From positions 930,001-994,000 of the forward strand of contig NZ_AP027059.1 in NCBI RefSeq assembly GCF_030295325.1: a stretch of DNA of 64,000 bases, written 5' to 3'. The stretch is from Haliovirga abyssi (GTDB lineage Bacteria; Fusobacteriota; Fusobacteriia; Fusobacteriales; Haliovirgaceae). Position numbers and translations under genes: made by a program. Under the pieces are notes generated by a model. It was not told where the DNA came from. It saw only the letters and a list, made by a program, of their open reading frames with translations, and did not search any database. Shown piece after piece: positions 1 through 64,000 of this stretch (its first letter is position 1; the number at the start of each line of letters is the position of its first letter).

Positions 1-543
1 GATACAATAAGTTTTTTTGAAAGATTATTTAAACTATCCAAAATAAAAATAAAATTTTCAGGAGGATTTCATCCGAGACCAAAATTTTCTTTTGGAGACC
101 CAGTCTCCTTAGGAGTGGCTATGTATAATGAACCACTTGATTTTGAAACATTAGAGGATATAAGTAATGATGAAATATTAAAAAGATTAAATGATGTGAC
201 TCCTAATGAATTTGATATTATAAAAGTAATTGATAGAGGAGATAAAAGTTCAATAGTAAAAGATTATGATTCAGTAAAATATAGCGTAGAATTTGAAACT
301 GTTGAAGATTTAAAAAAAATAGAATCAATAATAAAAAGAGACGAAATTATTGTAACAAAAGAAAAAAAAGGAAAAACTACTCAAAGAGATATAAAAAAAT
401 TTATAAGAAAATATGAAATAGATAATAATATTATGTTTTTATATTTAGAGAGAATATCTCCTAATGCAATTTTAAGATTAGAAGAATTATCAAAAGAATA
501 TATAATAAAAAGATGTGGATATATAGAAAAAAAGATATTATAA
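1..543 (+). CDS. Radical SAM-linked protein, DUF2344 (C-terminal part, 5' truncated)
   Basis: The frame is open from base 1, so the gene starts upstream of the window. An in-frame GTG at 115 is internal, because the residues before it already carry the family signature. Residues 21-40 read GGFHPRPK...FSFGDPVSLGVA, matching the FxPRPK...LPLGV pattern at the start of DUF2344 (TIGR03936) proteins. In other bacteria this domain follows, or is fused to, a B12-binding radical SAM protein, often close to rng, rplU or rpmA; that partner would lie to the left. The biochemical role is unknown. The gene ends 48 bp before serS and probably shares its transcript. Confidence 0.8.
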   Translation, partial: DTISFFERLFKLSKIKIKFSGGFHPRPKFSFGDPVSLGVAMYNEPLDFETLEDISNDEILKRLNDVTPNEFDIIKVIDRGDKSSIVKDYDSVKYSVEFETVEDLKKIESIIKRDEIIVTKEKKGKTTQRDIKKFIRKYEIDNNIMFLYLERISPNAILRLEELSKEYIIKRCGYIEKKIL

Positions 544-591
544 TTTTAGAATAAGAATTAGAGAATTTAAATTATATGGGAGGAATTATAG

Positions 592-2305
<1,714 letters not shown>

Positions 2306-2371
2306 TTTTGGAGTAGATTATAAAAAATGAGATTGATATTTATCTATTTTCGGATAAAAAATAAATATTTA

Positions 2372-2400
2372 TTGATTTTATGTTCTAAATTTGGTAAAAT
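2372..2400 (+). promoter_or_regulatory. Sigma-70-type promoter of fba
   Basis: TTGATT at 2372-2377 and TAAAAT at 2395-2400 are separated by 17 bp, about 43 bp upstream of the fba start codon. The long untranslated gap after the previous gene supports an independent transcript. Confidence 0.65.
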
Positions 2401-2442
2401 ATATAAAAGAAATTTATAACAAACTTAAAGGAGGACACAAAG

Positions 2443-3432
2443 ATGACAAGAAAATTTAATTACAAAGAGCTTGGTTTATCAAACACTAGAGAAATGTTTA
2501 AAAAAGCAAATGAAGAGGGTTATGCAGTTCCAGCATTTAATTTTAACAATATGGAACAAATGCAAGCTATTGTCGAAGCTTGTGCAGAAATGGGTTCACC
2601 AGTAATATTGCAAGTATCAAAAGGTGCAAGTAACTATATTGGACTAGAAATGGTACCATTTCTAGGAGAAGCAGCTGTATCATATGCAAGAGCTAAAGGG
2701 TCAGATATCCCAGTAGCATTACATCTTGATCATGGTCCAGATTTAGCAACAATAAAAGATTGTATAGATCATGGATTTTCATCAGTTATGATAGATGGAT
2801 CTCATTATGATTATGAAGACAATGTAAAATATACAAAAGAAGCTGTAGAATATGCTCATAAATTTGATGTAACAGTAGAAGGAGAACTTGGAGTATTAGC
2901 AGGAATAGAAGATGATGTAGAAGCAGAAGAACACGTTTATACTAAACCTGAAGAAGTAGAAGATTTCGTATCAAAAACAGGAGTTGATTCATTAGCAATT
3001 GCAATTGGAACTTCTCATGGTGCTCATAAATTTAAACCAGGTGATGATCCTAAATTAAGATTAGATGTATTAGCAGATGTAGAGAAAAAAATACCAGGAT
3101 TTCCAATAGTATTACATGGATCTTCAGCAGTACCTGCTAAATTCGTAAAAATGATAAATGAAAATGGTGGAAAAATAGCAGATGCAATAGGTATTCCAAA
3201 TGATCAATTAAGAGGAGCTACAAAATCAGCAGTTGCTAAAATTAATGTAGATACTGATGGAAGATTAGCATTTACAGCAGGAATAAGAAAAGTCTTTGCT
3301 GAGAATCCATCTGAATTTGATCCAAGAAAATATTTAGGACCAGCAAAAAAATTAATGAAAGATTATTATAAAGAAAAAATTCAAGATATATTTGGTTCAG
3401 AAGGAGCATATAAAAAAGCAGAAGTAAGATAA
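2443..3432 (+). CDS. fba: Class II fructose-bisphosphate aldolase
   Basis: Cleaves fructose 1,6-bisphosphate to DHAP and glyceraldehyde 3-phosphate in glycolysis, and the reverse in gluconeogenesis. The zinc and substrate motifs of the class II family are visible: HLDHGPD with the catalytic Asp and first His, GSHYDYEDNVKYT, a VEGELG strand, the IGTSHGAHK metal His, and LHGSSAVP. The 329-aa length suits the type B form. A strong AAAGGAGG site precedes the ATG. The gene has its own promoter and a rho-independent terminator. Catabolic high-level expression is inferred from these strong signals. Confidence 0.95.
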   Translation: MTRKFNYKELGLSNTREMFKKANEEGYAVPAFNFNNMEQMQAIVEACAEMGSPVILQVSKGASNYIGLEMVPFLGEAAVSYARAKGSDIPVALHLDHGPDLATIKDCIDHGFSSVMIDGSHYDYEDNVKYTKEAVEYAHKFDVTVEGELGVLAGIEDDVEAEEHVYTKPEEVEDFVSKTGVDSLAIAIGTSHGAHKFKPGDDPKLRLDVLADVEKKIPGFPIVLHGSSAVPAKFVKMINENGGKIADAIGIPNDQLRGATKSAVAKINVDTDGRLAFTAGIRKVFAENPSEFDPRKYLGPAKKLMKDYYKEKIQDIFGSEGAYKKAEVR

Positions 3433-3445
3433 ATAATATTTGATT

Positions 3446-3474
3446 AAGTCGGGTAAGTCCCGGCTTTTTCTTTT
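3446..3474 (+). terminator. Rho-independent terminator after fba
   Basis: An 8-bp stem (AAGTCGGG / CCCGGCTT, with one T-G pair) encloses a 5-nt loop, and an interrupted T tract follows. It begins 14 bp after the fba stop codon. Confidence 0.9.
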
Positions 3475-3548
3475 ATGTGAGGTTTTATGTTGAAAATGCT
3501 TATTCAGTGGTGTGTTGAGTATAGTTATTATGATTTTCATAGAAACTC

Positions 3549-3699
3549 TTTTATTTACTAGGAAAGTATAAATTTGTCTAGAAAATAATCTACGCCATTT
3601 TTTTGAAATATGCGATTTTTCAAAGCGAAATTTTTCAGAATCCAAAAATTTTGAAAAATATTTATGTCTTACCAGATGAAGCGTAGCTTATTTTTTTAT
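3549..3699. repeat. Dispersed intergenic repeat, family A, copy 1
   Basis: About 150 bp that is closely matched at 33209-33352 (same order: TACTAGGAAAGTATAAATTT, GAAAATAA..TACGCC, ATGCGATTTTTCAAA, AAATTTTTCAGAA, TATTTATG.CTTACC, AGATGAAGCGTAGCTTATTTTT). It contains inverted segments, for example GAAAATAA..TACGC against GCGTAGCTTATTTTT. It has no open reading frame of interest and no transposase. The 447-bp gap between fba and groES holds the fba terminator, this repeat, and the groE promoter with CIRCE. Confidence 0.8.
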
Positions 3700-3785
3700 T
3701 TGTAAGAATAAAAAATAAAAAGGTAGAATTTAGATATATATGGCAATATTTCAAAATAAACAGGTTTAAACTCGTATAATTACAG

Positions 3786-3814
3786 TTGACTATATTTTTA
3801 AATTGTTTTAATAT
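3786..3814 (+). promoter_or_regulatory. Housekeeping sigma promoter of groES-groL
   Basis: TTGACT at 3786-3791 and TAATAT at 3809-3814 with a 17-bp spacer. The predicted transcription start falls near 3821, so the CIRCE operator immediately follows in the leader. Confidence 0.8.
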
Positions 3815-3826
3815 ATGCGTATACAA

Positions 3827-3855
3827 ATCAGCACTCTTATGCGTTGAGTGCTGAT
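3827..3855. promoter_or_regulatory. CIRCE operator (HrcA binding site)
   Basis: A perfect inverted repeat, TCAGCACTC, nine bases, GAGTGCTGA, sits between the groE promoter and groES. This matches the CIRCE consensus TTAGCACTC-N9-GAGTGCTAA except for one symmetric change at the second base of each arm. In many bacteria HrcA binds this site and represses groESL until heat shock. hrcA itself is not in the window. Confidence 0.95.
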
Positions 3856-3879
3856 AAAAAAGTTAAGGAGGGAATAATT

Positions 3880-4152
3880 ATGAAAATTAAACCATTAGGA
3901 GACAGAGTGTTAGTAAAGTCTGTAGAAGTAGAAGTTAAGACAAAAAGTGGAATAGTGTTACCAGATACAGTATCAAAAGAAAAACCAACTTTAGGTGAAT
4001 TGGTAGCAGTAGGGGATGGAAAACTTGCAAGTGAACTTAATGTAGGGCAAAAAGTAATATTTGCTAAATATTCTGGGACAGAGATCAAAGATAATGATGA
4101 GAAATATTTAATTTTAAATTATAATGACCTATTAGCAATTGTAGAAGATTAG
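3880..4152 (+). CDS. groES: Co-chaperonin GroES
   Basis: Forms the heptameric lid of the GroEL folding chamber. The 90-aa protein begins MKIKPLGDRVLVK, the conserved GroES N-terminus, and retains the mobile loop (about residues 17-33, KTKSGIVLPDTVSKEKP) and the VGDGK and YLILNYNDLLAIVED segments. An upstream in-frame ATG at 3844 lies inside the CIRCE operator and lacks a ribosome binding site. The ATG at 3880 is preceded by AAGGAGGG and gives the family-standard start. It is co-transcribed with groL, 35 bp downstream. Confidence 0.97.
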   Translation: MKIKPLGDRVLVKSVEVEVKTKSGIVLPDTVSKEKPTLGELVAVGDGKLASELNVGQKVIFAKYSGTEIKDNDEKYLILNYNDLLAIVED

Positions 4153-4187
4153 AAAAAATTATTAAAAATTATGGAGGTGTATTTTAA

Positions 4188-5819
<1,632 letters not shown>

Positions 5820-5833
5820 TAATGTTTTTATTG

Positions 5834-5863
5834 GAGATGACTTATAATGAGTCATCTCTTTTT
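5834..5863 (+). terminator. Rho-independent terminator after groL
   Basis: A perfect 9-bp stem GAGATGACT / AGTCATCTC with a 7-nt loop, then TTTTT, starting 15 bp after the groL stop. Confidence 0.93.
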
Positions 5864-6061
5864 GATTTGTTAATGTTTTCAAATGTTGTATTAAATCAGA
5901 TATTGATATTTATTCTCGTAGAGTCAAATCCCTGTGTTTGTCCTCTTTTTTATTGTATATTAAAAGATTATTTTGTAATAATAAAAACTTATTTGTATAC
6001 AAAAAAAAGGAAATTTGAAAAAATTAAGTATATATTTATTAAGAAACAATTAAAAAATAGC

Positions 6062-6243
6062 GATGTTTTAAGTACTTTTATAATAAAATGTTTGACCCAC
6101 AAAAAGGTATTTAGTTTTCTTCATACCACTACATATAGTGTTCGAAAGCTTTTACGAAACTATATGTAGTGGTATGATTTTAGAAAACTACCTTTTTGGG
6201 GTCTAATCATAAAATATATAAAAGTTATTTTTTAAATGTTCGT
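6062..6243. repeat. Large hairpin (MITE-like) element between groL and the EAL gene
   Basis: A long imperfect inverted repeat. The inner 18-bp arms are perfect (CATACCACTACATATAGT at 6122-6139 against 6159-6176). The arms continue outward through AGTTTTCT/AGAAAACT, AAAAAGG/CCTTTTT and GACCC/GGGTC (6094-6203), and more loosely to the ends. The right end, read on the minus strand, is GAACATTTAAAAAATAACTTT, which matches the start of the 50-bp units found at 10.4, 22.5 and 42.8 kb. The rest of the 466-bp gap holds only the groL terminator and AT-rich sequence. It could be a non-autonomous mobile element or a structured RNA. Confidence 0.85.
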
Positions 6244-6285
6244 ATGAATAAAATTACAATAGTTTTTTAAGGGGTGGATAAGAAA

Positions 6286-8196
6286 ATGTTCGAATTAACG
6301 ATGATAAATAAAAAATATGAAATATTTATAAAAATGAAAGAAGATGGAACAATTATCGAAGAAAATTTAAATGATAAAAATTTATTGAATTTAATTTCTA
6401 ATTTCTGGAAGAAAAATAGTAAAGATAAAAAGATTATAATTATAAAAGAACAAACACGTGTTTTAGGGTTGTTTTATATTAAAAATTTAAAAGAAAATTA
6501 CATAGAAGTATATGGAACAAATATAGAACGAAGAGGTATATTATCGGAGAAAAGTGGGGATGTAATTTCTATATTTGACCAATTATTTAATAATTTGAAT
6601 ATGGGAATTATTGTGACAGATTCGGAAAAAAATGTAATAGGGATTAATAAATATGCATTAAAAAATAATTATAGTGATAATAAAGAGAGATTACTTTTAG
6701 ATGGAATAAAAGATATTAATGAATATGGTGAAAGTGATTTTGGAAAATGGAGAGAAAAAATTATAAAGGGTGAAAATAATAAGGCAAAAAATGAATTGTA
6801 CATTATTGGAATAATTAAAGATGAATATGGCGATATACAAAATTATTATAAAATTTATTCAGATATAACGCAAATAAAAAAAGAAGAAAAAAAGTTATCT
6901 TATATAACAGAGCATGATTTGTTAACAGGATTATTAAATAGAAATGGATTTTTAAACGAAATAAATATAAAAAGATTATTAAAAGAAGAATTTACTTTAA
7001 TTTTATTAGATATAGATGGATTTAAAAGGATAAATGATAGCGTAGGAAATTCAATTGGTGATAAAGTTTTGAGAGATATTTCAGATAGAATCGATAGAGT
7101 TATAGATGAAGATATTACATTTGGTAGAACTGGTGGAAATGAATTTGGTTTATTAATTAAATCAAATAATGAAAAAGAGGTAGTAGATTTTTTGAATACA
7201 ATAAAAAATTGTTTTGAAGAAAAGTTTGATTTATTAAACGGAGCTTATGGTAAAGATTCAGAAAAAATATTTTTAACAATAAGTGTTGGAGTTTCAATTT
7301 CTAAAAAAGATAATGGAACAAGTTTGATATTATTGAGAAATGCACAATCAGCTTTAAGAGAAGCAAAAAGATATGGTGGAAACAAAATTATATTTTATAA
7401 TAAAAATATAAAAACATATACTATTGAAAAAATAAGTATGGAAACAGATATAAAATTAGCAATACAAAATGATGAATTTATACTGTATTATCAACCTCAA
7501 ATAGATATAAAAAATAATAAAATCATAGGAGCAGAAGCGCTTGTAAGATGGCAACATCCGGAAAAAGGAATGATTTCTCCTGGAATATTTATACCTCTTG
7601 CAGAGGAATTAAAATTAATTAAAGATATTGATAGAATTGTAATGAGAAAAGGATTAAAAGATTTAGAGGAGTTAAATAAAAAGGGGTATAAAAATATAGT
7701 AATATCAATAAATTTATCTCCAGAATATTTTGAAGAAGAAAATTCAATAGATGAGATATTTCAAGAAGTAAATAGTGTAAAGGTAGATACATCAGATATA
7801 AAGTTTGAAATAACAGAAAGAAGTGCAATGGGAAAAGAGGAAGAAACAATTGTAAAAATGGAAAGGATAAAAGAGATGGGGTGTAAATTGGCAATAGATG
7901 ATTTTGGAACTGGGTATTCCTCATTAAGATATTTAGAACAATTTCCATTAGACACATTAAAAGTAGATATGAGCTTTGTAAAAAATATTACAACTAAAGA
8001 AAACTCAAAAAAAATTGTAGATGTAATAATAGCACTTGGACATACTTTAGGCTTTAATGTAATAGCAGAAGGAGCAGAAGAAAAAGAACAAGTGGAGTTA
8101 TTAAAAAAAATGGGATGTGATGAAATACAAGGATATTATTTTGCAAAGCCTATGCCAAAAGCTGAATTTATGAATTTTATAGATAATTGGAGGTAA
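6286..8196 (+). CDS. PAS-GGDEF(degenerate)-EAL cyclic-di-GMP phosphodiesterase
   Basis: Likely hydrolyses the second messenger c-di-GMP in the cytoplasm. There is no predicted membrane span. The order is an unassigned N-terminal region of about 90 residues, a PAS-like segment (about 97-200), a GGDEF domain whose signature is GGNEF (about 283-287), and an EAL domain with EALVRW (about 417), INLS, EITERS, IDDFGTGYSS (about 537) and LKVD. The metal and catalytic residues of EAL look intact, while GGNEF departs from GG(D/E)EF and may be only regulatory. The ATG at 6286, eight bases after AAGGGGTGG, is preferred to the GTG at 6274 inside that site. The next gene follows by one base. Confidence 0.88.
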   Translation: MFELTMINKKYEIFIKMKEDGTIIEENLNDKNLLNLISNFWKKNSKDKKIIIIKEQTRVLGLFYIKNLKENYIEVYGTNIERRGILSEKSGDVISIFDQLFNNLNMGIIVTDSEKNVIGINKYALKNNYSDNKERLLLDGIKDINEYGESDFGKWREKIIKGENNKAKNELYIIGIIKDEYGDIQNYYKIYSDITQIKKEEKKLSYITEHDLLTGLLNRNGFLNEINIKRLLKEEFTLILLDIDGFKRINDSVGNSIGDKVLRDISDRIDRVIDEDITFGRTGGNEFGLLIKSNNEKEVVDFLNTIKNCFEEKFDLLNGAYGKDSEKIFLTISVGVSISKKDNGTSLILLRNAQSALREAKRYGGNKIIFYNKNIKTYTIEKISMETDIKLAIQNDEFILYYQPQIDIKNNKIIGAEALVRWQHPEKGMISPGIFIPLAEELKLIKDIDRIVMRKGLKDLEELNKKGYKNIVISINLSPEYFEEENSIDEIFQEVNSVKVDTSDIKFEITERSAMGKEEETIVKMERIKEMGCKLAIDDFGTGYSSLRYLEQFPLDTLKVDMSFVKNITTKENSKKIVDVIIALGHTLGFNVIAEGAEEKEQVELLKKMGCDEIQGYYFAKPMPKAEFMNFIDNWR

Positions 8197-8197
8197 T

Positions 8198-8560
8198 ATG
8201 ATTAATTATAAAAAAATACAGTTAATTCATATAATAAAAAAAGAGTTAAACTTAAGTGATAAAGAGTATAGAGAAATTTTAAAAAATGCAGTGGGAGTTG
8301 AAAGTTCCAAAGAATTAGATGATATAAAATTTAATCTATTAATGAAATATTTTATAAAAACAAAGCATTATAAAAAAAACAGGAATAGCATAACTTTAAA
8401 ACAAAAATTATATATAAAATCTTTAATTAAAAAATTGCAATGGGATAATGAACATTTTGAGAATTTTTTAAAAAAGTACGAGCATATTAATAATTTAGAA
8501 AAATGTACAAAAGTCAAAGCTACTAATATAATAGTAGCTTTGAAAAATATATTGAAATAG
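8198..8560 (+). CDS. GemA/gp16-like (DUF1018) small protein
   Basis: A 120-aa basic protein. Residues 8-40 (HIIKKELNLSDKEYREIL, then a SSKELDDI segment) and the C-terminal LKQKLYIKSLIKKLQW and TKVKATNIIVALKNIL segments follow the two-part layout of phage Mu Gp16/GemA (DUF1018) proteins. Such proteins are usually phage-encoded regulators, but no phage genes lie nearby. The start is one base after the EAL gene, with GGAGG in the EAL stop region, so the two are translationally coupled. The call rests on recalled family pattern rather than a search, and the function is unknown. Confidence 0.55.
   Translation: MINYKKIQLIHIIKKELNLSDKEYREILKNAVGVESSKELDDIKFNLLMKYFIKTKHYKKNRNSITLKQKLYIKSLIKKLQWDNEHFENFLKKYEHINNLEKCTKVKATNIIVALKNILK
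8514..8543. terminator. Perfect 12-bp hairpin at the 3' end of the GemA-like gene; possible terminator for rqcH
   Basis: TCAAAGCTACTA and its exact complement flank a 6-nt loop. The hairpin is inside the + strand gene and has no T tract on that strand. On the minus strand, downstream of rqcH, it is followed by an interrupted T-rich stretch (CTTTTGTACATTTTT), so it could end rqcH transcripts coming the other way. Confidence 0.35.
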
Positions 8561-8632
8561 AATATGTCAAAAATAGTTGTTCGTTCATTATGGAAAATAG
8601 ATAAATATTATACATATGTTCCTAATATATTT

Positions 8633-10282
8633 CTAAATAGTATTACTAGGAGAAATATTAACTGAATGTTCGTTTGTATAAATAACAAATCCAGGCTTAG
8701 AACCGTTAGGTTTTTTAACATATTTTCTATAAGTATAATCTACATTAACTTTAGAATTTTCTTTGCCTCTAGAATAATATGCAGCAAGAGAAGCAGCTTT
8801 TAAAATAATATCTTCAGACAGCTCAAAATTTTTAGATTTAATAATAACATGACTTCCAGGTATATTTTTTGCATGTAACCAAATATCATTTTTAGAAGCA
8901 ATTTTAAATGTTAAATAATCATTAGCTTTATTATTTTTACCAACTAAAATTTCATAATTATCATCTATAGAAAATTTAAGTACAGCATTTTCTATTGGAA
9001 GTTTTTTTATCTTTTTTCTTTTCTTGTTGACCGATTTTTTAATATAATTATTTTCTATTAATTCTTCTTGAATAAATTTTAAATCTGCAATATCTTTTGC
9101 ATTTTCAATGGAATTTAATACTGAAAGTAAATAATCTATTTCATTTTCTATAACTTTTTTTCTTTCAATATTATAATTATATCCTCTTTTTAATTTGCTA
9201 AATTTATTGTAATATCTTTTTAAATTTTCTTGTGGAGAAACATTGCTTTTCAGTTCAATGTTAATGTCCAAATTATTATAAAAATCAAAAAGTTCTACAC
9301 TTTTCATACCCAAACGAATGGAATGTAAATTTGCAGCTAAAATATCGCCAATTTCTTTAAATTTATCATAATCAACATTTTTTTTAATAACAGAATCTAT
9401 ACTTTTTAAAATTTTACTGTTTTTTACTATTGCTGAATCAACTTTTTTTTCAATGGTTTTATATAAATTATTAAATTGATTAGAGTTGATAGTATTAAAA
9501 ATATATTCTTCTACCATTTCAGATATAGTATCAAAATATTTTTTTTCTAAATTTTCTATATCAAAATCATTTAATAAATAATCAAATATAAATCCATATT
9601 TTGCATTAGAATTTGCATATAAAATATTTGGATGAGTTTTCTTATTAAGAAATTCATCATAATTTTCTTTTAATAATAAAATGTTTTTAGCAGAAAATTT
9701 TCCTATTCCATCTATCTTATTTATAATCTCTTTTTCTGTATTTAAACTTTTTAATAAATTATCATCAACACTCTTAGGAGATATTTTGTTTTTTATAATT
9801 GGGAATTCATATTTTACTCCAGGAATTAAAGTTCTTAATCTATTTTCCTCTATAGAAAATCTTTTTAAAACATCTGTGATGAGATAATCTTCGTTAGTTA
9901 AAATTATATTACTATGTTTTCCCATTAATTCTAATATTAAATTTGAATTAATAGTGTTACCAAGCTCATTTATTTTGGAAAACTTAAATATTAAAATTCT
10001 GTCATAGTTAAATTGCAAAATATCATCTAAATTACTGTTTAATAAAAATTTTCTTAAAGTAAGTCCAAATAAAGGCTGAGAGTTTGGATTTTCCTCTTTT
10101 TTTGTAGATAAATACGCAATTGGCATATTCGGATTAGCTGATAAAACTAATTTTTGTTTTCCAAAATATATTGATAAAGAAAACTTATCTGTTTGGTATA
10201 ATTTAGATATTCTTTTGTTTTTTAAATTTTGTTTTAATTCATCTTTTATTCTTTCAAGAGCGAAACCATCTATATATAGCAT
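8633..10282 (-). CDS. rqcH: Rqc2/RqcH-type ribosome quality control protein (NFACT family)
   Basis: Binds obstructed 50S subunits carrying peptidyl-tRNA and directs C-terminal alanine tailing of stalled chains. Older names are fibronectin-binding protein A or FbpA. At 549 aa it has the NFACT-N domain (start IDGFALERIKDEL, with the DR dyad in NYDRIL near residue 110), a central coiled-coil and HhH-like region, and a C-terminal NFACT-R domain with DIWLHAKNIPGSHVII and AAYYSRGK near residues 465-510. AAGGTGG precedes the ATG. It is the only minus-strand gene in the window, convergent with the GemA-like gene and divergent from thyX. Confidence 0.93.
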   Translation of the reverse strand: MLYIDGFALERIKDELKQNLKNKRISKLYQTDKFSLSIYFGKQKLVLSANPNMPIAYLSTKKEENPNSQPLFGLTLRKFLLNSNLDDILQFNYDRILIFKFSKINELGNTINSNLILELMGKHSNIILTNEDYLITDVLKRFSIEENRLRTLIPGVKYEFPIIKNKISPKSVDDNLLKSLNTEKEIINKIDGIGKFSAKNILLLKENYDEFLNKKTHPNILYANSNAKYGFIFDYLLNDFDIENLEKKYFDTISEMVEEYIFNTINSNQFNNLYKTIEKKVDSAIVKNSKILKSIDSVIKKNVDYDKFKEIGDILAANLHSIRLGMKSVELFDFYNNLDINIELKSNVSPQENLKRYYNKFSKLKRGYNYNIERKKVIENEIDYLLSVLNSIENAKDIADLKFIQEELIENNYIKKSVNKKRKKIKKLPIENAVLKFSIDDNYEILVGKNNKANDYLTFKIASKNDIWLHAKNIPGSHVIIKSKNFELSEDIILKAASLAAYYSRGKENSKVNVDYTYRKYVKKPNGSKPGFVIYTNEHSVNISPSNTI

Positions 10283-10312
10283 AAAACCACCTTCTTAAAT
10301 AGTATTTTTCTT

Positions 10313-10341
10313 ATTCTATCAAATTATTTATAGTTTTACAA
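10313..10341 (-). promoter_or_regulatory. Promoter of rqcH
   Basis: On the minus strand TTGTAA (10341-10336) and TAGAAT (10318-10313) are 17 bp apart, about 30 bp upstream of the rqcH start codon. Its -35 box directly abuts the -35 box of the divergent thyX promoter. Confidence 0.6.
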
Positions 10342-10370
10342 TTGAATTTTAAAAATAAGTGTGATATAAT
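10342..10370 (+). promoter_or_regulatory. Extended -10 promoter of the thyX operon
   Basis: TTGAAT at 10342-10347, a 17-bp spacer ending in TGA, and a perfect TATAAT at 10365-10370. It is back to back with the rqcH promoter. A repeat unit (10415-10490) lies in the resulting thyX leader. Confidence 0.75.
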
Positions 10371-10414
10371 TGAAAGACTAAGGAATATAAACAGATATGA
10401 GAATATTGTTTTTA

Positions 10415-10490
10415 GGAACGTTTAAAAAATAAGTTTCTCATTTTTTGTTATAAAAACGCTTGAAGAACATTTAAAAAATAAAAACTATGG
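10415..10490. repeat. Family B 50-bp repeat: one full and one partial unit in the thyX leader
   Basis: GGAACGTTTAAAAAATAAG...TTGTTATAAAAACGCTTGAA, followed by the start of a second unit, GAACATTTAAAAAATAA. It matches the units at 22516-22717 and, on the other strand, at 42947-43046. It ends about where the thyX ribosome binding site GGAGGG begins, so it forms most of the 5' untranslated region. Confidence 0.8.
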
Positions 10491-10499
10491 AGGGAAAAA

Positions 10500-11198
10500 T
10501 TGAAAGTAGAACTTTTAAATTATACACCAAATCCTGAATTGACAATAGCACTTTCAGGTAGATTATGTTATTCAAAAGTTGGAATAGAAGAATTAAAAGA
10601 ACAACTAGATGAAGCATATATAAAAAGGATGATAAAACAGCTTGTAGAAAGCGGACATCATTCAACATTAGAGCATGTGAGTTTTACTTTTGGAGTAGAA
10701 GGAGTAAGTAGAGTTTTGACTCATCAATTAGTTAGACATAGAATAGGGGCTTCATATTCACAAAAATCTCAAAGATATGTTAAAGAAGGTCAATTTGAAT
10801 ATATAATTCCAAAAAGCTTTGAGGAAAAAGGGATGTCTGAAAAATTTAAAGAAAGAATGAAAGTTGTACAAGAGTGGTATAATGAAGCAATTGAAGCTGG
10901 AATAAAAGCTGAGGATGCAAGATTTTATCTTCCAAATGCTACTGAAACAAAGATAATCGTTACAATGAATGCAAGAGAATTAATCCATTTTTTTGATCAT
11001 AGATTATGTCAAAGAGCACAATGGGAAATTAGAGCAATGGCGGATGAAATGTTAGAAAAAGTAAAAGAAATTGCACCAAATTTATTTAAAAATGTAGGAC
11101 CAGGATGTGTAAATGGACCATGTCCAGAAGGAAAATTCACATGTGGGAAAATGAATGAAATGAGAGCTAAATATAGGGAGGGAAATATTAATGGGTAA
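10500..11198 (+). CDS. thyX: Flavin-dependent thymidylate synthase ThyX
   Basis: Makes dTMP from dUMP using methylenetetrahydrofolate, FAD and NADPH. The ThyX signature RHRIGASYSQKSQRY is at about residues 80-94, and HFFDHRLCQRAQWEIR carries the later conserved His/Arg residues. The 232-aa length is normal for the family. The start is TTG at 10500, six bases after GGAGGG; no ATG upstream is in frame. It overlaps the next gene by 8 bp. The folate partner folD is in this window at 49.8 kb. Confidence 0.96.
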   Translation: MKVELLNYTPNPELTIALSGRLCYSKVGIEELKEQLDEAYIKRMIKQLVESGHHSTLEHVSFTFGVEGVSRVLTHQLVRHRIGASYSQKSQRYVKEGQFEYIIPKSFEEKGMSEKFKERMKVVQEWYNEAIEAGIKAEDARFYLPNATETKIIVTMNARELIHFFDHRLCQRAQWEIRAMADEMLEKVKEIAPNLFKNVGPGCVNGPCPEGKFTCGKMNEMRAKYREGNING

Positions 11199-12135
11199 AA
11201 AGAAAAAGTTTGCTAATGTTGGGGGACAAGCAGTAATTGAAGGTGTAATGATGAAAGGGACTGATTATATAGCAACAGCAGTAAGAAAGCCTGAAGGGGA
11301 TATAGTATATAGAAGAAAAAAAATAAAAAAGGGAAAATTTAATTTAGCAAAGATACCTTTTATAAGAGGAGTTTTTGTATTGTTAGATGCTTTAATATTA
11401 GGTACAAAAGAGTTGACTTTTTCTGCGGCTCAAGCTGGGGAAGAAGAGGAGGATGAATTAACAGATTTTCAATTAGGGATGACACTATTTTTATCATTTT
11501 CTGTTGGAATATCTCTATTTTTTTTATTACCAGCTTTTATAGGTGGAATTTTTAAAAACAATTTATATGCAAATATTTTAGAAGGAACAATAAGACTAAC
11601 AATATTTTTAGGTTATGTTTGGGGAATTTCATTTTTCGAGGATATAAAAAGAGTTTTTCAATATCATGGAGCAGAACATAAGTCAATATATGCTTTTGAA
11701 AATAACGAAAAATTAACTCCTGAAAATGCTAAAAAATATAGTACGCTACATCCAAGATGTGGTACAAGTTTTTTATTAATTGTAATGTTAGTAAGTATAA
11801 TTGTATTTTCTATTGTAGATACTTCTATAATAAGAACAGATAATTTTTTAATGAAAAGTGTTATTAAATTTTCTTTGAGAATATTATTTTTACCAGTAAT
11901 AGCTAGTATATCATATGAATTTCAAAGATTTACTAGTAATCATTTGAGTAATCCAATAGTTGCAGCATTTGCTTGGCCAGGACTTATGTTACAAAGAATT
12001 ACAACTAAGGAACCTGACTTAGAACAACTTGAAGTTGGAATTGTAGCATTAAGAGCTGCATTAGGAGAAGAAAATATAGAAAATGCAGAAGAGATAACTG
12101 GAGAAGTTAAGGGAAAATTAAAAGAGAGCTGTTAA
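11191..12135 (+). CDS. DUF1385 (YqhQ-like) membrane protein
   Basis: A 314-aa protein starting with the DUF1385 signature VGGQAVIEGVMMKG, followed by a RKKIKKGK basic stretch, several hydrophobic segments (about residues 105-125, 130-150, 192-210 and 225-245) and the conserved QYHGAEHK...LHPRCGTSF region. The family (Bacillus YqhQ) is widespread in low-GC bacteria and commonly located beside prfA-prmC, as here. Its molecular role is uncertain. The start codon overlaps thyX, with GGGAGG just upstream. Confidence 0.88.
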   Translation: MGKKKKFANVGGQAVIEGVMMKGTDYIATAVRKPEGDIVYRRKKIKKGKFNLAKIPFIRGVFVLLDALILGTKELTFSAAQAGEEEEDELTDFQLGMTLFLSFSVGISLFFLLPAFIGGIFKNNLYANILEGTIRLTIFLGYVWGISFFEDIKRVFQYHGAEHKSIYAFENNEKLTPENAKKYSTLHPRCGTSFLLIVMLVSIIVFSIVDTSIIRTDNFLMKSVIKFSLRILFLPVIASISYEFQRFTSNHLSNPIVAAFAWPGLMLQRITTKEPDLEQLEVGIVALRAALGEENIENAEEITGEVKGKLKESC

Positions 12136-12199
12136 AAATAAAAAATAAAAGATATAGAAAATATCGACATGATAATTAGATAAATTTAGGAGGAAAACA

Positions 12200-13270
12200 A
12201 TGTTCAAAAAACTTGAAGAGATAGTTACAAAATATAATGAAATTGGGAATAAAATGGCAGAACCTGAGGTTTTATCAAATCCAAAAAAAATAGCTGAATA
12301 TAATAAAGCTTTTTTACAATTAAAAGGAATTGTTGATGAATATGAAATCTATAAAAAAGAAAAAGAGGATTTTGATGGTTTAAAAGAAGATATAAAACAT
12401 GAAAAAGATTCTGAAATGAGAGAAATGATTCAAGAAGAGATAAAAGAATTAGAAGAAAAATTAACAGAACAAGAAGAAAAATTAAAAGTTTTATTATTGC
12501 CTGAAGATCCAAATGATTCTAAAAATGTTATAGTAGAAATTAGAGGAGGAGCAGGTGGAGATGAAGCTGCTCTGTTTGCTGGAGATCTATTTAGAATGTA
12601 TTCGAGATATGCAGAGAGTAAAAGATGGAAAGTGGAGATAATGAGTAGTAATGAAATTGGTATAAGTGGATATAAAGAGGTAATATTTATGATAAAAGGT
12701 GATGGAGCTTACAGTAAATTGAAATTTGAAAGTGGTGTTCATAGAGTTCAAAGAGTTCCTCAAACAGAAGCATCAGGTAGAATACATACTTCTACAGCAA
12801 CAGTAGCAGTAATGCCAGAAGCGGAAGATATTGCAATGGTAAAAGTTGATCAAAAAGATTTAAGGATTGATACATATCGTTCTGGTGGAGCAGGTGGGCA
12901 ACATGTTAATATGACAGATTCAGCAGTTAGAATTACACATTTACCAACAGGAATAGTAACGAGTTGTCAAGATGAAAGATCACAAATGAAAAATAAAGAA
13001 AAGGCAATGAAAGTTCTTTTAGCAAAATTATATGAAAAAGAACAAGAAGAACAAAGAGCAGAGATTGATTCAACTAGAAAATTACAAGTTGGAACAGGTC
13101 AAAGAAGTGAAAAAATAAGAACTTATAATTTTCCGCAAGGAAGATTAACTGATCATAGAATAAATTTAACATTATATAAGTTAGACTCGATTTTAGAAGG
13201 AAATTTAGATGAATTAATAGAAGCTTTAAATACTTTTGATCAAGCAGAAAAATTACAGCAGGTTGTTTAA
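12200..13270 (+). CDS. prfA: Peptide chain release factor 1
   Basis: Recognises UAA and UAG and triggers release of the nascent chain. The 356-aa protein has the long helical N-terminal domain, the class I tripeptide anticodon region in [18 protein letters not shown] (the PxT position reads PQT), and the catalytic GGQ in [12 protein letters not shown] near residue 233. PxT rather than SPF marks RF1 over RF2. AGGAGG precedes the ATG. Its stop codon shares a base with the start of prmC, which encodes the enzyme that methylates this GGQ. Confidence 0.97.
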
Positions 13271-14124
13271 TGGCAAAAATTTATAAATTGATAGATATAT
13301 TAAAATATAGTACAGATTATTTAGAAAAAGCAAATGTAGATTCTCCTAGACTTACAGCAGAATATATAATTGCGACAATATTAGATTTGAAAAGAATTGA
13401 TTTATATATGAATTATGATAAACCATTAAGTACAATAGAGAGAGAAAAAATAAAAAAGAATCTAATAAGACGAGCAAAAGATAGAGAGCCATTACAATAT
13501 ATAATGGAATATGAAGAGTTTTATGGATTGAAATTTTATGTAGATAAAAATGTGTTAATTCCAAGGCCAGAAACAGAAATATTAGTAGAAAATGCGATAA
13601 AATATTTAGAAAAAATTGAAGAACCCAAAATATTAGAAATTGGTGTAGGAAGTGGAGCAATTTCTATATCTATAGGTAAAAATTTGATAAACAGTAAAAT
13701 TATAGGAGTAGATATATCAGAAGGTGCATTAAAAATTGCAGAAAAAAATAGAGAAAATTTGGGATTGAATAATGTGAGATTTGTAAAAAGTGATATTTTT
13801 GAAAATATAAATTATAAATCGTTTGATCTAATAATATCAAATCCACCTTATATTTCAGAAGAAGAATATAGTGGATTAATGCCAGAAGTAAAAAATTATG
13901 AGCCAAAATTAGCTTTAGTAGCAAAAGAAGATGGAAATTATTTTTATAGGACAATTATAGAAAACGGAAAAAATTATTTAAAAAATGGAGGAAAAATATT
14001 TTTTGAAGTGGGATATAATCAATCGAAAATTGTAAAAGAGCTATTTATAAAAAATAGATATAAAAATATAGAAATTTTAAAAGATTATGGAAAAATAGAA
14101 AGGATTTTAATTGGTGAAAAATAA
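13270..14124 (+). CDS. prmC: Release factor glutamine methyltransferase PrmC
   Basis: Transfers methyl from SAM to the GGQ glutamine of RF1 and RF2. The 284-aa protein has the helical N-terminal substrate domain, the [14 protein letters not shown] and VLIPRPETE motifs, the SAM-binding loop [11 protein letters not shown] (about residue 120) and the catalytic NPPY in [13 protein letters not shown] (about residue 192). It overlaps the prfA stop codon by one base and the queA start by one base, so the three genes form a tightly coupled group. Confidence 0.95.
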
Positions 14125-15143
14125 TGAAAACAACAGATTTTGAGTACAATTTACCAGAAGAATTAATAGCACAAGTCCCAATTTATCCAAGGGATAGTTC
14201 TAGGTTAATGGTAGTAGATAAAGAGACAGAAAAGATAGAGAATAAAATTTTTAGTGATATTATAGATTATTTAGATGAAGGAGACTTATTAGTAAGAAAT
14301 AGCACAAAAGTTATACCAGCTAGATTAATAGGTAACAAAGAAACTGGTGCAGTAGTAGAAATATTTTTATTAAATAGGCTAGATATTAATAGATGGGAAT
14401 GTTTAGTAAGACCAGGTAAAAGAGTTAAAATTGGTCAAAAAATTATTTTTAAGGATGACTCGTTAACAGCGAAAGTTATTGAGATAAAAGAGGATGGAAA
14501 TAGAATTGTAGAATTTGAATATAACGGAGTTTTTGAAGAGGTATTAGATAATCTTGGAGAAATGCCATTGCCACCATATATAAAAGAGAAATTAAAAGAT
14601 GCTAACAGATATCAAACTGTTTATGCAAAAAAAGGTGAATCAGTAGCAGCACCTACTGCAGGATTACATTTTACAGATGAACTGTTAAAAAAAATAAAAG
14701 CAAAAGGAATAGAGATAGTAGACGTGTTTTTAGAAGTTGGGTTAGGGACATTTAGACCAGTAAAAGCAGAAAATATATTAGAACATAATATGCATGAAGA
14801 AAAGTTTGAAATTCCTATTGAAAGTGCAAATAAAATAAATGCAGCTAAAAAAGAAGGAAAAAGAGTAATAGCTGTTGGAACAACAAGTGTAAGAACATTA
14901 GAATCAGCAGCTAATAATGGGAAAGTTATGGCTGGAGAAAATTCTACAAAAATTTTTATATATCCTGGCTATAAATTTAAAATGGTAGATGCATTAATTA
15001 CAAATTTCCATTTGCCAAAATCTACGTTATTAATGTTGGTTTCTGCTTTTTCAAATAGAGAATTAATGTTAAGAGCGTATGAAAATGCAGTTGATGAAAA
15101 ATATAGATTTTTTAGTTTTGGAGATGCAATGTTTATAAAATAA
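14124..15143 (+). CDS. queA: S-adenosylmethionine:tRNA ribosyltransferase-isomerase QueA
   Basis: Builds epoxyqueuosine on tRNA by adding the ribosyl part of SAM to preQ1 at position 34. The 339-aa length is normal. Conserved blocks include the start [51 protein letters not shown] and [15 protein letters not shown] near the end. The start overlaps the prmC stop. No tgt or preQ1-synthesis gene is in the window, so the rest of queuosine synthesis must be elsewhere. Confidence 0.96.
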
Positions 15144-15170
15144 AAGGGCTAAAATTAGAGGTGTATTAAT

Positions 15171-15407
15171 TTGAAAGAAAAATTTGAAGAAATACTAATA
15201 AAAAAAGAAAAAGAACTAGCTTATTTGAAAAATAATGTACAAGGGTTTAAATCAAATGGTGTATTAGAAAATAGAATTAACAGAACAAAATTAAATTATA
15301 GAACAAAAGAATTAACAGAAGAGATAAAAAATATTAAAAGCTATTTGAAAAGAATAGACTTTGTGGAAAAGGTGAGAGATTATGAGAATAATAGCAGGAA
15401 CAGCTAA
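15171..15407 (+). CDS. Small coiled-coil hypothetical protein
   Basis: A 78-aa, highly charged Lys/Glu-rich protein, probably a short helical hairpin (helices at about residues 1-22 and 40-70). The start is TTG at 15171, behind AGAGGTG. Its last 26 bp overlap the start of rsmD, and it lies 27 bp after queA, consistent with a real operon member. I do not recognise a family and assign no function. Confidence 0.55.
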   Translation: MKEKFEEILIKKEKELAYLKNNVQGFKSNGVLENRINRTKLNYRTKELTEEIKNIKSYLKRIDFVEKVRDYENNSRNS

Positions 15408-15927
15408 GAATAAAAGAATAAAAAGTCAATCTGGTCATAATGTAAGGCCAACATTAGAGAGAGTAAAAGAATCTCTATTTTCAATTTTACAGCCATATAT
15501 AAATGATTCAGTTTTTCTTGATCTATATGGTGGGACAGGAAGTATTGCTTTAGAAGCACTTAGTAGAGGAGCTAAAAGAGCAATAATAATAGAAAAAAAT
15601 GGAGAAGCATTGAGAATTATTATAGAAAATGTAAATAGCTTAGGATTTGAAGATAGATGTAGAGCATATAGAAACGAAGTATTAAGAGCTATTGAGATAT
15701 TATCAAATAAAAGAGAAACATTTGATATTATTTTTATGGATCCACCATATAAAGATGAAGTATGTGAGGAAGTTATTGCGAAAATATTAGATTCAAATTT
15801 ATTAGAAGAAAATGGATTGATAATTGCAGAACATCATATAAAAGAAAAATTACCTGATGTAATTGGGAAATTAAATAAAATTGATGAGAGAAAATATAGT
15901 GGAAAAGTATTAACATTTTATAGCTAG
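15382..15927 (+). CDS. rsmD: 16S rRNA (guanine966-N2)-methyltransferase RsmD
   Basis: Methylates G966 of 16S rRNA in the small subunit. The 181-aa protein begins MRIIAGTAKNKRIKS and carries RPTLERVKESLFSIL, the SAM loop FLDLYGGTGSIALEALSRGA (residues about 50-69) and the catalytic IIFMDPPYKDE (about residue 118). Length and motif order match the YhhF family. It overlaps the preceding small ORF, with a GGTGAGAG site in that ORF. In many low-GC genomes rsmD precedes coaD, which is not found here. Confidence 0.94.
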   Translation: MRIIAGTAKNKRIKSQSGHNVRPTLERVKESLFSILQPYINDSVFLDLYGGTGSIALEALSRGAKRAIIIEKNGEALRIIIENVNSLGFEDRCRAYRNEVLRAIEILSNKRETFDIIFMDPPYKDEVCEEVIAKILDSNLLEENGLIIAEHHIKEKLPDVIGKLNKIDERKYSGKVLTFYS

Positions 15928-15945
15928 GATATTTGTATATCTTTT
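15925..15945 (+). terminator. Weak rho-independent terminator after rsmD
   Basis: A short stem GGATAT / ATATCT with a 4-nt loop and a TTTT tract starts at the rsmD stop codon. The stem is AT-rich, so the call is tentative. Confidence 0.35.
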
Positions 15946-15954
15946 GTGTCTTTT

Positions 15955-15984
15955 TGTAGGGGCAATTCATGAATTGCCCTTACA
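15955..15984. repeat. REP-like palindrome
   Basis: TGTA-G then GGGCAATTCATGAATTGCCC then T-TACA: a 30-bp palindrome with one mismatched pair around a perfect 20-bp core. It is far richer in GC than its surroundings. From memory, very similar palindromes with GGGC(A/G)ATTCATGAAT(C/T)GCCC occur in intergenic DNA of many unrelated bacteria, so this is probably a widespread REP-type element. Confidence 0.8.
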
Positions 15985-16094
15985 GGTGTCTATACGGATT
16001 AGTTTAGATATTAATAATCAATTAATTTAAGAGAATTATATTAATCACGATTAAAAAAATTGATTTTAAATCATCTTCAACTGGAGGTAAAATA

Positions 16095-16862
16095 ATGAAA
16101 TTATATATTAAACAAGATATAAAAAATATAGAAAAAAATATAGAGTTTTTTATAAAAAATAAAGTTGGTATAGAAATATCATTATATGATGTTGAATTTA
16201 TTAATAATATGAGATTAAGTAAAATTTTAAAATTATCAAAATTATTAAAAGAGAATAATTTGAAAATCACATCACATTTACCTATTCATGGATTAGATTT
16301 AGGATGTAGAGATTCTATTATAAGAGAATATTCAAGTGATTTAATAATAAAATCATTAGATTTATCATCTGTTTTAGGAGTTAAAAAAAGTGTGCTTCAT
16401 AGTGGGATGAATCCATTAAGAAAAGGTCAAGGACAGGAAAAATGGTTAAAAAGATTTGAGTTAGAATTAACTAAAATAGAAAAAGTAGCAAGAGAAATGA
16501 ATATAGAATTGGTTATAGAAAATGTATGGGATGATAATGATATTATATATAAATTTATAGTTGAAAAGTTTTCTAATATAAATTTATGTTTTGATATTGG
16601 ACATTCAGCAGTTTATCAAAAAAATATAAAAATAGAAGAATTATTTAAAAAATATGGTAATAGGATTACACATCTACATTTGCATGATAATGATCTGCTT
16701 GAAGATAAACATTTTCATTTTGGAGAAGGAAAAATTGAATTTGAAAACTATTTTCAAATATTTAAGAAATATTTGAAAGAATATACAGTAACATTAGAAA
16801 CAAATTTTGATGAAAAATTATATAAAGATATGGAATTTGTAAGAAAGGGGTTGCTTAAATGA
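16095..16862 (+). CDS. Sugar phosphate isomerase/epimerase-like TIM barrel protein
   Basis: A 255-aa protein of the AP endonuclease 2/xylose isomerase-like fold. The barrel metal residues are plausible in VIENVWD (Glu), CFDIGHSAV (Asp, His), HLHLHDND, HFHFGEG and TLETN near the C-terminus. The family includes sugar isomerases, epimerases and endonuclease IV relatives, and the substrate cannot be read from sequence. The ATG is 8 bases after GGAGG. The stop overlaps the xseB start (ATGA). Confidence 0.78.
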   Translation: MKLYIKQDIKNIEKNIEFFIKNKVGIEISLYDVEFINNMRLSKILKLSKLLKENNLKITSHLPIHGLDLGCRDSIIREYSSDLIIKSLDLSSVLGVKKSVLHSGMNPLRKGQGQEKWLKRFELELTKIEKVAREMNIELVIENVWDDNDIIYKFIVEKFSNINLCFDIGHSAVYQKNIKIEELFKKYGNRITHLHLHDNDLLEDKHFHFGEGKIEFENYFQIFKKYLKEYTVTLETNFDEKLYKDMEFVRKGLLK

Positions 16863-17080
16863 AAAAAAATCTAAAATTTGAAGAGGCGTTATTAGAAATA
16901 GATGAGATTATAGATGAATTAGAAAATGGAGAAGTTGAATTAGAGGAGTCTGTAAAGAAATATGAAAAAGCAATGGAAATGATAAAATTTTGTAAAGGGA
17001 AATTAGATTCTATTGAAGGCAAAATAAAAAAAATTAATTTAAATGAATCAGGAGATATAGAAATAGCGGATTTTCAATAG
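16859..17080 (+). CDS. xseB: Exodeoxyribonuclease VII small subunit
   Basis: Non-catalytic subunit that binds the XseA arm in the nuclease degrading single-stranded DNA to oligonucleotides. The 73-aa protein has the family pattern FEEALLEIDEIIDELENGEVELEES...YEKAMEMIKFCKGKLD and consists of two helices. xseA is not adjacent, although it normally precedes xseB. The gene is translationally coupled to the preceding TIM-barrel gene and followed by ispA, the usual downstream neighbour. Confidence 0.93.
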   Translation: MKKNLKFEEALLEIDEIIDELENGEVELEESVKKYEKAMEMIKFCKGKLDSIEGKIKKINLNESGDIEIADFQ

Positions 17081-17093
17081 ATTGGAGGAAAAT

Positions 17094-17975
17094 ATGATAA
17101 AAGAATATTTGAAATTAAGAGGTCTAGAAGTAGAAAAAACATTAAGAGATTATTTTGAAGAATTAAATTATCCAGAAGTAATAAAAGATGGAATGAAATA
17201 CTCAGTTTTAAATGGTGGAAAAAGATTAAGACCAGTATTGTTATTAATGACATTGGAACTTTTAGGAAAAGATATAAACTTAGGATTTCCAACTGCTGCA
17301 GCAATAGAAATGATTCACAGTTATTCACTTGTGCATGATGATTTGCCGGCGTTAGATAATGATGATTATAGAAGAGGGAAAAGTACAACTCATAAAAAGT
17401 TTGGAGAAGCAGAGGCAATATTAATAGGTGATTCTTTGTTGACTTATGCTTTTTATATTTTAGCGAATAAAAATGAAAAATTGTCTTCTGAAAAAACAAT
17501 TAAAATAATTGAAAAAATATCATATGCCGCAGGGACTCAAGGAATGATTGGGGGGCAAATGATAGATATAGAATCAGAGGGTAAAAATATAGATTTACCT
17601 ACTTTACAATATATACATACTCATAAAACGGGAATGATGATAAGAGTTCCAATTCAAGTTGGAGCAATTATAGGAGAGGCAACAGAAAAAGAGATTGAAT
17701 ATTTAACAGAATATGCTGATTTAATTGGATTGGCTTTTCAAATAAAAGATGATATTTTAGATATAGAAGGTGATTTTGAAACAATAGGAAAACCTATTGG
17801 AAGCGATCAAGGATTAAATAAAGCTACATATCCATCAATATTTGGATTAGAAAGAACAAAAGAGATGTTAAAAGAAAAAGTTGAAAAAGCAAAAGAAATT
17901 ATAGAAAAGGAATTTGGAGAAAAAGGAAAATATTTTGTTGCATTAGCAGAATATATTGAAGCGAGGGAAAAATAG
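17094..17975 (+). CDS. ispA: Farnesyl (geranyl) diphosphate synthase
   Basis: Condenses DMAPP and IPP to FPP for quinones and undecaprenyl carriers. The 293-aa protein shows the first Asp-rich motif DDLPALDNDDYRRG (DDxxxxD type of bacterial FPP synthases), GGKRLRP near the N-terminus, and the second motif QIKDDILDIEGD. The ATG at 17094 follows TTGGAGGAA; an in-frame TTG at 17082 overlaps that ribosome binding site and is not used. The xseB-ispA pair is a common arrangement. dxs often follows in other genomes but is absent here. Confidence 0.93.
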   Translation: MIKEYLKLRGLEVEKTLRDYFEELNYPEVIKDGMKYSVLNGGKRLRPVLLLMTLELLGKDINLGFPTAAAIEMIHSYSLVHDDLPALDNDDYRRGKSTTHKKFGEAEAILIGDSLLTYAFYILANKNEKLSSEKTIKIIEKISYAAGTQGMIGGQMIDIESEGKNIDLPTLQYIHTHKTGMMIRVPIQVGAIIGEATEKEIEYLTEYADLIGLAFQIKDDILDIEGDFETIGKPIGSDQGLNKATYPSIFGLERTKEMLKEKVEKAKEIIEKEFGEKGKYFVALAEYIEAREK

Positions 17976-17976
17976 T

Positions 17977-19074
17977 ATGAATTATAAGAGGGTAGTTATA
18001 AAGATAGGAAGTAGCAACCTTGTTAGAGATGGAAAAGTAGATGATGAAAAAATTAAAAATTTGATTAAAATAATATCTAAATTTAAGAAAAAAGATAATA
18101 TTGAATTTATAATTGTTAGTTCAGGTGCAGTTGCAGTAGGAAAAGAAAAAGTTGGAATATCAAGTTTAAAATTGAATATAAGGCAAAAACAAGCTATGGC
18201 AGCCATTGGGCAGCCATATTTAATGAGAAAATATAAAGAAAATCTTGAAAATAACAACATATTGGGAGCGCAGGTTTTATTAACAAGCGATGATTTACAT
18301 AACAGGACTAGACTAATTAATGCAAGGGATACTTTATTAGAAATTTTGCATTATAATGCAGTACCAATTATAAATGAAAATGATACTGTTTCTACTGAAG
18401 AGATAAAAATTGGAGATAATGATAATTTATCTGCAAGGGTAGCAGCAATTGTTGATGCAGAGTTATTAATTATTTTATCTGATATAGATGGATTATATAA
18501 TAAAAATCCTAAAAATCATAATGATGCTGTATTAATAAAAGAAGTGTTTGATATCACAAAAGATATGAAAAAAAATGCAGGTGGAGCAGGGAGTAAAGTT
18601 GGAACAGGTGGAATGATAACAAAACTTGAGGCTGCAGAAGTTTGTATGAAATTTAATGTAGAAATGGTAATTATTAATGGAAATTCATTAGATAATATAG
18701 TAGATATTTTAAATGGAAAACAAATAGGAACAAAATTTTCACCAAATAAGAAAAAAATATCCAAGAAAAAATTATGGATAGGGTATGGAGCAAGAAAAAA
18801 AGGAGAAATTTATATAGATAAGGGAGCATATGAAGCATTAAATAAAGGGAAAAGTCTTTTATCAGGTGGAATAGTTGGGTTAAGTGGAAAGTTTAAAATA
18901 GGAGATAGTATTAAGATCTTTCATAATAAAGAGGAAATTGCAAGAGGATTAACCAATTATTCGAGTGATGAACTATTGAAAATAAAAGGTAAAAAAAGTT
19001 ATGAAATAGATAAAATATTAGGATATAAATATCAAGATGAGATAGTTCATAGAAATAATATGATTTTAATTTGA
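17977..19074 (+). CDS. proB: Glutamate 5-kinase with C-terminal PUA domain
   Basis: Phosphorylates glutamate in the first step of proline synthesis. The 365-aa protein has the amino-acid kinase domain (VVIKIGSSNLV, IVSSGAVAVGK, NENDTVS, KVGTGGMITKLEAA) and a PUA domain from about residue 270 (KLWIGYG.RKKGEIYID). The ATG at 17977 is chosen over an upstream in-frame ATG at 17956, because the latter lies within ispA while GCGAGGG is correctly spaced from 17977. proA, usually next, is missing; the next gene is an EamA transporter. Confidence 0.94.
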   Translation: MNYKRVVIKIGSSNLVRDGKVDDEKIKNLIKIISKFKKKDNIEFIIVSSGAVAVGKEKVGISSLKLNIRQKQAMAAIGQPYLMRKYKENLENNNILGAQVLLTSDDLHNRTRLINARDTLLEILHYNAVPIINENDTVSTEEIKIGDNDNLSARVAAIVDAELLIILSDIDGLYNKNPKNHNDAVLIKEVFDITKDMKKNAGGAGSKVGTGGMITKLEAAEVCMKFNVEMVIINGNSLDNIVDILNGKQIGTKFSPNKKKISKKKLWIGYGARKKGEIYIDKGAYEALNKGKSLLSGGIVGLSGKFKIGDSIKIFHNKEEIARGLTNYSSDELLKIKGKKSYEIDKILGYKYQDEIVHRNNMILI

Positions 19075-19126
19075 TAGTATTATTAAAAATATAAAGATGA
19101 AAAGATTATGATATAGGAGGTAGCAA

Positions 19127-19951
19127 TTGAATTGGATATATTTAGTTATTGGCGGATCATTTTTTAATGCATTATGGACATCTTTAACAAAAAAGAAAAG
19201 TGTAGATTTATCGCCAATTCAATTTACTATCATATTTAGAAGCTTATGTGTGCTGTTTCTATTTCCTATTTTTATAATAAAATTTAATATGAGCTATATC
19301 ACAGTAAATTTTTTGTTTTTTGCTATAATATATAGTATAATAGAAGGAGTTAGAACTTTATTTATAGTAAAGGGTGCAGAAGAAGATTATTATTCTACAT
19401 ATGCTTTTGTTAATACGTCACCAATATTTACATTAATTTTTACTCCGTTTTTATTAATAGAAAAGATAAATTTGATATTAGTGTTTGGGACAGTAATGAT
19501 AATCGTAGGTGGAATACTGTTTTATAAAATTGGGAAATTTTCTAAATGGGGAATTATTGTTGCAATTTTAAGTGGAATAGGGAGTGTAATAGCAAAAGTG
19601 GGAGTAGATAACTCTAATGGAATATTTTTTTCTGTGATTTCATTTATATTTTTGTCATTATTGTTCTCTACTTATGAAATTATAACAAAATCAGAAATAA
19701 CTTTGATAAGCAAGATTAAAAGTAGTAGAACAGTTTTATTACCGGCTTTTTTCTCAAGTATAGCAACAGGTTTATATTTTATATCTTTAGAATATGGAGC
19801 AGTTACAAAAATATCTCCATTAATGAGAATGAATTTAATTTTTGGATTTGTATTTAGTATTATTATATTAAAAGAGATACAAAATTGGAAAACGAAATTT
19901 TTAGGTGGATTATTTATATTGGCAGGAGGAGTTTTAGTATATGTTTCATAA
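19127..19951 (+). CDS. EamA/DMT-family transporter
   Basis: An integral membrane protein of 274 aa with about ten hydrophobic segments in two repeated halves, as in drug/metabolite transporters. The IYLVIGGSFFNALWTSLTKK start, GVRTLFIVKGAEEDYYSTYAFVNTSPIF and the second-half GAVTKISPLMRMNLIFGFVFS segment fit EamA. The substrate is unknown. The start is TTG at 19127, preceded by AGGAGGT. It sits 52 bp after proB, and whether it exports an amino acid is only a guess from position. Confidence 0.85.
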   Translation: MNWIYLVIGGSFFNALWTSLTKKKSVDLSPIQFTIIFRSLCVLFLFPIFIIKFNMSYITVNFLFFAIIYSIIEGVRTLFIVKGAEEDYYSTYAFVNTSPIFTLIFTPFLLIEKINLILVFGTVMIIVGGILFYKIGKFSKWGIIVAILSGIGSVIAKVGVDNSNGIFFSVISFIFLSLLFSTYEIITKSEITLISKIKSSRTVLLPAFFSSIATGLYFISLEYGAVTKISPLMRMNLIFGFVFSIIILKEIQNWKTKFLGGLFILAGGVLVYVS

Positions 19952-20028
19952 TAAAAGTTAAAAGGAAAGAATTAAAAAAAGAGAGTTTATTTTGGTAAAA
20001 AACTATGTTATAATAAAGGTGATTAATT

Positions 20029-20736
20029 ATGAATAAAATAAGGCTTAATAAATATTTAAAAGATTTAGGAATAAGTTCTAGAAGAAAAGCAGATGAATTT
20101 ATAGAAAAAGGTTACATAAAATTAAATGGAAAAGTTGTAAAAGAATTAGGTACAAAAATAGATATAGAAAAAGATGTTATAGAAATTTCAGATAAGCTGA
20201 AAAAGGAAAAAGAAAATTATGTGTATTTAGTTTTAAATAAGCCAAAAGGATATGTTACAAGCAAAAATAAAAAAGAGGGAAAAACAGTTTTAGAACTGCT
20301 GCCTAATATTAAAAACTTAACTTATGCAGGAAGATTGGATAAAGAAAGTGAAGGACTGTTAATTTTTTCAAATGATGGAGAGTTTGTATTTAAAATAACA
20401 TATCCAGATTTTGAGAAAGAAAAAGAATATTTGGTAACTGTAGATAAAAAAATCAATGAAAAGTTATTAGATAAAATGAGAAAAGGGATGGTGATTGATA
20501 ATAAACAAACTAAGCCAACAAAAATAAAAAAAGTTAACGAATATTCGTATAAAATTATATTAACAGAAGGGATAAATAGACAAATTAGGAAAATGGCAAA
20601 AAAAGTTGGGTTAAATGTAAAAAAGCTAATTAGAATCAGAATAAAAAATATTTATATAGATAGTGTAGAATATGGGAAATGGAGATATCTGAAAAAGGAT
20701 GAAATAAAAGAGATGTTAGAAAATATTAAAAAATAA
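20029..20736 (+). CDS. rRNA pseudouridine synthase, RsuA/RluB/RluF family
   Basis: Converts uridine to pseudouridine in rRNA. The 235-aa protein has an N-terminal S4 RNA-binding domain (IRLNKYLKDLGISSRRKADEFI, residues 3-24) and the synthase domain with the catalytic Asp in YAGRLDKESEGLLIFSNDG (about residue 105) and the late GINRQIRKMAKKVG motif. The site modified (16S U516 or 23S U2605) cannot be decided from sequence alone. AAAGGTGA precedes the ATG. Confidence 0.9.
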   Translation: MNKIRLNKYLKDLGISSRRKADEFIEKGYIKLNGKVVKELGTKIDIEKDVIEISDKLKKEKENYVYLVLNKPKGYVTSKNKKEGKTVLELLPNIKNLTYAGRLDKESEGLLIFSNDGEFVFKITYPDFEKEKEYLVTVDKKINEKLLDKMRKGMVIDNKQTKPTKIKKVNEYSYKIILTEGINRQIRKMAKKVGLNVKKLIRIRIKNIYIDSVEYGKWRYLKKDEIKEMLENIKK

Positions 20737-20783
20737 TATTTTTTATCTATTCCTAAATATAAAATAAGAGGTGGCGTGCAATA

Positions 20784-22049
20784 ATGGGATATATCAAAAA
20801 GAAAATAATAAGTTTTTCATTTATAGTTTTAAATATACTGTTTTATATAATTTGTTCAATGATATTAAATATAAAATTTAATTTTAATTTCACAATTTTT
20901 AGTATAATATTATTTACCATATTTTTTTTGGGAAATATATATGATTTTCAAGATAATAAATATAAAACAAAAATGTTTTTCACTTCAAGTGTTATAAATT
21001 TAAGTTTAAGTTTATTAATAATAAGTTATGGATTAAAAAATATTGCTATTCTAGTATTATTTGAATATATATTTCAAAATATCATAAAATTTATAATTTT
21101 GAATTTTATGATAAAGACAGAAAATATTTTAGTATTAGGAGAAAAAAATATAAATTATGAGATAATTAAAGAGTTGGCTATAAAAAATGGAAGATATATT
21201 ACAAAAGGGATGGTGGAGATTAAAAATAATAAATTAAAAAATTTAGAAGAGAAAATAAAAAAAGATGATATAGATATATTAATACTAAACTTACAAAAAC
21301 CAATTGCAGAAGATATATTAGGGGAATTATTAAAAATAAAAATGAGTGGTATTAAATTATATGATTTTTTAAATTTTTATGAAGCTATTGAAGAAAAAGT
21401 ACCTGTAAAAGCAATAAATGAAGAATGGTTTTTATTTGGAGAAGGATTTGATATAATTCATAATGGTTTTAATCAAAGATTAAAAAGAGTACTAGATATA
21501 ATTATGTCTTTAATTATATTTATACCCGCATTCCCAATAATGATTATTGCAGCAATAATTGTAAAAATTGAATCTAAGGGACCAATATTTTTTGTACAAG
21601 AAAGAATAGGTATGGGGAATAAACCGTTTAAAATTATTAAATTTAGATCTATGAAAGCAGATGCAGAAAAAGAAGGGCCACAATGGGCAAAAAAAAAGGA
21701 TGATAGAGTTACAAAATTTGGAAAAATAATGAGAAAAACTAGAATTGATGAGTTACCTCAACTTATAAATGTTATGAATGGAGAAATGACATTTATAGGT
21801 CCAAGACCAGAAAGGCAACATTTTATTGATGTGTTAGAAAATACAATACCATTTTATAATATAAGGCATTCAGTGAAACCAGGTCTTACAGGTTGGGCAC
21901 AAGTTAATTATTCTTATGGGGCTTCAATAGAAGATGCTTTTGAAAAATTACAATATGATTTATATTACATAAAACATCAATCGCTAGTATTAGATATAAG
22001 TATTTTCTTTAAGACAGTGAAAACAGTTATATTTGGAAGAGGTCAATAA
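20784..22049 (+). CDS. Undecaprenyl-phosphate sugar phosphotransferase (exopolysaccharide family)
   Basis: Probably moves a sugar-1-phosphate onto undecaprenyl phosphate to start polysaccharide synthesis. The 421-aa protein has several N-terminal membrane helices (about residues 8-110), a cytoplasmic Rossmann-like middle, a further helix at about 235-260, and the WcaJ/WbaP-type catalytic domain: FFVQERIGMGNKPFKIIKFRSM, TRIDELPQLINVMNGEM, IGPRPE and RHSVKPGLTGWAQ. No other polysaccharide genes adjoin it, which is unusual for this family. GAGGTGGCG precedes the ATG. Confidence 0.9.
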   Translation: MGYIKKKIISFSFIVLNILFYIICSMILNIKFNFNFTIFSIILFTIFFLGNIYDFQDNKYKTKMFFTSSVINLSLSLLIISYGLKNIAILVLFEYIFQNIIKFIILNFMIKTENILVLGEKNINYEIIKELAIKNGRYITKGMVEIKNNKLKNLEEKIKKDDIDILILNLQKPIAEDILGELLKIKMSGIKLYDFLNFYEAIEEKVPVKAINEEWFLFGEGFDIIHNGFNQRLKRVLDIIMSLIIFIPAFPIMIIAAIIVKIESKGPIFFVQERIGMGNKPFKIIKFRSMKADAEKEGPQWAKKKDDRVTKFGKIMRKTRIDELPQLINVMNGEMTFIGPRPERQHFIDVLENTIPFYNIRHSVKPGLTGWAQVNYSYGASIEDAFEKLQYDLYYIKHQSLVLDISIFFKTVKTVIFGRGQ

Positions 22050-22060
22050 AATCAATGGTT

Positions 22061-22089
22061 TTAAAATTTTGAACAGATACTGCTATAAT
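22061..22089 (+). promoter_or_regulatory. Extended -10 promoter of the NfeD-like gene
   Basis: TTAAAA, a 17-bp spacer ending TGC, and a perfect TATAAT at 22084-22089, just upstream of the NfeD-like gene. Confidence 0.5.
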
Positions 22090-22108
22090 AGAAAAAGGGG
22101 TGATAAAG

Positions 22109-22510
22109 TTGTATATTTTATTAGCATTGGGAATTTTATGCTTTGTTTTAGAAATACTTACTCCAGGAATATTTTTATTTTTTAGTATAGGCGTTTCATT
22201 TATTGTGACATCTTTGTTTTCACTATTTATAAAAGATATTTTTATATTAAGTTTTATATTAGCTTTGTTATCTTTAGGTATGTTTATATTGTTAAAAAAA
22301 TCAAAATTTTTAAATAAAAAAACAGATTATAAAGCAAATGTAGATAACTATTCTGGAAAATCTGGTGTAGTTACAAAAAAGATGGAGAATAATAGATATT
22401 TGATTAAAGTTTTTGGAGAAGAGTGGATAGGAATAAGTGAAAAGCAGTTGGAAAAAGGAGATAGCGTAGTAATAGATAAAATTGATGGGACAAAATTAAT
22501 TTTAAAATAA
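22109..22510 (+). CDS. NfeD-like membrane protein
   Basis: A 133-aa protein. The N-terminal membrane segments (about residues 1-70) begin YILLALGILCFVLEILTPGIFLFF, with the ELxxPG turn typical of NfeD, and are followed by a small OB-fold domain (about 80-133: YSGKSGVVTKKMENNRYLIKVFGEEW). NfeD proteins commonly pair with SPFH/stomatin proteins, and one is encoded about 2 kb downstream at 24460, though separated by a kinase gene. The TTG start at 22109 fits AAAGGGGTGAT; the GTG at 22100 is inside that site. Confidence 0.8.
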   Translation: MYILLALGILCFVLEILTPGIFLFFSIGVSFIVTSLFSLFIKDIFILSFILALLSLGMFILLKKSKFLNKKTDYKANVDNYSGKSGVVTKKMENNRYLIKVFGEEWIGISEKQLEKGDSVVIDKIDGTKLILK

Positions 22511-22515
22511 TTTAA

Positions 22516-22717
22516 GGGATATTAAAAAAATAAGTTTTATATATTTTGTTATAAAAACGGTTGAAGAACATTTAAAAAATATTTCTATATATTTTGTTGT
22601 AAAAACGCTTGAATCGTTGCGTATTTTAAAACAAAAGGATAAAGTTATTTTTAAAGTGTTCCTAAATTATTGCATATTTTAAAACAAAATTGGAATGTTA
22701 TTTTTAAGCCATTCCTA
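22516..22717. repeat. Family B 50-bp repeat array: two direct and two inverted units
   Basis: Units at about 22516-22564 and 22566-22614 run GAACATTTAAAAAATA...TTTTGTTGTAAAAACGCTTGAA. Units at about 22615-22664 and 22668-22717 are in the opposite orientation (TTGCGTATTTTAAAACAAAA...GTTATTTTTAAAGTGTTCC). The whole array reappears reverse-complemented at 42846-43046; the 24 bases at 42847-42870 are the exact complement of 22692-22715. It fills the gap before the histidine kinase gene. Confidence 0.88.
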
Positions 22718-22734
22718 GCTGGGAGATATAAATT

Positions 22735-24459
22735 ATGAAATTGTATTCTAAAATATTATTAATGCTAATAATTCTTTTTATAATTCCTGGTTTTTTGATT
22801 GGATTAATATATTTTAATAAAACAAATAATCAATATAATAATATTTTAGTAAAAGAAGTTATAAATCAAAGTGATGAAATTAATTTTTCTATAGTAAAAG
22901 AGTATGAATTTTATAAAGAAAAATTTCAAAGAGAAATGGAGAATATGAGTATTTCCACAGTTAAAAATGAATGTGATAGTATAGAAAAAATTTTAGGTAA
23001 AGGCTCTGATTTAAAAGATGAAATTATAGTTTTGAAAGACAGAATTGTTTTTTTGTATTATATAAATGGCTATAAATTAGAAAAATATATTACAGAATTT
23101 GATTATAGAAAAATATTTTTGAGAAATTCATATGAAAAATATGTAGTATATTCAAATAATGATCTGGAAAATATTATGTTGTCAGATTTTTATGATAAGG
23201 TAAGTAGGAAAATTTATAAAGATATAGGAGAAAAAAAATATTTAGAAAAAGTAAAAAGAGATAATAAAAAAGTAATTAGAAATAATATATTAATCAATAA
23301 TAAAAATTATTCGAGTGTATATTTTCCATTAAAATATTTTGGAAAAACATGGGGGATTGGAATATTATATTTAGAGAAAAAAAGTTTTGAAAATTTTTTA
23401 GATTTTTTTAGAAAAAATGCGATGTTATTGGCTTTTATTATTATAATTTTAGGTATAATATTTACTGCATTTATATATTTAATTATAGCGGTACCAATAA
23501 AAAAAATAGAAGGCTTTACACAGAAAATAATAAAAGGTGATATAAATACAGAAGTAAAAATCAAATCAAATGATGAGTTGGGAAGTTTAGCAAATAATAT
23601 AAATAATATGGTTAAAAAACTAAGAGATAGAATAGAAGCTCAAAAAATAATTCAGAGAATGATTTCTAATGAGGAAATTAGGAAAGAATATATTGATTCT
23701 ATTGAGAAAAAAAATAAAAAATTAAAATATCTTTTAGAAGAATTAAAGAATACACAAGCTATGTTAATTGAAAAGGGTAAAATGTCTACGATAGCTCATA
23801 TTTCAGGAGAAATAGCGCATGAACTAAATTCACCATTAAGCACAATATTAACTAATGCAGAAATGTTAAAGATGGATACGGACGATAAAGAGATATTAGA
23901 AAAGATGGAAGATATTGAGATAGCGGTAAAAACCTCTAAAATGATAGTTGATAAGTTTCTGAAAGAATGCAAAGTTGAGAGCGAAAATTATAGAGTTATA
24001 AAAATAAACAATGTTTTTACAGAAGTTTTAAGAATGAAAAGCAAAATTAACAAAGATATTGAATTTGGATTGAGATATATTGGGAGGAGTACGCCAAATG
24101 TATATGGAGAATATGGAGAAATTAGAAGCATAATTGAAAATTTATTAGAAAATAGTATAGAATCAATTTACAAAGCAAAACAAACAAAAGAAAAAATTGG
24201 AAAAATTAAAATTTTTATAATTGAAAAAAATGAGTATATCAAAATTATTGTAAAAGATAATGGGAAAGGGATGACACCAGAAGAGTATAAAGAAATTTTT
24301 GATCTGTTTTACAATATTGAAAAAAATGAAAGTAGAATGAGATTAATAGTTGTTAAAAATATTTTGAAACATTATAGTGGAGAAATAAAAGTAAAAAGTA
24401 AATATGATTATGGAACAATGGTAAAAATAAAAATTTTAAAAATGAAGGAGGAGATTTAA
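22735..24459 (+). CDS. Sensor histidine kinase with degenerate ATP lid
   Basis: A membrane kinase of 574 aa. TM1 at about residues 5-27, a roughly 200-residue external sensing region without a recognised fold, TM2 at about 229-253, HAMP (about 251-303), a coiled coil, and a HisKA H-box AHISGEIAHELNSPLS with phospho-His about 362. The ATPase domain keeps the N box (ENLLENSIESI, Asn about 473) and G1 box (DNGKGM, about 508). The G2 box expected as GTGLGL reads ESRMRLIVVKN, so nucleotide handling may be altered. No response regulator adjoins. The SPFH gene begins directly at its stop. Confidence 0.87.
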   Translation: MKLYSKILLMLIILFIIPGFLIGLIYFNKTNNQYNNILVKEVINQSDEINFSIVKEYEFYKEKFQREMENMSISTVKNECDSIEKILGKGSDLKDEIIVLKDRIVFLYYINGYKLEKYITEFDYRKIFLRNSYEKYVVYSNNDLENIMLSDFYDKVSRKIYKDIGEKKYLEKVKRDNKKVIRNNILINNKNYSSVYFPLKYFGKTWGIGILYLEKKSFENFLDFFRKNAMLLAFIIIILGIIFTAFIYLIIAVPIKKIEGFTQKIIKGDINTEVKIKSNDELGSLANNINNMVKKLRDRIEAQKIIQRMISNEEIRKEYIDSIEKKNKKLKYLLEELKNTQAMLIEKGKMSTIAHISGEIAHELNSPLSTILTNAEMLKMDTDDKEILEKMEDIEIAVKTSKMIVDKFLKECKVESENYRVIKINNVFTEVLRMKSKINKDIEFGLRYIGRSTPNVYGEYGEIRSIIENLLENSIESIYKAKQTKEKIGKIKIFIIEKNEYIKIIVKDNGKGMTPEEYKEIFDLFYNIEKNESRMRLIVVKNILKHYSGEIKVKSKYDYGTMVKIKILKMKEEI

Positions 24460-25443
24460 ATGTTTGAAGTTTTTAGTATTGCTTTTTTGATTTTTGTAGT
24501 AATATTTATATTAAGAGGTATAATTGTTGTAAGGCAAGCAGAAGTAATTGTTATTGAGAGGTTGGGGAGTTATAATAGGACTTTATCAAATGGACTAAAT
24601 TTTATAATTCCAATATTTGAAACACCAAGAACAGTTGTATGGAAATATGTAAAAGCTAGTTTGGACAATCAAAGTGTATATCAAACAAAAAATGTAACAA
24701 GAATTGATTTGAGAGAAACAGTATATGATTTTCCAAAACAAAATGTAATCACAAAAGATAATGTTACAATAGAAATTAATGCATTATTGTATTTTCAGAT
24801 AACGGATCCTAAAAAAATTGCATATGAGATAAATAATTTGCCAGATGCAATAGAAAAATTAACTCAAACAACTCTTAGAAATGTAATAGGAGAGCTTGAT
24901 TTAGATGAGACATTAGTATCAAGAGATACAATAAATAGTAAATTAAGATTAATATTAGATGAAGCAACAGATAAATGGGGAGTAAAAGTAAATAGAGTAG
25001 AACTTCAAGATATAATACCTCCTAAAGAGATTAGAACAGCAATGGAAAAACAGATGAAAGCAGAAAGAGATAAAAGAGCTTCAATATTAACAGCAGAAGG
25101 AGCTAAAAAGGCAAAAATATTGAATGCTGAGGGCGAAAGAGATTCTCAAATTGCAAGAGCTGAAGGGATAAAACGTTCAAATATACTAAAAGCAGAAGGA
25201 GAAGCAGAGGCGAGATTAAAAGTAGCATCAGCAGAAGCAAAAACAATAAATATGATAACAGATTCAATTGATATAGAGAAAACAGATTCTGTAAATTACC
25301 TTGTAGCATTAAAATATATAGAAGCATTAAAGAATATAAGTGAAGGTTCAAATGATAAAGTTGTATTTATGCCATATGAAACATCAGGTTTATTAAGCTC
25401 ATTAGGAAGTATAAAAGAACTTTTCGATAACAGTAAAAAATAG
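24460..25443 (+). CDS. SPFH/band 7 (stomatin, QmcA-like) protein
   Basis: A 327-aa membrane-anchored scaffold with one N-terminal helix (about residues 4-22), the SPFH core (VVRQAEVIVIERLG, NGLNFIIPIFET, VITKDNVTIEINALLYFQI) and a long Ala/Glu-rich coiled coil (AMEKQMKAERDKRA, ILTAEGAKKAKILNAEGE, repeated AEG motifs). Such proteins form large oligomers and often associate with FtsH or NfeD proteins. The start immediately follows the kinase stop, with AAGGAGGAG inside the kinase gene. A terminator directly follows, so kinase and SPFH form a two-gene operon. Confidence 0.93.
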   Translation: MFEVFSIAFLIFVVIFILRGIIVVRQAEVIVIERLGSYNRTLSNGLNFIIPIFETPRTVVWKYVKASLDNQSVYQTKNVTRIDLRETVYDFPKQNVITKDNVTIEINALLYFQITDPKKIAYEINNLPDAIEKLTQTTLRNVIGELDLDETLVSRDTINSKLRLILDEATDKWGVKVNRVELQDIIPPKEIRTAMEKQMKAERDKRASILTAEGAKKAKILNAEGERDSQIARAEGIKRSNILKAEGEAEARLKVASAEAKTINMITDSIDIEKTDSVNYLVALKYIEALKNISEGSNDKVVFMPYETSGLLSSLGSIKELFDNSKK

Positions 25444-25465
25444 AGAGGGTTATCCCTCTTTATTT
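25444..25465 (+). terminator. Rho-independent terminator after the SPFH gene
   Basis: AGAGGG, TTAT loop, CCCTCT, then a T-rich run, directly after the stop codon. Confidence 0.85.
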
Positions 25466-25501
25466 TATGGGCAAATTTTTGAAAGATAAGAAGGAGAAAA
25501 A

Positions 25502-28237
25502 ATGCTAATAAAAGAATTACTTGAAGCAATTACAGAAGATTATAATTTAGAAAAAGGAGCAGAATTATATAAAAAAAATAAAATAATATATTATGAAGCT
25601 AAAAAAGAGCTTTCAAATGTTTATTCAGTTGAAGCAAGAATAAATGATTATGGAGAAATAAAAAATGTTTCTCTATTTTTAAATTTTGAAAAAGAGTATT
25701 TATCTAATTTTAATTGTAGTTGTTATTCTCATTTTATTTGTAGTCATATAGTGGCGACTGTTTTAAAATTTTCAGATGAAACAAAAGAAATAAAAAACAA
25801 AAAAATAAAAAATAAATTTTTGAAATACAGATACAATATAAAAGGAAATAAAGTAGAAGTAGATTATGAAATAGAAATTAAAAATTGGATAAAGGGTTAT
25901 GGAGAATTAAAGAGCAATATAGAAAAATATTTAGAGAATATGAGTTATAATGAAAGGGCTATTTTGTATGAAATAAAAAAAAATAGAAATTATAAAATAA
26001 CGTATAAAATAGCTGAAATATTAAAAAAATTAAACATTGAATTAAAGCTAGAATTAGAAAAATATTTAATTTATAAAGAAGAGGATAAAATAGAGATAAA
26101 AAAAATTTATGATAAAGTTAGAAATAAAAATATAGTTAAAGTAGAAGATAAAGATATAATTAAATTTAAAGGAAAAGAGATCACTCCTAAGATTATATTT
26201 GAAGATTTAATGAAAATATATATTAAAGGGAATGTGAAATTTTCAGAAGAGCTAAAAAAATATGTATTATATGAAGAAGAGGTAAAATATATATTAAATT
26301 TTAAAATGCATAAAAAAAGAGTTCTGTTATACCCAGAAATTATAATTGATAATAAAAAGTATAAAAATGAAGAGATATTAAAAATAGATGCAACTTATCA
26401 CAGGATTTCTGAATATGAATATAGAAGAATTAATATTGATGAGTATAAAGAATATATAGGGTTTCTTAAAAATAAAAATCTGAAATTTACAGGTAAGCTA
26501 TTTATTTGCGAAAATAGATTTTTTAAAGAAAACTATAATAAAATTAATAAAAATTGGGTTGTGAATGGAATCAACAAAATAAAACTTGAAAAAGAGGTTA
26601 AATTAAATTTTAATGATAAAAATACAAGTTTAAAAATAAAATATAAAATAAAAAATAGGGATTTAGAAAATGAAGAGTTATTAAATATAAAAAAATATAA
26701 TTTTGATGTACAAAATGATAAAATATATTATGTACAACCAAATGGTGAAAATATAGAGAATTATGAATTTTCTGGGACAAAAGAAGAGTTATTGTGTAAT
26801 GTAGAAAAATTAAAAGATAAATTTAAATTAGATACTGGAAAGATATTTTTTAAAGATATAAAATTAAATAATAGATTAAAATCTTTATTAAGAGATTATC
26901 AAAAAGATGGAGTTAAATGGCTAAAATTTTTAGATGAATTTAAATTTTCAGGAATTTTAGCAGATGATATGGGGCTTGGAAAAACAATACAAAGTATAGC
27001 TATGATTGATGAGCTTTCTAATAATGAAATGATATTAATAGTTGCACCGAAATCATTAATATATAATTGGAAAGAAGAGATAGAAAAATTTTTGCCAAGT
27101 ATAAATGATAAAGTTGTAATATATGATGGAGGAATTGGAAAGAGGAAAAAGATTTTTGAAGAAATAAAAAAATCTAGTGTAATCTTAACATCATATAGCA
27201 TTTTGAGAAAAGATTTTGAAAAGTTTGAAGAGTTTGAATTTAGATATATGATACTGGATGAAGCGCAACATATAAAAAATAGGAATACTGTTATTTATAA
27301 AGCAATAAGTAAAATAAAAAGTCACACAAAATTAGCATTAACAGGAACACCTATTGAAAATTCAATAAAAGAATTATGGACAATTTTTGAATTTTTAATG
27401 CCAGGATATTTAGGACGTTATGAACAATATAATACAAAAGAAGGAATGGAATATTTAAAATATAAACTGGCACCCTTTATACTTCGAAGGGAAAAAGTAG
27501 ATGTTTTAAAAGAGTTACCAGAAAAAATAGAACAAATAGTAAAAGTAGAGTTTTCGGACAAGCAAAGAGATTATTATGAACATATATTAGAAAATATGAG
27601 AAATAAAGTATATGATAGTATTGAAGAAAAAGGTTTTTCAAAATCATATTTTACAATTTTATCAGCGATTACATATTTGAGAGAGATATGTAATCATCCT
27701 AAACTTATAGAGGGAGGGAAAGATATTCCTTCGGGAAAATTTGAATTATTAAAAGAATTAATTGATGAAGCAATTGAAGGAAATCATAAAATTTTAATTT
27801 TTAGTCAATTTGTAAAAATGCTAGAAATTGTAAAAAGTCATTTGGAACATAAAAAAATAAAATTTGAAATTTTAACAGGTCAAACCAAAGAAAGAGGAGA
27901 AACAGTAAAGAGATTTAATACAGATGAAACTATAAAAATATTTTTAATTAGTTTAAAAGCTGGTGGGGTTGGGTTAAATTTAACTTCTGCTGATACAGTA
28001 ATACATATAGATCCTTGGTGGAATCCTATGACTGAAAATCAAGCTACAGATAGAGTATATAGAATAGGGCAAACTAGAAATGTAAATGTATATAAGCTGA
28101 TAGTTAAAAAATCTATTGAAGAAAAAATATTGAAAATTCAAAATAGGAAGAAAGAACTTTTTGATACTATAATAAGTGGAAATAAAGAGGCTACAGGTAG
28201 GTTAACCATAGAGGATTTAAAAGATATTTTAGAATAA
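25502..28237 (+). CDS. SWIM zinc finger SNF2-family DNA helicase/translocase
   Basis: A 911-aa ATP-dependent DNA translocase. The N-terminal SWIM zinc finger (Cys72-x-Cys74...Cys80-x-His82, CSCYSHFICSH) is followed by a long Lys/Glu-rich middle and a C-terminal SNF2 motor. Walker A is DDMGLGKTIQ (about residue 487), motif II is DEAQH (about 585), and LTGTPIENS, then SLKAGGVGLNLTSADTVI and DRVYRIGQT complete the helicase motifs. Bacterial members (HepA/SNF2 with SWIM) are linked to chromatin remodelling-like or repair roles, which are not proven. AAGGAG precedes the ATG. It is followed by the nucleoid protein gene ybaB. Confidence 0.92.
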   Translation: MLIKELLEAITEDYNLEKGAELYKKNKIIYYEAKKELSNVYSVEARINDYGEIKNVSLFLNFEKEYLSNFNCSCYSHFICSHIVATVLKFSDETKEIKNKKIKNKFLKYRYNIKGNKVEVDYEIEIKNWIKGYGELKSNIEKYLENMSYNERAILYEIKKNRNYKITYKIAEILKKLNIELKLELEKYLIYKEEDKIEIKKIYDKVRNKNIVKVEDKDIIKFKGKEITPKIIFEDLMKIYIKGNVKFSEELKKYVLYEEEVKYILNFKMHKKRVLLYPEIIIDNKKYKNEEILKIDATYHRISEYEYRRINIDEYKEYIGFLKNKNLKFTGKLFICENRFFKENYNKINKNWVVNGINKIKLEKEVKLNFNDKNTSLKIKYKIKNRDLENEELLNIKKYNFDVQNDKIYYVQPNGENIENYEFSGTKEELLCNVEKLKDKFKLDTGKIFFKDIKLNNRLKSLLRDYQKDGVKWLKFLDEFKFSGILADDMGLGKTIQSIAMIDELSNNEMILIVAPKSLIYNWKEEIEKFLPSINDKVVIYDGGIGKRKKIFEEIKKSSVILTSYSILRKDFEKFEEFEFRYMILDEAQHIKNRNTVIYKAISKIKSHTKLALTGTPIENSIKELWTIFEFLMPGYLGRYEQYNTKEGMEYLKYKLAPFILRREKVDVLKELPEKIEQIVKVEFSDKQRDYYEHILENMRNKVYDSIEEKGFSKSYFTILSAITYLREICNHPKLIEGGKDIPSGKFELLKELIDEAIEGNHKILIFSQFVKMLEIVKSHLEHKKIKFEILTGQTKERGETVKRFNTDETIKIFLISLKAGGVGLNLTSADTVIHIDPWWNPMTENQATDRVYRIGQTRNVNVYKLIVKKSIEEKILKIQNRKKELFDTIISGNKEATGRLTIEDLKDILE

Positions 28238-28341
28238 TTATTGAAAGATATTTTTAAATATGATATAATAAAGAACGTTTAAAATCAATTTATTTATTTG
28301 ATGAGCCGTTTTTAATAAAATGTGAGGAGGATAATAATTTC

Positions 28342-28689
28342 ATGGTAAGAAAATTAAAATCAAAAGAAAGTAATGGTGGAGGGAACTCTAAAAATTTAAT
28401 AAAGCAAGCACAAGAAATGCAAAAGAAGATGCTTTTGGTTCAAGAATCACTAAAGGAAAAAGAGATAGAAGCTTCAGTTGGCGGTGGAGCTGTTGTAGCA
28501 AAAGTTAATGGTCAAAAAGAATTAATAGGGATTGAATTATCGAAAGATATAGTTGATCCAGAAGATATTGAAATGCTACAAGATTTAATAGTTTCTGCTG
28601 TAAAAGAAGCAATGAGACAAGCAGAAGAAATGGCAGAAAAAGAGATGGGCAAAGTTACAGGTGGACTTGATATACCAGGATTAATTTAA
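28342..28689 (+). CDS. ybaB: YbaB/EbfC family nucleoid-associated protein
   Basis: A 115-aa DNA-binding protein. The C-terminal 95 residues follow the family: LIKQAQEMQKKM, VGGGAVVAKVNGQKELIGIELS, DPEDIEMLQDLIVSAVKEA and a Gly-rich end. There is an extra basic N-terminal stretch (about 18 residues, MVRKLKSKESNGGG). In other genomes ybaB usually sits between dnaX and recR; here it lies after the SNF2 helicase. GGAGGA is 11 bases upstream of the ATG, a little far. Confidence 0.93.
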   Translation: MVRKLKSKESNGGGNSKNLIKQAQEMQKKMLLVQESLKEKEIEASVGGGAVVAKVNGQKELIGIELSKDIVDPEDIEMLQDLIVSAVKEAMRQAEEMAEKEMGKVTGGLDIPGLI

Positions 28690-28711
28690 GAGAGGTTTGC
28701 CTCTCTTTTTT
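28688..28711 (+). terminator. Rho-independent terminator after ybaB
   Basis: The stem AAGAGAGG / CCTCTCTT with loop TTTG and a T tract begins within the ybaB stop codon. Confidence 0.88.
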
Positions 28712-28734
28712 AGTTTGTTAGGGGAAAGTTGGAA

Positions 28735-28757
28735 CTACAGGATTAACACTGATGAAT
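28735..28757. repeat. Degenerate intergenic ATTAACACTGATGA-type repeat
   Basis: ACAGGATTAACACTGATGAA lies in the gap before the esterase gene. From memory this resembles short degenerate repeats common in intergenic DNA of many bacteria. A related tandem form is at 54821-54846. Confidence 0.4.
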
Positions 28758-28831
28758 AAATGAGAAGAGATAATAAAAAAATTAAGATAGACCAAATAGA
28801 AATAACAATATTATTAATAGGAGTGAAAAAG

Positions 28832-29872
28832 TTGAAGAAATGGTTATTATTAGTACTATTATTTTTAGTTATAGGATGTAATAAATTTAATGATGAAATA
28901 TTAAATTATAATAGTGTAAAAAAAATAAATAATAAAAAATATAATTCTGAAAAAAGCAAAAAAGGGGTAAAGAAAATGGAATTTCAATCTTTTATGTTAG
29001 AAAATAATATAAAAAAAAATAGTATTAAAAGTAAATTTGTTCCAGAAACTATGGAATATTATGTTTTATTACCCCAAAATTATAATAAAAATAAAAAATA
29101 TCCTGTATTATATCTTTTACATGGAATTACAGATAAAGCAGAATATTGGTTTGACAAAGCAGAAATTTTAAGTAGATATAAAGAAATTAGAAATAAGAAA
29201 ATAATTGGAGATATGATTTTGATTTTCCCAGAATCTGGAAATGATGGTAGAAGCTGGTATACTAATTTTGAAAGAGATAAAAAAAATAAATATGAAGATT
29301 ATTTTATAAAAGAGCTTATTCCAGATGTAGAAAAAAAATATTCTGTATATAAATCACCGGATAAAAGAGCTATTGCTGGGTTTTCTATGGGTGGATATGG
29401 AGCGTATGCTTTGTTTATGAGAAATATAGAGAAGTTTAAAGTTGTAGGTTCTTTTGCAGGAGCATTAAATTTAAATAGAGTAGCTTTTAATAAAAAAGAA
29501 TTAGGTGTATATAAATTTTTATGGTTGCCAGATATATTTATTAAGGATGAAAATGGAAAATCATTTGAATATTCTTTTGGGAATTTTCCTATGAAATGGT
29601 TAAATAAAAATCCATATAAATTAATTGATAAACTATATAAAGAAAAAAAAGATGAACTTAAATCAAAATATTTTTATTTGAGCGTTGGGAAAAATGATAT
29701 AGAGGATTATCATATGATTTACCAATGGCAGGATATGTGTGAAAAATTAGAAAAGTATAAATTGAATTATAAGGCTAATTTAGTAGAAAATGAAGAGCAT
29801 ACTTGGGAATATGTTAGAAGAGATTTTGAAAATTTATTATTATATGTTTGGGATAAGTTAGAGGAGGAATAG
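28832..29872 (+). CDS. Lipoprotein esterase (alpha/beta hydrolase, esterase D-like)
   Basis: A secreted, lipid-anchored hydrolase of 346 aa. Starting at TTG 28832 (six bases after AATAGGAGTG) gives a clean signal peptide KKWLLLVLLFLVIGC with a lipobox; the longer in-frame start at 28760 would bury it. The esterase domain has LYLLHGITDKAEYW, the nucleophile elbow AGFSMGGYGAY (Ser about 185), VGKNDIEDY as the likely acid region and EEHTWEYV with the likely His. The substrate is unknown: feruloyl, acetyl-xylan and S-formylglutathione relatives share this pattern. The stop shares a base with mnmA. Confidence 0.87.
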   Translation: MKKWLLLVLLFLVIGCNKFNDEILNYNSVKKINNKKYNSEKSKKGVKKMEFQSFMLENNIKKNSIKSKFVPETMEYYVLLPQNYNKNKKYPVLYLLHGITDKAEYWFDKAEILSRYKEIRNKKIIGDMILIFPESGNDGRSWYTNFERDKKNKYEDYFIKELIPDVEKKYSVYKSPDKRAIAGFSMGGYGAYALFMRNIEKFKVVGSFAGALNLNRVAFNKKELGVYKFLWLPDIFIKDENGKSFEYSFGNFPMKWLNKNPYKLIDKLYKEKKDELKSKYFYLSVGKNDIEDYHMIYQWQDMCEKLEKYKLNYKANLVENEEHTWEYVRRDFENLLLYVWDKLEEE

Positions 29873-30969
29873 TGGATAAAATAATTAATAAAAATAAAAC
29901 TATAGCAGTAGCAATGAGTGGTGGAGTTGATAGTTCTGTTGTGGCATATATGTTAAAAAAAGAGGGATATAATATAATAGGAATAACAATGAAACATTGG
30001 GGTGGAGAAGATTCAGGAGATAATAATAAAACTTGTTGTTCATTAGATGATATTTATGATGCAAAAAGAGTTTGTGATGATTTGGGAATATCACATTATG
30101 TTGTTAATTTTGAAAAAGAATTTAAAGAAGAAGTTGTTAAATATTTTATTGATGATTATATAAATGGCAATACACCTAATCCATGTGTAGTATGTAATAG
30201 AAAAATAAAATTAGGAAAATTAGTGGATTTTTCAAAAAAAATTGGAGCTGATTTTTTAGCTACAGGACATTATGCAAAAGTTATTAATGAAAAATTATAT
30301 ATGGGAGATGACGTAAAAAAAGATCAAGCGTATTTTTTATCTCAAGTAAAAAAAGACTATTTTAAGAGTATATTATTTCCTATTGGGAATTATAATAAAA
30401 CTTATGTTAGAGAATTGGCAAAAGAATTAGGTGTAAGAGTTTATGCTAAAAAAGATAGTCAAGAGATATGTTTTGTAGAGAATGATGATTATAAAAAGTT
30501 TCTTATGAATATGACAGATGGGAAAATATTTAAAAATGGAGAAATAGTAACTACAAAAGGCGAAGTTGTAGGCAAACATAAAGGAACAGCTTTTTATACA
30601 ATAGGACAAAGGAAAGGGCTAGGAATATCATATAGTAAACCACTATATGTAGTCGATTTAGACAGTAAAAATAATAGGGTTATTGTTGGGGATAATGAAG
30701 AACTATTTAGAAATAAATTAATAGCGATTAAAATAAATCTTTTAGGAGTAGAAAAGATAGAAGAATTAGATAATATATATTGCAATATAAAAACAAGATC
30801 AAGAGATATATTGCATAGAGCTAAATTAAAATTAATAGATGAAAATAAAATAGAAGCTTCATTTGAATTAGGAGTAAGAGCAATTACACCAGGGCAACTA
30901 GCTGTATTTTATAGAGAAGATGGTTTAGTTCTTGGAAGTGGATTTATAGAAGGAGGTAAAAGTTTATGA
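29872..30969 (+). CDS. mnmA: tRNA-specific 2-thiouridylase MnmA
   Basis: Adds sulfur to U34 of Lys, Glu and Gln tRNAs. The 365-aa protein has the PP-loop AMSGGVDSSVVAYML at residues 14-28, the first catalytic Cys in NPCVVCNRKIKLG and the second in SQEICFVEND. The GHYAK, GQRKGLG and PGQLAVFY blocks are in place. The start is GTG at 29872, next to GAGGAGG and overlapping the esterase stop codon. The stop overlaps the cupin gene (ATGA). Confidence 0.96.
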   Translation: MDKIINKNKTIAVAMSGGVDSSVVAYMLKKEGYNIIGITMKHWGGEDSGDNNKTCCSLDDIYDAKRVCDDLGISHYVVNFEKEFKEEVVKYFIDDYINGNTPNPCVVCNRKIKLGKLVDFSKKIGADFLATGHYAKVINEKLYMGDDVKKDQAYFLSQVKKDYFKSILFPIGNYNKTYVRELAKELGVRVYAKKDSQEICFVENDDYKKFLMNMTDGKIFKNGEIVTTKGEVVGKHKGTAFYTIGQRKGLGISYSKPLYVVDLDSKNNRVIVGDNEELFRNKLIAIKINLLGVEKIEELDNIYCNIKTRSRDILHRAKLKLIDENKIEASFELGVRAITPGQLAVFYREDGLVLGSGFIEGGKSL

Positions 30970-31313
30970 TAATTAAAATAGGAGATACAAAACAACAAAT
31001 AACAGAAAAGCCAAGAGGTGGGGTAGGCGAAATTATAGCAAACATGTATTTGAAAGATTCAGAATTAGAAAATTCATTAACAGGATTTAATATGATGCAA
31101 TTAAAAAAAAATAGTGAAGTTGGATATCATCAACATATAAATGATGAGGAAATATATTATATATTAACTGGTAAAGGTATTGTAAATGACAATGGAATAG
31201 AAAAAGAAGTTGAAGCAGGTGATATGATTTATACAAAACAAGGTGAATTTCATAGTATAAAAAATATAGGAGATGAGCTATTGGAATTTATAGCTTTCAT
31301 AATAAAAAAATGA
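30966..31313 (+). CDS. Cupin domain protein
   Basis: A 115-aa single-domain cupin. The first cupin motif with metal ligands is visible as YHQHINDEEIYYILTGKG, and the second as DMIYTKQGEFHSIKN. It is a small metal-binding beta-barrel that may be an enzyme or a sensor; its role is not evident. It overlaps mnmA and the next hydrolase by four bases each (ATGA), so all are translated from one message. Confidence 0.85.
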   Translation: MIIKIGDTKQQITEKPRGGVGEIIANMYLKDSELENSLTGFNMMQLKKNSEVGYHQHINDEEIYYILTGKGIVNDNGIEKEVEAGDMIYTKQGEFHSIKNIGDELLEFIAFIIKK

Positions 31314-32023
31314 AAGAACTAAATATAATATTTCCTGGTTGGGGAAGTGTCAAAGAATTTTATTTAGATAATTTAAAATTAAAAGGGAAAATTATAGTTA
31401 TACAAGATTATGATTTGGAAAAAATCTGGAAAAATCTGGAAAATACAATAAAAAGTTATGATATTATAAATATAATTGGTTGGTCTTTAGGAAGTTTAAT
31501 AGCTTTAAAATTGTTATTAGGAAAAGAAGAGAAAGAAGAAGAAAAAAAAGAAATTAAAAAAGATATAAAAAATAAAATTAATAGGTTGATTTTGTTTGCT
31601 CCAACTTTAAAATTCACAGAAACTACACCTAAAGTTATTGTGAAAAGAATGAAAAAAAATTTACTAAGAAATAAAGAAAAAACTTTAAAAGAGTTCATAA
31701 AATTAAATTTTTATTCAGAAAACAATTTTTTAGAATATTGGGAAAAATATAAAGAGAGAATTATAAATTTAGATACAGAATATTTATTAGAAGGATTGGA
31801 TATTTTGGAAAATTGGGACTTGAATTATATTGGGATTAATTATGAAATACTTTTAACAATATTTTTAGGAATAGAAGATAGTATAATTATAAACAATAAT
31901 TCTAATAAAGTAATAGAAAAATTTAAAAAAGTAAAAGTGCATAAATTAAGTAATTGTGGGCACAATATTATATTTGAAAAAAAAGATGAAATCATAAAAA
32001 TATTAGGAGTTATGTATGATTGA
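31310..32023 (+). CDS. BioH/BioG-like alpha/beta hydrolase (probable pimeloyl-ACP methyl ester esterase)
   Basis: A 237-aa hydrolase with nucleophile elbow GWSLGSL (Ser about 59), start LNIIFPGWGSVKEF (like the FHGWG of BioH-type esterases), and C-terminal SNCGHNIIFEK with the candidate His. Position is the main clue: it overlaps the bioC gene by eight bases, and BioC and its esterase act at either end of pimeloyl chain building for biotin. A Lys/Glu-rich insert (about residues 71-90) is unusual. BioG or BioV classes are alternatives. No other bio gene is in the window. Confidence 0.6.
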   Translation: MKELNIIFPGWGSVKEFYLDNLKLKGKIIVIQDYDLEKIWKNLENTIKSYDIINIIGWSLGSLIALKLLLGKEEKEEEKKEIKKDIKNKINRLILFAPTLKFTETTPKVIVKRMKKNLLRNKEKTLKEFIKLNFYSENNFLEYWEKYKERIINLDTEYLLEGLDILENWDLNYIGINYEILLTIFLGIEDSIIINNNSNKVIEKFKKVKVHKLSNCGHNIIFEKKDEIIKILGVMYD

Positions 32024-32840
32024 AAAAGAAAAAGTTATAAAAAATTTTTCAAAAGGAGCTAAAACATATGATAAATATGCAAAAGTTCAAAAATATATGG
32101 CAGAAAAATTGAATAAATTGTTTATTGAACATAAAGAAAAAAATATAAATTGTGATATGAATTCAAAAAAACAAATTTTAGAAATAGGAAATGGGACAGG
32201 AATATTAACAGAGTATATATTAAAAAAATATAAAAATCTGAATATGGATTTAATAGATATATCGCCCGAAATGATAAAGATTTCTAAAGAAAAATTTAAA
32301 AATATAAATAATAATTTAAACTATATAGTTGGAGATGCAGAAGAGTATGATTTTAATAAAAAATATGATTTGATTATTTCAAATGCTACTTTTCAATGGT
32401 TTAAAGATTTCGAGAATACAATAAATAAGTTATATGATAGTCTAAATAATGGCGGAGAAATTATATTTTCTACATTTGGAAAAGAAACATATAATGAATT
32501 GAGAAAAATATTAAAATCGATATCAGAAAAATATGATTATTCGCAAACATTTTATTCAATGAATGATATTGAAAAAATTATAAGAGATATAGGTGCTGAA
32601 TTTACACTTATAGAAGAAAACTATATAGAAAAATTTAAAAATGTAAGAGAATTTTTATTTGCAATAAAAAAGATAGGAGCAAATAGTGCTAAAGAAAAAA
32701 AAGAAATATTAACACCAGGAGTTTATAAACAATTAGAAAAAGAGTATAAGAAAAATTTTACAAAAAATAATAAGATAATTGTAACAAATCATATTATTTT
32801 TTGTAAAATAAAAAAGGAAATAAAAAAAAATATAGTATAA
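32016..32840 (+). CDS. bioC: Malonyl-ACP O-methyltransferase BioC
   Basis: Methylates malonyl-ACP so that fatty acid synthesis can extend it to pimeloyl-ACP methyl ester. The 274-aa SAM-dependent enzyme begins with the BioC pattern VIKNFSKGAKTYDKYAKVQKYMA, then the SAM loop LEIGNGTGILTEYIL, an acidic second strand DLIDISPEMI and FQWFKDFENTINKLYDSL, as in BioC proteins. It overlaps the BioH-like hydrolase, supporting a joint biotin role. A general methyltransferase cannot be excluded. Confidence 0.75.
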   Translation: MIEKEKVIKNFSKGAKTYDKYAKVQKYMAEKLNKLFIEHKEKNINCDMNSKKQILEIGNGTGILTEYILKKYKNLNMDLIDISPEMIKISKEKFKNINNNLNYIVGDAEEYDFNKKYDLIISNATFQWFKDFENTINKLYDSLNNGGEIIFSTFGKETYNELRKILKSISEKYDYSQTFYSMNDIEKIIRDIGAEFTLIEENYIEKFKNVREFLFAIKKIGANSAKEKKEILTPGVYKQLEKEYKKNFTKNNKIIVTNHIIFCKIKKEIKKNIV

Positions 32841-32876
32841 TATATTATAACGATTTAAAATTTTGTTATAATATAT
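32840..32876. promoter_or_regulatory. Promoter-like palindrome upstream of the phasin-like gene
   Basis: Perfect 12-bp arms, ATATATTATAAC and GTTATAATATAT, flank 13 bases. The right arm holds an extended -10 box (TGTTATAAT, 32864-32872). The symmetry over the -10 suggests a repressor site, or a simple hairpin at the end of bioC. Confidence 0.4.
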
Positions 32877-32890
32877 AGGAGGTGTTCTAA

Positions 32891-33184
32891 ATGATAGAAA
32901 AAGATTTTTTTAGAAAAACTATGTTAGCTGGAATTGGTTTATTGGATATGACAAAAGAAAAAGCGGATGAAGTTGTAAAAGAGTTAGTGAAAAGAGGAGA
33001 AATCGCAGAGAATGAGGGAAAAGAATATGCAGATGAAATTTTGAAAAAAGCAAAAGGATTTGAAGAGGAGCTTACAGAAAAAATTGAATCGGTATTAAAA
33101 GAAAAAAGCTATGCAAAAGAGGATAAAGTAGAGATTATTGAAAAGAAATTAGATGAAATACTAGAAAAATTAAATAATATGTAA
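32891..33184 (+). CDS. Phasin-like coiled-coil protein
   Basis: A 97-aa, all-helical, highly charged protein. The start FFRKTMLAGIGLLDMTKEKADEVVKELVKRGE and the heptad-rich remainder resemble small phasin-superfamily or polyhydroxyalkanoate-regulator-like proteins of low-GC bacteria. No PHA synthase gene is nearby, so a granule role is not supported. AGGAGGTG precedes the ATG. It is a single-gene unit with its own promoter-like palindrome and a terminator. Confidence 0.65.
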   Translation: MIEKDFFRKTMLAGIGLLDMTKEKADEVVKELVKRGEIAENEGKEYADEILKKAKGFEEELTEKIESVLKEKSYAKEDKVEIIEKKLDEILEKLNNM

Positions 33185-33186
33185 TA

Positions 33187-33210
33187 AAAAAAGGGGGAAA
33201 CCCCTTTTTT
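33187..33210 (+). terminator. Rho-independent terminator after the phasin-like gene
   Basis: AAAAAAGGGG, GAAA tetraloop, CCCCTTTTTT, starting just after the stop codon. Repeat family A begins in its T tract. Confidence 0.92.
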
Positions 33211-33352
33211 ATTTACTAGGAAAGTATAAATTTATTCAGAAAATAAGGTACGCCGTTTTTTTAAATATGCGATTTTTCAAAACAAAATTTTTCAGAAGCC
33301 AAAAATTTAGAAAAATATTTATGCTTTACCAGATGAAGCGTAGCTTATTTTT
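33209..33352. repeat. Dispersed intergenic repeat, family A, copy 2
   Basis: Near-identical to 3549-3699 over its length, with scattered substitutions and small indels. It starts in the T tract of the preceding terminator and ends just before the -35 box of the TlpA-like gene. Confidence 0.85.
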
Positions 33353-33355
33353 CCA

Positions 33356-33384
33356 TTGAGAAAAATTGAAAAATGAGGTATAAT
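33356..33384 (+). promoter_or_regulatory. Promoter of the tlpA-ccdA-recG-ftsY operon
   Basis: TTGAGA at 33356-33361 and a perfect TATAAT at 33379-33384 with a 17-bp spacer, immediately downstream of repeat copy 2 and about 60 bp upstream of the first start codon. Confidence 0.7.
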
Positions 33385-33444
33385 GCTTGTGCTAAATAAA
33401 ATAATTTTTTTAATAGTAAAAATATAAAAACTGGAGGAAATTTT

Positions 33445-34002
33445 ATGAAAAAAATTGGGATATTGTCATTAATAACATTGTTATTAATAGCAGGATGTGG
33501 AGAAACAAAACAAAAAAATCAAGAATCAAAACAATCAGTAACTAAAAAAGTAGAATCAAATATCAAAGTTGGAATTGAAAAAGGAAATAAAATACCTGAT
33601 TTCAAAGTGATGAGATTAGATGGTGAAATTATTAATATGGAAGATTTAAAAGGAAAATATGTTTTATTAAATTTTTGGGCAACTTGGTGTCCACCATGTA
33701 GAAGAGAGATGCCATCAATACAAAAATTATATGATGATAATAGAAGTAATGATAAATTTGAAATTGTGGCTATATCAGTTGACCAAAAACAGGCTTTTGA
33801 AGTTCAAAAATTTGTGGATGACAATGGTTATTCTTTTCCAATTTATTATGATAAGGGTGGAGTATTATCAAGAAAATTTTTTATTAAATCAATACCAACC
33901 ACTTTTCTTGTAAATAAAGATGGAATTATAGAAAATAAAGTGTTAGGTGGTTCTGATTGGTCAAAATTAAATGTACAATTATTAACAAAAGGTGTTAAAT
34001 AA
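33445..34002 (+). CDS. TlpA/ResA-type thiol-disulfide oxidoreductase lipoprotein
   Basis: A 185-aa membrane-anchored thioredoxin-like protein outside the cytoplasmic membrane. The signal peptide ends in the lipobox LLIAGC (Cys about 17). The fold follows with MRLDGEIINMEDLKGKYVLLNFWATWCPPCRREM (motif WCPPC about residue 85) and the cis-Pro region SIPTTFLV. Probably reduces extracytoplasmic disulfides with electrons from the adjacent CcdA. GGAGG precedes the ATG. The stop overlaps ccdA by one base. Confidence 0.92.
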   Translation: MKKIGILSLITLLLIAGCGETKQKNQESKQSVTKKVESNIKVGIEKGNKIPDFKVMRLDGEIINMEDLKGKYVLLNFWATWCPPCRREMPSIQKLYDDNRSNDKFEIVAISVDQKQAFEVQKFVDDNGYSFPIYYDKGGVLSRKFFIKSIPTTFLVNKDGIIENKVLGGSDWSKLNVQLLTKGVK

Positions 34003-34700
34003 TGGATGGGATGACAAATTTATCGCTATTATTAGTGTTTGGAGCAGGGATTGCGAGCTTTTTTTCTCCTTGTACTTTGCCATTAATTCCAGTTTATTTA
34101 TCATATATAAGTGGGATTGGAGCGAAAGAATTAAATAATAAAAAAAGATTTAAAATATTTTTTCATACTTTATCATTTATTTTAGGATTTACAACTATAT
34201 TTGTAATTATAGAAATTGGGGCTATATATTTCGCAAATATTTTTTCAAAGGTAATTAGTAATGATATTACATATAAAATAGCAGGAACTTTAGTAATAGT
34301 ATTAGGAATTCATATGACTGGAATTTTTAAAATAAAACAAATTTCACAAGAAAAAAAATTGAATATCCGTATTAATCCTGGTAATTATTTTTCTTCATAT
34401 GGATTGGGATTACTTTTTGCCTTAGGTTGGTCGCCATGCGTAGGACCTATTTTGGCTTCTGTTGTAATGTATGCTTCACAGTCGAAAACAATGAGTACAG
34501 GAGTTTTTTATCTCATAATATATTCTTTAGGAATGGGAATTCCATTTTTAATATTTGGATTTTTATTAGAGTATTTTATGAAATTTGTAGATAAAATAAA
34601 TAAATATGGAAAAGTAGTAGAGATAGTTAGTGGATTAATATTAATTTTAATGGGATTAGTTCTATTTTTTAATAAATTAGGAGCAATATCTTCATTATAA
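34002..34700 (+). CDS. ccdA: CcdA-type transmembrane thiol reductant carrier
   Basis: A 232-aa membrane protein with six hydrophobic segments. The two buried Cys-Pro motifs of the CcdA/DsbD core are visible: FFSPCTLPLIPVYLSYISG near residue 25 and GWSPCVGPILASV near residue 148. It carries reducing equivalents from cytoplasmic thioredoxin to the TlpA-like protein encoded just before it. No cytochrome c maturation genes are nearby, so general thiol protection or repair is as likely as cytochrome biogenesis. Confidence 0.92.
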   Translation: MDGMTNLSLLLVFGAGIASFFSPCTLPLIPVYLSYISGIGAKELNNKKRFKIFFHTLSFILGFTTIFVIIEIGAIYFANIFSKVISNDITYKIAGTLVIVLGIHMTGIFKIKQISQEKKLNIRINPGNYFSSYGLGLLFALGWSPCVGPILASVVMYASQSKTMSTGVFYLIIYSLGMGIPFLIFGFLLEYFMKFVDKINKYGKVVEIVSGLILILMGLVLFFNKLGAISSL

Positions 34701-34714
34701 AAAGGTGAGTCTTA

Positions 34715-36760
34715 ATGGAAAGATATAAAAAATTATATATTAAATTGGAAGAAGCAAATATAAAAGGGCTAGGAGAAAAAACTATAGAGAAATTAAACAA
34801 AATTAAAGTAATTACAGTAAAAGATTTATTATATAATTTTCCAAGAGGATATGAAGATAGAAGAAATATAAAAAAAATATCTAATGTTAGAGTTGGAGAA
34901 TTTGTTACTTTAAGAGGAATTATATTAACAGGAGAATTAATCAGAACTAGGAACAAAAAAGTTATTTATAAAATAAAATTAAGAGATGAATCAGGGATTA
35001 TAGAAGTTTCTTGGTTTCAAATGCCATATTTGAAAAATAAGCTTATTCCTGGAAAAGAAATTTATGTTATTGGAGAAATAAAAAGAGATTATTATCTAAA
35101 AATGGTAAATCCAGAATATGAATATGTATCTGAAAAAGTAAAATATAAAGCTGAAATTTTACCGAATTATAGCTTGATAAGTGGATTAAGTCAGAAAATA
35201 ATGAGAAAAATAATAAAAAATTGTATAGAAAAATATAAAGAATATATTTTAGAACTGATTCCAGATGAGATAATAAACAAATATAAGCTATTAAATAGAG
35301 ATGAAGCAATTGCTTTAATCCATTTCCCTAAAAATAATAAAGATATTGAAATGTGCAAACATAGATTTGCAGTAGAAGAACTTTTAATGTTAGAATTTAA
35401 AATATTATATGGAAGATATAAATTGGAAAATGAAAATAACAGGAAATATTATCTATTAGATAAAAAAGATAAAGTTAAAGATTTTTTGAAAGAGTTAAAT
35501 TTTGATTTAACAAATGCACAAAAGAGAGTAATAACTGACATTTATAAAGAGATTAAAAATGGGAAAATAGTAAATAGGTTAATTCAAGGAGATGTTGGTT
35601 CAGGGAAAACAATAGTTGCGATTATAATGTTACTGTATATGGCCGATAATGGATATCAAGGTGTATTTATGGCACCAACTGAAATTTTAGCAGAACAACA
35701 TTATTTGGGAATGGTTGACAGATTAAATGAAATAGGAATTAGAATGGAGATTTTAACTGGTTCTATTAAAGGAAAACAAAAAGAAGAGATTTTAAATAAA
35801 ATAAAATATGGATTAGTAGATATTGTGGTTGGAACTCATGCTTTAATTGAGGACAATGTAAAATTTAAAAAATTAGGGTTAATAGTTATTGATGAACAAC
35901 ATAAATTTGGAGTTATTCAAAGAAAAAGGCTTAGAGAAAAAGGAGTTCTTGCTAATTTGATAGTAATGAGTGCAACACCAATTCCAAGGTCATTAGCACT
36001 AAGTATATATGGCGATTTGGATGTGTCGATAATAGATGAACTTCCACCAGGCAGGCAAGCAATAAGAACTAAATGGATAAAAAATGGGAATGAAATAGAG
36101 CAGATGTATAAATTTATAAAAAGTAAATTAAGTGAAGGCAGGCAATGCTATATTGTGGCACCACTTATAGAAGAATCTGAAAAATTAAATTTACAATCTG
36201 CTGTTGAATTGTATGAAAAACTAAAAAATGGATATTTCAAAAAAAATAGTGTAAAAATTTTACATGGTAGAATGAAGAGAAATGAAAAAGAAGAAATAAT
36301 GAGAGAATTTGTGAAAAATAGAATACAAATTTTAGTTTCTACAACTGTAATAGAAGTTGGAGTAAATGTTCCTAATGCTTCAATAATGGTTATTTCAAAT
36401 TCTGAAAGATTTGGCTTAGCACAGCTACATCAACTTAGAGGAAGAGTAGGAAGAGGAGAGCATAAATCATATTGTTTTTTATTGTCAGATACAAAAAATG
36501 AAATTAGCAAAACACGATTAAAAATAATGGAAGAGAGTACCGATGGATTTAAAATAGCAGAAGAAGATTTGAAATTGAGGAAATCGGGAGAAATTTTTGG
36601 AACAAAACAAAGTGGAATAAGTGATTTGAGATTTGTAGATATAGTACATGATATTAAAACAATAAAGTTAGCAAGAGAAGAAGCTAAAAAATATTTATCA
36701 GAATCAAAAGGAAAAATTAACAATAAAATATTAAAATTTGAAATAGAAAAAAACATATAA
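34715..36760 (+). CDS. recG: ATP-dependent DNA helicase RecG
   Basis: Remodels stalled replication forks and Holliday junctions. The 681-aa length is typical. The N-terminal wedge/OB domain (about residues 50-150, VGEFVTLRGIILTGE) precedes the motor with Walker A QGDVGSGKT (about residue 293), IDEQHKFGVIQR (about 392), ATPIPRSLAL and STTVIEVGVNVPNA, then QLRGRVGRGEHKSYCFL. AAAGGTGAG precedes the ATG. It is placed between ccdA and ftsY in one unbroken run. Confidence 0.96.
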   Translation: MERYKKLYIKLEEANIKGLGEKTIEKLNKIKVITVKDLLYNFPRGYEDRRNIKKISNVRVGEFVTLRGIILTGELIRTRNKKVIYKIKLRDESGIIEVSWFQMPYLKNKLIPGKEIYVIGEIKRDYYLKMVNPEYEYVSEKVKYKAEILPNYSLISGLSQKIMRKIIKNCIEKYKEYILELIPDEIINKYKLLNRDEAIALIHFPKNNKDIEMCKHRFAVEELLMLEFKILYGRYKLENENNRKYYLLDKKDKVKDFLKELNFDLTNAQKRVITDIYKEIKNGKIVNRLIQGDVGSGKTIVAIIMLLYMADNGYQGVFMAPTEILAEQHYLGMVDRLNEIGIRMEILTGSIKGKQKEEILNKIKYGLVDIVVGTHALIEDNVKFKKLGLIVIDEQHKFGVIQRKRLREKGVLANLIVMSATPIPRSLALSIYGDLDVSIIDELPPGRQAIRTKWIKNGNEIEQMYKFIKSKLSEGRQCYIVAPLIEESEKLNLQSAVELYEKLKNGYFKKNSVKILHGRMKRNEKEEIMREFVKNRIQILVSTTVIEVGVNVPNASIMVISNSERFGLAQLHQLRGRVGRGEHKSYCFLLSDTKNEISKTRLKIMEESTDGFKIAEEDLKLRKSGEIFGTKQSGISDLRFVDIVHDIKTIKLAREEAKKYLSESKGKINNKILKFEIEKNI

Positions 36761-36784
36761 TTTATATAGGGAGGAATTTTAGTT

Positions 36785-37939
36785 ATGTTTAAAAAGTTTT
36801 TTAAAGGGTCTAAAAAGAAAAATATGGTAGAGAAAAAAGAAGAGGTTAATAAAAAAGAGGAGTCAGAAAAATTTCAAAGTAATATAGAAAATAAAAAAGT
36901 AGAAAATGCTATAAAAGAGGAAAAAGTAGATATTTTAAAAGATGAAAGCTTAAAAGAAAAAATTGAAGAAGTAAAGAAAGAAGAAGTAAAGAAAGAAGAA
37001 TTGGAAGAGAAAAAAACTGAAAAAAAAGGCTTTTTTACTAGCTTAAAAGAAAAATTAACAAAAAGTAGAGAAGGATTATTTGGAAAATTAAAAAATTTCT
37101 TTTCTGGAAGGTCAGTAATAGATGATGAAATGTATGAAGATTTGGAAGAACTATTGATTCAATCAGATATTGGATTTGATATGACACTTAAAATAGTAGA
37201 AAATTTAGAAAAAGAAGTTAAAACAAGAGGAATAAAAGAAGCAGAAAAAGTATATGATGTGTTAAAAGATGTATTAGAAAGATTTTTAATTAGAGAAAAT
37301 AATAAAATAGAGTTAAAAGAAGACAGATTAAATATAATACTTGTTGTTGGAGTAAATGGAGTAGGAAAAACAACTACAATAGGAAAAATGATATCAAAAT
37401 TTAAATCTGAAGGGAAAAAAGTTATAATTGGAGCAGCTGATACATTTAGAGCAGCAGCGATAGAACAATTAGAGGAGTGGGCGATTCGTTCAGAGGTGGA
37501 TATAGTAAAGCATTCTCAAGGAGCTGATCCTGGAGCAGTTGTATTTGACACGCTAAAGGCAGCTAAAAGCAGAAACATGGATGTGGCTATAATAGATACA
37601 GCAGGAAGACTTCATAATAAAAAGAATTTAATGGATGAATTGTCTAAAATTAATAAAATAATAAAAAAAGAAATTGGAGAAAACGAACCATATGAAACTC
37701 TATTAGTAATTGATGGAACAACTGGACAAAATGGATTAACCCAAGCAAGGGTATTTAATGAAGTTACTAAATTAACAGGATTTGTAATAACAAAATTGGA
37801 TGGGACTGCGAAAGGTGGAATAATATTTGCAATATCTGAAGAATTAAAAAAACCAGTTAAATTTATAGGAGTTGGAGAAGGTATTGAAGATCTAAGAGAA
37901 TTTGATGCAGATGAATTTATAAACGCTATTTTTGAATAA
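36785..37939 (+). CDS. ftsY: Signal recognition particle receptor FtsY
   Basis: GTPase that docks ribosome-SRP complexes at the membrane for co-translational insertion. The 384-aa protein has a charged Lys/Glu-rich N-terminal A domain (residues 1-85, with near-repeats of KKEEVKKEE), an N helical bundle, and the G domain with GVNGVGKTTTIGKM (about residue 190), DTFRAAAIEQL, DTAGRLHNK, TKLDGTAKGG and GVGEGIEDL. GGGAGGA precedes the ATG. It follows recG by 24 bp. Confidence 0.96.
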   Translation: MFKKFFKGSKKKNMVEKKEEVNKKEESEKFQSNIENKKVENAIKEEKVDILKDESLKEKIEEVKKEEVKKEELEEKKTEKKGFFTSLKEKLTKSREGLFGKLKNFFSGRSVIDDEMYEDLEELLIQSDIGFDMTLKIVENLEKEVKTRGIKEAEKVYDVLKDVLERFLIRENNKIELKEDRLNIILVVGVNGVGKTTTIGKMISKFKSEGKKVIIGAADTFRAAAIEQLEEWAIRSEVDIVKHSQGADPGAVVFDTLKAAKSRNMDVAIIDTAGRLHNKKNLMDELSKINKIIKKEIGENEPYETLLVIDGTTGQNGLTQARVFNEVTKLTGFVITKLDGTAKGGIIFAISEELKKPVKFIGVGEGIEDLREFDADEFINAIFE

Positions 37940-37950
37940 GAGGAGATATT

Positions 37951-39711
37951 ATGAAAAATCTTCAAGGGAAAAATATAAAATTATATAAAATGTTAAAAGA
38001 ACTAGATAATAGCTGTGAAGAAGTCGAAGTTATATCCACAAAAAATGGTGAATATACAGCTAAATTAAATGGGAAATTTCTTCATAGTAAATATAACCCA
38101 TATAAGGAAGCAGAAAAAGTAATTTCAAATTATTCTATTAAAGAGAAAAAAGTAGTTACACTATTTGGAATTGGATTTGGATATTATTTAGAAGAGATAT
38201 TAAAACATATAAAATCTGATACTAAAATATTTATTATAGAAGAGAATTTATGTTTATTAAAAAAGCTTTTTGAAATAAGAAATTTTGATAAGATGTTATT
38301 AAATGAAAATATATTTATATATCATACTTCACAAAAATTTGAATTTATATACAAGCTGGAAGAAAATTTAAAAGTTGGATTTGCGTTAGACTACGAGGTT
38401 ATAGTTCATAAAGTGGAGTCTGAATTTTATTCAAAAGAATATAATGAGTTTATATCTGAAATGAAAAATAGTTTAAGTAATAATTTAGTGAATACAGCTA
38501 CTATTTTTGAATTTTCTAAAATGTGGCAGAAAAATAGATTTATGAATTTAAAAAACTTTGCAAAATCTATACCTGCAATATCTCTTTTTAATGAACTTAA
38601 AAATATGCCAGCAGTAATTGTGGCTGCAGGACCTTCATTAGATAAAAATATTATGTATTTGAAATGGATAAAAAATAAAGCGTTAATAATCGCAGTAGGA
38701 ACAGTATTGAAAAAACTTTTAGCAGAAGGAATTGAGCCTGATATAATTGTTTCAGTAGATGGTGGAGAACCAAATTGGGAACATTTTAGTAGAATAGATT
38801 ATGAAGAGATACCATTAGCATATGAGCCAATGTTAAATCCTAAAATTTCTTCTAAACATAAAGGAATAAAAGTAGGGTTTGTTACCCAAGATGTGGTGAG
38901 TGCTTGGGCAGAAAAAATATTAGGGGAAATGGGATTTGTAAAAAGTGGAGGAACAGTTGCAATTTCATCATATGATTTTGCAATAAAACTTGGTTGTAAT
39001 CCAATAATTTTATTAGGGCAAGATTTGGCTTATAGTGGTGGAAAATCACATGTATCTTCTACAGTATATGAAAATGATGAAGTGAAAGAAGAGAGCGAAG
39101 ACATTCATCAAATGGAAGTTTTAGATATATTTAATGAAAAAATTTTAACAGATAGAAAATTTTTTACATTTAAGCAATATTTTGAAAGATTTATTGCAGG
39201 GGATAAAGCTGGAAATAATATGTTAAAAATTATTGATGCAACTGAAGGAGGAGCAAAAATATCAGGGACTGAAATAATGACATTAAAAGATGTATATTTC
39301 AAATATATAGCTGATAAAAATATAGATTTTAGAAAAATTTTAGAATCAAAAATAGATACTATTGATTTTAATGAGAGATTAAAAAAGATAGAAGATGGAA
39401 AAAAAGATTTAAAAAGCAAATTGATAAAATTTTTAAAAATTGTAGAAAAGGGGATAAAAGTAATAAATAAATTACAAAAAAATCCGAACAAAGTTTTTTC
39501 AGATAAATTAGATAAAATAGATATAGAATTAAAAAAAGAGTTAGAAGTTTCTTTTTTTATAACATATATTACTCAACCAATAATATCAACAGTTATAAAA
39601 GAAAAGGTTAATAATAAGGATTTGAACGATATATTAAAATCAAATTTAAAATTATATAAAGGGATTAAAGAGGCAGTTGAATATACTTTGGAGTGTTTGG
39701 GGGAAGAATAA
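37951..39711 (+). CDS. Maf-like DUF115 protein (motility accessory factor family)
   Basis: A 586-aa protein with the DUF115/MptE-like core: AVIVAAGPSLDKNIMYLK (about residue 215), KKLLAEGIEPDIIVSVDGGE, YEPMLNPK and AIKLGCNPIILLGQDLAYSGGKSH. The family includes flagellin-glycosylating Maf proteins of motile bacteria and 6-hydroxymethylpterin pyrophosphokinase relatives. The N-terminal 200 residues are less conserved. Maf function is consistent with the che genes in this window, but no flagellin gene is here. AGAGGAG precedes the ATG; the stop overlaps the next gene by one base. Confidence 0.82.
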   Translation: MKNLQGKNIKLYKMLKELDNSCEEVEVISTKNGEYTAKLNGKFLHSKYNPYKEAEKVISNYSIKEKKVVTLFGIGFGYYLEEILKHIKSDTKIFIIEENLCLLKKLFEIRNFDKMLLNENIFIYHTSQKFEFIYKLEENLKVGFALDYEVIVHKVESEFYSKEYNEFISEMKNSLSNNLVNTATIFEFSKMWQKNRFMNLKNFAKSIPAISLFNELKNMPAVIVAAGPSLDKNIMYLKWIKNKALIIAVGTVLKKLLAEGIEPDIIVSVDGGEPNWEHFSRIDYEEIPLAYEPMLNPKISSKHKGIKVGFVTQDVVSAWAEKILGEMGFVKSGGTVAISSYDFAIKLGCNPIILLGQDLAYSGGKSHVSSTVYENDEVKEESEDIHQMEVLDIFNEKILTDRKFFTFKQYFERFIAGDKAGNNMLKIIDATEGGAKISGTEIMTLKDVYFKYIADKNIDFRKILESKIDTIDFNERLKKIEDGKKDLKSKLIKFLKIVEKGIKVINKLQKNPNKVFSDKLDKIDIELKKELEVSFFITYITQPIISTVIKEKVNNKDLNDILKSNLKLYKGIKEAVEYTLECLGEE

Positions 39712-40085
39712 TGAATGAAAAGATATTAGTTGTAGATGATGAGCCATACATTAGGAAAATTCTAAAATATACTTTAGATAAATCAGGCTACATGGTTGAA
39801 GAATGTGAAGATGTATATGAGGCAGAAGAACTTTTAAAATCTAAAAATTATGATTTAATTTTAACAGATTTGATGATGCCAATAAAAAGTGGCTTAGATT
39901 TAGTTAGATTTGTAAGAAGTGAACTAAAATTAGATAAACAAAAAATTATAATATTATCAGCTAAAGGGATGGAAAACGATATTAAATTAGCTAAAGAATT
40001 AGAGGTGAGTTATTACATAATGAAACCTTTTGAAGTGGGAAGAATAATAAAAAAAATACGAATGGTTTTAGATGGAGAGATATAA
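39711..40085 (+). CDS. Single-domain response regulator (receiver only)
   Basis: A 124-aa CheY-like receiver. Acidic pair Asp9-Asp10, phospho-acceptor Asp53 in LTDLMMP, switch Ser83 in ILSAKG and Lys105 in IMKPFE are all present, so phosphorylation is plausible. There is no output domain. An upstream in-frame ATG at 39693 lies within the Maf-like gene; the ATG at 39711 overlaps that gene's stop codon. Its own stop overlaps the PabC-like start, so it is translated between two metabolic or cell-surface genes. The partner kinase is unknown; the orphan kinase at 22735 is one candidate. Confidence 0.93.
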   Translation: MNEKILVVDDEPYIRKILKYTLDKSGYMVEECEDVYEAEELLKSKNYDLILTDLMMPIKSGLDLVRFVRSELKLDKQKIIILSAKGMENDIKLAKELEVSYYIMKPFEVGRIIKKIRMVLDGEI

Positions 40086-40864
40086 TGATATATTTAAATG
40101 GAAAGATTGAAGAAGAATCCAAAATATTAAAAGCTATTGAATATGGGTATGGGTTATTTGAAACAATAGGTGGCAAAGGAGAAAAATTATATTTTTTTGA
40201 AGAACATTTTAATAGATTGAAGAATGGAATTAATAGAATAGGGTTAAATTTGAAATATGATATTGAATATCTGTATAATATAGTCGAAGATTTGATTATG
40301 TTAGAAAATATAGAAAAAGATGAAGAATTTAAAGTTAAGGTTATTGTAGCAGAAGATCTATTTTACGTTTCTTTAAATAAAATTAAACTTAGAGAAGAAA
40401 AAAATGGTATTAAAGTTGGATTAATTAAAAGTTATTTTCAAAATGAATTGGGATTTTTGAAAAGTTTAAACTATATGAATAATATTTTGGCTAGAAAAGA
40501 GTTGAAAAAAAACAGTTATTATGAAGGTGTTTTTATTAATAGAAATCGACATATAACAGAAGGTACAATTAGCAATATATTTTTCATAAAAGAAGATAAA
40601 ATTTTTACACCTAGCTTAGATTTAAATATATTAAATGGAATAATTAGAAGCAAAATTATTGAAATATCCAAATTAAATAATATTAAAATTGAAGAAGGGC
40701 ATTATTATTATGATGAATTATTAGAGGCAGATTCGATATTTTTTACTAATTCTTTAATGAAAAATGGTTTGTTATGGGTTAAAGAGATAGATAATAAATT
40801 AAAGCAAAAACATGAGTTTATAACTAAAATTGAAAATGAATATAAAAAAATATTGCAAAAATGA
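40085..40864 (+). CDS. Class IV aminotransferase, aminodeoxychorismate lyase-like
   Basis: A PLP enzyme of 259 aa. GYGLFETIGG near the N-terminus, KSLNYMNNILARKELKK with the PLP lysine, and ITEGTISNIFFIKEDKIFTPSL are the class IV signatures. PabC (4-amino-4-deoxychorismate lyase for folate) is favoured because chorismate-amination subunits occur 3 kb downstream; a D-amino acid or branched-chain aminotransferase is the alternative. It overlaps the receiver gene by one base and the PBP gene by four. Confidence 0.75.
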   Translation: MIYLNGKIEEESKILKAIEYGYGLFETIGGKGEKLYFFEEHFNRLKNGINRIGLNLKYDIEYLYNIVEDLIMLENIEKDEEFKVKVIVAEDLFYVSLNKIKLREEKNGIKVGLIKSYFQNELGFLKSLNYMNNILARKELKKNSYYEGVFINRNRHITEGTISNIFFIKEDKIFTPSLDLNILNGIIRSKIIEISKLNNIKIEEGHYYYDELLEADSIFFTNSLMKNGLLWVKEIDNKLKQKHEFITKIENEYKKILQK

Positions 40865-42828
40865 AAGAGGTGTTTAAAATAAGTCTGAAAATAACTTTAA
40901 AGTCGAAAGTTATAATTATATATATTATAATTATAATAGCTTTTATTGTAGCAATTTATCAACTTTCGATGATACAAATTTTTAACAATAAATTTTGGAA
41001 AAAAGAGGCTTATAACCAATATTATCAAAACGGAACTCCAATTGGGCATAGAGGGAAAATAGAAACATTAAATGGAGAAGAAATTGCATATGATATACCA
41101 ATGTATCAAATTATATTGGATCCAACACAAATAGAAAATGGGAAAGAAGAAAAAGCCTCAGCTATTTTGTCTGAAAATTTAAAATTAGATAAAAAGCAAA
41201 TCTTAAGAACTATATTAGATAAAAAAAGTAAAAAAAGTAAATATTATAAAGTTGGAAAATCAATTTCTGTAGAAACAGAATCAAAAATAAAAAAATTATT
41301 TATTAAAAATAAAATAAATGGATTTTTTGTAGGAGAAGATACAAAAAGAATATATCCAAATTTTTATATTTTTAATAGCATAACTGGATTTGTAGGCGGG
41401 GATAAAAAAGGAAAATATGGAATAGAAAAAATGTTTGATAAAAGATTAAAAGGAGCAAAAGGATTTTCAAGAGTATCTAAATTTAAAGAAAAATATAGTT
41501 TATCTTTTGGCGGAAAAGAGGAGTTTATAAGTCCAAAAGATGGACAGACAATAGTTTTAACAATTGATTATACAATGCAGCATATTTTATATGAAGAGAT
41601 GTATAAAATGTTTGAAGAAACAAAATCAAATTGGGCGGCAGGGGTTATTGTAGAAGCTAATACAGGAAAAATATTAGCAATGGTGTCTTTACCAGCAACA
41701 GACAATAAAGTATATATAAAAAATAATGTGATATATAATACTTATGAGCCAGGGTCAGTTTTTAAACCATTAATAATGGGAGCAGCATTAGATGAAGGGA
41801 TTGTTAAACCAGATGATATATTTTACTGTCCTGGTAAAATAAAAGTTTATGATCGTACAATTAAAGATCATGATAATTCAACAATAGGATATCTTACATT
41901 AAAAAAGATTATATCTAAATCTAGTAATGTAGGAATGGTTCAGATTGGCGAAAGATTTAGCAAAACCTCTTTTAATAATTGGCTACATAGGTATGGATTT
42001 GGTGCTCCAACAGGAATAAAATTATTCAAAGAAAGTTCATTGAAAATAGGAAATCCTAAAAAATGGAGTGGAGTAAAAATACCTACTATGAGTTTTGGGC
42101 AAGGGATTGCAGTTACTCCAATACAATTAGCAATGGCACTTACATCTGTTGTAAATGGTGGTATATTATATAAGCCCAGAATAGTAGAGCGAATAGAAGA
42201 TGGAGATATTATTTTTGATAATAATAAACCAGAAATAAGAAACAGAACTATTTCAAAAGAAACATCTGAATTAATAAAAACATATTTAAGAGATGTAGTA
42301 GAAAATGGGACTGGAAAAAATGCTAAAATAGAAGGATATGATATTGGTGGAAAAACAGGTACATCTCAAAAAGCTGAAAATGGAAAATATGGTAAAGGAA
42401 AGTATACAGCATCTTTTGTAGGAGTATTACCATTAAAAAAACCTAAATATGTAGCTTTAGTTGTTTATGATGAACCAAAAGGTAAAAAAATATATGGTGG
42501 GCAAATAGCAGCCCCTGTTATAAAAAACGTATTTGAAAGAATAGCTAAATATAAAGATATTTTACCAAATAATTTAGAAACTAAAACAGTTATACTAAAC
42601 GGAGAGACAGCAATTGAAAATAGTGAGATAAAAGCAGACAATAGTAATATAAAGAATTATATGCCAAATTTAATTGGTAAAACTAAAAGAGAAGCTTTAG
42701 GTGAAATAAGTAATATAACTCAAAATGTAGAAATAGAAGGAGAAGGAAAAATAACTTTTCAGAGTCCTAAACCAGGAACACCTAAAAATAAAATTGATAA
42801 GGTTTACTTGAAATTTCAGGAAAAATAA
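40861..42828 (+). CDS. Class B penicillin-binding protein with C-terminal PASTA-like domain
   Basis: A peptidoglycan transpeptidase of 655 aa with one N-terminal membrane helix (about residues 17-37), a pedestal domain and the transpeptidase domain: SxxK in YEPGSVFKPLI, SxN in SKSSNVGMVQ and KTG in GGKTGTSQKA. The C-terminal ending (about 605-655, MPNLIGKTKREAL...SPKPGTPK) looks like one PASTA repeat, as in FtsI/SpoVD-type proteins. It is outside a division gene cluster. The start overlaps the PabC-like stop (ATGA). The 377-bp gap that follows is filled by repeats. Confidence 0.92.
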   Translation: MKEVFKISLKITLKSKVIIIYIIIIIAFIVAIYQLSMIQIFNNKFWKKEAYNQYYQNGTPIGHRGKIETLNGEEIAYDIPMYQIILDPTQIENGKEEKASAILSENLKLDKKQILRTILDKKSKKSKYYKVGKSISVETESKIKKLFIKNKINGFFVGEDTKRIYPNFYIFNSITGFVGGDKKGKYGIEKMFDKRLKGAKGFSRVSKFKEKYSLSFGGKEEFISPKDGQTIVLTIDYTMQHILYEEMYKMFEETKSNWAAGVIVEANTGKILAMVSLPATDNKVYIKNNVIYNTYEPGSVFKPLIMGAALDEGIVKPDDIFYCPGKIKVYDRTIKDHDNSTIGYLTLKKIISKSSNVGMVQIGERFSKTSFNNWLHRYGFGAPTGIKLFKESSLKIGNPKKWSGVKIPTMSFGQGIAVTPIQLAMALTSVVNGGILYKPRIVERIEDGDIIFDNNKPEIRNRTISKETSELIKTYLRDVVENGTGKNAKIEGYDIGGKTGTSQKAENGKYGKGKYTASFVGVLPLKKPKYVALVVYDEPKGKKIYGGQIAAPVIKNVFERIAKYKDILPNNLETKTVILNGETAIENSEIKADNSNIKNYMPNLIGKTKREALGEISNITQNVEIEGEGKITFQSPKPGTPKNKIDKVYLKFQEK

Positions 42829-42845
42829 TTAACTGAAAGTTATAT

Positions 42846-43046
42846 AGGAATGGCTTAAAAATAACATTCCCATTTTGTTTTAAAATACGCAATGTTTTAG
42901 GAATGATTTAAAAACAACCTTTTTATTTTGTTTTAAAATACGCAATGGTTCAAGCGTTTTTATAACAAAAGATATAAAATTATTTTTAAACATTCTTTAA
43001 GCGTTTTTATAAAAAAATATGAGAACATTATTTTTTAAACGTTCCA
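42846..43046. repeat. Family B 50-bp repeat array, inverse of the 22.5-kb array
   Basis: Four units. Two read GGAATGGCTTAAAAATAACATTCC / ATTTTGTTTTAAAATACGCAAT (42846-42892, 42899-42946), then two in the opposite sense begin AAGCGTTTTTATAACAAAA (about 42947-43046). The first unit is nearly the exact reverse complement of 22668-22717. The array can fold into a long hairpin. Confidence 0.88.
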
Positions 43047-43081
43047 TAGTAAAAAAACTTTTAAATTAGAAATAATTGTGA

Positions 43082-43087
43082 TATAAT
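43082..43087 (+). promoter_or_regulatory. Extended -10 promoter upstream of the trpE-like gene
   Basis: TGATATAAT at 43079-43087, with a weak -35 region (TTTTAA) 17 bp upstream. The local sequence GTGATATAATT is the same as at the thyX promoter. Confidence 0.5.
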
Positions 43088-43095
43088 TAATTATG

Positions 43096-43192
43096 AATAT
43101 CTTAAAAAGAATCTTCCTATTTTGTTATAAAATATGCAAATAATTAGCTGTTTTTATAAAAAAATATGAGAAACCTATTTTTGTTACTTAGG
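43096..43192. repeat. Family B repeat: an inverted pair in the trpE-like leader
   Basis: ATCTTAAAAAGAATC...TTTTGTTATAAAATATGCAA (43096-43140) faces GCTGTTTTTATAAAAAAATA...CCTATTTTTGTTAC (about 43146-43188). It lies between the promoter and the ribosome binding site of the trpE-like gene. Confidence 0.7.
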
Positions 43193-43205
43193 AGATAATA
43201 AAATA

Positions 43206-44594
43206 ATGAAAGAATTAGGAATATATGATTTAAATATAGTAGAATTTTATAAAAAAAACATAAAATCTTTTAATAAAGAATTTGTGATATTAGATTCTCC
43301 AAGTGCAGATAAATTGTCAAATTTTTCTTATATAGTTGGTGAATTTAAAAGTAAAATAATAATAAAAGATAACAAAATATTTGTTGATAATATAGAAATA
43401 ATTGAAGGAGATATATTTGATGTTTTGAGAAAAATAAAATCAGAAAATATGAACTGTGTAGAAAACATAGAGTTTTTAAATAATGTTTTTACAGGTGGAT
43501 ATATATCTATTATTTCTTATGAATTTAATAAATATATAGAGGATATAGATATAACTACAATAGATGATCTGAAATTACCAGATGCTATTTTTGTAATACC
43601 ACAGTTAATTATTATAAGAGATGAAAAGAAAAATAAATTTTATGAAATAAATTTTACAAAAGAAAAATTCGATTGGGATTTTAATTTTAAGAACAAAAAA
43701 AAATTAAAAACAGAATTAGAAGATATTGATTATAAAAAATTAAAAAGCTATAATGTCAATATGGAAAAAAATAAATTTTATAATATTGTAAAAAAAGCGA
43801 AAGAGTATATTAAGGCAGGCGATATATTTCAAGTAAATTTGAGTCAAAGATTTTCTTGTGATATAGAGTCAAAAGATCAATTTAAATTATATGAGATTTT
43901 AAGAGATATAAATCCATCACCTTTTGCTTCATTTGCAAAATTTAAAGAGTTTACATTGATAAGTCAATCACCAGAAAGATTAATTAGTTTAAATGGTGAT
44001 AAAGTAGAAACTAGGCCAATTGCAGGCACAAGAAGAAAAGAAGATAATACAGAAGCAATAATGGAATCGGAATTAATAATGAGTGAAAAAGAGAGAGCAG
44101 AACATATTATGCTTGTAGATTTAGAAAGAAATGATATAGGTAGAGTCTGTGAATATGGAACTGTTAAAGTTGATGAATTAATGGAAATTGAAAAATATTC
44201 ACATGTAATGCATATTGTTTCTAATGTTATAGGTAAATTAAATAAAAAATATGATGAATTTGATTTGTTAAAGGCAGTTTTTCCAGGAGGGACAATTACA
44301 GGAGCTCCTAAAATAAGATGTATGGAAATAATAAATGAATTAGAGCCAACAAGAAGGAGTTTTTATACAGGAAGTATTGGCTATATAGGGTTTAATAAAA
44401 TTATGGATTTAAATATAATAATTAGAAGCTTTATTAAGAAAAATAAAAATATCTTTTTTCAAGTAGGCGCAGGGATAGTATATGACTCTATTCCAGAGAG
44501 GGAATATAAAGAAACAATAAATAAAGCAAGAGCAATGATTGTATCATTTGAAACGTTAATAAACCAAAATAAAATAAGAGGTGATGAAGAATGA
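43206..44594 (+). CDS. Anthranilate/aminodeoxychorismate synthase component I
   Basis: A chorismate-binding enzyme of 462 aa that takes ammonia from the amidotransferase encoded 0.4 kb downstream. Visible motifs: AKEYIKAGDIFQVNLSQRF, SPERLI, PIAGTRRKED, ERAEHIMLVDLERNDIGRV, FPGGTITGAPKIRCMEII and GSIGYIG. PIAGT is the TrpE form (PabB of E. coli has PIKGT), pointing to anthranilate synthase. However, many single TrpE/PabB proteins are ambiguous, and a PabC-like gene is nearby. trpD is at 51.7 kb. GGAG is 11 bases before the ATG. Confidence 0.82.
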   Translation: MKELGIYDLNIVEFYKKNIKSFNKEFVILDSPSADKLSNFSYIVGEFKSKIIIKDNKIFVDNIEIIEGDIFDVLRKIKSENMNCVENIEFLNNVFTGGYISIISYEFNKYIEDIDITTIDDLKLPDAIFVIPQLIIIRDEKKNKFYEINFTKEKFDWDFNFKNKKKLKTELEDIDYKKLKSYNVNMEKNKFYNIVKKAKEYIKAGDIFQVNLSQRFSCDIESKDQFKLYEILRDINPSPFASFAKFKEFTLISQSPERLISLNGDKVETRPIAGTRRKEDNTEAIMESELIMSEKERAEHIMLVDLERNDIGRVCEYGTVKVDELMEIEKYSHVMHIVSNVIGKLNKKYDEFDLLKAVFPGGTITGAPKIRCMEIINELEPTRRSFYTGSIGYIGFNKIMDLNIIIRSFIKKNKNIFFQVGAGIVYDSIPEREYKETINKARAMIVSFETLINQNKIRGDEE

Positions 44595-44992
44595 TGGCAA
44601 AAGGGAAAATTTTTTATTTAGATGATGAACCTGAGCTTTTGGAATTTGTAGAATTTGTATTAAAAAGATATAAATATGATGTAATAGTAAAAGAAAAATG
44701 GGATGATAAATATTTAGATGAATTAGAAGATGTAGATATGATAATATTAGATATAATGTTTCCAGAAGGGCAACCTGATGGCTATGAAGTATGTAGAAGA
44801 ATAAAAGGAATTGAAAAATTAGGGAATATACCAATTTATATGTTTTCAGCAAAAGCATTTTCTGAAGATAAAGAAGAAGCTTTAGAAAATGGTGCAGATG
44901 GTTTTATAGAAAAACCTGTTCCAATAGATAATTTAGTTAAGTTAGTCGAAAAAGTTGTAGAGGAGAAAAAGAAAAATGATTTTATTGATTGA
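44591..44992 (+). CDS. Single-domain response regulator within the chorismate amination operon
   Basis: A 133-aa receiver-only protein. Asp11-Asp12, phospho-acceptor Asp54 in LDIMFPEG, Ser86 in FSAKAF and Lys108 in IEKPV are present. It has a short acidic/basic tail (residues 115-133). The start is inside the last codons of the component I gene (ATG at 44591 or 44594), and the end overlaps the amidotransferase gene by 17 bp, so translation of the three is coupled. It has no output domain. A receiver separating the two subunits of one enzyme is unusual. Confidence 0.92.
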   Translation: MMAKGKIFYLDDEPELLEFVEFVLKRYKYDVIVKEKWDDKYLDELEDVDMIILDIMFPEGQPDGYEVCRRIKGIEKLGNIPIYMFSAKAFSEDKEEALENGADGFIEKPVPIDNLVKLVEKVVEEKKKNDFID

Positions 44993-45548
44993 TAATTATG
45001 ATTCTTTTACTTACAATATAGTACAATATTTGGGAATGTTAGGAGAAGATGTAAAAGTATATAGAAATGATAAAATATCTATTGAAGAAATAGAAAAAAT
45101 AAAACCAGAAGCAATAGTAATATCGCCTGGACCTTGTACTCCAAATGAAGCAGGAATATCATTAGAAGTTGTAAAACAATTAAAAGGAAAATATCCAATT
45201 TTTGGAGTATGTCTTGGGCATCAAACGATTGGCCAAGCTTTTGGTGCAGAAATAATTAGAGCATCGAGAATAATGCATGGTAAAATTTCAAAAATAAATC
45301 ATTTAGATAAAGGTGTTTTTAATGGTTTGAAAAATCCAATTGAGGCTACTAGATATCATTCTTTAATTATAAAAAATGGAACTTTACCTGATGAAGTAGA
45401 AGTTACTGCATGGACTAAAGAAGATGAAATAATGGCAATAAAACATAAAAAATATTTAATAGAAGGAGTTCAATTTCATCCAGAATCTATTTTAACTGAG
45501 GATGGATTAAAAATGTTAGAGAACTTCATGAAGGAAGTTAGAAAATAG
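44976..45548 (+). CDS. Anthranilate/ADC synthase glutamine amidotransferase (component II)
   Basis: Releases ammonia from glutamine for the component I subunit. The 190-aa class I GATase begins ILLIDNYDSFTYNI and has SPGPCTPNEAG, the nucleophile in FGVCLGHQTIGQAFGA (Cys about 79) and the His/Glu pair in VQFHPESILTEDG. The same subunit may serve both tryptophan (TrpG) and folate (PabA) synthesis, as in Bacillus. The start lies within the receiver gene, after GTAGAGGAG. priA begins at the base after its stop codon. Confidence 0.92.
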   Translation: MILLIDNYDSFTYNIVQYLGMLGEDVKVYRNDKISIEEIEKIKPEAIVISPGPCTPNEAGISLEVVKQLKGKYPIFGVCLGHQTIGQAFGAEIIRASRIMHGKISKINHLDKGVFNGLKNPIEATRYHSLIIKNGTLPDEVEVTAWTKEDEIMAIKHKKYLIEGVQFHPESILTEDGLKMLENFMKEVRK

Positions 45549-47702
45549 ATGAGATATTATTCACTTTATGTTAGCGATACAAAGACTACTTATTTTACAT
45601 ATGGAGATAAAAATAATGAATTTGAAGTTGGGGAATGGGTTTTTGTAAATTTTAGAAATAAGAAAAAGGCAGCATTAATATTATTTGAAGAGGAAGAAAG
45701 AGAATTTAAATTTAAAGTAAAAAATATTATAGAAAAAATACCTGATGAAATAAAAATTGATTCTAAAATGATAGAACTTTTCTTATGGATTAGTGATTAT
45801 TATTTAACAGAATTTGGAGAGGTATTAACAGCAGCAATACCTAAAAATGTAAAGATAAAATATAGATATAAATATTTTTATAATGCTAGCAACAGACTTT
45901 TTGAAATGCCATTAGAAACAGAAAAACAGGCTTTTATAGATTATATAAAAAAAAGAGGAAATGCAGCAAAATCTACACTTATTTCAAAATTTGGCAAAAA
46001 ATTATTAGATGAATTTGAAAAGAAAAACATGGTAACTTTAAAAAAAGAAGTTTTAAATAAAAATAATAATTTTTATGATAAAAGTGAATATAGTATAAAA
46101 ATAAATAAAACATCTGATTTGACAAATGAACAGAAAAATGCTAAATATAAAATCTCTAGTTCTAATAAAAAGTATTTTTTATTAAAAGGGATAACAGGTT
46201 CAGGTAAAACGGAAATATATATTAAGTTAATACAAGAAGCTTTAGAAAATGGAGATGGAGCTATATTTCTTATACCTGAAATCTCTTTGACACCTCAAAT
46301 GACAGAGAGATTAAAGAGAAGTTTTGAAGATAAAATAGCTATTTTACATAGTAGATTATCTGATATGGAAAGAGGAAAAGAATGGAGAGATATATATTTA
46401 GGAAATAAAAGAGTAGTTGTTGGAGTACGTTCAGCAATTTTTTCCCCAATAAAAAATTTAAAATATATAATAGTGGATGAAGAACATGAAACTACATATA
46501 AACAGGAATCAGAACCTAGATATAATGCAAAGTATGTAGCTATAAAAAGAGCAGAACTAGAAGGGTGTAAAGTAATATTTGGAAGTGCAACACCATCAAT
46601 AGAAAGTTATTATTTTGCAAAAACAGGAGTTTTCGAATTAATAGAATTAAAAAATAGATATAATAATGCGAAATTACCTAAAATTGAGATAGTGGATATG
46701 AAAGATGAAAAGCAGGATAATTTTAGTGAAAAATTATTACAAGAGATATCTAAAAGGCTAAGAAAAAAAGAGCAAGTATTAATATTTTTAAATAGAAAAG
46801 GGTATTCAAATTTTATTCAATGTAAAGAGTGTGGACATGTTGAAACTTGTGAGGATTGTTCTGTATCATTATCATATCATAAAAAAGAAAATAAACTAAA
46901 GTGCAATTACTGTGGGAAAGAGCAAGTTTTTTTAGGTAGTTGTAGCAAGTGCGGAAGTAAAAAATTAAAATATTATGGGAAGGGTACTGAGAAATTAGAA
47001 TACGATTTAAAAGAGTATTTTAAAGATGTAAATATATTAAGAGTTGATTCTGAAACAGTAAAAGAAAAAGGAAGCTATGAAAGAATATATAAAGATTTTT
47101 TAGATGGAAAATATGAAATTTTATTAGGAACTCAAATTATAGCAAAGGGATTTCATTTTCCAAATATTACATTAGTTGGAATAGTGTCAGCGGATTCTAC
47201 TTTGAATTTTCCAGATTTTAGAGCAGGAGAAAGGACATTTCAATTAATAGTGCAATCATCAGGAAGAGCTGGAAGAGGCAAAAAGGATGGAGAAGTATTA
47301 ATACAAACATACATACCTGAACATTATGTTATACAAAAATCTTTAACAGTAGATTATGATGGATTTTATGAAGAGGAGATTAATTTAAGAAAAGAATTAG
47401 AGTATCCACCTTTTGGTAAGATTATAAATATAATAATATCATCTGTTGAAGAATCAGAACTATTTGAAAAAGCAAACGAATTTTATAACTTAATTAAAAA
47501 TAGCGAACTTGAAATATATGGACCATTTGAAGCACCTATTTACAAAATTAAAAATAGATATAGATATCAAATTTTTATAAAAGGTGAAAGAAAAGAGATA
47601 AATAATTTAAAAAAGCAATTAAAAAAAGAGTATAATAAATTTAAAATAAAAAATAAAAATGTTAGGATTACAATTGATGTAGATCCAGTTAATATGGCTT
47701 AG
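45549..47702 (+). CDS. priA: Primosomal protein N' (PriA helicase)
   Basis: Reloads the replisome at repaired forks. The 717-aa protein has the N-terminal 3'-end-binding domain, Walker A LKGITGSGKTEIYI (about residue 215), DEEHETTYKQE, GSATPSIESYY and the zinc-binding insert with eight cysteines (CKECGHVETCEDC...CNYCGKE...CSKCGSKK, about 425-475), followed by GTQIIAKGFHFPN and SSGRAGRG. The pathway order priA-def-fmt is a common conserved cluster. Confidence 0.97.
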   Translation: MRYYSLYVSDTKTTYFTYGDKNNEFEVGEWVFVNFRNKKKAALILFEEEEREFKFKVKNIIEKIPDEIKIDSKMIELFLWISDYYLTEFGEVLTAAIPKNVKIKYRYKYFYNASNRLFEMPLETEKQAFIDYIKKRGNAAKSTLISKFGKKLLDEFEKKNMVTLKKEVLNKNNNFYDKSEYSIKINKTSDLTNEQKNAKYKISSSNKKYFLLKGITGSGKTEIYIKLIQEALENGDGAIFLIPEISLTPQMTERLKRSFEDKIAILHSRLSDMERGKEWRDIYLGNKRVVVGVRSAIFSPIKNLKYIIVDEEHETTYKQESEPRYNAKYVAIKRAELEGCKVIFGSATPSIESYYFAKTGVFELIELKNRYNNAKLPKIEIVDMKDEKQDNFSEKLLQEISKRLRKKEQVLIFLNRKGYSNFIQCKECGHVETCEDCSVSLSYHKKENKLKCNYCGKEQVFLGSCSKCGSKKLKYYGKGTEKLEYDLKEYFKDVNILRVDSETVKEKGSYERIYKDFLDGKYEILLGTQIIAKGFHFPNITLVGIVSADSTLNFPDFRAGERTFQLIVQSSGRAGRGKKDGEVLIQTYIPEHYVIQKSLTVDYDGFYEEEINLRKELEYPPFGKIINIIISSVEESELFEKANEFYNLIKNSELEIYGPFEAPIYKIKNRYRYQIFIKGERKEINNLKKQLKKEYNKFKIKNKNVRITIDVDPVNMA

Positions 47703-47711
47703 GAGGAAAAA

Positions 47712-48227
47712 ATGATTTTAGAGATAAAAAAATATGGAGACCCAGTATTAAGGAAAAAATCTATTGAAGTAGAAAAAATAGATGAGAATTTGAAACAACT
47801 GTTAAAAGATATGATAGAAACAATGTATGATGCACCAGGAGTGGGGTTAGCAGCTCCTCAAATTGGAATAAATAAAAAAGTTGTAATAATAGATACTGAT
47901 GGAAAATTAAGAAAAATAATAAATCCTGTAATTCTTGAAAGATTTGGAGAGGAAGAGATTGCAGAAGAAGGATGTTTAAGTATTCCAAATATATATGAAA
48001 AAGTAAAGAGACCATCAAAGGTAAAAGTTAAATATTTGAATGAAGATGGATTAGAAGTAACAGAAGAAGCTGACGGACTTTTAGCTAGAGCATTTCAACA
48101 TGAAATTGACCATTTAGACGGAGTACTTTTTGTAGATAAAGTTTCAAATATCAGGAAAAGATTAATAAGTAATAAATTAGCTAAATTAAAAAGAGAAGCG
48201 TTAAAAGCATTAGCAAAGGAGAAATAA
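47712..48227 (+). CDS. def: Peptide deformylase
   Basis: Removes the N-formyl group from nascent proteins. The 171-aa metalloenzyme has all three motifs: GVGLAAPQIG (about residue 46), EEGCLSIP with the metal Cys (about 91) and the metal site QHEIDHLDGVLF (about 132). AGGAGG precedes the ATG. It is coupled to fmt, one base apart, so the enzymes that remove and add the formyl group are co-expressed. Confidence 0.97.
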   Translation: MILEIKKYGDPVLRKKSIEVEKIDENLKQLLKDMIETMYDAPGVGLAAPQIGINKKVVIIDTDGKLRKIINPVILERFGEEEIAEEGCLSIPNIYEKVKRPSKVKVKYLNEDGLEVTEEADGLLARAFQHEIDHLDGVLFVDKVSNIRKRLISNKLAKLKREALKALAKEK

Positions 48228-48228
48228 A

Positions 48229-49173
48229 ATGAGAGTAGTTTTTATGGGAACACCTGAATTTGCAGTAGATTCGCTAAGAGGAGTATATGAGAAATATAAT
48301 GTTGTTGCTGTTTTTACACAACCAGACAAACCAAATTCACGAGGTAAAAAAATAAGATTTTTACCAGTAAAGCAGTTTGCATTAGATAATGAAATACCAA
48401 TTTATCAGCCTAAAAGCGTTAAATCAGAAGAAACATTAGAAATATTAAAAGAGTTGGCACCAGATATAATTGTTGTAGTTGCATATGGGAAAATATTACC
48501 AAATTCTATAATAGATATGCCAAAATATGGAGTTATTAATGTGCATGGGTCATTATTGCCTAAATATAGAGGAGCATCTCCAATTCATCATGCGATAATT
48601 AATGGAGAAGAAAAAACTGGTGTTACAATTATGTATATAGCAGAAGAATTAGATGCTGGAGATATGATTTTGAAAAAAGAGCTAAAAATAGAAGAAGATG
48701 ACACTCTTGAAACTATACATGATAAATTAAAAGTGGTAGGTAAAGAAGCTTTGTTAGAAGCAATGGAGTTAATAGAACAAGGGAAAGTAAAGCAAGAAGA
48801 ACAAGATCATAGTAGTGCTACTTTTACAAAGCCAATAAAAAAAGAGGAAGCAAAAATTAATTGGAATGATACAAAAGAGAATATTTATAATTTTGTAAGA
48901 GGATTAAATCCATTTCCAACAGCATATACTGTTTCAAACGGTAAAAGATATAAAATATATGAAGTTGAAAAAATAGAAAAAAATTATAATGGAGTTTGTG
49001 GAGAAGTAGTAGAAATTGATAAGAATAAAGGGGCAATAATAAAATCGAATAATGGAGCAATTTTATTAAAAAAAATAAGGCCAGAAAATAAAAAAATTAT
49101 TACTGGTAAAGATTTAATTAATGGTAATTTTGTAAAATTAGGAGATATTTTTAGTTGGGAGGAGAAAATATGA
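48229..49173 (+). CDS. fmt: Methionyl-tRNA formyltransferase
   Basis: Formylates initiator Met-tRNA using 10-formyl-THF. The 314-aa protein begins RVVFMGTPEFAVDSL, has the catalytic region NVHGSLLPKYRGASPIHHAI, GVTIMYIAEELDAGDMI and a C-terminal tRNA-binding domain with INWNDTKENIYNFVRGLNPFP. It forms one operon with def and folD, which supplies its folate donor. The stop overlaps rex (ATGA). Confidence 0.96.
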   Translation: MRVVFMGTPEFAVDSLRGVYEKYNVVAVFTQPDKPNSRGKKIRFLPVKQFALDNEIPIYQPKSVKSEETLEILKELAPDIIVVVAYGKILPNSIIDMPKYGVINVHGSLLPKYRGASPIHHAIINGEEKTGVTIMYIAEELDAGDMILKKELKIEEDDTLETIHDKLKVVGKEALLEAMELIEQGKVKQEEQDHSSATFTKPIKKEEAKINWNDTKENIYNFVRGLNPFPTAYTVSNGKRYKIYEVEKIEKNYNGVCGEVVEIDKNKGAIIKSNNGAILLKKIRPENKKIITGKDLINGNFVKLGDIFSWEEKI

Positions 49174-49799
49174 AGCAAGAAAAAATTTCACCAAGAGTCA
49201 TAGAACGTTTAACAAAATATTTAAGATGTTTGGAAAATCTAAATCCAGAAGATTATATTTCTTCAGAAGGTTTGGCAGAAAAAATGGGATTTACTGCTGC
49301 ACAAGTGAGAAAAGATTTATCAAATTTTGGGGAATTTGGTATAAGAGGAAAAGGATATAATATTAGAAAATTACATAGTGATATAGAAAAAATATTAGGA
49401 GTGAATAAAACTAATAATATTATATTGGTTGGAGTAGGTAGATTAGGAACAGCTCTTTTATCTGAGCCTGAATTTACAAAAGAAAGTTTTAATATTGCAG
49501 GGCTATTTGACAAAGATGAGAAAAAAATAGGCACAGAAATTATGGGGAAAAAAATAAGAGACTTAAAAGAGATAGAACACTTTACTTCTAGTAAAGAAGA
49601 TATTGCAATGGCAATAATTACAGTACCTAAAATGGCAGCACAGGAAGTTTGTGATGTTTTGGTTAAAGCAGGAATAAAAGCAATATTAAATTTCGTACCA
49701 GTAAAGTTAGATATTCCTGAAGGAGTAGTTATAGAAAATATAGACTTATATGGGAAACTTCAAGAACTAAATTACTGGAAAGAAAGAAAATTAAAATAG
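49170..49799 (+). CDS. rex: Redox-sensing transcriptional repressor Rex
   Basis: Binds DNA when the NADH/NAD+ ratio is low and controls fermentation and respiration genes. The 209-aa protein has an N-terminal winged helix (SSEGLAEKMGFTAAQVRKDLSNFGEFGIRGKGY, about residues 31-63) and a Rossmann domain with the GVGRLGTALL nucleotide loop (about 90) and FDKDEKKIG. The ATG at 49170 is preferred over the TTG at 49155, which precedes the GGGAGGAG site. I saw no clear Rex operator in the window. Confidence 0.95.
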   Translation: MKQEKISPRVIERLTKYLRCLENLNPEDYISSEGLAEKMGFTAAQVRKDLSNFGEFGIRGKGYNIRKLHSDIEKILGVNKTNNIILVGVGRLGTALLSEPEFTKESFNIAGLFDKDEKKIGTEIMGKKIRDLKEIEHFTSSKEDIAMAIITVPKMAAQEVCDVLVKAGIKAILNFVPVKLDIPEGVVIENIDLYGKLQELNYWKERKLK

Positions 49800-49808
49800 G
49801 AGGTAAAC

Positions 49809-50663
49809 GTGTATCAATTAATTGACGGGAAAAAGATTTCATCTGAAATAAAAGATGAAATAAAAACGGAAGTATCAGAATTAAAAGAAAAAATGGGAGC
49901 TGTTCCTGGACTTGCAGTAATTTTAGTAGGTGATAATTCAGCTTCGCAAGTTTATGTTAATTCAAAAGAAAGAGCATGTAAAGCATTAGGTTTTCATTCT
50001 GAAAAATATGAACTAAGTGCAGATACAACAGAGGAAGAACTTTTAAAATTAATTGATGAATTAAATGAAAAATCTGAAATTAATGGAATTTTAGTTCAAT
50101 TACCAGTGCCAAAACAAATTGATACTAAAAAAGTTCTAAACAGAATATCAGCAGAAAAAGATGTAGATGGATTTCATCCTTTGAATGTTGGAAAATTAGC
50201 AGTAGGAGATGAGAGTGCCTTTTATTCATGTACTCCATACGGAATTATAGAAATGCTAAAAAGGAGCAACATTGAAATTGAAGGAAAAGAAGCAGTTATA
50301 GTTGGAAGAAGTAATATTGTAGGGAAACCTATGGCTTTATTATTATTGCAAGAAAATGCAACAGTAACAGTGGCGCATAGTAGAACGAAAGATTTGGCTA
50401 GTGTGGTAAAAAGAGCGGATATTATTATAGCAGCTGTAGGAAGAGCTAAATTGATAACAGAAGATATGGTTAAAGATGGAGCTGTTATAATTGATGTAGG
50501 GATGAATAGAGTAGATGGGAAATTATGTGGAGATGTAGATTTTGAAAATGTAAAAGATAAATGTAGTTATATAACACCTGTTCCAGGTGGAGTTGGGCCT
50601 ATGACAATAGCTATGCTTATGAAAAACACATTAATTTCATTTAAAAGAAGTAAAAAAATATAA
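49809..50663 (+). CDS. folD: Methylene-THF dehydrogenase/cyclohydrolase FolD
   Basis: Interconverts methylene-, methenyl- and 10-formyl-THF, feeding fmt and purine synthesis. The 284-aa bifunctional enzyme has GNDG-like VGDNSASQVYVNSKERAC (with the catalytic Lys), ILVQLPVPK, EKDVDGFHP, the nucleotide-binding VGRSNIVGKPMALLLL and PVPGGVGPMTIAMLMKNT. The start is GTG at 49809, after AGGAGGTAA; no ATG gives a better fit. It is the last gene of the operon, followed by a terminator. Confidence 0.97.
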   Translation: MYQLIDGKKISSEIKDEIKTEVSELKEKMGAVPGLAVILVGDNSASQVYVNSKERACKALGFHSEKYELSADTTEEELLKLIDELNEKSEINGILVQLPVPKQIDTKKVLNRISAEKDVDGFHPLNVGKLAVGDESAFYSCTPYGIIEMLKRSNIEIEGKEAVIVGRSNIVGKPMALLLLQENATVTVAHSRTKDLASVVKRADIIIAAVGRAKLITEDMVKDGAVIIDVGMNRVDGKLCGDVDFENVKDKCSYITPVPGGVGPMTIAMLMKNTLISFKRSKKI

Positions 50664-50677
50664 AAGTTATAATATGG

Positions 50678-50709
50678 AAGTCTTTCTAAAATTTTAGGAA
50701 GGCTTTTTT
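50678..50709 (+). terminator. Rho-independent terminator after folD
   Basis: A 12-bp stem with T-G pairs (GTCTTTCTAAAA / TTTTAGGAAGGC) extended by two A-T pairs, then a T tract. A family A repeat fragment begins in the T tract. Confidence 0.85.
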
Positions 50710-50733
50710 ATTTAGTAGGAAAGTATAAATTTA
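50706..50733. repeat. Family A repeat, short copy 3
   Basis: TATTTAGTAGGAAAGTATAA followed by ATTTATTC matches the first 28 bases of the copy at 33209-33352 with one difference, then the similarity stops. It directly follows the folD terminator. Confidence 0.75.
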
Positions 50734-50776
50734 TTCAAAAAAGAAATTATGCTATTATTCTAAATAATTTACCCTG

Positions 50777-50811
50777 TATACTGGGATAAATTTACTTGTA
50801 AAGCCAGTATA
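50777..50811. promoter_or_regulatory. Inverted repeat overlapping the site-2 protease promoter
   Basis: TATACTGG (50777-50784) and CCAGTATA (50804-50811) are perfect 8-bp arms 19 bp apart. The right arm lies in the spacer between the -35 and -10 boxes, as expected for a repressor site. Confidence 0.5.
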
Positions 50812-50824
50812 AATATGATATAAT
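50796..50824 (+). promoter_or_regulatory. Promoter of the site-2 protease gene
   Basis: TTGTAA at 50796-50801 and TATAAT at 50819-50824 with a 17-bp spacer ending TGA (extended -10). Confidence 0.75.
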
Positions 50825-50896
50825 TGATAAAATATTATACTATAAACGAGGTTAGGATTTTATATCTAATCACGATAAAAAAGAGGGTGGAGATTA

Positions 50897-51700
50897 ATGA
50901 AAAGCAAATTTAACGAATATGTTTATAAATTTAGACAAATGAACAGAAATATTTCTCCAATAGCTAAATATGTATATGGCGGATTAATTATATTAATTTT
51001 TATTGCACTATTTAAAAAAGTCATATTAAATCCAGGTATTATAATTATGATAATAGCAATGTATTTTGCAATTGTTTTGCATGAAGTTGCTCATGGATAT
51101 GTGGCATTTTTAAATGGAGATCCAACTGCTAAAATATTTGGGAGATTAACTTTAAATCCTGTAAAACATATAGATCCAATTGGTATTACTATACCAATGA
51201 TATTAATTTTTATGGGTTCGCCATTTGTAATAGGATGGGCAAAACCTGTGCCAATAAATTATTCTATGCTAAAAAATAAAAAAATAGGACTGTTTACAGT
51301 TGCTATAGCTGGAGTAACAGTTAATTTTATTAATGTTATAATATCAACATTAATTTTGAAAATATTTTTTTCGCAACAGGTTATTTATTCAATTTATATT
51401 AGCTTAATGCAAGGAATGAGTATAAATATATTTAATATACAAAATGGATTAGCTCTGTTTTTTATATATTTTATATTTATAAATATGGCTTTAGGTATAT
51501 TTAATTTAATACCTATACCGCCATTAGATGGTTCTAGAATTTTAGAGGTGTTTGTAAATAAAAAAGGGAAACAACTTCTTAATTCTATGGAAAAATATGG
51601 AATGATAATACTTGTAGTGCTTTTATATTTAAATGTAATACAAATGATTATAGAACCTATATTTAATTTTTTCTTAAAAATTATATTTTCTATATTATAA
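50897..51700 (+). CDS. Site-2 protease family intramembrane metalloprotease (M50)
   Basis: A 267-aa membrane protein with about six hydrophobic segments. The zinc motif HEVAHGYVAF (HExxH, about residue 63), the conserved FGRLTLNPVKHIDPIG and the second metal motif NLIPIPPLDGSRI (about residue 210) identify the YwhC/Rip1-like class. Substrates are unknown; the class cleaves membrane-bound regulators or signal peptide remnants. GGGTGGAG precedes the ATG. An operator-like palindrome overlaps its promoter. trpD follows after 46 bp. Confidence 0.92.
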   Translation: MKSKFNEYVYKFRQMNRNISPIAKYVYGGLIILIFIALFKKVILNPGIIIMIIAMYFAIVLHEVAHGYVAFLNGDPTAKIFGRLTLNPVKHIDPIGITIPMILIFMGSPFVIGWAKPVPINYSMLKNKKIGLFTVAIAGVTVNFINVIISTLILKIFFSQQVIYSIYISLMQGMSINIFNIQNGLALFFIYFIFINMALGIFNLIPIPPLDGSRILEVFVNKKGKQLLNSMEKYGMIILVVLLYLNVIQMIIEPIFNFFLKIIFSIL

Positions 51701-51746
51701 AACATTGTAAAAAAATATTGAAAAATAAAAAATAAGAGGTGAGAAT

Positions 51747-52760
51747 ATGGATATAAAAATGGGAATAAAAAAAGTTACCTCTAGGGAAGATCTTACAAGA
51801 GAAGAAATGATTGATGTTATGAATGAAATAATGGAAGGAAAAGCAACAGATGCACAGATTGCTGGCTTTTTAATTGCTTTGAAAATGAAAGGTGAAACAA
51901 TTGAGGAGATAACAGGAGCAGCAACTGTTATGAGAGAAAAATCTTTAAAAATTTATCCTGAAAAAGAAATTTTATTAGATACTTGTGGAACTGGTGGAGA
52001 TAATTTAGGAACAATTAATATATCTACTGCAGTTGCATTTGTAGCAGCAGCGGCGGGAATTAGCGTAGCAAAACATGGTAATAGATCAGTATCTTCTAAA
52101 AGTGGAAGTGCAGATGTATTAGAAGCATTAGGAGTAAATCTTTCTATTACACCAGAAAAAGTAGAAGAATCAATTAAAAAAGTTGGAATAGGATTTTTAT
52201 TTGCATTAACTCATCATAAATCAATGAAATATGCTATTGGACCAAGAAGACAATTAGGTGTAAGGACTATTTTTAATGTTTTAGGACCATTAACAAATCC
52301 TGCAAATGCAGAATATCAATTAATGGGAGTATATTCAAAAGATTTAGTAGAACCTATTGCTAATGTACTTAATAATTTAGGTATAAAAAGAGCAATGGTT
52401 GTACATGGAGAAGATGGATTAGATGAAATAACAACAACAGGAAAAACTTTTGTTGGAGAAGTTAATAATGGAGAAGTGAAAACATATAGTATTAATATTG
52501 AAGATTATTTTGAAAAAAATAGTGTTGAAGATCTAAAAGGTGAAGATGCAAAATATAATGGAGAAGTTATAAAAAATATATTGTCTGGAAAAGAAAAAGG
52601 GGCAAAAAGAAATATTATTATAATAAATAGTGCAGCTGTACTATTTATTACTGGTTTGGTAAATGATTTGAAAAGTGGAATAAAAAAAGCAGAAGAGATT
52701 TTAGATTCTGGTAAAGCATTAAATAAACTTAATGAATATGTGAAATTTACTAATAGTTAA
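51747..52760 (+). CDS. trpD: Anthranilate phosphoribosyltransferase
   Basis: Joins anthranilate to PRPP in tryptophan synthesis. The 337-aa protein has the PRPP loop DTCGTGGDNLGTINIST, KHGNRSVSSKSGSADVLEALG, HHKSMKYAIGPRRQLGVRTIFNVLGPLTNPA and HGEDGLDEITTTGKT, all standard for TrpD. It lies away from the component I/II genes at 43-45 kb and next to a protease gene, so the trp genes are scattered. The rest of the pathway (trpC, F, B, A) is not in the window. AGAGGTGAG precedes the ATG. Confidence 0.95.
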   Translation: MDIKMGIKKVTSREDLTREEMIDVMNEIMEGKATDAQIAGFLIALKMKGETIEEITGAATVMREKSLKIYPEKEILLDTCGTGGDNLGTINISTAVAFVAAAAGISVAKHGNRSVSSKSGSADVLEALGVNLSITPEKVEESIKKVGIGFLFALTHHKSMKYAIGPRRQLGVRTIFNVLGPLTNPANAEYQLMGVYSKDLVEPIANVLNNLGIKRAMVVHGEDGLDEITTTGKTFVGEVNNGEVKTYSINIEDYFEKNSVEDLKGEDAKYNGEVIKNILSGKEKGAKRNIIIINSAAVLFITGLVNDLKSGIKKAEEILDSGKALNKLNEYVKFTNS

Positions 52761-52788
52761 TAGAAGGGGTAATCCCCTTCTATTTTTT
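52761..52788 (+). terminator. Rho-independent terminator after trpD
   Basis: TAGAAGGGG, TAAT loop, CCCCTTCTA, T tract, directly after the stop codon. Confidence 0.93.
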
Positions 52789-52790
52789 GA

Positions 52791-52819
52791 GTAAAGCATA
52801 AGTTTGTTTAGAAAATAAA
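52791..52819. repeat. Family A repeat, degenerate short copy 4
   Basis: AGTAAAGCATAAGTTTGTTT then AGAAAATAA resembles the 3559-3587 segment AGGAAAGTATAAATTTGTCT with AGAAAATAA. Again it sits immediately after a terminator T tract. Confidence 0.5.
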
Positions 52820-52862
52820 AAACAAAAAATAAATAATAAAAATTAATAGAGGAGGTTTTTAA

Positions 52863-54161
52863 ATGTATGTTTTAAAAAATGGATTTGTAGTAGATTCGGA
52901 AAATGGATTGTATGGTAAAATGGATATCTTAATTAAAAATGGAGAGATAGTAGAAATAGGAGAAAATATTTCTATTAATAATGCGAAAGAGATAAAAATA
53001 TATGATTTATCAGGTAAAACAGTTTTTCCTGGATTTATAGATATGCATGTACATTTAAGAGAACCTGGAAGAGAAGATAAGGAAACAATTGAAACTGGAT
53101 TAAAAGCAGCAGTTGCAGGAGGTTTTGTAGGAGTTGCACCTATGCCAAATACAAATCCAATCTGTGATAATAAAGTAGTTGTGGATTATATATTAAATCA
53201 AGCTAAAGAATTAAAATTGGCAGAAATTTATCCAATAGGAGCAATAACAAAAGGAGAAAAAGGGGAAGAATTAGCTAAAATTGGAGAAATGTTTGAAAGT
53301 GGAATAGTTGCTGTATCTGATGATGGACATCCAGTTACAAATTCTATGTTGACAAGAAGAGCTTTTCAATATATAAAGCAATTTGATATTCCTTTGATAT
53401 CACATTCAGAAGATGTATATATATCAAAAGATGGGGTAATGAATGAGGGAGAATATTCTATAAAACTTGGATTAAAAGGGATTCCAAATTCAGCAGAGGA
53501 AATAATGGTTGATAGAGATATAATTTTATGTGAGGCGGAAAATTCAAGATTACATATTGCACATGCTTCTACAAATGGATCATTAAGAATGGTAAAGGAA
53601 GCAAAACTAAGAGGTGTTAATGTAACGGTAGAAGTAACACCACACCATTTTACATTAACAGATGAAGAAGTAGAAAAACAAGATTATAGTACAGATACAA
53701 AAGTAAATCCGCCACTTAGAAATAAAAAAGATAGAGATGCAATTATAGAGTATATAAGAGATGGGATAGTTGATGTAATAGCAACTGATCATGCACCACA
53801 TACAAAAGTTGATAAAAACGTAGAATATGATTTTGCTCCTTTTGGAATATCGGGAATAGAAACTGCAGTAGGATTAGTAGTAACAGAACTTTTGAAAAAG
53901 GATGTTATTGATTTGAATAGAATGGCAGAACTTTTATCAATTAATCCAAGAAAGATTTTAAAAATAAAGGGTGGCATAAAAAAAGGAAATTTAGCAAAAT
54001 TGAGTATAATAGATATAGATAAAAAATGGATTGTAAACAAAAATGAATTTTATTCAAAAGGAATTAATACTCCGTTTAATGAGATGGAACTTTATGGTAA
54101 GCCATATATGACAATAGTTAATGGAAATATTGTTATGAAAAATGGAGAGATTTTAGGATAA
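52863..54161 (+). CDS. pyrC: Dihydroorotase
   Basis: Closes carbamoyl-aspartate to dihydroorotate in pyrimidine synthesis. The 432-aa type I enzyme has the zinc pair DMHVHLREPG (His62, His64), PMPNTNP, SHSEDVY, IAHAST, VTPHHFTLTDEEV, and the metal Asp in ATDHAPHTK. Length and motifs fit the Bacillus PyrC type. GGAGG precedes the ATG. It lies near carA in a partial pyrimidine cluster; pyrB, carB, pyrD, pyrE and pyrF are not in the window. Confidence 0.95.
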   Translation: MYVLKNGFVVDSENGLYGKMDILIKNGEIVEIGENISINNAKEIKIYDLSGKTVFPGFIDMHVHLREPGREDKETIETGLKAAVAGGFVGVAPMPNTNPICDNKVVVDYILNQAKELKLAEIYPIGAITKGEKGEELAKIGEMFESGIVAVSDDGHPVTNSMLTRRAFQYIKQFDIPLISHSEDVYISKDGVMNEGEYSIKLGLKGIPNSAEEIMVDRDIILCEAENSRLHIAHASTNGSLRMVKEAKLRGVNVTVEVTPHHFTLTDEEVEKQDYSTDTKVNPPLRNKKDRDAIIEYIRDGIVDVIATDHAPHTKVDKNVEYDFAPFGISGIETAVGLVVTELLKKDVIDLNRMAELLSINPRKILKIKGGIKKGNLAKLSIIDIDKKWIVNKNEFYSKGINTPFNEMELYGKPYMTIVNGNIVMKNGEILG

Positions 54162-54767
54162 ATGGTTATTGAAATTTTAAATATAATAGGAGTAATAGTG
54201 TTTTCAATATCTGGTGCATTAAAAGGATTAAAGTACAATTTAGATATTTTAGGAGTGGTTGTTCTTGGGACAATAACTGCTATTGGCGGAGGTATATTAA
54301 GAGATTTGTTATTAAATGATATGCCAATGGTATTAAAAAATGAAACAGATATGTATTTTGCAATAGTTGTAGCAATACTAACATATATTGGTGGGAGAAG
54401 AGTAGAAAATTACTCTAAGATAATTAAGGTATTTGATGCAGCAGGACTTGCAGTTTTTACAATAATAGGTGCAGCACGAGGAATGGATAAAGGACTTGGG
54501 GTACTTGGAATAGTAATAATGGGAACTTTAACAGGAGTTGCTGGTGGAGTCACTAGAGATCTATTGGTAAGGGAAATACCATTTGTGTTAAAAGAAGAAG
54601 TGTATGCTTTGTTTTGTATTTTAGGGTCAGCATTTTATTTTTATAGTGTAAAGTACGATTTTTTAAGTAAAAATATGACAATGTATATTATTATATTTGG
54701 AATATTTTTAGGAAGAATAGTTGCTGTAAAGTATGATTTGCATTTGCCTAAATATAAAGGGCATTAG
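54162..54767 (+). CDS. TRIC family cation channel/UPF0126 membrane protein
   Basis: A 201-aa membrane protein with seven predicted segments and two repeats containing GTITAIGGGILRDLLLND and GTLTGVAGGVTRDLLVREIP, the hallmark of YadS/YicG (UPF0126) proteins. Relatives transport potassium or glycine; which applies here cannot be read. The start codon directly follows the pyrC stop, and GGAGAG lies within the pyrC end, so they are coupled. Confidence 0.9.
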   Translation: MVIEILNIIGVIVFSISGALKGLKYNLDILGVVVLGTITAIGGGILRDLLLNDMPMVLKNETDMYFAIVVAILTYIGGRRVENYSKIIKVFDAAGLAVFTIIGAARGMDKGLGVLGIVIMGTLTGVAGGVTRDLLVREIPFVLKEEVYALFCILGSAFYFYSVKYDFLSKNMTMYIIIFGIFLGRIVAVKYDLHLPKYKGH

Positions 54768-54820
54768 TTGGGGAAATTAGAAAAGTTAAAAGAAAAAAGA
54801 AAAGAAAAAAATTTGCCACC

Positions 54821-54846
54821 AATTTACACTAATTTACACTAATTTA
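54821..54846. repeat. Tandem AATTTACACT repeat
   Basis: Two complete 10-bp units and part of a third, in the gap before carA. Nearby AAAACAT is also repeated three times (54857-54880). The 176-bp gap otherwise shows only A-rich sequence and the carA promoter region. Confidence 0.7.
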
Positions 54847-54897
54847 AGATAGAAGGCAAAAACATAAAAACATAAAAACATATTAGATTAAAAGAAT

Positions 54898-54927
54898 TTG
54901 CAATTAATTAATAAAAATTTTTAATAT
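54898..54927 (+). promoter_or_regulatory. Possible carA promoter
   Basis: TTGCAA at 54898-54903 and TAATAT at 54922-54927 with an 18-bp spacer, just upstream of the carA ribosome binding site AGGAGG. Confidence 0.45.
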
Positions 54928-54943
54928 ATTTAGGAGGTATTAG

Positions 54944-56062
54944 ATGAAAGCAATTTTATATTTTGAAGATGGGACCTATTTAATGGGAGAAAGTTTTGGA
55001 GCAGAAGGAGAAATAATCGGAGAGGTGGTTTTTAATACTTCAATGACTGGTTATCAAGAAATTTTAACTGATCCATCTTATAGGGGTCAATTGGTAACAA
55101 TGACTTGTCCTGAAATTGGAAATTATGGGGTAAATTCTGAGGATGTAGAATCAGAAAAAGTACAAGCAGCAGGGTTTATTGTAAAAAATTATAATGAAGA
55201 ATATTCAAATTTTAGAGGTGAAAAAAGTTTAGCAGAATATTTAAAAGAAAATGGAGTAATAGGTATACAAAGAGTAGACACAAGAGCTATTACTAAAAAA
55301 ATAAGAGAAAAAGGTGCAATGAATGGAATTATATCAACTGTTGAATTTGAAGTAGAAAAACTTGCACAAAAATTAAAAGAAGCTCCTTCAATGGAAGGGT
55401 TGGACCTTGTAAAAGAGGTAACTACAGATAAAATATATAAGTGGAATAAATTAAATAATGAAAAAAAATATAATGTAGTTGTCTATGATTTTGGAGTAAA
55501 GCAAAATATTTTGAGAATTCTTGAAAATTTAGGATGTGATTTAACTGTTGTACCAGCTACAACTTCAGCAAAAGAGATATTAGAATTAAATCCAGATGGG
55601 ATATTTTTATCAAATGGACCTGGAGATCCAGCAGCGGTAGATTATGCAATTAAAAATATAGAACAAATTATAAGTAAAGTTCCAGTATTTGGAATATGTC
55701 TAGGGCATCAATTAGCTTCTTTGGCTCTTGGAGGAGAAACTTATAAAATGAAATTTGGACATAGAGGTGGGAACCAGCCAGTAAAAGATGTAAACAGCGG
55801 GAAAATAGAAATAACAGCTCAAAATCACGGATTTGCTGTAGATGCAGATAGTTTGAAAGATAAGGGCGGGGAAATAAAATATATTAATTTAAATGATAAT
55901 ACAGTTGAAGGATTAACTTATAAAGAAAAAGAGCTATTAACAGTTCAACATCATCCAGAGGCAAGTCCTGGACCGCATGATAGTTACCATATTTTTGAAG
56001 AATTCATAAAAATGATGGAGATGAGACAAAATGATAAGACACAAAATACTAATAGTAGATGA
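54944..56062 (+). CDS. carA: Carbamoyl-phosphate synthase small subunit
   Basis: Glutaminase subunit delivering ammonia to CarB. The 372-aa protein shows the N-terminal domain MAGYQEILTDPSY-type signature (TSMTGYQEILTDPSYRGQLV), the class I GATase nucleophile FGICLGHQLASLALGG (Cys about 253) and HHPEASPGPHDS. carB, which normally follows, is absent; a receiver-DUF2225 gene starts 32 bp before the carA stop codon. carB must lie elsewhere or beyond the window. It forms one transcription unit with the signalling genes downstream if no terminator intervenes. Confidence 0.95.
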   Translation: MKAILYFEDGTYLMGESFGAEGEIIGEVVFNTSMTGYQEILTDPSYRGQLVTMTCPEIGNYGVNSEDVESEKVQAAGFIVKNYNEEYSNFRGEKSLAEYLKENGVIGIQRVDTRAITKKIREKGAMNGIISTVEFEVEKLAQKLKEAPSMEGLDLVKEVTTDKIYKWNKLNNEKKYNVVVYDFGVKQNILRILENLGCDLTVVPATTSAKEILELNPDGIFLSNGPGDPAAVDYAIKNIEQIISKVPVFGICLGHQLASLALGGETYKMKFGHRGGNQPVKDVNSGKIEITAQNHGFAVDADSLKDKGGEIKYINLNDNTVEGLTYKEKELLTVQHHPEASPGPHDSYHIFEEFIKMMEMRQNDKTQNTNSR

Positions 56063-57260
56063 TGTACATGCAGCACATCATCTATATAAACAAACATTAA
56101 AGAGAGAAGAATATGAAATATTAGATGCAGAGAGGGGCAAAGAGGCCCTCTCTTTGATTTTGTCTGAAGATATAGAGTTAGTGATTTTAGATATAAATTT
56201 GCCGGATATTTCTGGATTAGAAGTTTTGAAAAAAATAAGAGAAAAAAATAAAGAATTACCTGTAATAATTTTAACAGGTGAAAGTCAAAAAGAAAAGGTT
56301 ATTAAAGCGGCATCTTTTGATATAATACACTATTTAGTAAAGCCTATAAACTTGGATATGTTAAAGAGACGAGTGAAACAATCTTTAAAATTAGATAAAA
56401 ATGAAAAATTAGGTGTAATAGCTACAAAATCAAAAGAAATTTTAGATGAATTATGTGATATTGAAATAGATGAAAGCTTAGATGAGAATGTAAAAGAGCT
56501 GAAAGAACAAATAAAGGATATAGCTTTGAAATTACATTCATTAGAAGAGAAACAAAAAGAAAAGACAAAACTAGACGAAGTTATATGGGAAAAAGAGGTA
56601 GAATGTCCAGTATGTGGAACAAATTTTATAACATATAATTTCAAGAGTAAATCATTGCCTATAAAAGAAAAAGAAAGTGATTTTCATGAAATTTATGATT
56701 TTTTAAATCCTTTAGTTTTTGATATTTGGGTTTGTCCAGAGTGTTTATATGCATCTAAAAGAGAAGATTTTGAAGATGTTAATATGGAATTAATAGAAAA
56801 AATAGCTAAGGATAAAAGTAAAAGAAAAAAAATTGCTAATAAAGCTGATTTTAATTTGCCTAGAAATAACGAATTGGGAATTTTAAGTTATAGGCTTGCT
56901 ATTATGTCATATAGATATAGAAAACAGAGTAATGCTTTTTTTGGGAGTTTATATTTGAAAGCTTGTTGGATTGCAAGAGAGCAAAGAGATATAGATGTAG
57001 AGATGGAGTTTATGAGGTTGGTAACAGATTATTATGAAAAGGCATTGTCAAGTGGTGAAAAAATTGGAGGACAACTTTCAGAGCTGGGACTTATCTATTT
57101 ATTAGGTGAACTATATAGAAGATTAGGGGACTTAGATAAAGCTGGAAAATATTTTATGAAAGTTAAGCAAGATCCAGAAGTAAAAAAAGAAAAGGCAATA
57201 CTTAGAATGTCAGATGCGCAAATGGAATTAGTTAAGGAGGCAAAAAAAAATAAAAAATGA
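56031..57260 (+). CDS. Receiver-DUF2225 fusion protein
   Basis: A 409-aa protein combining a CheY-like receiver (about residues 4-120; Asp10-Asp11, phospho-Asp54 in LDINLP, Thr82, Lys104), a coiled coil (about 130-182) and a DUF2225 region with a four-Cys zinc site (CPVCG at 192, CPEC at 235) and a helical, TPR-like C-terminus (NELGILSYRLAIMSYRYRKQ, GELYRRLGDLDKAGKYFMKV). DUF2225 proteins usually stand alone and their role is unknown. The start lies inside carA, 10 bases after GGAG; the stop overlaps yigZ. It may respond to the same kinase as the CheY encoded downstream. Confidence 0.85.
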   Translation: MIRHKILIVDDVHAAHHLYKQTLKREEYEILDAERGKEALSLILSEDIELVILDINLPDISGLEVLKKIREKNKELPVIILTGESQKEKVIKAASFDIIHYLVKPINLDMLKRRVKQSLKLDKNEKLGVIATKSKEILDELCDIEIDESLDENVKELKEQIKDIALKLHSLEEKQKEKTKLDEVIWEKEVECPVCGTNFITYNFKSKSLPIKEKESDFHEIYDFLNPLVFDIWVCPECLYASKREDFEDVNMELIEKIAKDKSKRKKIANKADFNLPRNNELGILSYRLAIMSYRYRKQSNAFFGSLYLKACWIAREQRDIDVEMEFMRLVTDYYEKALSSGEKIGGQLSELGLIYLLGELYRRLGDLDKAGKYFMKVKQDPEVKKEKAILRMSDAQMELVKEAKKNKK

Positions 57261-57835
57261 GAACTATAAAAAAAGAGCATAAAATTGAATTTGAAGAAAA
57301 AAAATCTGAATTTATAGGATATATAAAACCAATAAAAACAAAAGAAGAGGCAATTGAATTTATTGAATATATTAGAGAAAAACATAAAGATGCGAGACAT
57401 AATCCGTATGGATATAGAATATATTCCGGTGGAGTGGAAAGCTTTAAATTTGATGATGATGGAGAGCCTAAAAATACAGCAGGAAAGCCTATTGCAGATT
57501 TAATAGCAATCAGAGATATTTGGAATGTTGTAATAGTGGTAACCAGGTATTTTGGAGGGATAAAATTAGGGGCAGGTGGACTTATTAGAAATTATGCAAA
57601 AGCAGCAAAATTAGCAATTGAAGAATCTGAAATAGTAGAAATAGTGGAAAAATCTGTAGTTGTAATAGATTTTAGTTATAAAAAAATAAATGAAATAGAT
57701 TTTTATTTGAATGAATTGAAAATTAATATATTGAGAAAAGAATTTGAAGAAAGGGTTACATATACATTGTCTGCAACTAAAGAGAACATAAAAAAATTAA
57801 AAAAGATAAATGGAATAATTATTATTGAAAATTAA
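57257..57835 (+). CDS. YigZ/IMPACT family protein
   Basis: A 192-aa protein with the UPF0029/IMPACT N-terminal domain: KKSEFIGYIKPIKTKEEA, DARHNPYGYRI, DDDGEPKNTAGKPIADLI and VTRYFGGIKLGAGGLIRNY, plus a C-terminal EF-G-V-like domain (DUF1949). The family is linked to translation control in eukaryotes and is poorly defined in bacteria. The start overlaps the preceding gene by four bases (ATGA). Confidence 0.93.
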   Translation: MRTIKKEHKIEFEEKKSEFIGYIKPIKTKEEAIEFIEYIREKHKDARHNPYGYRIYSGGVESFKFDDDGEPKNTAGKPIADLIAIRDIWNVVIVVTRYFGGIKLGAGGLIRNYAKAAKLAIEESEIVEIVEKSVVVIDFSYKKINEIDFYLNELKINILRKEFEERVTYTLSATKENIKKLKKINGIIIIEN

Positions 57836-57859
57836 TATCTCTAAAAGGATGTGAAAAAT

Positions 57860-59449
57860 ATGTATATAAAAACAGGAATAAGTGGGTTTGATAAACTTTT
57901 TCAGAATGAGGGGATTATTAAAGAAAATATATATTTATTAAAGGGGACTCCAGGTAGTGGGAAAACTACTTTTGGATTGGAATTTATTTATAATGGAGCT
58001 ATGTTTTTTAATGAAAATGGGATAATAATATCATTCGAAGAAATTCCAGAACAATTATATAGAGATGCAAAAAATCAAGGATTAGATTTGAAAAAATTAG
58101 AAGATGAAGGAAAATTAAAAATAATATTTTCTTCGCCAGAAACTGTTTTAAAATCAGAATTTATTGGTGAAGAGGGATATTTAGGAAATGTAGTAAGAGA
58201 AATGGATATAAAAAGAATAGTTATAGATAGTGTCACACATTTAAAAAGAATTTCTAATACTGAGAATGAATATAGAGAAAATTTATATAGAATAATAAGT
58301 GGAATTAAATCAAAAAAAGTAACTGGAATGATTACAGAAGAATTTTATAATAAATTAGGAGTAGCAGAATATGTGGCTGATGGAGTAATATACTTGAGAA
58401 ATAGAAAAACTGAAAATTTGAAAAACATTAGAACTTTAGAAGTGTTCAAATCAAGAGGTCAAGATCATATTTCTGGAGAACATTATTTTGAAATTAGTAG
58501 AGGAATAAAAGTATATCCATTAATAAAGGATAATTTAAAAATAGAAGGAAAAGAAGAGGAGAGAATAAGTACCGGTGTAGAAAAAATAGATAAAATGTTA
58601 GATGGGGGATATATAAAAGGGACATTTAATTTAGTGGTAGGAAGTGCTGGTGTAGGAAAAACAATATTTGCAACTAATTTTTTAAAAGATGGTTTAGAAA
58701 ATAAAGAATCTGTAGTTTTTTTATCTTTTGAAGAGAGTGAAAATAAATTTTTTCAATTTACAGGTAGTTTAGGAATAGATATGAAAAATCCAAATTTTAT
58801 CTTTTATCATAAATATTTTGATGAGGCAGTTGTGGCAAAAATTATATATGAAATAGAGAATATGTTAAAAAATTATAATATTAAAAGGGTTGTTATTGAT
58901 ACTTTGAATACAATGTTTTTTAATGAAAATTTAGAAAAAGAGAAGATTTTTATTAATCAATTAAAATATGTTTTTGAAAAATATGGAGTAACAACAATGG
59001 CACTATTAGAAGAGAAAAAGATAATGGGAGAAATGGAATTAACTGATGAGGGATATTCTTTCTTATCAGATTCTATTATTATGATGAGGTATTTAGAGTT
59101 AGAAGCTGTAATAAAGAGAGTTTTAACTATTGTAAAAGCAAGAGGTATAAAACATGAAAAGAAAATATTTGAATATAATATATTACAAAATAAGGGAATA
59201 AATATAATAAGAAAAATGAATGGAGTCTCTGGAATTATGTCAGGAGCTGCTACTGGTAAAATAAAAGAATCGATTAATGAGATTTTTCAACCACTTGAAT
59301 TTTTAGATAGTTTTTCAGAATATATTGGAACTGAAGCTTCAGAAAAAGAAAGAAAAGATATTAGCCAACAGATGAAAGATGTTATAAAAACTTTGAAAAA
59401 TAATCTGTTAAACTATTTAGAATTAAATGAGGATGAGATAAATGGATGA
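57860..59449 (+). CDS. Double-domain KaiC-like RecA-family ATPase
   Basis: A 529-aa protein with two tandem KaiC domains. Domain 1 has Walker A GTPGSGKTT (29-37) and acidic pair Glu60-Glu61 (ISFEEIP). Domain 2 has GSAGVGKT (261-268) and Glu291-Glu292 (LSFEES). TLEVFKSRGQDH and TIVKARGIKHEKK end each domain. By eye, ELTDEGYSFLSDSII (392-406) aligns with the KaiC phospho-loop, keeping Thr426 and Ser431 equivalents but with Phe at Thr432. The roughly 80-residue C-terminal tail is helical. ATG 57860 fits AAAGGATG; GTG 57851 is inside that site. No kaiA or kaiB is present. It overlaps the HEAT gene by 8 bp. Confidence 0.88.
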   Translation: MYIKTGISGFDKLFQNEGIIKENIYLLKGTPGSGKTTFGLEFIYNGAMFFNENGIIISFEEIPEQLYRDAKNQGLDLKKLEDEGKLKIIFSSPETVLKSEFIGEEGYLGNVVREMDIKRIVIDSVTHLKRISNTENEYRENLYRIISGIKSKKVTGMITEEFYNKLGVAEYVADGVIYLRNRKTENLKNIRTLEVFKSRGQDHISGEHYFEISRGIKVYPLIKDNLKIEGKEEERISTGVEKIDKMLDGGYIKGTFNLVVGSAGVGKTIFATNFLKDGLENKESVVFLSFEESENKFFQFTGSLGIDMKNPNFIFYHKYFDEAVVAKIIYEIENMLKNYNIKRVVIDTLNTMFFNENLEKEKIFINQLKYVFEKYGVTTMALLEEKKIMGEMELTDEGYSFLSDSIIMMRYLELEAVIKRVLTIVKARGIKHEKKIFEYNILQNKGINIIRKMNGVSGIMSGAATGKIKESINEIFQPLEFLDSFSEYIGTEASEKERKDISQQMKDVIKTLKNNLLNYLELNEDEING

Positions 59450-61916
59450 AACATATGAAAATAAAATAATAACTATAAAAAAAATTTTAGATGAAAAAGA
59501 TTATTCAAAAAGTTCTGTTTTGATTGGTTATTTAAAAGATAAAAATTATAAAATAAGAGAAATGGCATCAAATGCTTTAGTAAATATAGGAACTGATTTA
59601 GAAGTTATAAATATATTAATGGAGGCTATTAGCTCAGATGATCCAAATTATAGAAATAGTGCTATAGCTTCTCTTGTGCTTATGGGGGAAAAAGCGATTC
59701 CTTATTTGATAACAGAGATAAATAATAAAGATAAAGATGTAAGAAAATTTGTTATAGATTCGTTAGGAGATATTGGAAGTGAAAAAGCGATCCCATATAT
59801 CATACAGAGAATAGATGATATAGATGAAAATGTAGAACAAAGTGTATGCGAAAATTTAGGGAAAATAGGCTCTCCAAAAGGGGTTGAAACTTTAATAAAG
59901 GCATTAGAAAAAAATGATTGGATACAATTTGCAGCTATAGAAGCGTTAGGGGAAATAGGGGATTTTTCTGCAGTATCACATATTATCAAAATAATGAAGA
60001 TTTCAAATGATTGGATAAAGTATGTAGCTATAGAAGCATTAGGAAAAATAGGAGACGAAACTGTATTATCGCACTTATGTGATGAATTTTTTTCTGAAAA
60101 TGATGAAATATTAAAAATAACAGTTATAAGCATTCACAAAATAGTAAAAAATTCAAAACTTAAATTGTGTGAAAATATAAATGAGAAAAAAGAATTAATA
60201 TCAAAAAAATTAAAACAAATTTTAGAAGGTGATATAAGTCAAGAAATAACTATTCCGATTTTAAGTTTAATAGGTATTTTAAAATTAGAAAAATTATATA
60301 ATGTTTTAATTCAAGGTTTGTTATCTAATAGGCAAGATATTTCAGAAACGGCATTAATGAGTATTAAAAAATATGGAGAAAAAGGGATATCTAAAATAGA
60401 GAACTCATTGAATGAAAATAGCCATAATTTAGATTATGAAGTTGTATTAATTTATATTTTAGGTGAAATTGGAGCTCAATCTAATAAAAAAGAAGAAGTT
60501 TTTAAAGTGATAGAGATGTATATTAAAAGAGAAGAAGAAGAAATTAGAGAGGTGGCAATAGAAGCATTATATAAAATCAATAAATTGCAATCAAAAGATT
60601 ATATTTTGAAAAGTATAGATGATAAAAGCGGAAATGTAAGAAAAATGGCATTACATTTAATGTTAGACTATAAATTTGATGTTAGTTTAGAAAAAATTTT
60701 TAAAGTCTTAGAAGATGAATATGAAGATGTAAGAATAGCTGGAGAAGATTTATTAGTTGAAATTGGGAAAAAAAGAGTAGAAAAACTGTTAATAAAAAAA
60801 CTAAAGGAAAATATTAATATAATAAATTTTCCAGCGGTAACACATCTTATTAAAATAGTAGGAAGATTAGAAATATTGAGTGGTATTGGAGTAATAATAG
60901 AACTTATAGAAAAATATGATGAATTAAAAGAAGTAGGAATTCAAAATTTAGGAAAATTACGAAGTAGAATTGCATTAGATTATTTAATAGGAAAACTAAA
61001 AGAAGAAAACATACAAATTAGAAGAATGGTGGCTGATGCATTAGGAAAGATAAATGATGATATCGTAGTACAATCTTTAATAGAAATATTAGATGATGAT
61101 AATGAATGGGTTCGATATTTTGCTGTAAATTCATTAAATAATTTTAAAAACGAAAAAATATTAAATAAGTATATTGAGATGTTAAGATATACTGAAGAAT
61201 CTCAAGTGATAATAGAAATTTTAAATGGTATTGGAAAATATGAAGATTTTTTAGAAAATGAAAAAATTTATGAGGTAGTAGATAAATATATTGAAGACAA
61301 AGATGAGGATATACAATGTGCAGCAATAGCATGTTTGAAAAAAATAATTTTAAGAAATAAAAAAATTAGAAGTAGAGTTATAAAGATGTTGGAAACTAAA
61401 AGTTGGAAAATTAAAAATTCTATATTAGAACTTTTATTTAATGTAGAATTAGAAAATGAAGAATACATATATGTATTACCATTGTTAAAAGATGATAATT
61501 TAATAGTAAAACAAAAATCTTTAGAAATTATAGGGAAATCTGGAAAATTAAATTTATTAAAGCCAATGATTGAAAGTATAATGGACGAAAATCTAGAAGA
61601 AGTTGCAAAGAGATTATTAGAAAAAGTAAAAGAAAATGGATATCCTAGACTATTAGAAGGATTGAAATCTGAATATGACGCAATTAGAATATTCACAGCA
61701 AATTCTCTTAAAATAATAGGAGATATTAGCGCAGTAGATATTTTAATAGAAAGTTTGAAAGATAGTAATTGGAAAGTTAGATATTTTTCCGCAGAAGCTC
61801 TTGGGATAATAAATTCTGAAAAAGCATTAAAACCGCTAACGACACTTCTTAATGATAAAAATGAATATGTAATAAATGCGGCTCTTAATGCAATAAGAAA
61901 AATTGGGAGAGCATAA
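59442..61916 (+). CDS. Long HEAT-repeat protein
   Basis: An 824-aa soluble alpha-solenoid with no membrane segment or enzyme domain. HEAT-like repeats of about 31 residues run almost throughout, for example VRKFVIDSLGDIGSEKAIPYI, WIQFAAIEALGEIGDFSAVSH, WIKYVAIEALGKIGDETVLSH, IRRMVADALGKINDDIVVQSL and VRYFSAEALGIINSEKALKPL. They resemble phycobilisome-lyase-type HEAT repeats used as protein scaffolds. A weaker-repeat middle (about residues 220-330) may be a distinct region. The start is inside the KaiC-like gene and the stop is one base before cheR, so it probably joins the two. Confidence 0.9.
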   Translation: MDETYENKIITIKKILDEKDYSKSSVLIGYLKDKNYKIREMASNALVNIGTDLEVINILMEAISSDDPNYRNSAIASLVLMGEKAIPYLITEINNKDKDVRKFVIDSLGDIGSEKAIPYIIQRIDDIDENVEQSVCENLGKIGSPKGVETLIKALEKNDWIQFAAIEALGEIGDFSAVSHIIKIMKISNDWIKYVAIEALGKIGDETVLSHLCDEFFSENDEILKITVISIHKIVKNSKLKLCENINEKKELISKKLKQILEGDISQEITIPILSLIGILKLEKLYNVLIQGLLSNRQDISETALMSIKKYGEKGISKIENSLNENSHNLDYEVVLIYILGEIGAQSNKKEEVFKVIEMYIKREEEEIREVAIEALYKINKLQSKDYILKSIDDKSGNVRKMALHLMLDYKFDVSLEKIFKVLEDEYEDVRIAGEDLLVEIGKKRVEKLLIKKLKENINIINFPAVTHLIKIVGRLEILSGIGVIIELIEKYDELKEVGIQNLGKLRSRIALDYLIGKLKEENIQIRRMVADALGKINDDIVVQSLIEILDDDNEWVRYFAVNSLNNFKNEKILNKYIEMLRYTEESQVIIEILNGIGKYEDFLENEKIYEVVDKYIEDKDEDIQCAAIACLKKIILRNKKIRSRVIKMLETKSWKIKNSILELLFNVELENEEYIYVLPLLKDDNLIVKQKSLEIIGKSGKLNLLKPMIESIMDENLEEVAKRLLEKVKENGYPRLLEGLKSEYDAIRIFTANSLKIIGDISAVDILIESLKDSNWKVRYFSAEALGIINSEKALKPLTTLLNDKNEYVINAALNAIRKIGRA

Positions 61917-61917
61917 T

Positions 61918-62826
61918 ATGGTAAATTCAAAGTTTAGTAGAAGAAAAATTGTAGAGGAAAAAGATGATGTTGAGTTTAAATTAGAGGAGTTTTATACTAT
62001 TAGAGATTTTATATATTCAAAGTCAGGAATATATTTTAAAGAAAATAAAATAGAACTTTTAAGAAATAGAATAATAAAAAAAATAAAAGATAATAGTTTT
62101 AATTCTTTTAAAGAATATTATTATTATTTGAAGTATAATAGTGATGAAAAAGAGTTTAAGCTATTAATGGATGCTATTACAATAAATGAAACTAAATTTT
62201 TTAGAAATAATATTTTAATGTCAAATTTTGAAGCAGTTATATTACCAGAAATTTTAAAAGAAAAAGAAATAAATAGAGAAAAATATATAAAAATATTAAG
62301 TGTAGGATGTTCTACTGGAGAGGAACCATATACAATAGCAATGATATTGGAAGAGAATAAAGATATTTTAATGGAAAAAGGGATAAGTTACAAAATAGTG
62401 GCTGGAGATATTAGTTCAAAAGCTTTAAATTCTGCTAAAGAAGGTATTTATAAAACAACACAATTTAGGGCAACTAAAGATAAATATATAAAAAAATATT
62501 TTAAAGTTATAGGAGAAGGAAAGTATGAAATAGATTTTAGTTTAAAATCTAAAATTGATTTTAACTATTTAAATCTAGCAGATTTAAATAGTTTGAAATC
62601 TTTAGGTAATTTTGATATTATATTTTGTAGAAATGTAATGATATATTTTGACAATGATTTTAAAACAAAATTAATAAAACAATTTTATGAGATGTTAAAT
62701 GAAAATGGATATTTATTTATAGGGTATTCAGAATCTTTATTTTCTATAAATAATGATTTTAAATTAAAACAATTAAATGGTTCAATAGTATATAAAAAGG
62801 AGGCTGAAAAATGTCAAAAATATTAA
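61918..62826 (+). CDS. cheR: Chemotaxis protein methyltransferase CheR
   Basis: Methylates glutamates on chemoreceptors using SAM, for adaptation. The 302-aa protein has the N-terminal helical domain (FYTIRDFIYSKSGIYFKENK), NETKFFRN, the SAM site ILSVGCSTGEEPYTIAMIL (about residue 130), ISSKALNSAKEGIY, and FCRNVMIYFD (about 242). The ATG at 61918 follows GGGAGA; the TTG at 61903 overlaps this site. It overlaps cheY by 16 bp. No pentapeptide tether or TPR is apparent. Confidence 0.95.
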   Translation: MVNSKFSRRKIVEEKDDVEFKLEEFYTIRDFIYSKSGIYFKENKIELLRNRIIKKIKDNSFNSFKEYYYYLKYNSDEKEFKLLMDAITINETKFFRNNILMSNFEAVILPEILKEKEINREKYIKILSVGCSTGEEPYTIAMILEENKDILMEKGISYKIVAGDISSKALNSAKEGIYKTTQFRATKDKYIKKYFKVIGEGKYEIDFSLKSKIDFNYLNLADLNSLKSLGNFDIIFCRNVMIYFDNDFKTKLIKQFYEMLNENGYLFIGYSESLFSINNDFKLKQLNGSIVYKKEAEKCQKY

Positions 62827-63176
62827 TAGTAGATGATTCGAGCACAATAAGAAAATTAGTAAAATTTACATTACAAATGAAAAAGCATGAAGTAACATTG
62901 GCTGAAGATGGATTGCAGGCGTATAGATTATTTATGCAATATGATTTTGATTTAATTATAACTGATTTGAATATGCCTATAATGAATGGAATAGAGCTTA
63001 TAAAAAAAATTAGGTTAGGAAGTAAATTTAAAGATATACCAATTATATTATTAACAACAGAATCAGAAGAAAAAGATAAAAAAATGGGTGAAAAAGTTGG
63101 AGTAACCAAATATATAACAAAACCATTTCAACCTCCAAAGTTATTAAAAGAGATAGAGGAAATATTAAAATCCTAA
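62811..63176 (+). CDS. cheY: Chemotaxis response regulator CheY
   Basis: A 121-aa single receiver that, when phosphorylated by CheA, binds the flagellar switch. Asp8-Asp9, Asp52 in ITDLNMP, Thr82 in LLTTES and Lys104 in ITKPFQPP are all present. The ILIVDDSSTIRKLVKFTL start and TKPFQPPKL end are typical of CheY of Firmicutes, spirochaetes and related groups. AAGGAGG precedes the ATG inside cheR. A general phospho-relay role is possible if the cell lacks flagella. Confidence 0.93.
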   Translation: MSKILIVDDSSTIRKLVKFTLQMKKHEVTLAEDGLQAYRLFMQYDFDLIITDLNMPIMNGIELIKKIRLGSKFKDIPIILLTTESEEKDKKMGEKVGVTKYITKPFQPPKLLKEIEEILKS

Positions 63177-63200
63177 AATTTTTTATGGGAGGTTATAATA

Positions 63201-64000
63201 ATGATTAATGCAATGGTTGTAGATGATTCATCTTTTATGCGAAGAGCTATAAAAAAAATATTAGAAAAAAGCGGAAAAATAAAAGTTATAGAAATGGCAA
63301 ATAATGGAAAAGATGCTTTTGATAAATTAATGAACAACGATGAAATAGATGTAATAACAATGGATGTAGAAATGCCTATAATGGATGGATTGGAGGCTAC
63401 CAAGCTTATAATGGATAATAAGCCGCGTCCAATAATAATATTAAGTTCTGTCACACAATATGGGACAGAGAGTGCTATAAAAGCTCTTGAATATGGTGCG
63501 GTAGATATTATTGTAAAATCAGGAAATCTTTCTTTAGATATGAATAAACTGTCTAATGAGATAGTTGATAAAGTTATCTCTGTTTCAGGAGTAACTATAA
63601 AGAATAATATGAGAAATTTATTGATAAAAAATAAAATATTAGAAAAAAGTATAAAGAAATATGATAGTGAGTTTATATATTCGAAAAATATTAGATATAA
63701 AAAATTAGAAAGAATGGAAAAAAATCCAAAAGTTTTATTTATAGGAGCTTCAACTGGAGGACCAAAAGTATTGAAAAAACTTATAATGGGATTGCCAAAG
63801 CTAAACTTACCTATAATAATAACCCAACATATGCCTAAAGGATTTACAGAATCACTTGCAAAAACTTTAAATTCTGTAAGTGCAATGGATGTAAAAGAGA
63901 TTGCAATAGGAGAAGAGTTAAAGAGTGGGATCGTTTATGTCGTTCCTGGTGGAACGGAACATACTATATTAGAAAAAAAAGATGGGAAATTAATATTTAA
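63201..64000 (+). CDS. cheB: Chemotaxis response regulator protein-glutamate methylesterase CheB (3' truncated)
   Basis: Removes methyl groups from receptors. The open frame runs off the window after 266 residues. The receiver (about 1-120) has Asp8-Asp9 and phospho-Asp55 in TMDVEMP. The linker (about 120-173) is variable, and the methylesterase domain has the nucleophile Ser184 in IGASTGGP and His210 in ITQHMPKGF; the catalytic Asp should lie beyond the end. GGGAGG precedes the ATG. The rest of the che cluster (cheA, cheW, cheD) probably continues to the right. Confidence 0.95.
   Translation, partial: MINAMVVDDSSFMRRAIKKILEKSGKIKVIEMANNGKDAFDKLMNNDEIDVITMDVEMPIMDGLEATKLIMDNKPRPIIILSSVTQYGTESAIKALEYGAVDIIVKSGNLSLDMNKLSNEIVDKVISVSGVTIKNNMRNLLIKNKILEKSIKKYDSEFIYSKNIRYKKLERMEKNPKVLFIGASTGGPKVLKKLIMGLPKLNLPIIITQHMPKGFTESLAKTLNSVSAMDVKEIAIGEELKSGIVYVVPGGTEHTILEKKDGKLIF

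Follow-up and report, generated by a model that had tools for sequence, protein, structure and literature searches.

We analysed a window of 64,000 bp from Haliovirga abyssi, corresponding to bases 930001-994000 of a 2.43-Mb chromosome; the genome also has a second contig of 0.30 Mb. The window contains several arrays of units of about 50 bp, here called family B, which lie where the original prediction from the sequence had placed them: two four-unit arrays at 22.5 kb and 42.8 kb, a degenerate pair beside the second of these and one and a half units before thyX (Table 1). As predicted, two units point each way in the 22.5-kb array; the same element, read from the opposite strand, makes up the 42.8-kb array. 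Direct reading confirmed that bases 42847-42870 (GGAATGGCTTAAAAATAACATTCC) are the exact reverse complement of 22692-22715. An exact duplication of the target ATA borders the 42.8-kb array, at 42844-42846 and 43046-43048, and within this array the inner copy has TTA on both sides (42897-42899 and 42997-42999), which is TAA in the orientation of the element. The inner copy of the 22.5-kb array is flanked by TGA (22562-22564) and TAA (22663-22665).

Table 1. Family B features in the 64,000-bp window, with positions counted from its first base.
Feature	Position	Strand	Length	Remarks
Weak A-arm remnant	6208..6241	-		the centre that follows differs, ATGATTAGACC..TAGTTTTCTAAAAT, and is also present in element C1:1464417-1464537
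Outer A arm of truncated element	10415..10461	+		
Second A arm, start only	10464..10483	+		cut off before thyX (10500)
Left target bases of 22.5-kb AABB	22513..22515	+		TAA; partner TAG, 2/3 bases match
AABB element, AB nested in AB	22516..22715	+	200 bp	ends GGGATA..CATTCC
Nested inner AB of 22.5-kb array	22565..22662	+	98 bp	
Right target bases of 22.5-kb AABB	22716..22718	+		TAG
AABB element, opposite orientation	42847..43045	-	199 bp	
Nested inner AB of 42.8-kb array	42900..42996	-	97 bp	
Single AB element, degenerate	43094..43182	-		43.5 bits, covariance model R1

To describe the family we used its simplest complete form, AB, a 99-bp inverted-repeat element that forms an imperfect palindrome (GGAACG...CGTTCC). 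Its arms A and B are homologous and constitute the terminal inverted repeats. What had been described as modular units in mirror-image arrays must therefore be redefined: each unit of roughly 50 bp corresponds to one arm of a 99-bp hairpin, and the four-unit array, AABB, consists of one element lodged in the middle of another.

A BLAST search with the 22.5-kb array as query returned 40 strong copies in its own genome, and a covariance model built on the 100-bp form of AB gave at least 134 matches there (weakest E=4e-6), distributed over both contigs. A pattern for the A unit matched the genome 103 times, compared with 0 for a reversed control; this difference and the covariance matches place the family beyond chance, and the genome-wide search thus revealed copies beyond those noted in the window. 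All of these counts are lower bounds, as scoring covered 150 of the 5704 first-look candidates. The parsed stretches contained at least 333 units, comprising 92 AB, 19 AABB, 4 AAB and 4 ABB elements, a few tandem forms and single arms, and in every parsed copy the A and B arms face each other. Identity between nearest neighbours ranged from 76 to 100%, which indicates that activity was spread over time. Beyond this genome, the AB covariance model R1, applied with stricter filters, had 0 matches in 95 other genomes of the same order, and 59 relatives from that order yielded weak short fragments only. Exact scans likewise gave 0 matches, in two runs over 84,980 genomes and one over viral contigs; the family's own genome may have been left out of these scans.

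Variants of AB were also found. Twelve copies carry an extra, well-conserved 46-bp centre, X, between the arms (CGTTGGGCGTAGTTTTTTATGTGGTTTTCATAAAAGAACCTTGAGC; for example, L131:4361-4516). This centre contains a small hairpin of its own and is lacking in an otherwise similar AB at L118:1505-1603. Remnants of 35-51 bp, located at C1:440892, 682138, 1636665, 1857758 and 2200120, retain the outer ends and, as read by eye, the target bases. The two longest remnants share one break point, located between short GTTAT repeats, a pattern that hairpin-promoted deletion would produce.

Both ends were intact in 105 of 119 two-sided copies, which mostly measured 97-101 or 194-203 bp; the other 14 have degraded ends and were excluded from the end analysis. 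The boundary of AB was set by eye on the first 30 loci, after which we scanned duplication lengths from 1 to 9 and found that 3 bp was prominent. An exact 3-bp duplication flanked 84 of the 105 intact copies, against 29 expected (permutation maximum 44 in 20,000). Because the boundary had been chosen on part of these copies, the fair figure is that for the held-out copies, among which 61 of 75 had an exact 3-bp duplication (20 expected; maximum 32 in 5,000 permutations). There were no 4-bp duplication matches in these 75 copies. The duplicated trinucleotides were mostly TAA, TTA or TAT, within a target consensus, Y|TWA|RTW, that is asymmetric, with Y before the trinucleotide and R-T-W after it, on the B side. 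The T at position +2, which was spotted in the sequence logo before it was tested, occurred in 68 of 84 targets compared with 28 of 84 at the mirror position, and in 49 of 61 compared with 18 of 61 in the held-out copies.

All 105 intact copies are intergenic. Among the 94 that lie between co-directional genes, 44 have the downstream start no more than 50 bp away and 51 have the upstream stop at such a distance, as judged from crude longest-ORF boundaries. The expectation that the arrays sit just upstream of genes was thus only partly correct. Both orientations occur (61 versus 33).

These precise terminal inverted repeats, the 3-bp target duplications that recur in held-out copies and the more than 130 dispersed intergenic copies bear out the suggestion that the arrays are non-autonomous mobile elements. 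On these features of the sequence, family B is very probably a MITE-like non-autonomous DNA transposon, its membership resting on ends, duplications, copy number and location. Bacterial MITEs such as Correia, Chunjie, QMITE and ERIC are, like family B, AT-rich elements of less than 500 bp with terminal inverted repeats and target duplications, mostly intergenic, present in tens to hundreds of copies and accompanied by truncated derivatives (PMC10969869). Unlike these MITEs, family B consists almost entirely of its inverted repeat, has an oriented TWA target, nests in itself at one loop trinucleotide and has no autonomous partner that we could find. Pneumococcal BOX elements are also modular and interspersed, with terminal repeats, target duplications and insertion of repeat into repeat, and they vary in how many boxB modules separate boxA from boxC (PMC3049150). 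The modules of family B, in contrast, are homologous arms, and its long form is explained by nesting; we do not place it among the BOX elements because its arms meet head to head instead of following the boxA-boxB(n)-boxC order. REP/BIME sequences, the targets of IS1397 and ISKpn1, resemble family B as high-copy intergenic palindromes that are preferred insertion sites (PMC1525189). In family B, however, inserter and target are one family and the palindrome is itself flanked by target duplications, so that it does not belong with REP/BIME, palindromes without target duplication. A CRISPR array was rejected, as about 0-3 bp separates neighbouring units and there are no unique spacers. A literature search for self-nesting bacterial MITEs with 3-bp targets found nothing closer than BOX, RUP and SPRITE clusters. 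Family B is a new MITE-like family, unusual in nesting within its own hairpin loop.

A 3-bp TWA/TNA target duplication and ends that start with G characterize the IS1031 and ISL2 groups of the IS5 family and the eukaryotic PIF/Harbinger-Tourist elements, and family B shares both features. Though the target is similar, we do not claim membership of IS5 or PIF/Harbinger, because a search for DDE_Tnp_1, DDE_Tnp_1_2 and DDE_Tnp_4 transposases (PF01609, PF13586 and PF13359) found no match in the genome with controls working. PF07592 had no genome match, and its controls gave no signal either. PF00665 (rve) identified two insertion-sequence families and one fragment; these two insertion sequences were rejected as partners, as their ends, TGTACCC.. 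and GGTAGTGTCAAA.., differ from those of family B. Extra GGAACGTTTAAAAAATAA sites were considered as ends of an autonomous element and turned out to be the 35-51-bp remnants or one copy of the AXB form. The matching transposase end that the original prediction proposed to look for was thus not found among the five Pfam families or by an exact end-pattern scan.

To understand how the four-unit arrays arose, we removed the inner AB together with one TAA from each parsed AABB. This restored an AB of 98-100 bp in 15 of 18 cases, and in 14 of those 15 the rejoined centre matched at least 14/15 consensus bases. The three exceptions are truncated or misparsed. The inner AB was flanked by identical trinucleotides in 13 of the 18. 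Because removal of the inner copy restores AB and the inner flanks match, we interpret AABB as AB nested in AB, an arrangement that in all likelihood began with insertion of one AB at a single TAA in the hairpin loop of another.

The evidence on how often this happened is mixed, and comparison of the copies gives roughly even odds that nesting occurred repeatedly. A serious rival, although we think it the less probable of the two, is that AABB was nested once and then moved as a 200-bp unit, and that recombination or gene conversion with solo ABs later swapped its outer arms. Consistent with a single nesting, the inner copies cluster: grouping by anatomy required 3 label changes for them in a tree of about 105 columns in which most forks are unresolved. 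An AU test of the 14 main inner copies gave p=0.67, which shows non-rejection only; this group was picked after a first tree. Inner and outer distances are correlated over all 16 AABB copies (Mantel r=0.48, p=0.002), and the correlation stays near 0.5 under nearly all exclusions. Without two diverged copies it falls to r=0.09 (p=0.22), a value to which we give no weight because the exclusion was post hoc and the most favourable of 120 two-copy exclusions. In addition, 6 of the 16 outer copies are nearer to another outer copy than to any solo AB, two of them being 99% identical, and there are hybrid ABs with inner-type arms outside AB centres (C1:2020814 and C1:2167454). The outer target bases are also particular to each AABB element.

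Other observations argue against a single nesting. On the same tree the outer copies required 14 label changes, a single clade of outer copies was rejected (AU p=0.007), and for 10 of the 16 outer copies the closest relative is a solo AB rather than another outer copy. Bases 1-4 past the junction vary among the AABB elements (AACC, AAAC, ATCG, ATCA and ATTA), and in 7 of the 13 with a readable junction all 22 bases compared agree with those of the nearest solo AB. Conversion tracts would therefore have to stop within a few bases every time. The polyphyly of the outer copies and the variable junction bases thus favour repeated nesting over one composite founder.

We also considered what might direct repeated nesting to one point. 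By a matrix of the genomic targets, other sites in AB score better than the central TAA, which ranks 4 or 20 of 190, so that the matrix alone did not predict the nesting site; a preference for the loop would consequently need structure. The inner copies themselves have TGA at their own centre in 15 of 18 cases, compared with TAA in 56 of 81 solo ABs, and no matched genomic target is TGA. A more speculative reading, which we regard as unlikely, is that a lineage of AB now parasitizes its own family, homing to the loop of the hairpin in resident ABs, always at the same trinucleotide and with the same orientation. If so, the TGA centre of the inner copies would protect them from further nesting.

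An improbable alternative to a mobile element, partly anticipated by the original prediction, is that the arrays have been retained for a function as RNA structures or regulatory elements, whether mRNA hairpins, attenuators or terminators. The predicted folding was clear for the 42.8-kb array, which was more stable than its shuffles (z -4.0), and weak for the 22.5-kb array (z -1.95). Many copies are close to starts or stops, and in the inner stem 32 cells changed on both sides, compared with 7.8 expected (0/500 shuffles; at most 7 in slid controls). At the RNA level, however, the idea fared poorly: no Rfam family matched family B, the 22.5-kb array has neither a terminator-like site nor a promoter excess, and the copies occur in both orientations. 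In a small sample, G-U and A-C combinations in the inner stem were about equally frequent on the transcribed strand (19 versus 16), which counts against RNA-level selection because G-U should exceed A-C there. Relatedness among copies and quasipalindrome correction can also produce compensatory change, and the changes in the stem are compatible with DNA-level hairpin recognition, template-switch quasipalindrome correction and shared ancestry. Compensatory changes in repeated hairpins thus need not signal functional RNA. Tandem or mirror duplication of a 50-bp unit by slippage or palindrome growth would fit homologous units that number 1 to 4, but is very improbable, as symmetrical AABB elements (19) outnumber AAB and ABB together (8), neither AAABBB nor pure AA occurs among the parsed copies, and duplication predicts neither matching trinucleotides at the inner junctions nor a normal AB after removal of the inner copy.

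Taken as a whole, the best explanation is a MITE-like AB element that nests in itself, in which our overall confidence is about 0.8, with repeated nesting at the same site having roughly even odds. In this model, a putative transposase acting in trans would recognize the arms, and AB would insert at intergenic Y|TWA|RTW sites with duplication of 3 bp. The hairpin loop of a resident AB may be a favoured target, and an AB lineage would have entered different resident ABs several times, at the same central TAA and in the same orientation, to give AABB, or A-[AB]-B. AAB, ABB, single arms and the 35-51-bp remnants would then be deletion products. One simple event, self-nesting of a transposon at its hairpin loop, would account for the puzzling modular arrays, with many copies in one genome. 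Family B may also serve as a natural data set on target choice, offering oriented 3-bp targets, perhaps a preference for the loop and perhaps a point change that confers self-immunity.

The window also contains another family of palindromic repeats (CTAGGAAAGTATAAATTTG..CGTAGC), at 3531-3720 and 33204-33352, with weaker copies at 50703 and 52777; it is probably family A of the original prediction. One copy lies directly to the right of a family B element in L015. This repeat also accompanies one of the rve-type insertion sequences, an element of about 1.49 kb with a 454-aa ORF, ends starting TGTACCC.. and eight copies (L153-L160). In 5 of the 8 copies the palindromic repeat is found on both sides of the element, at about the same point in three or four of them, which looks like palindrome-targeted insertion.
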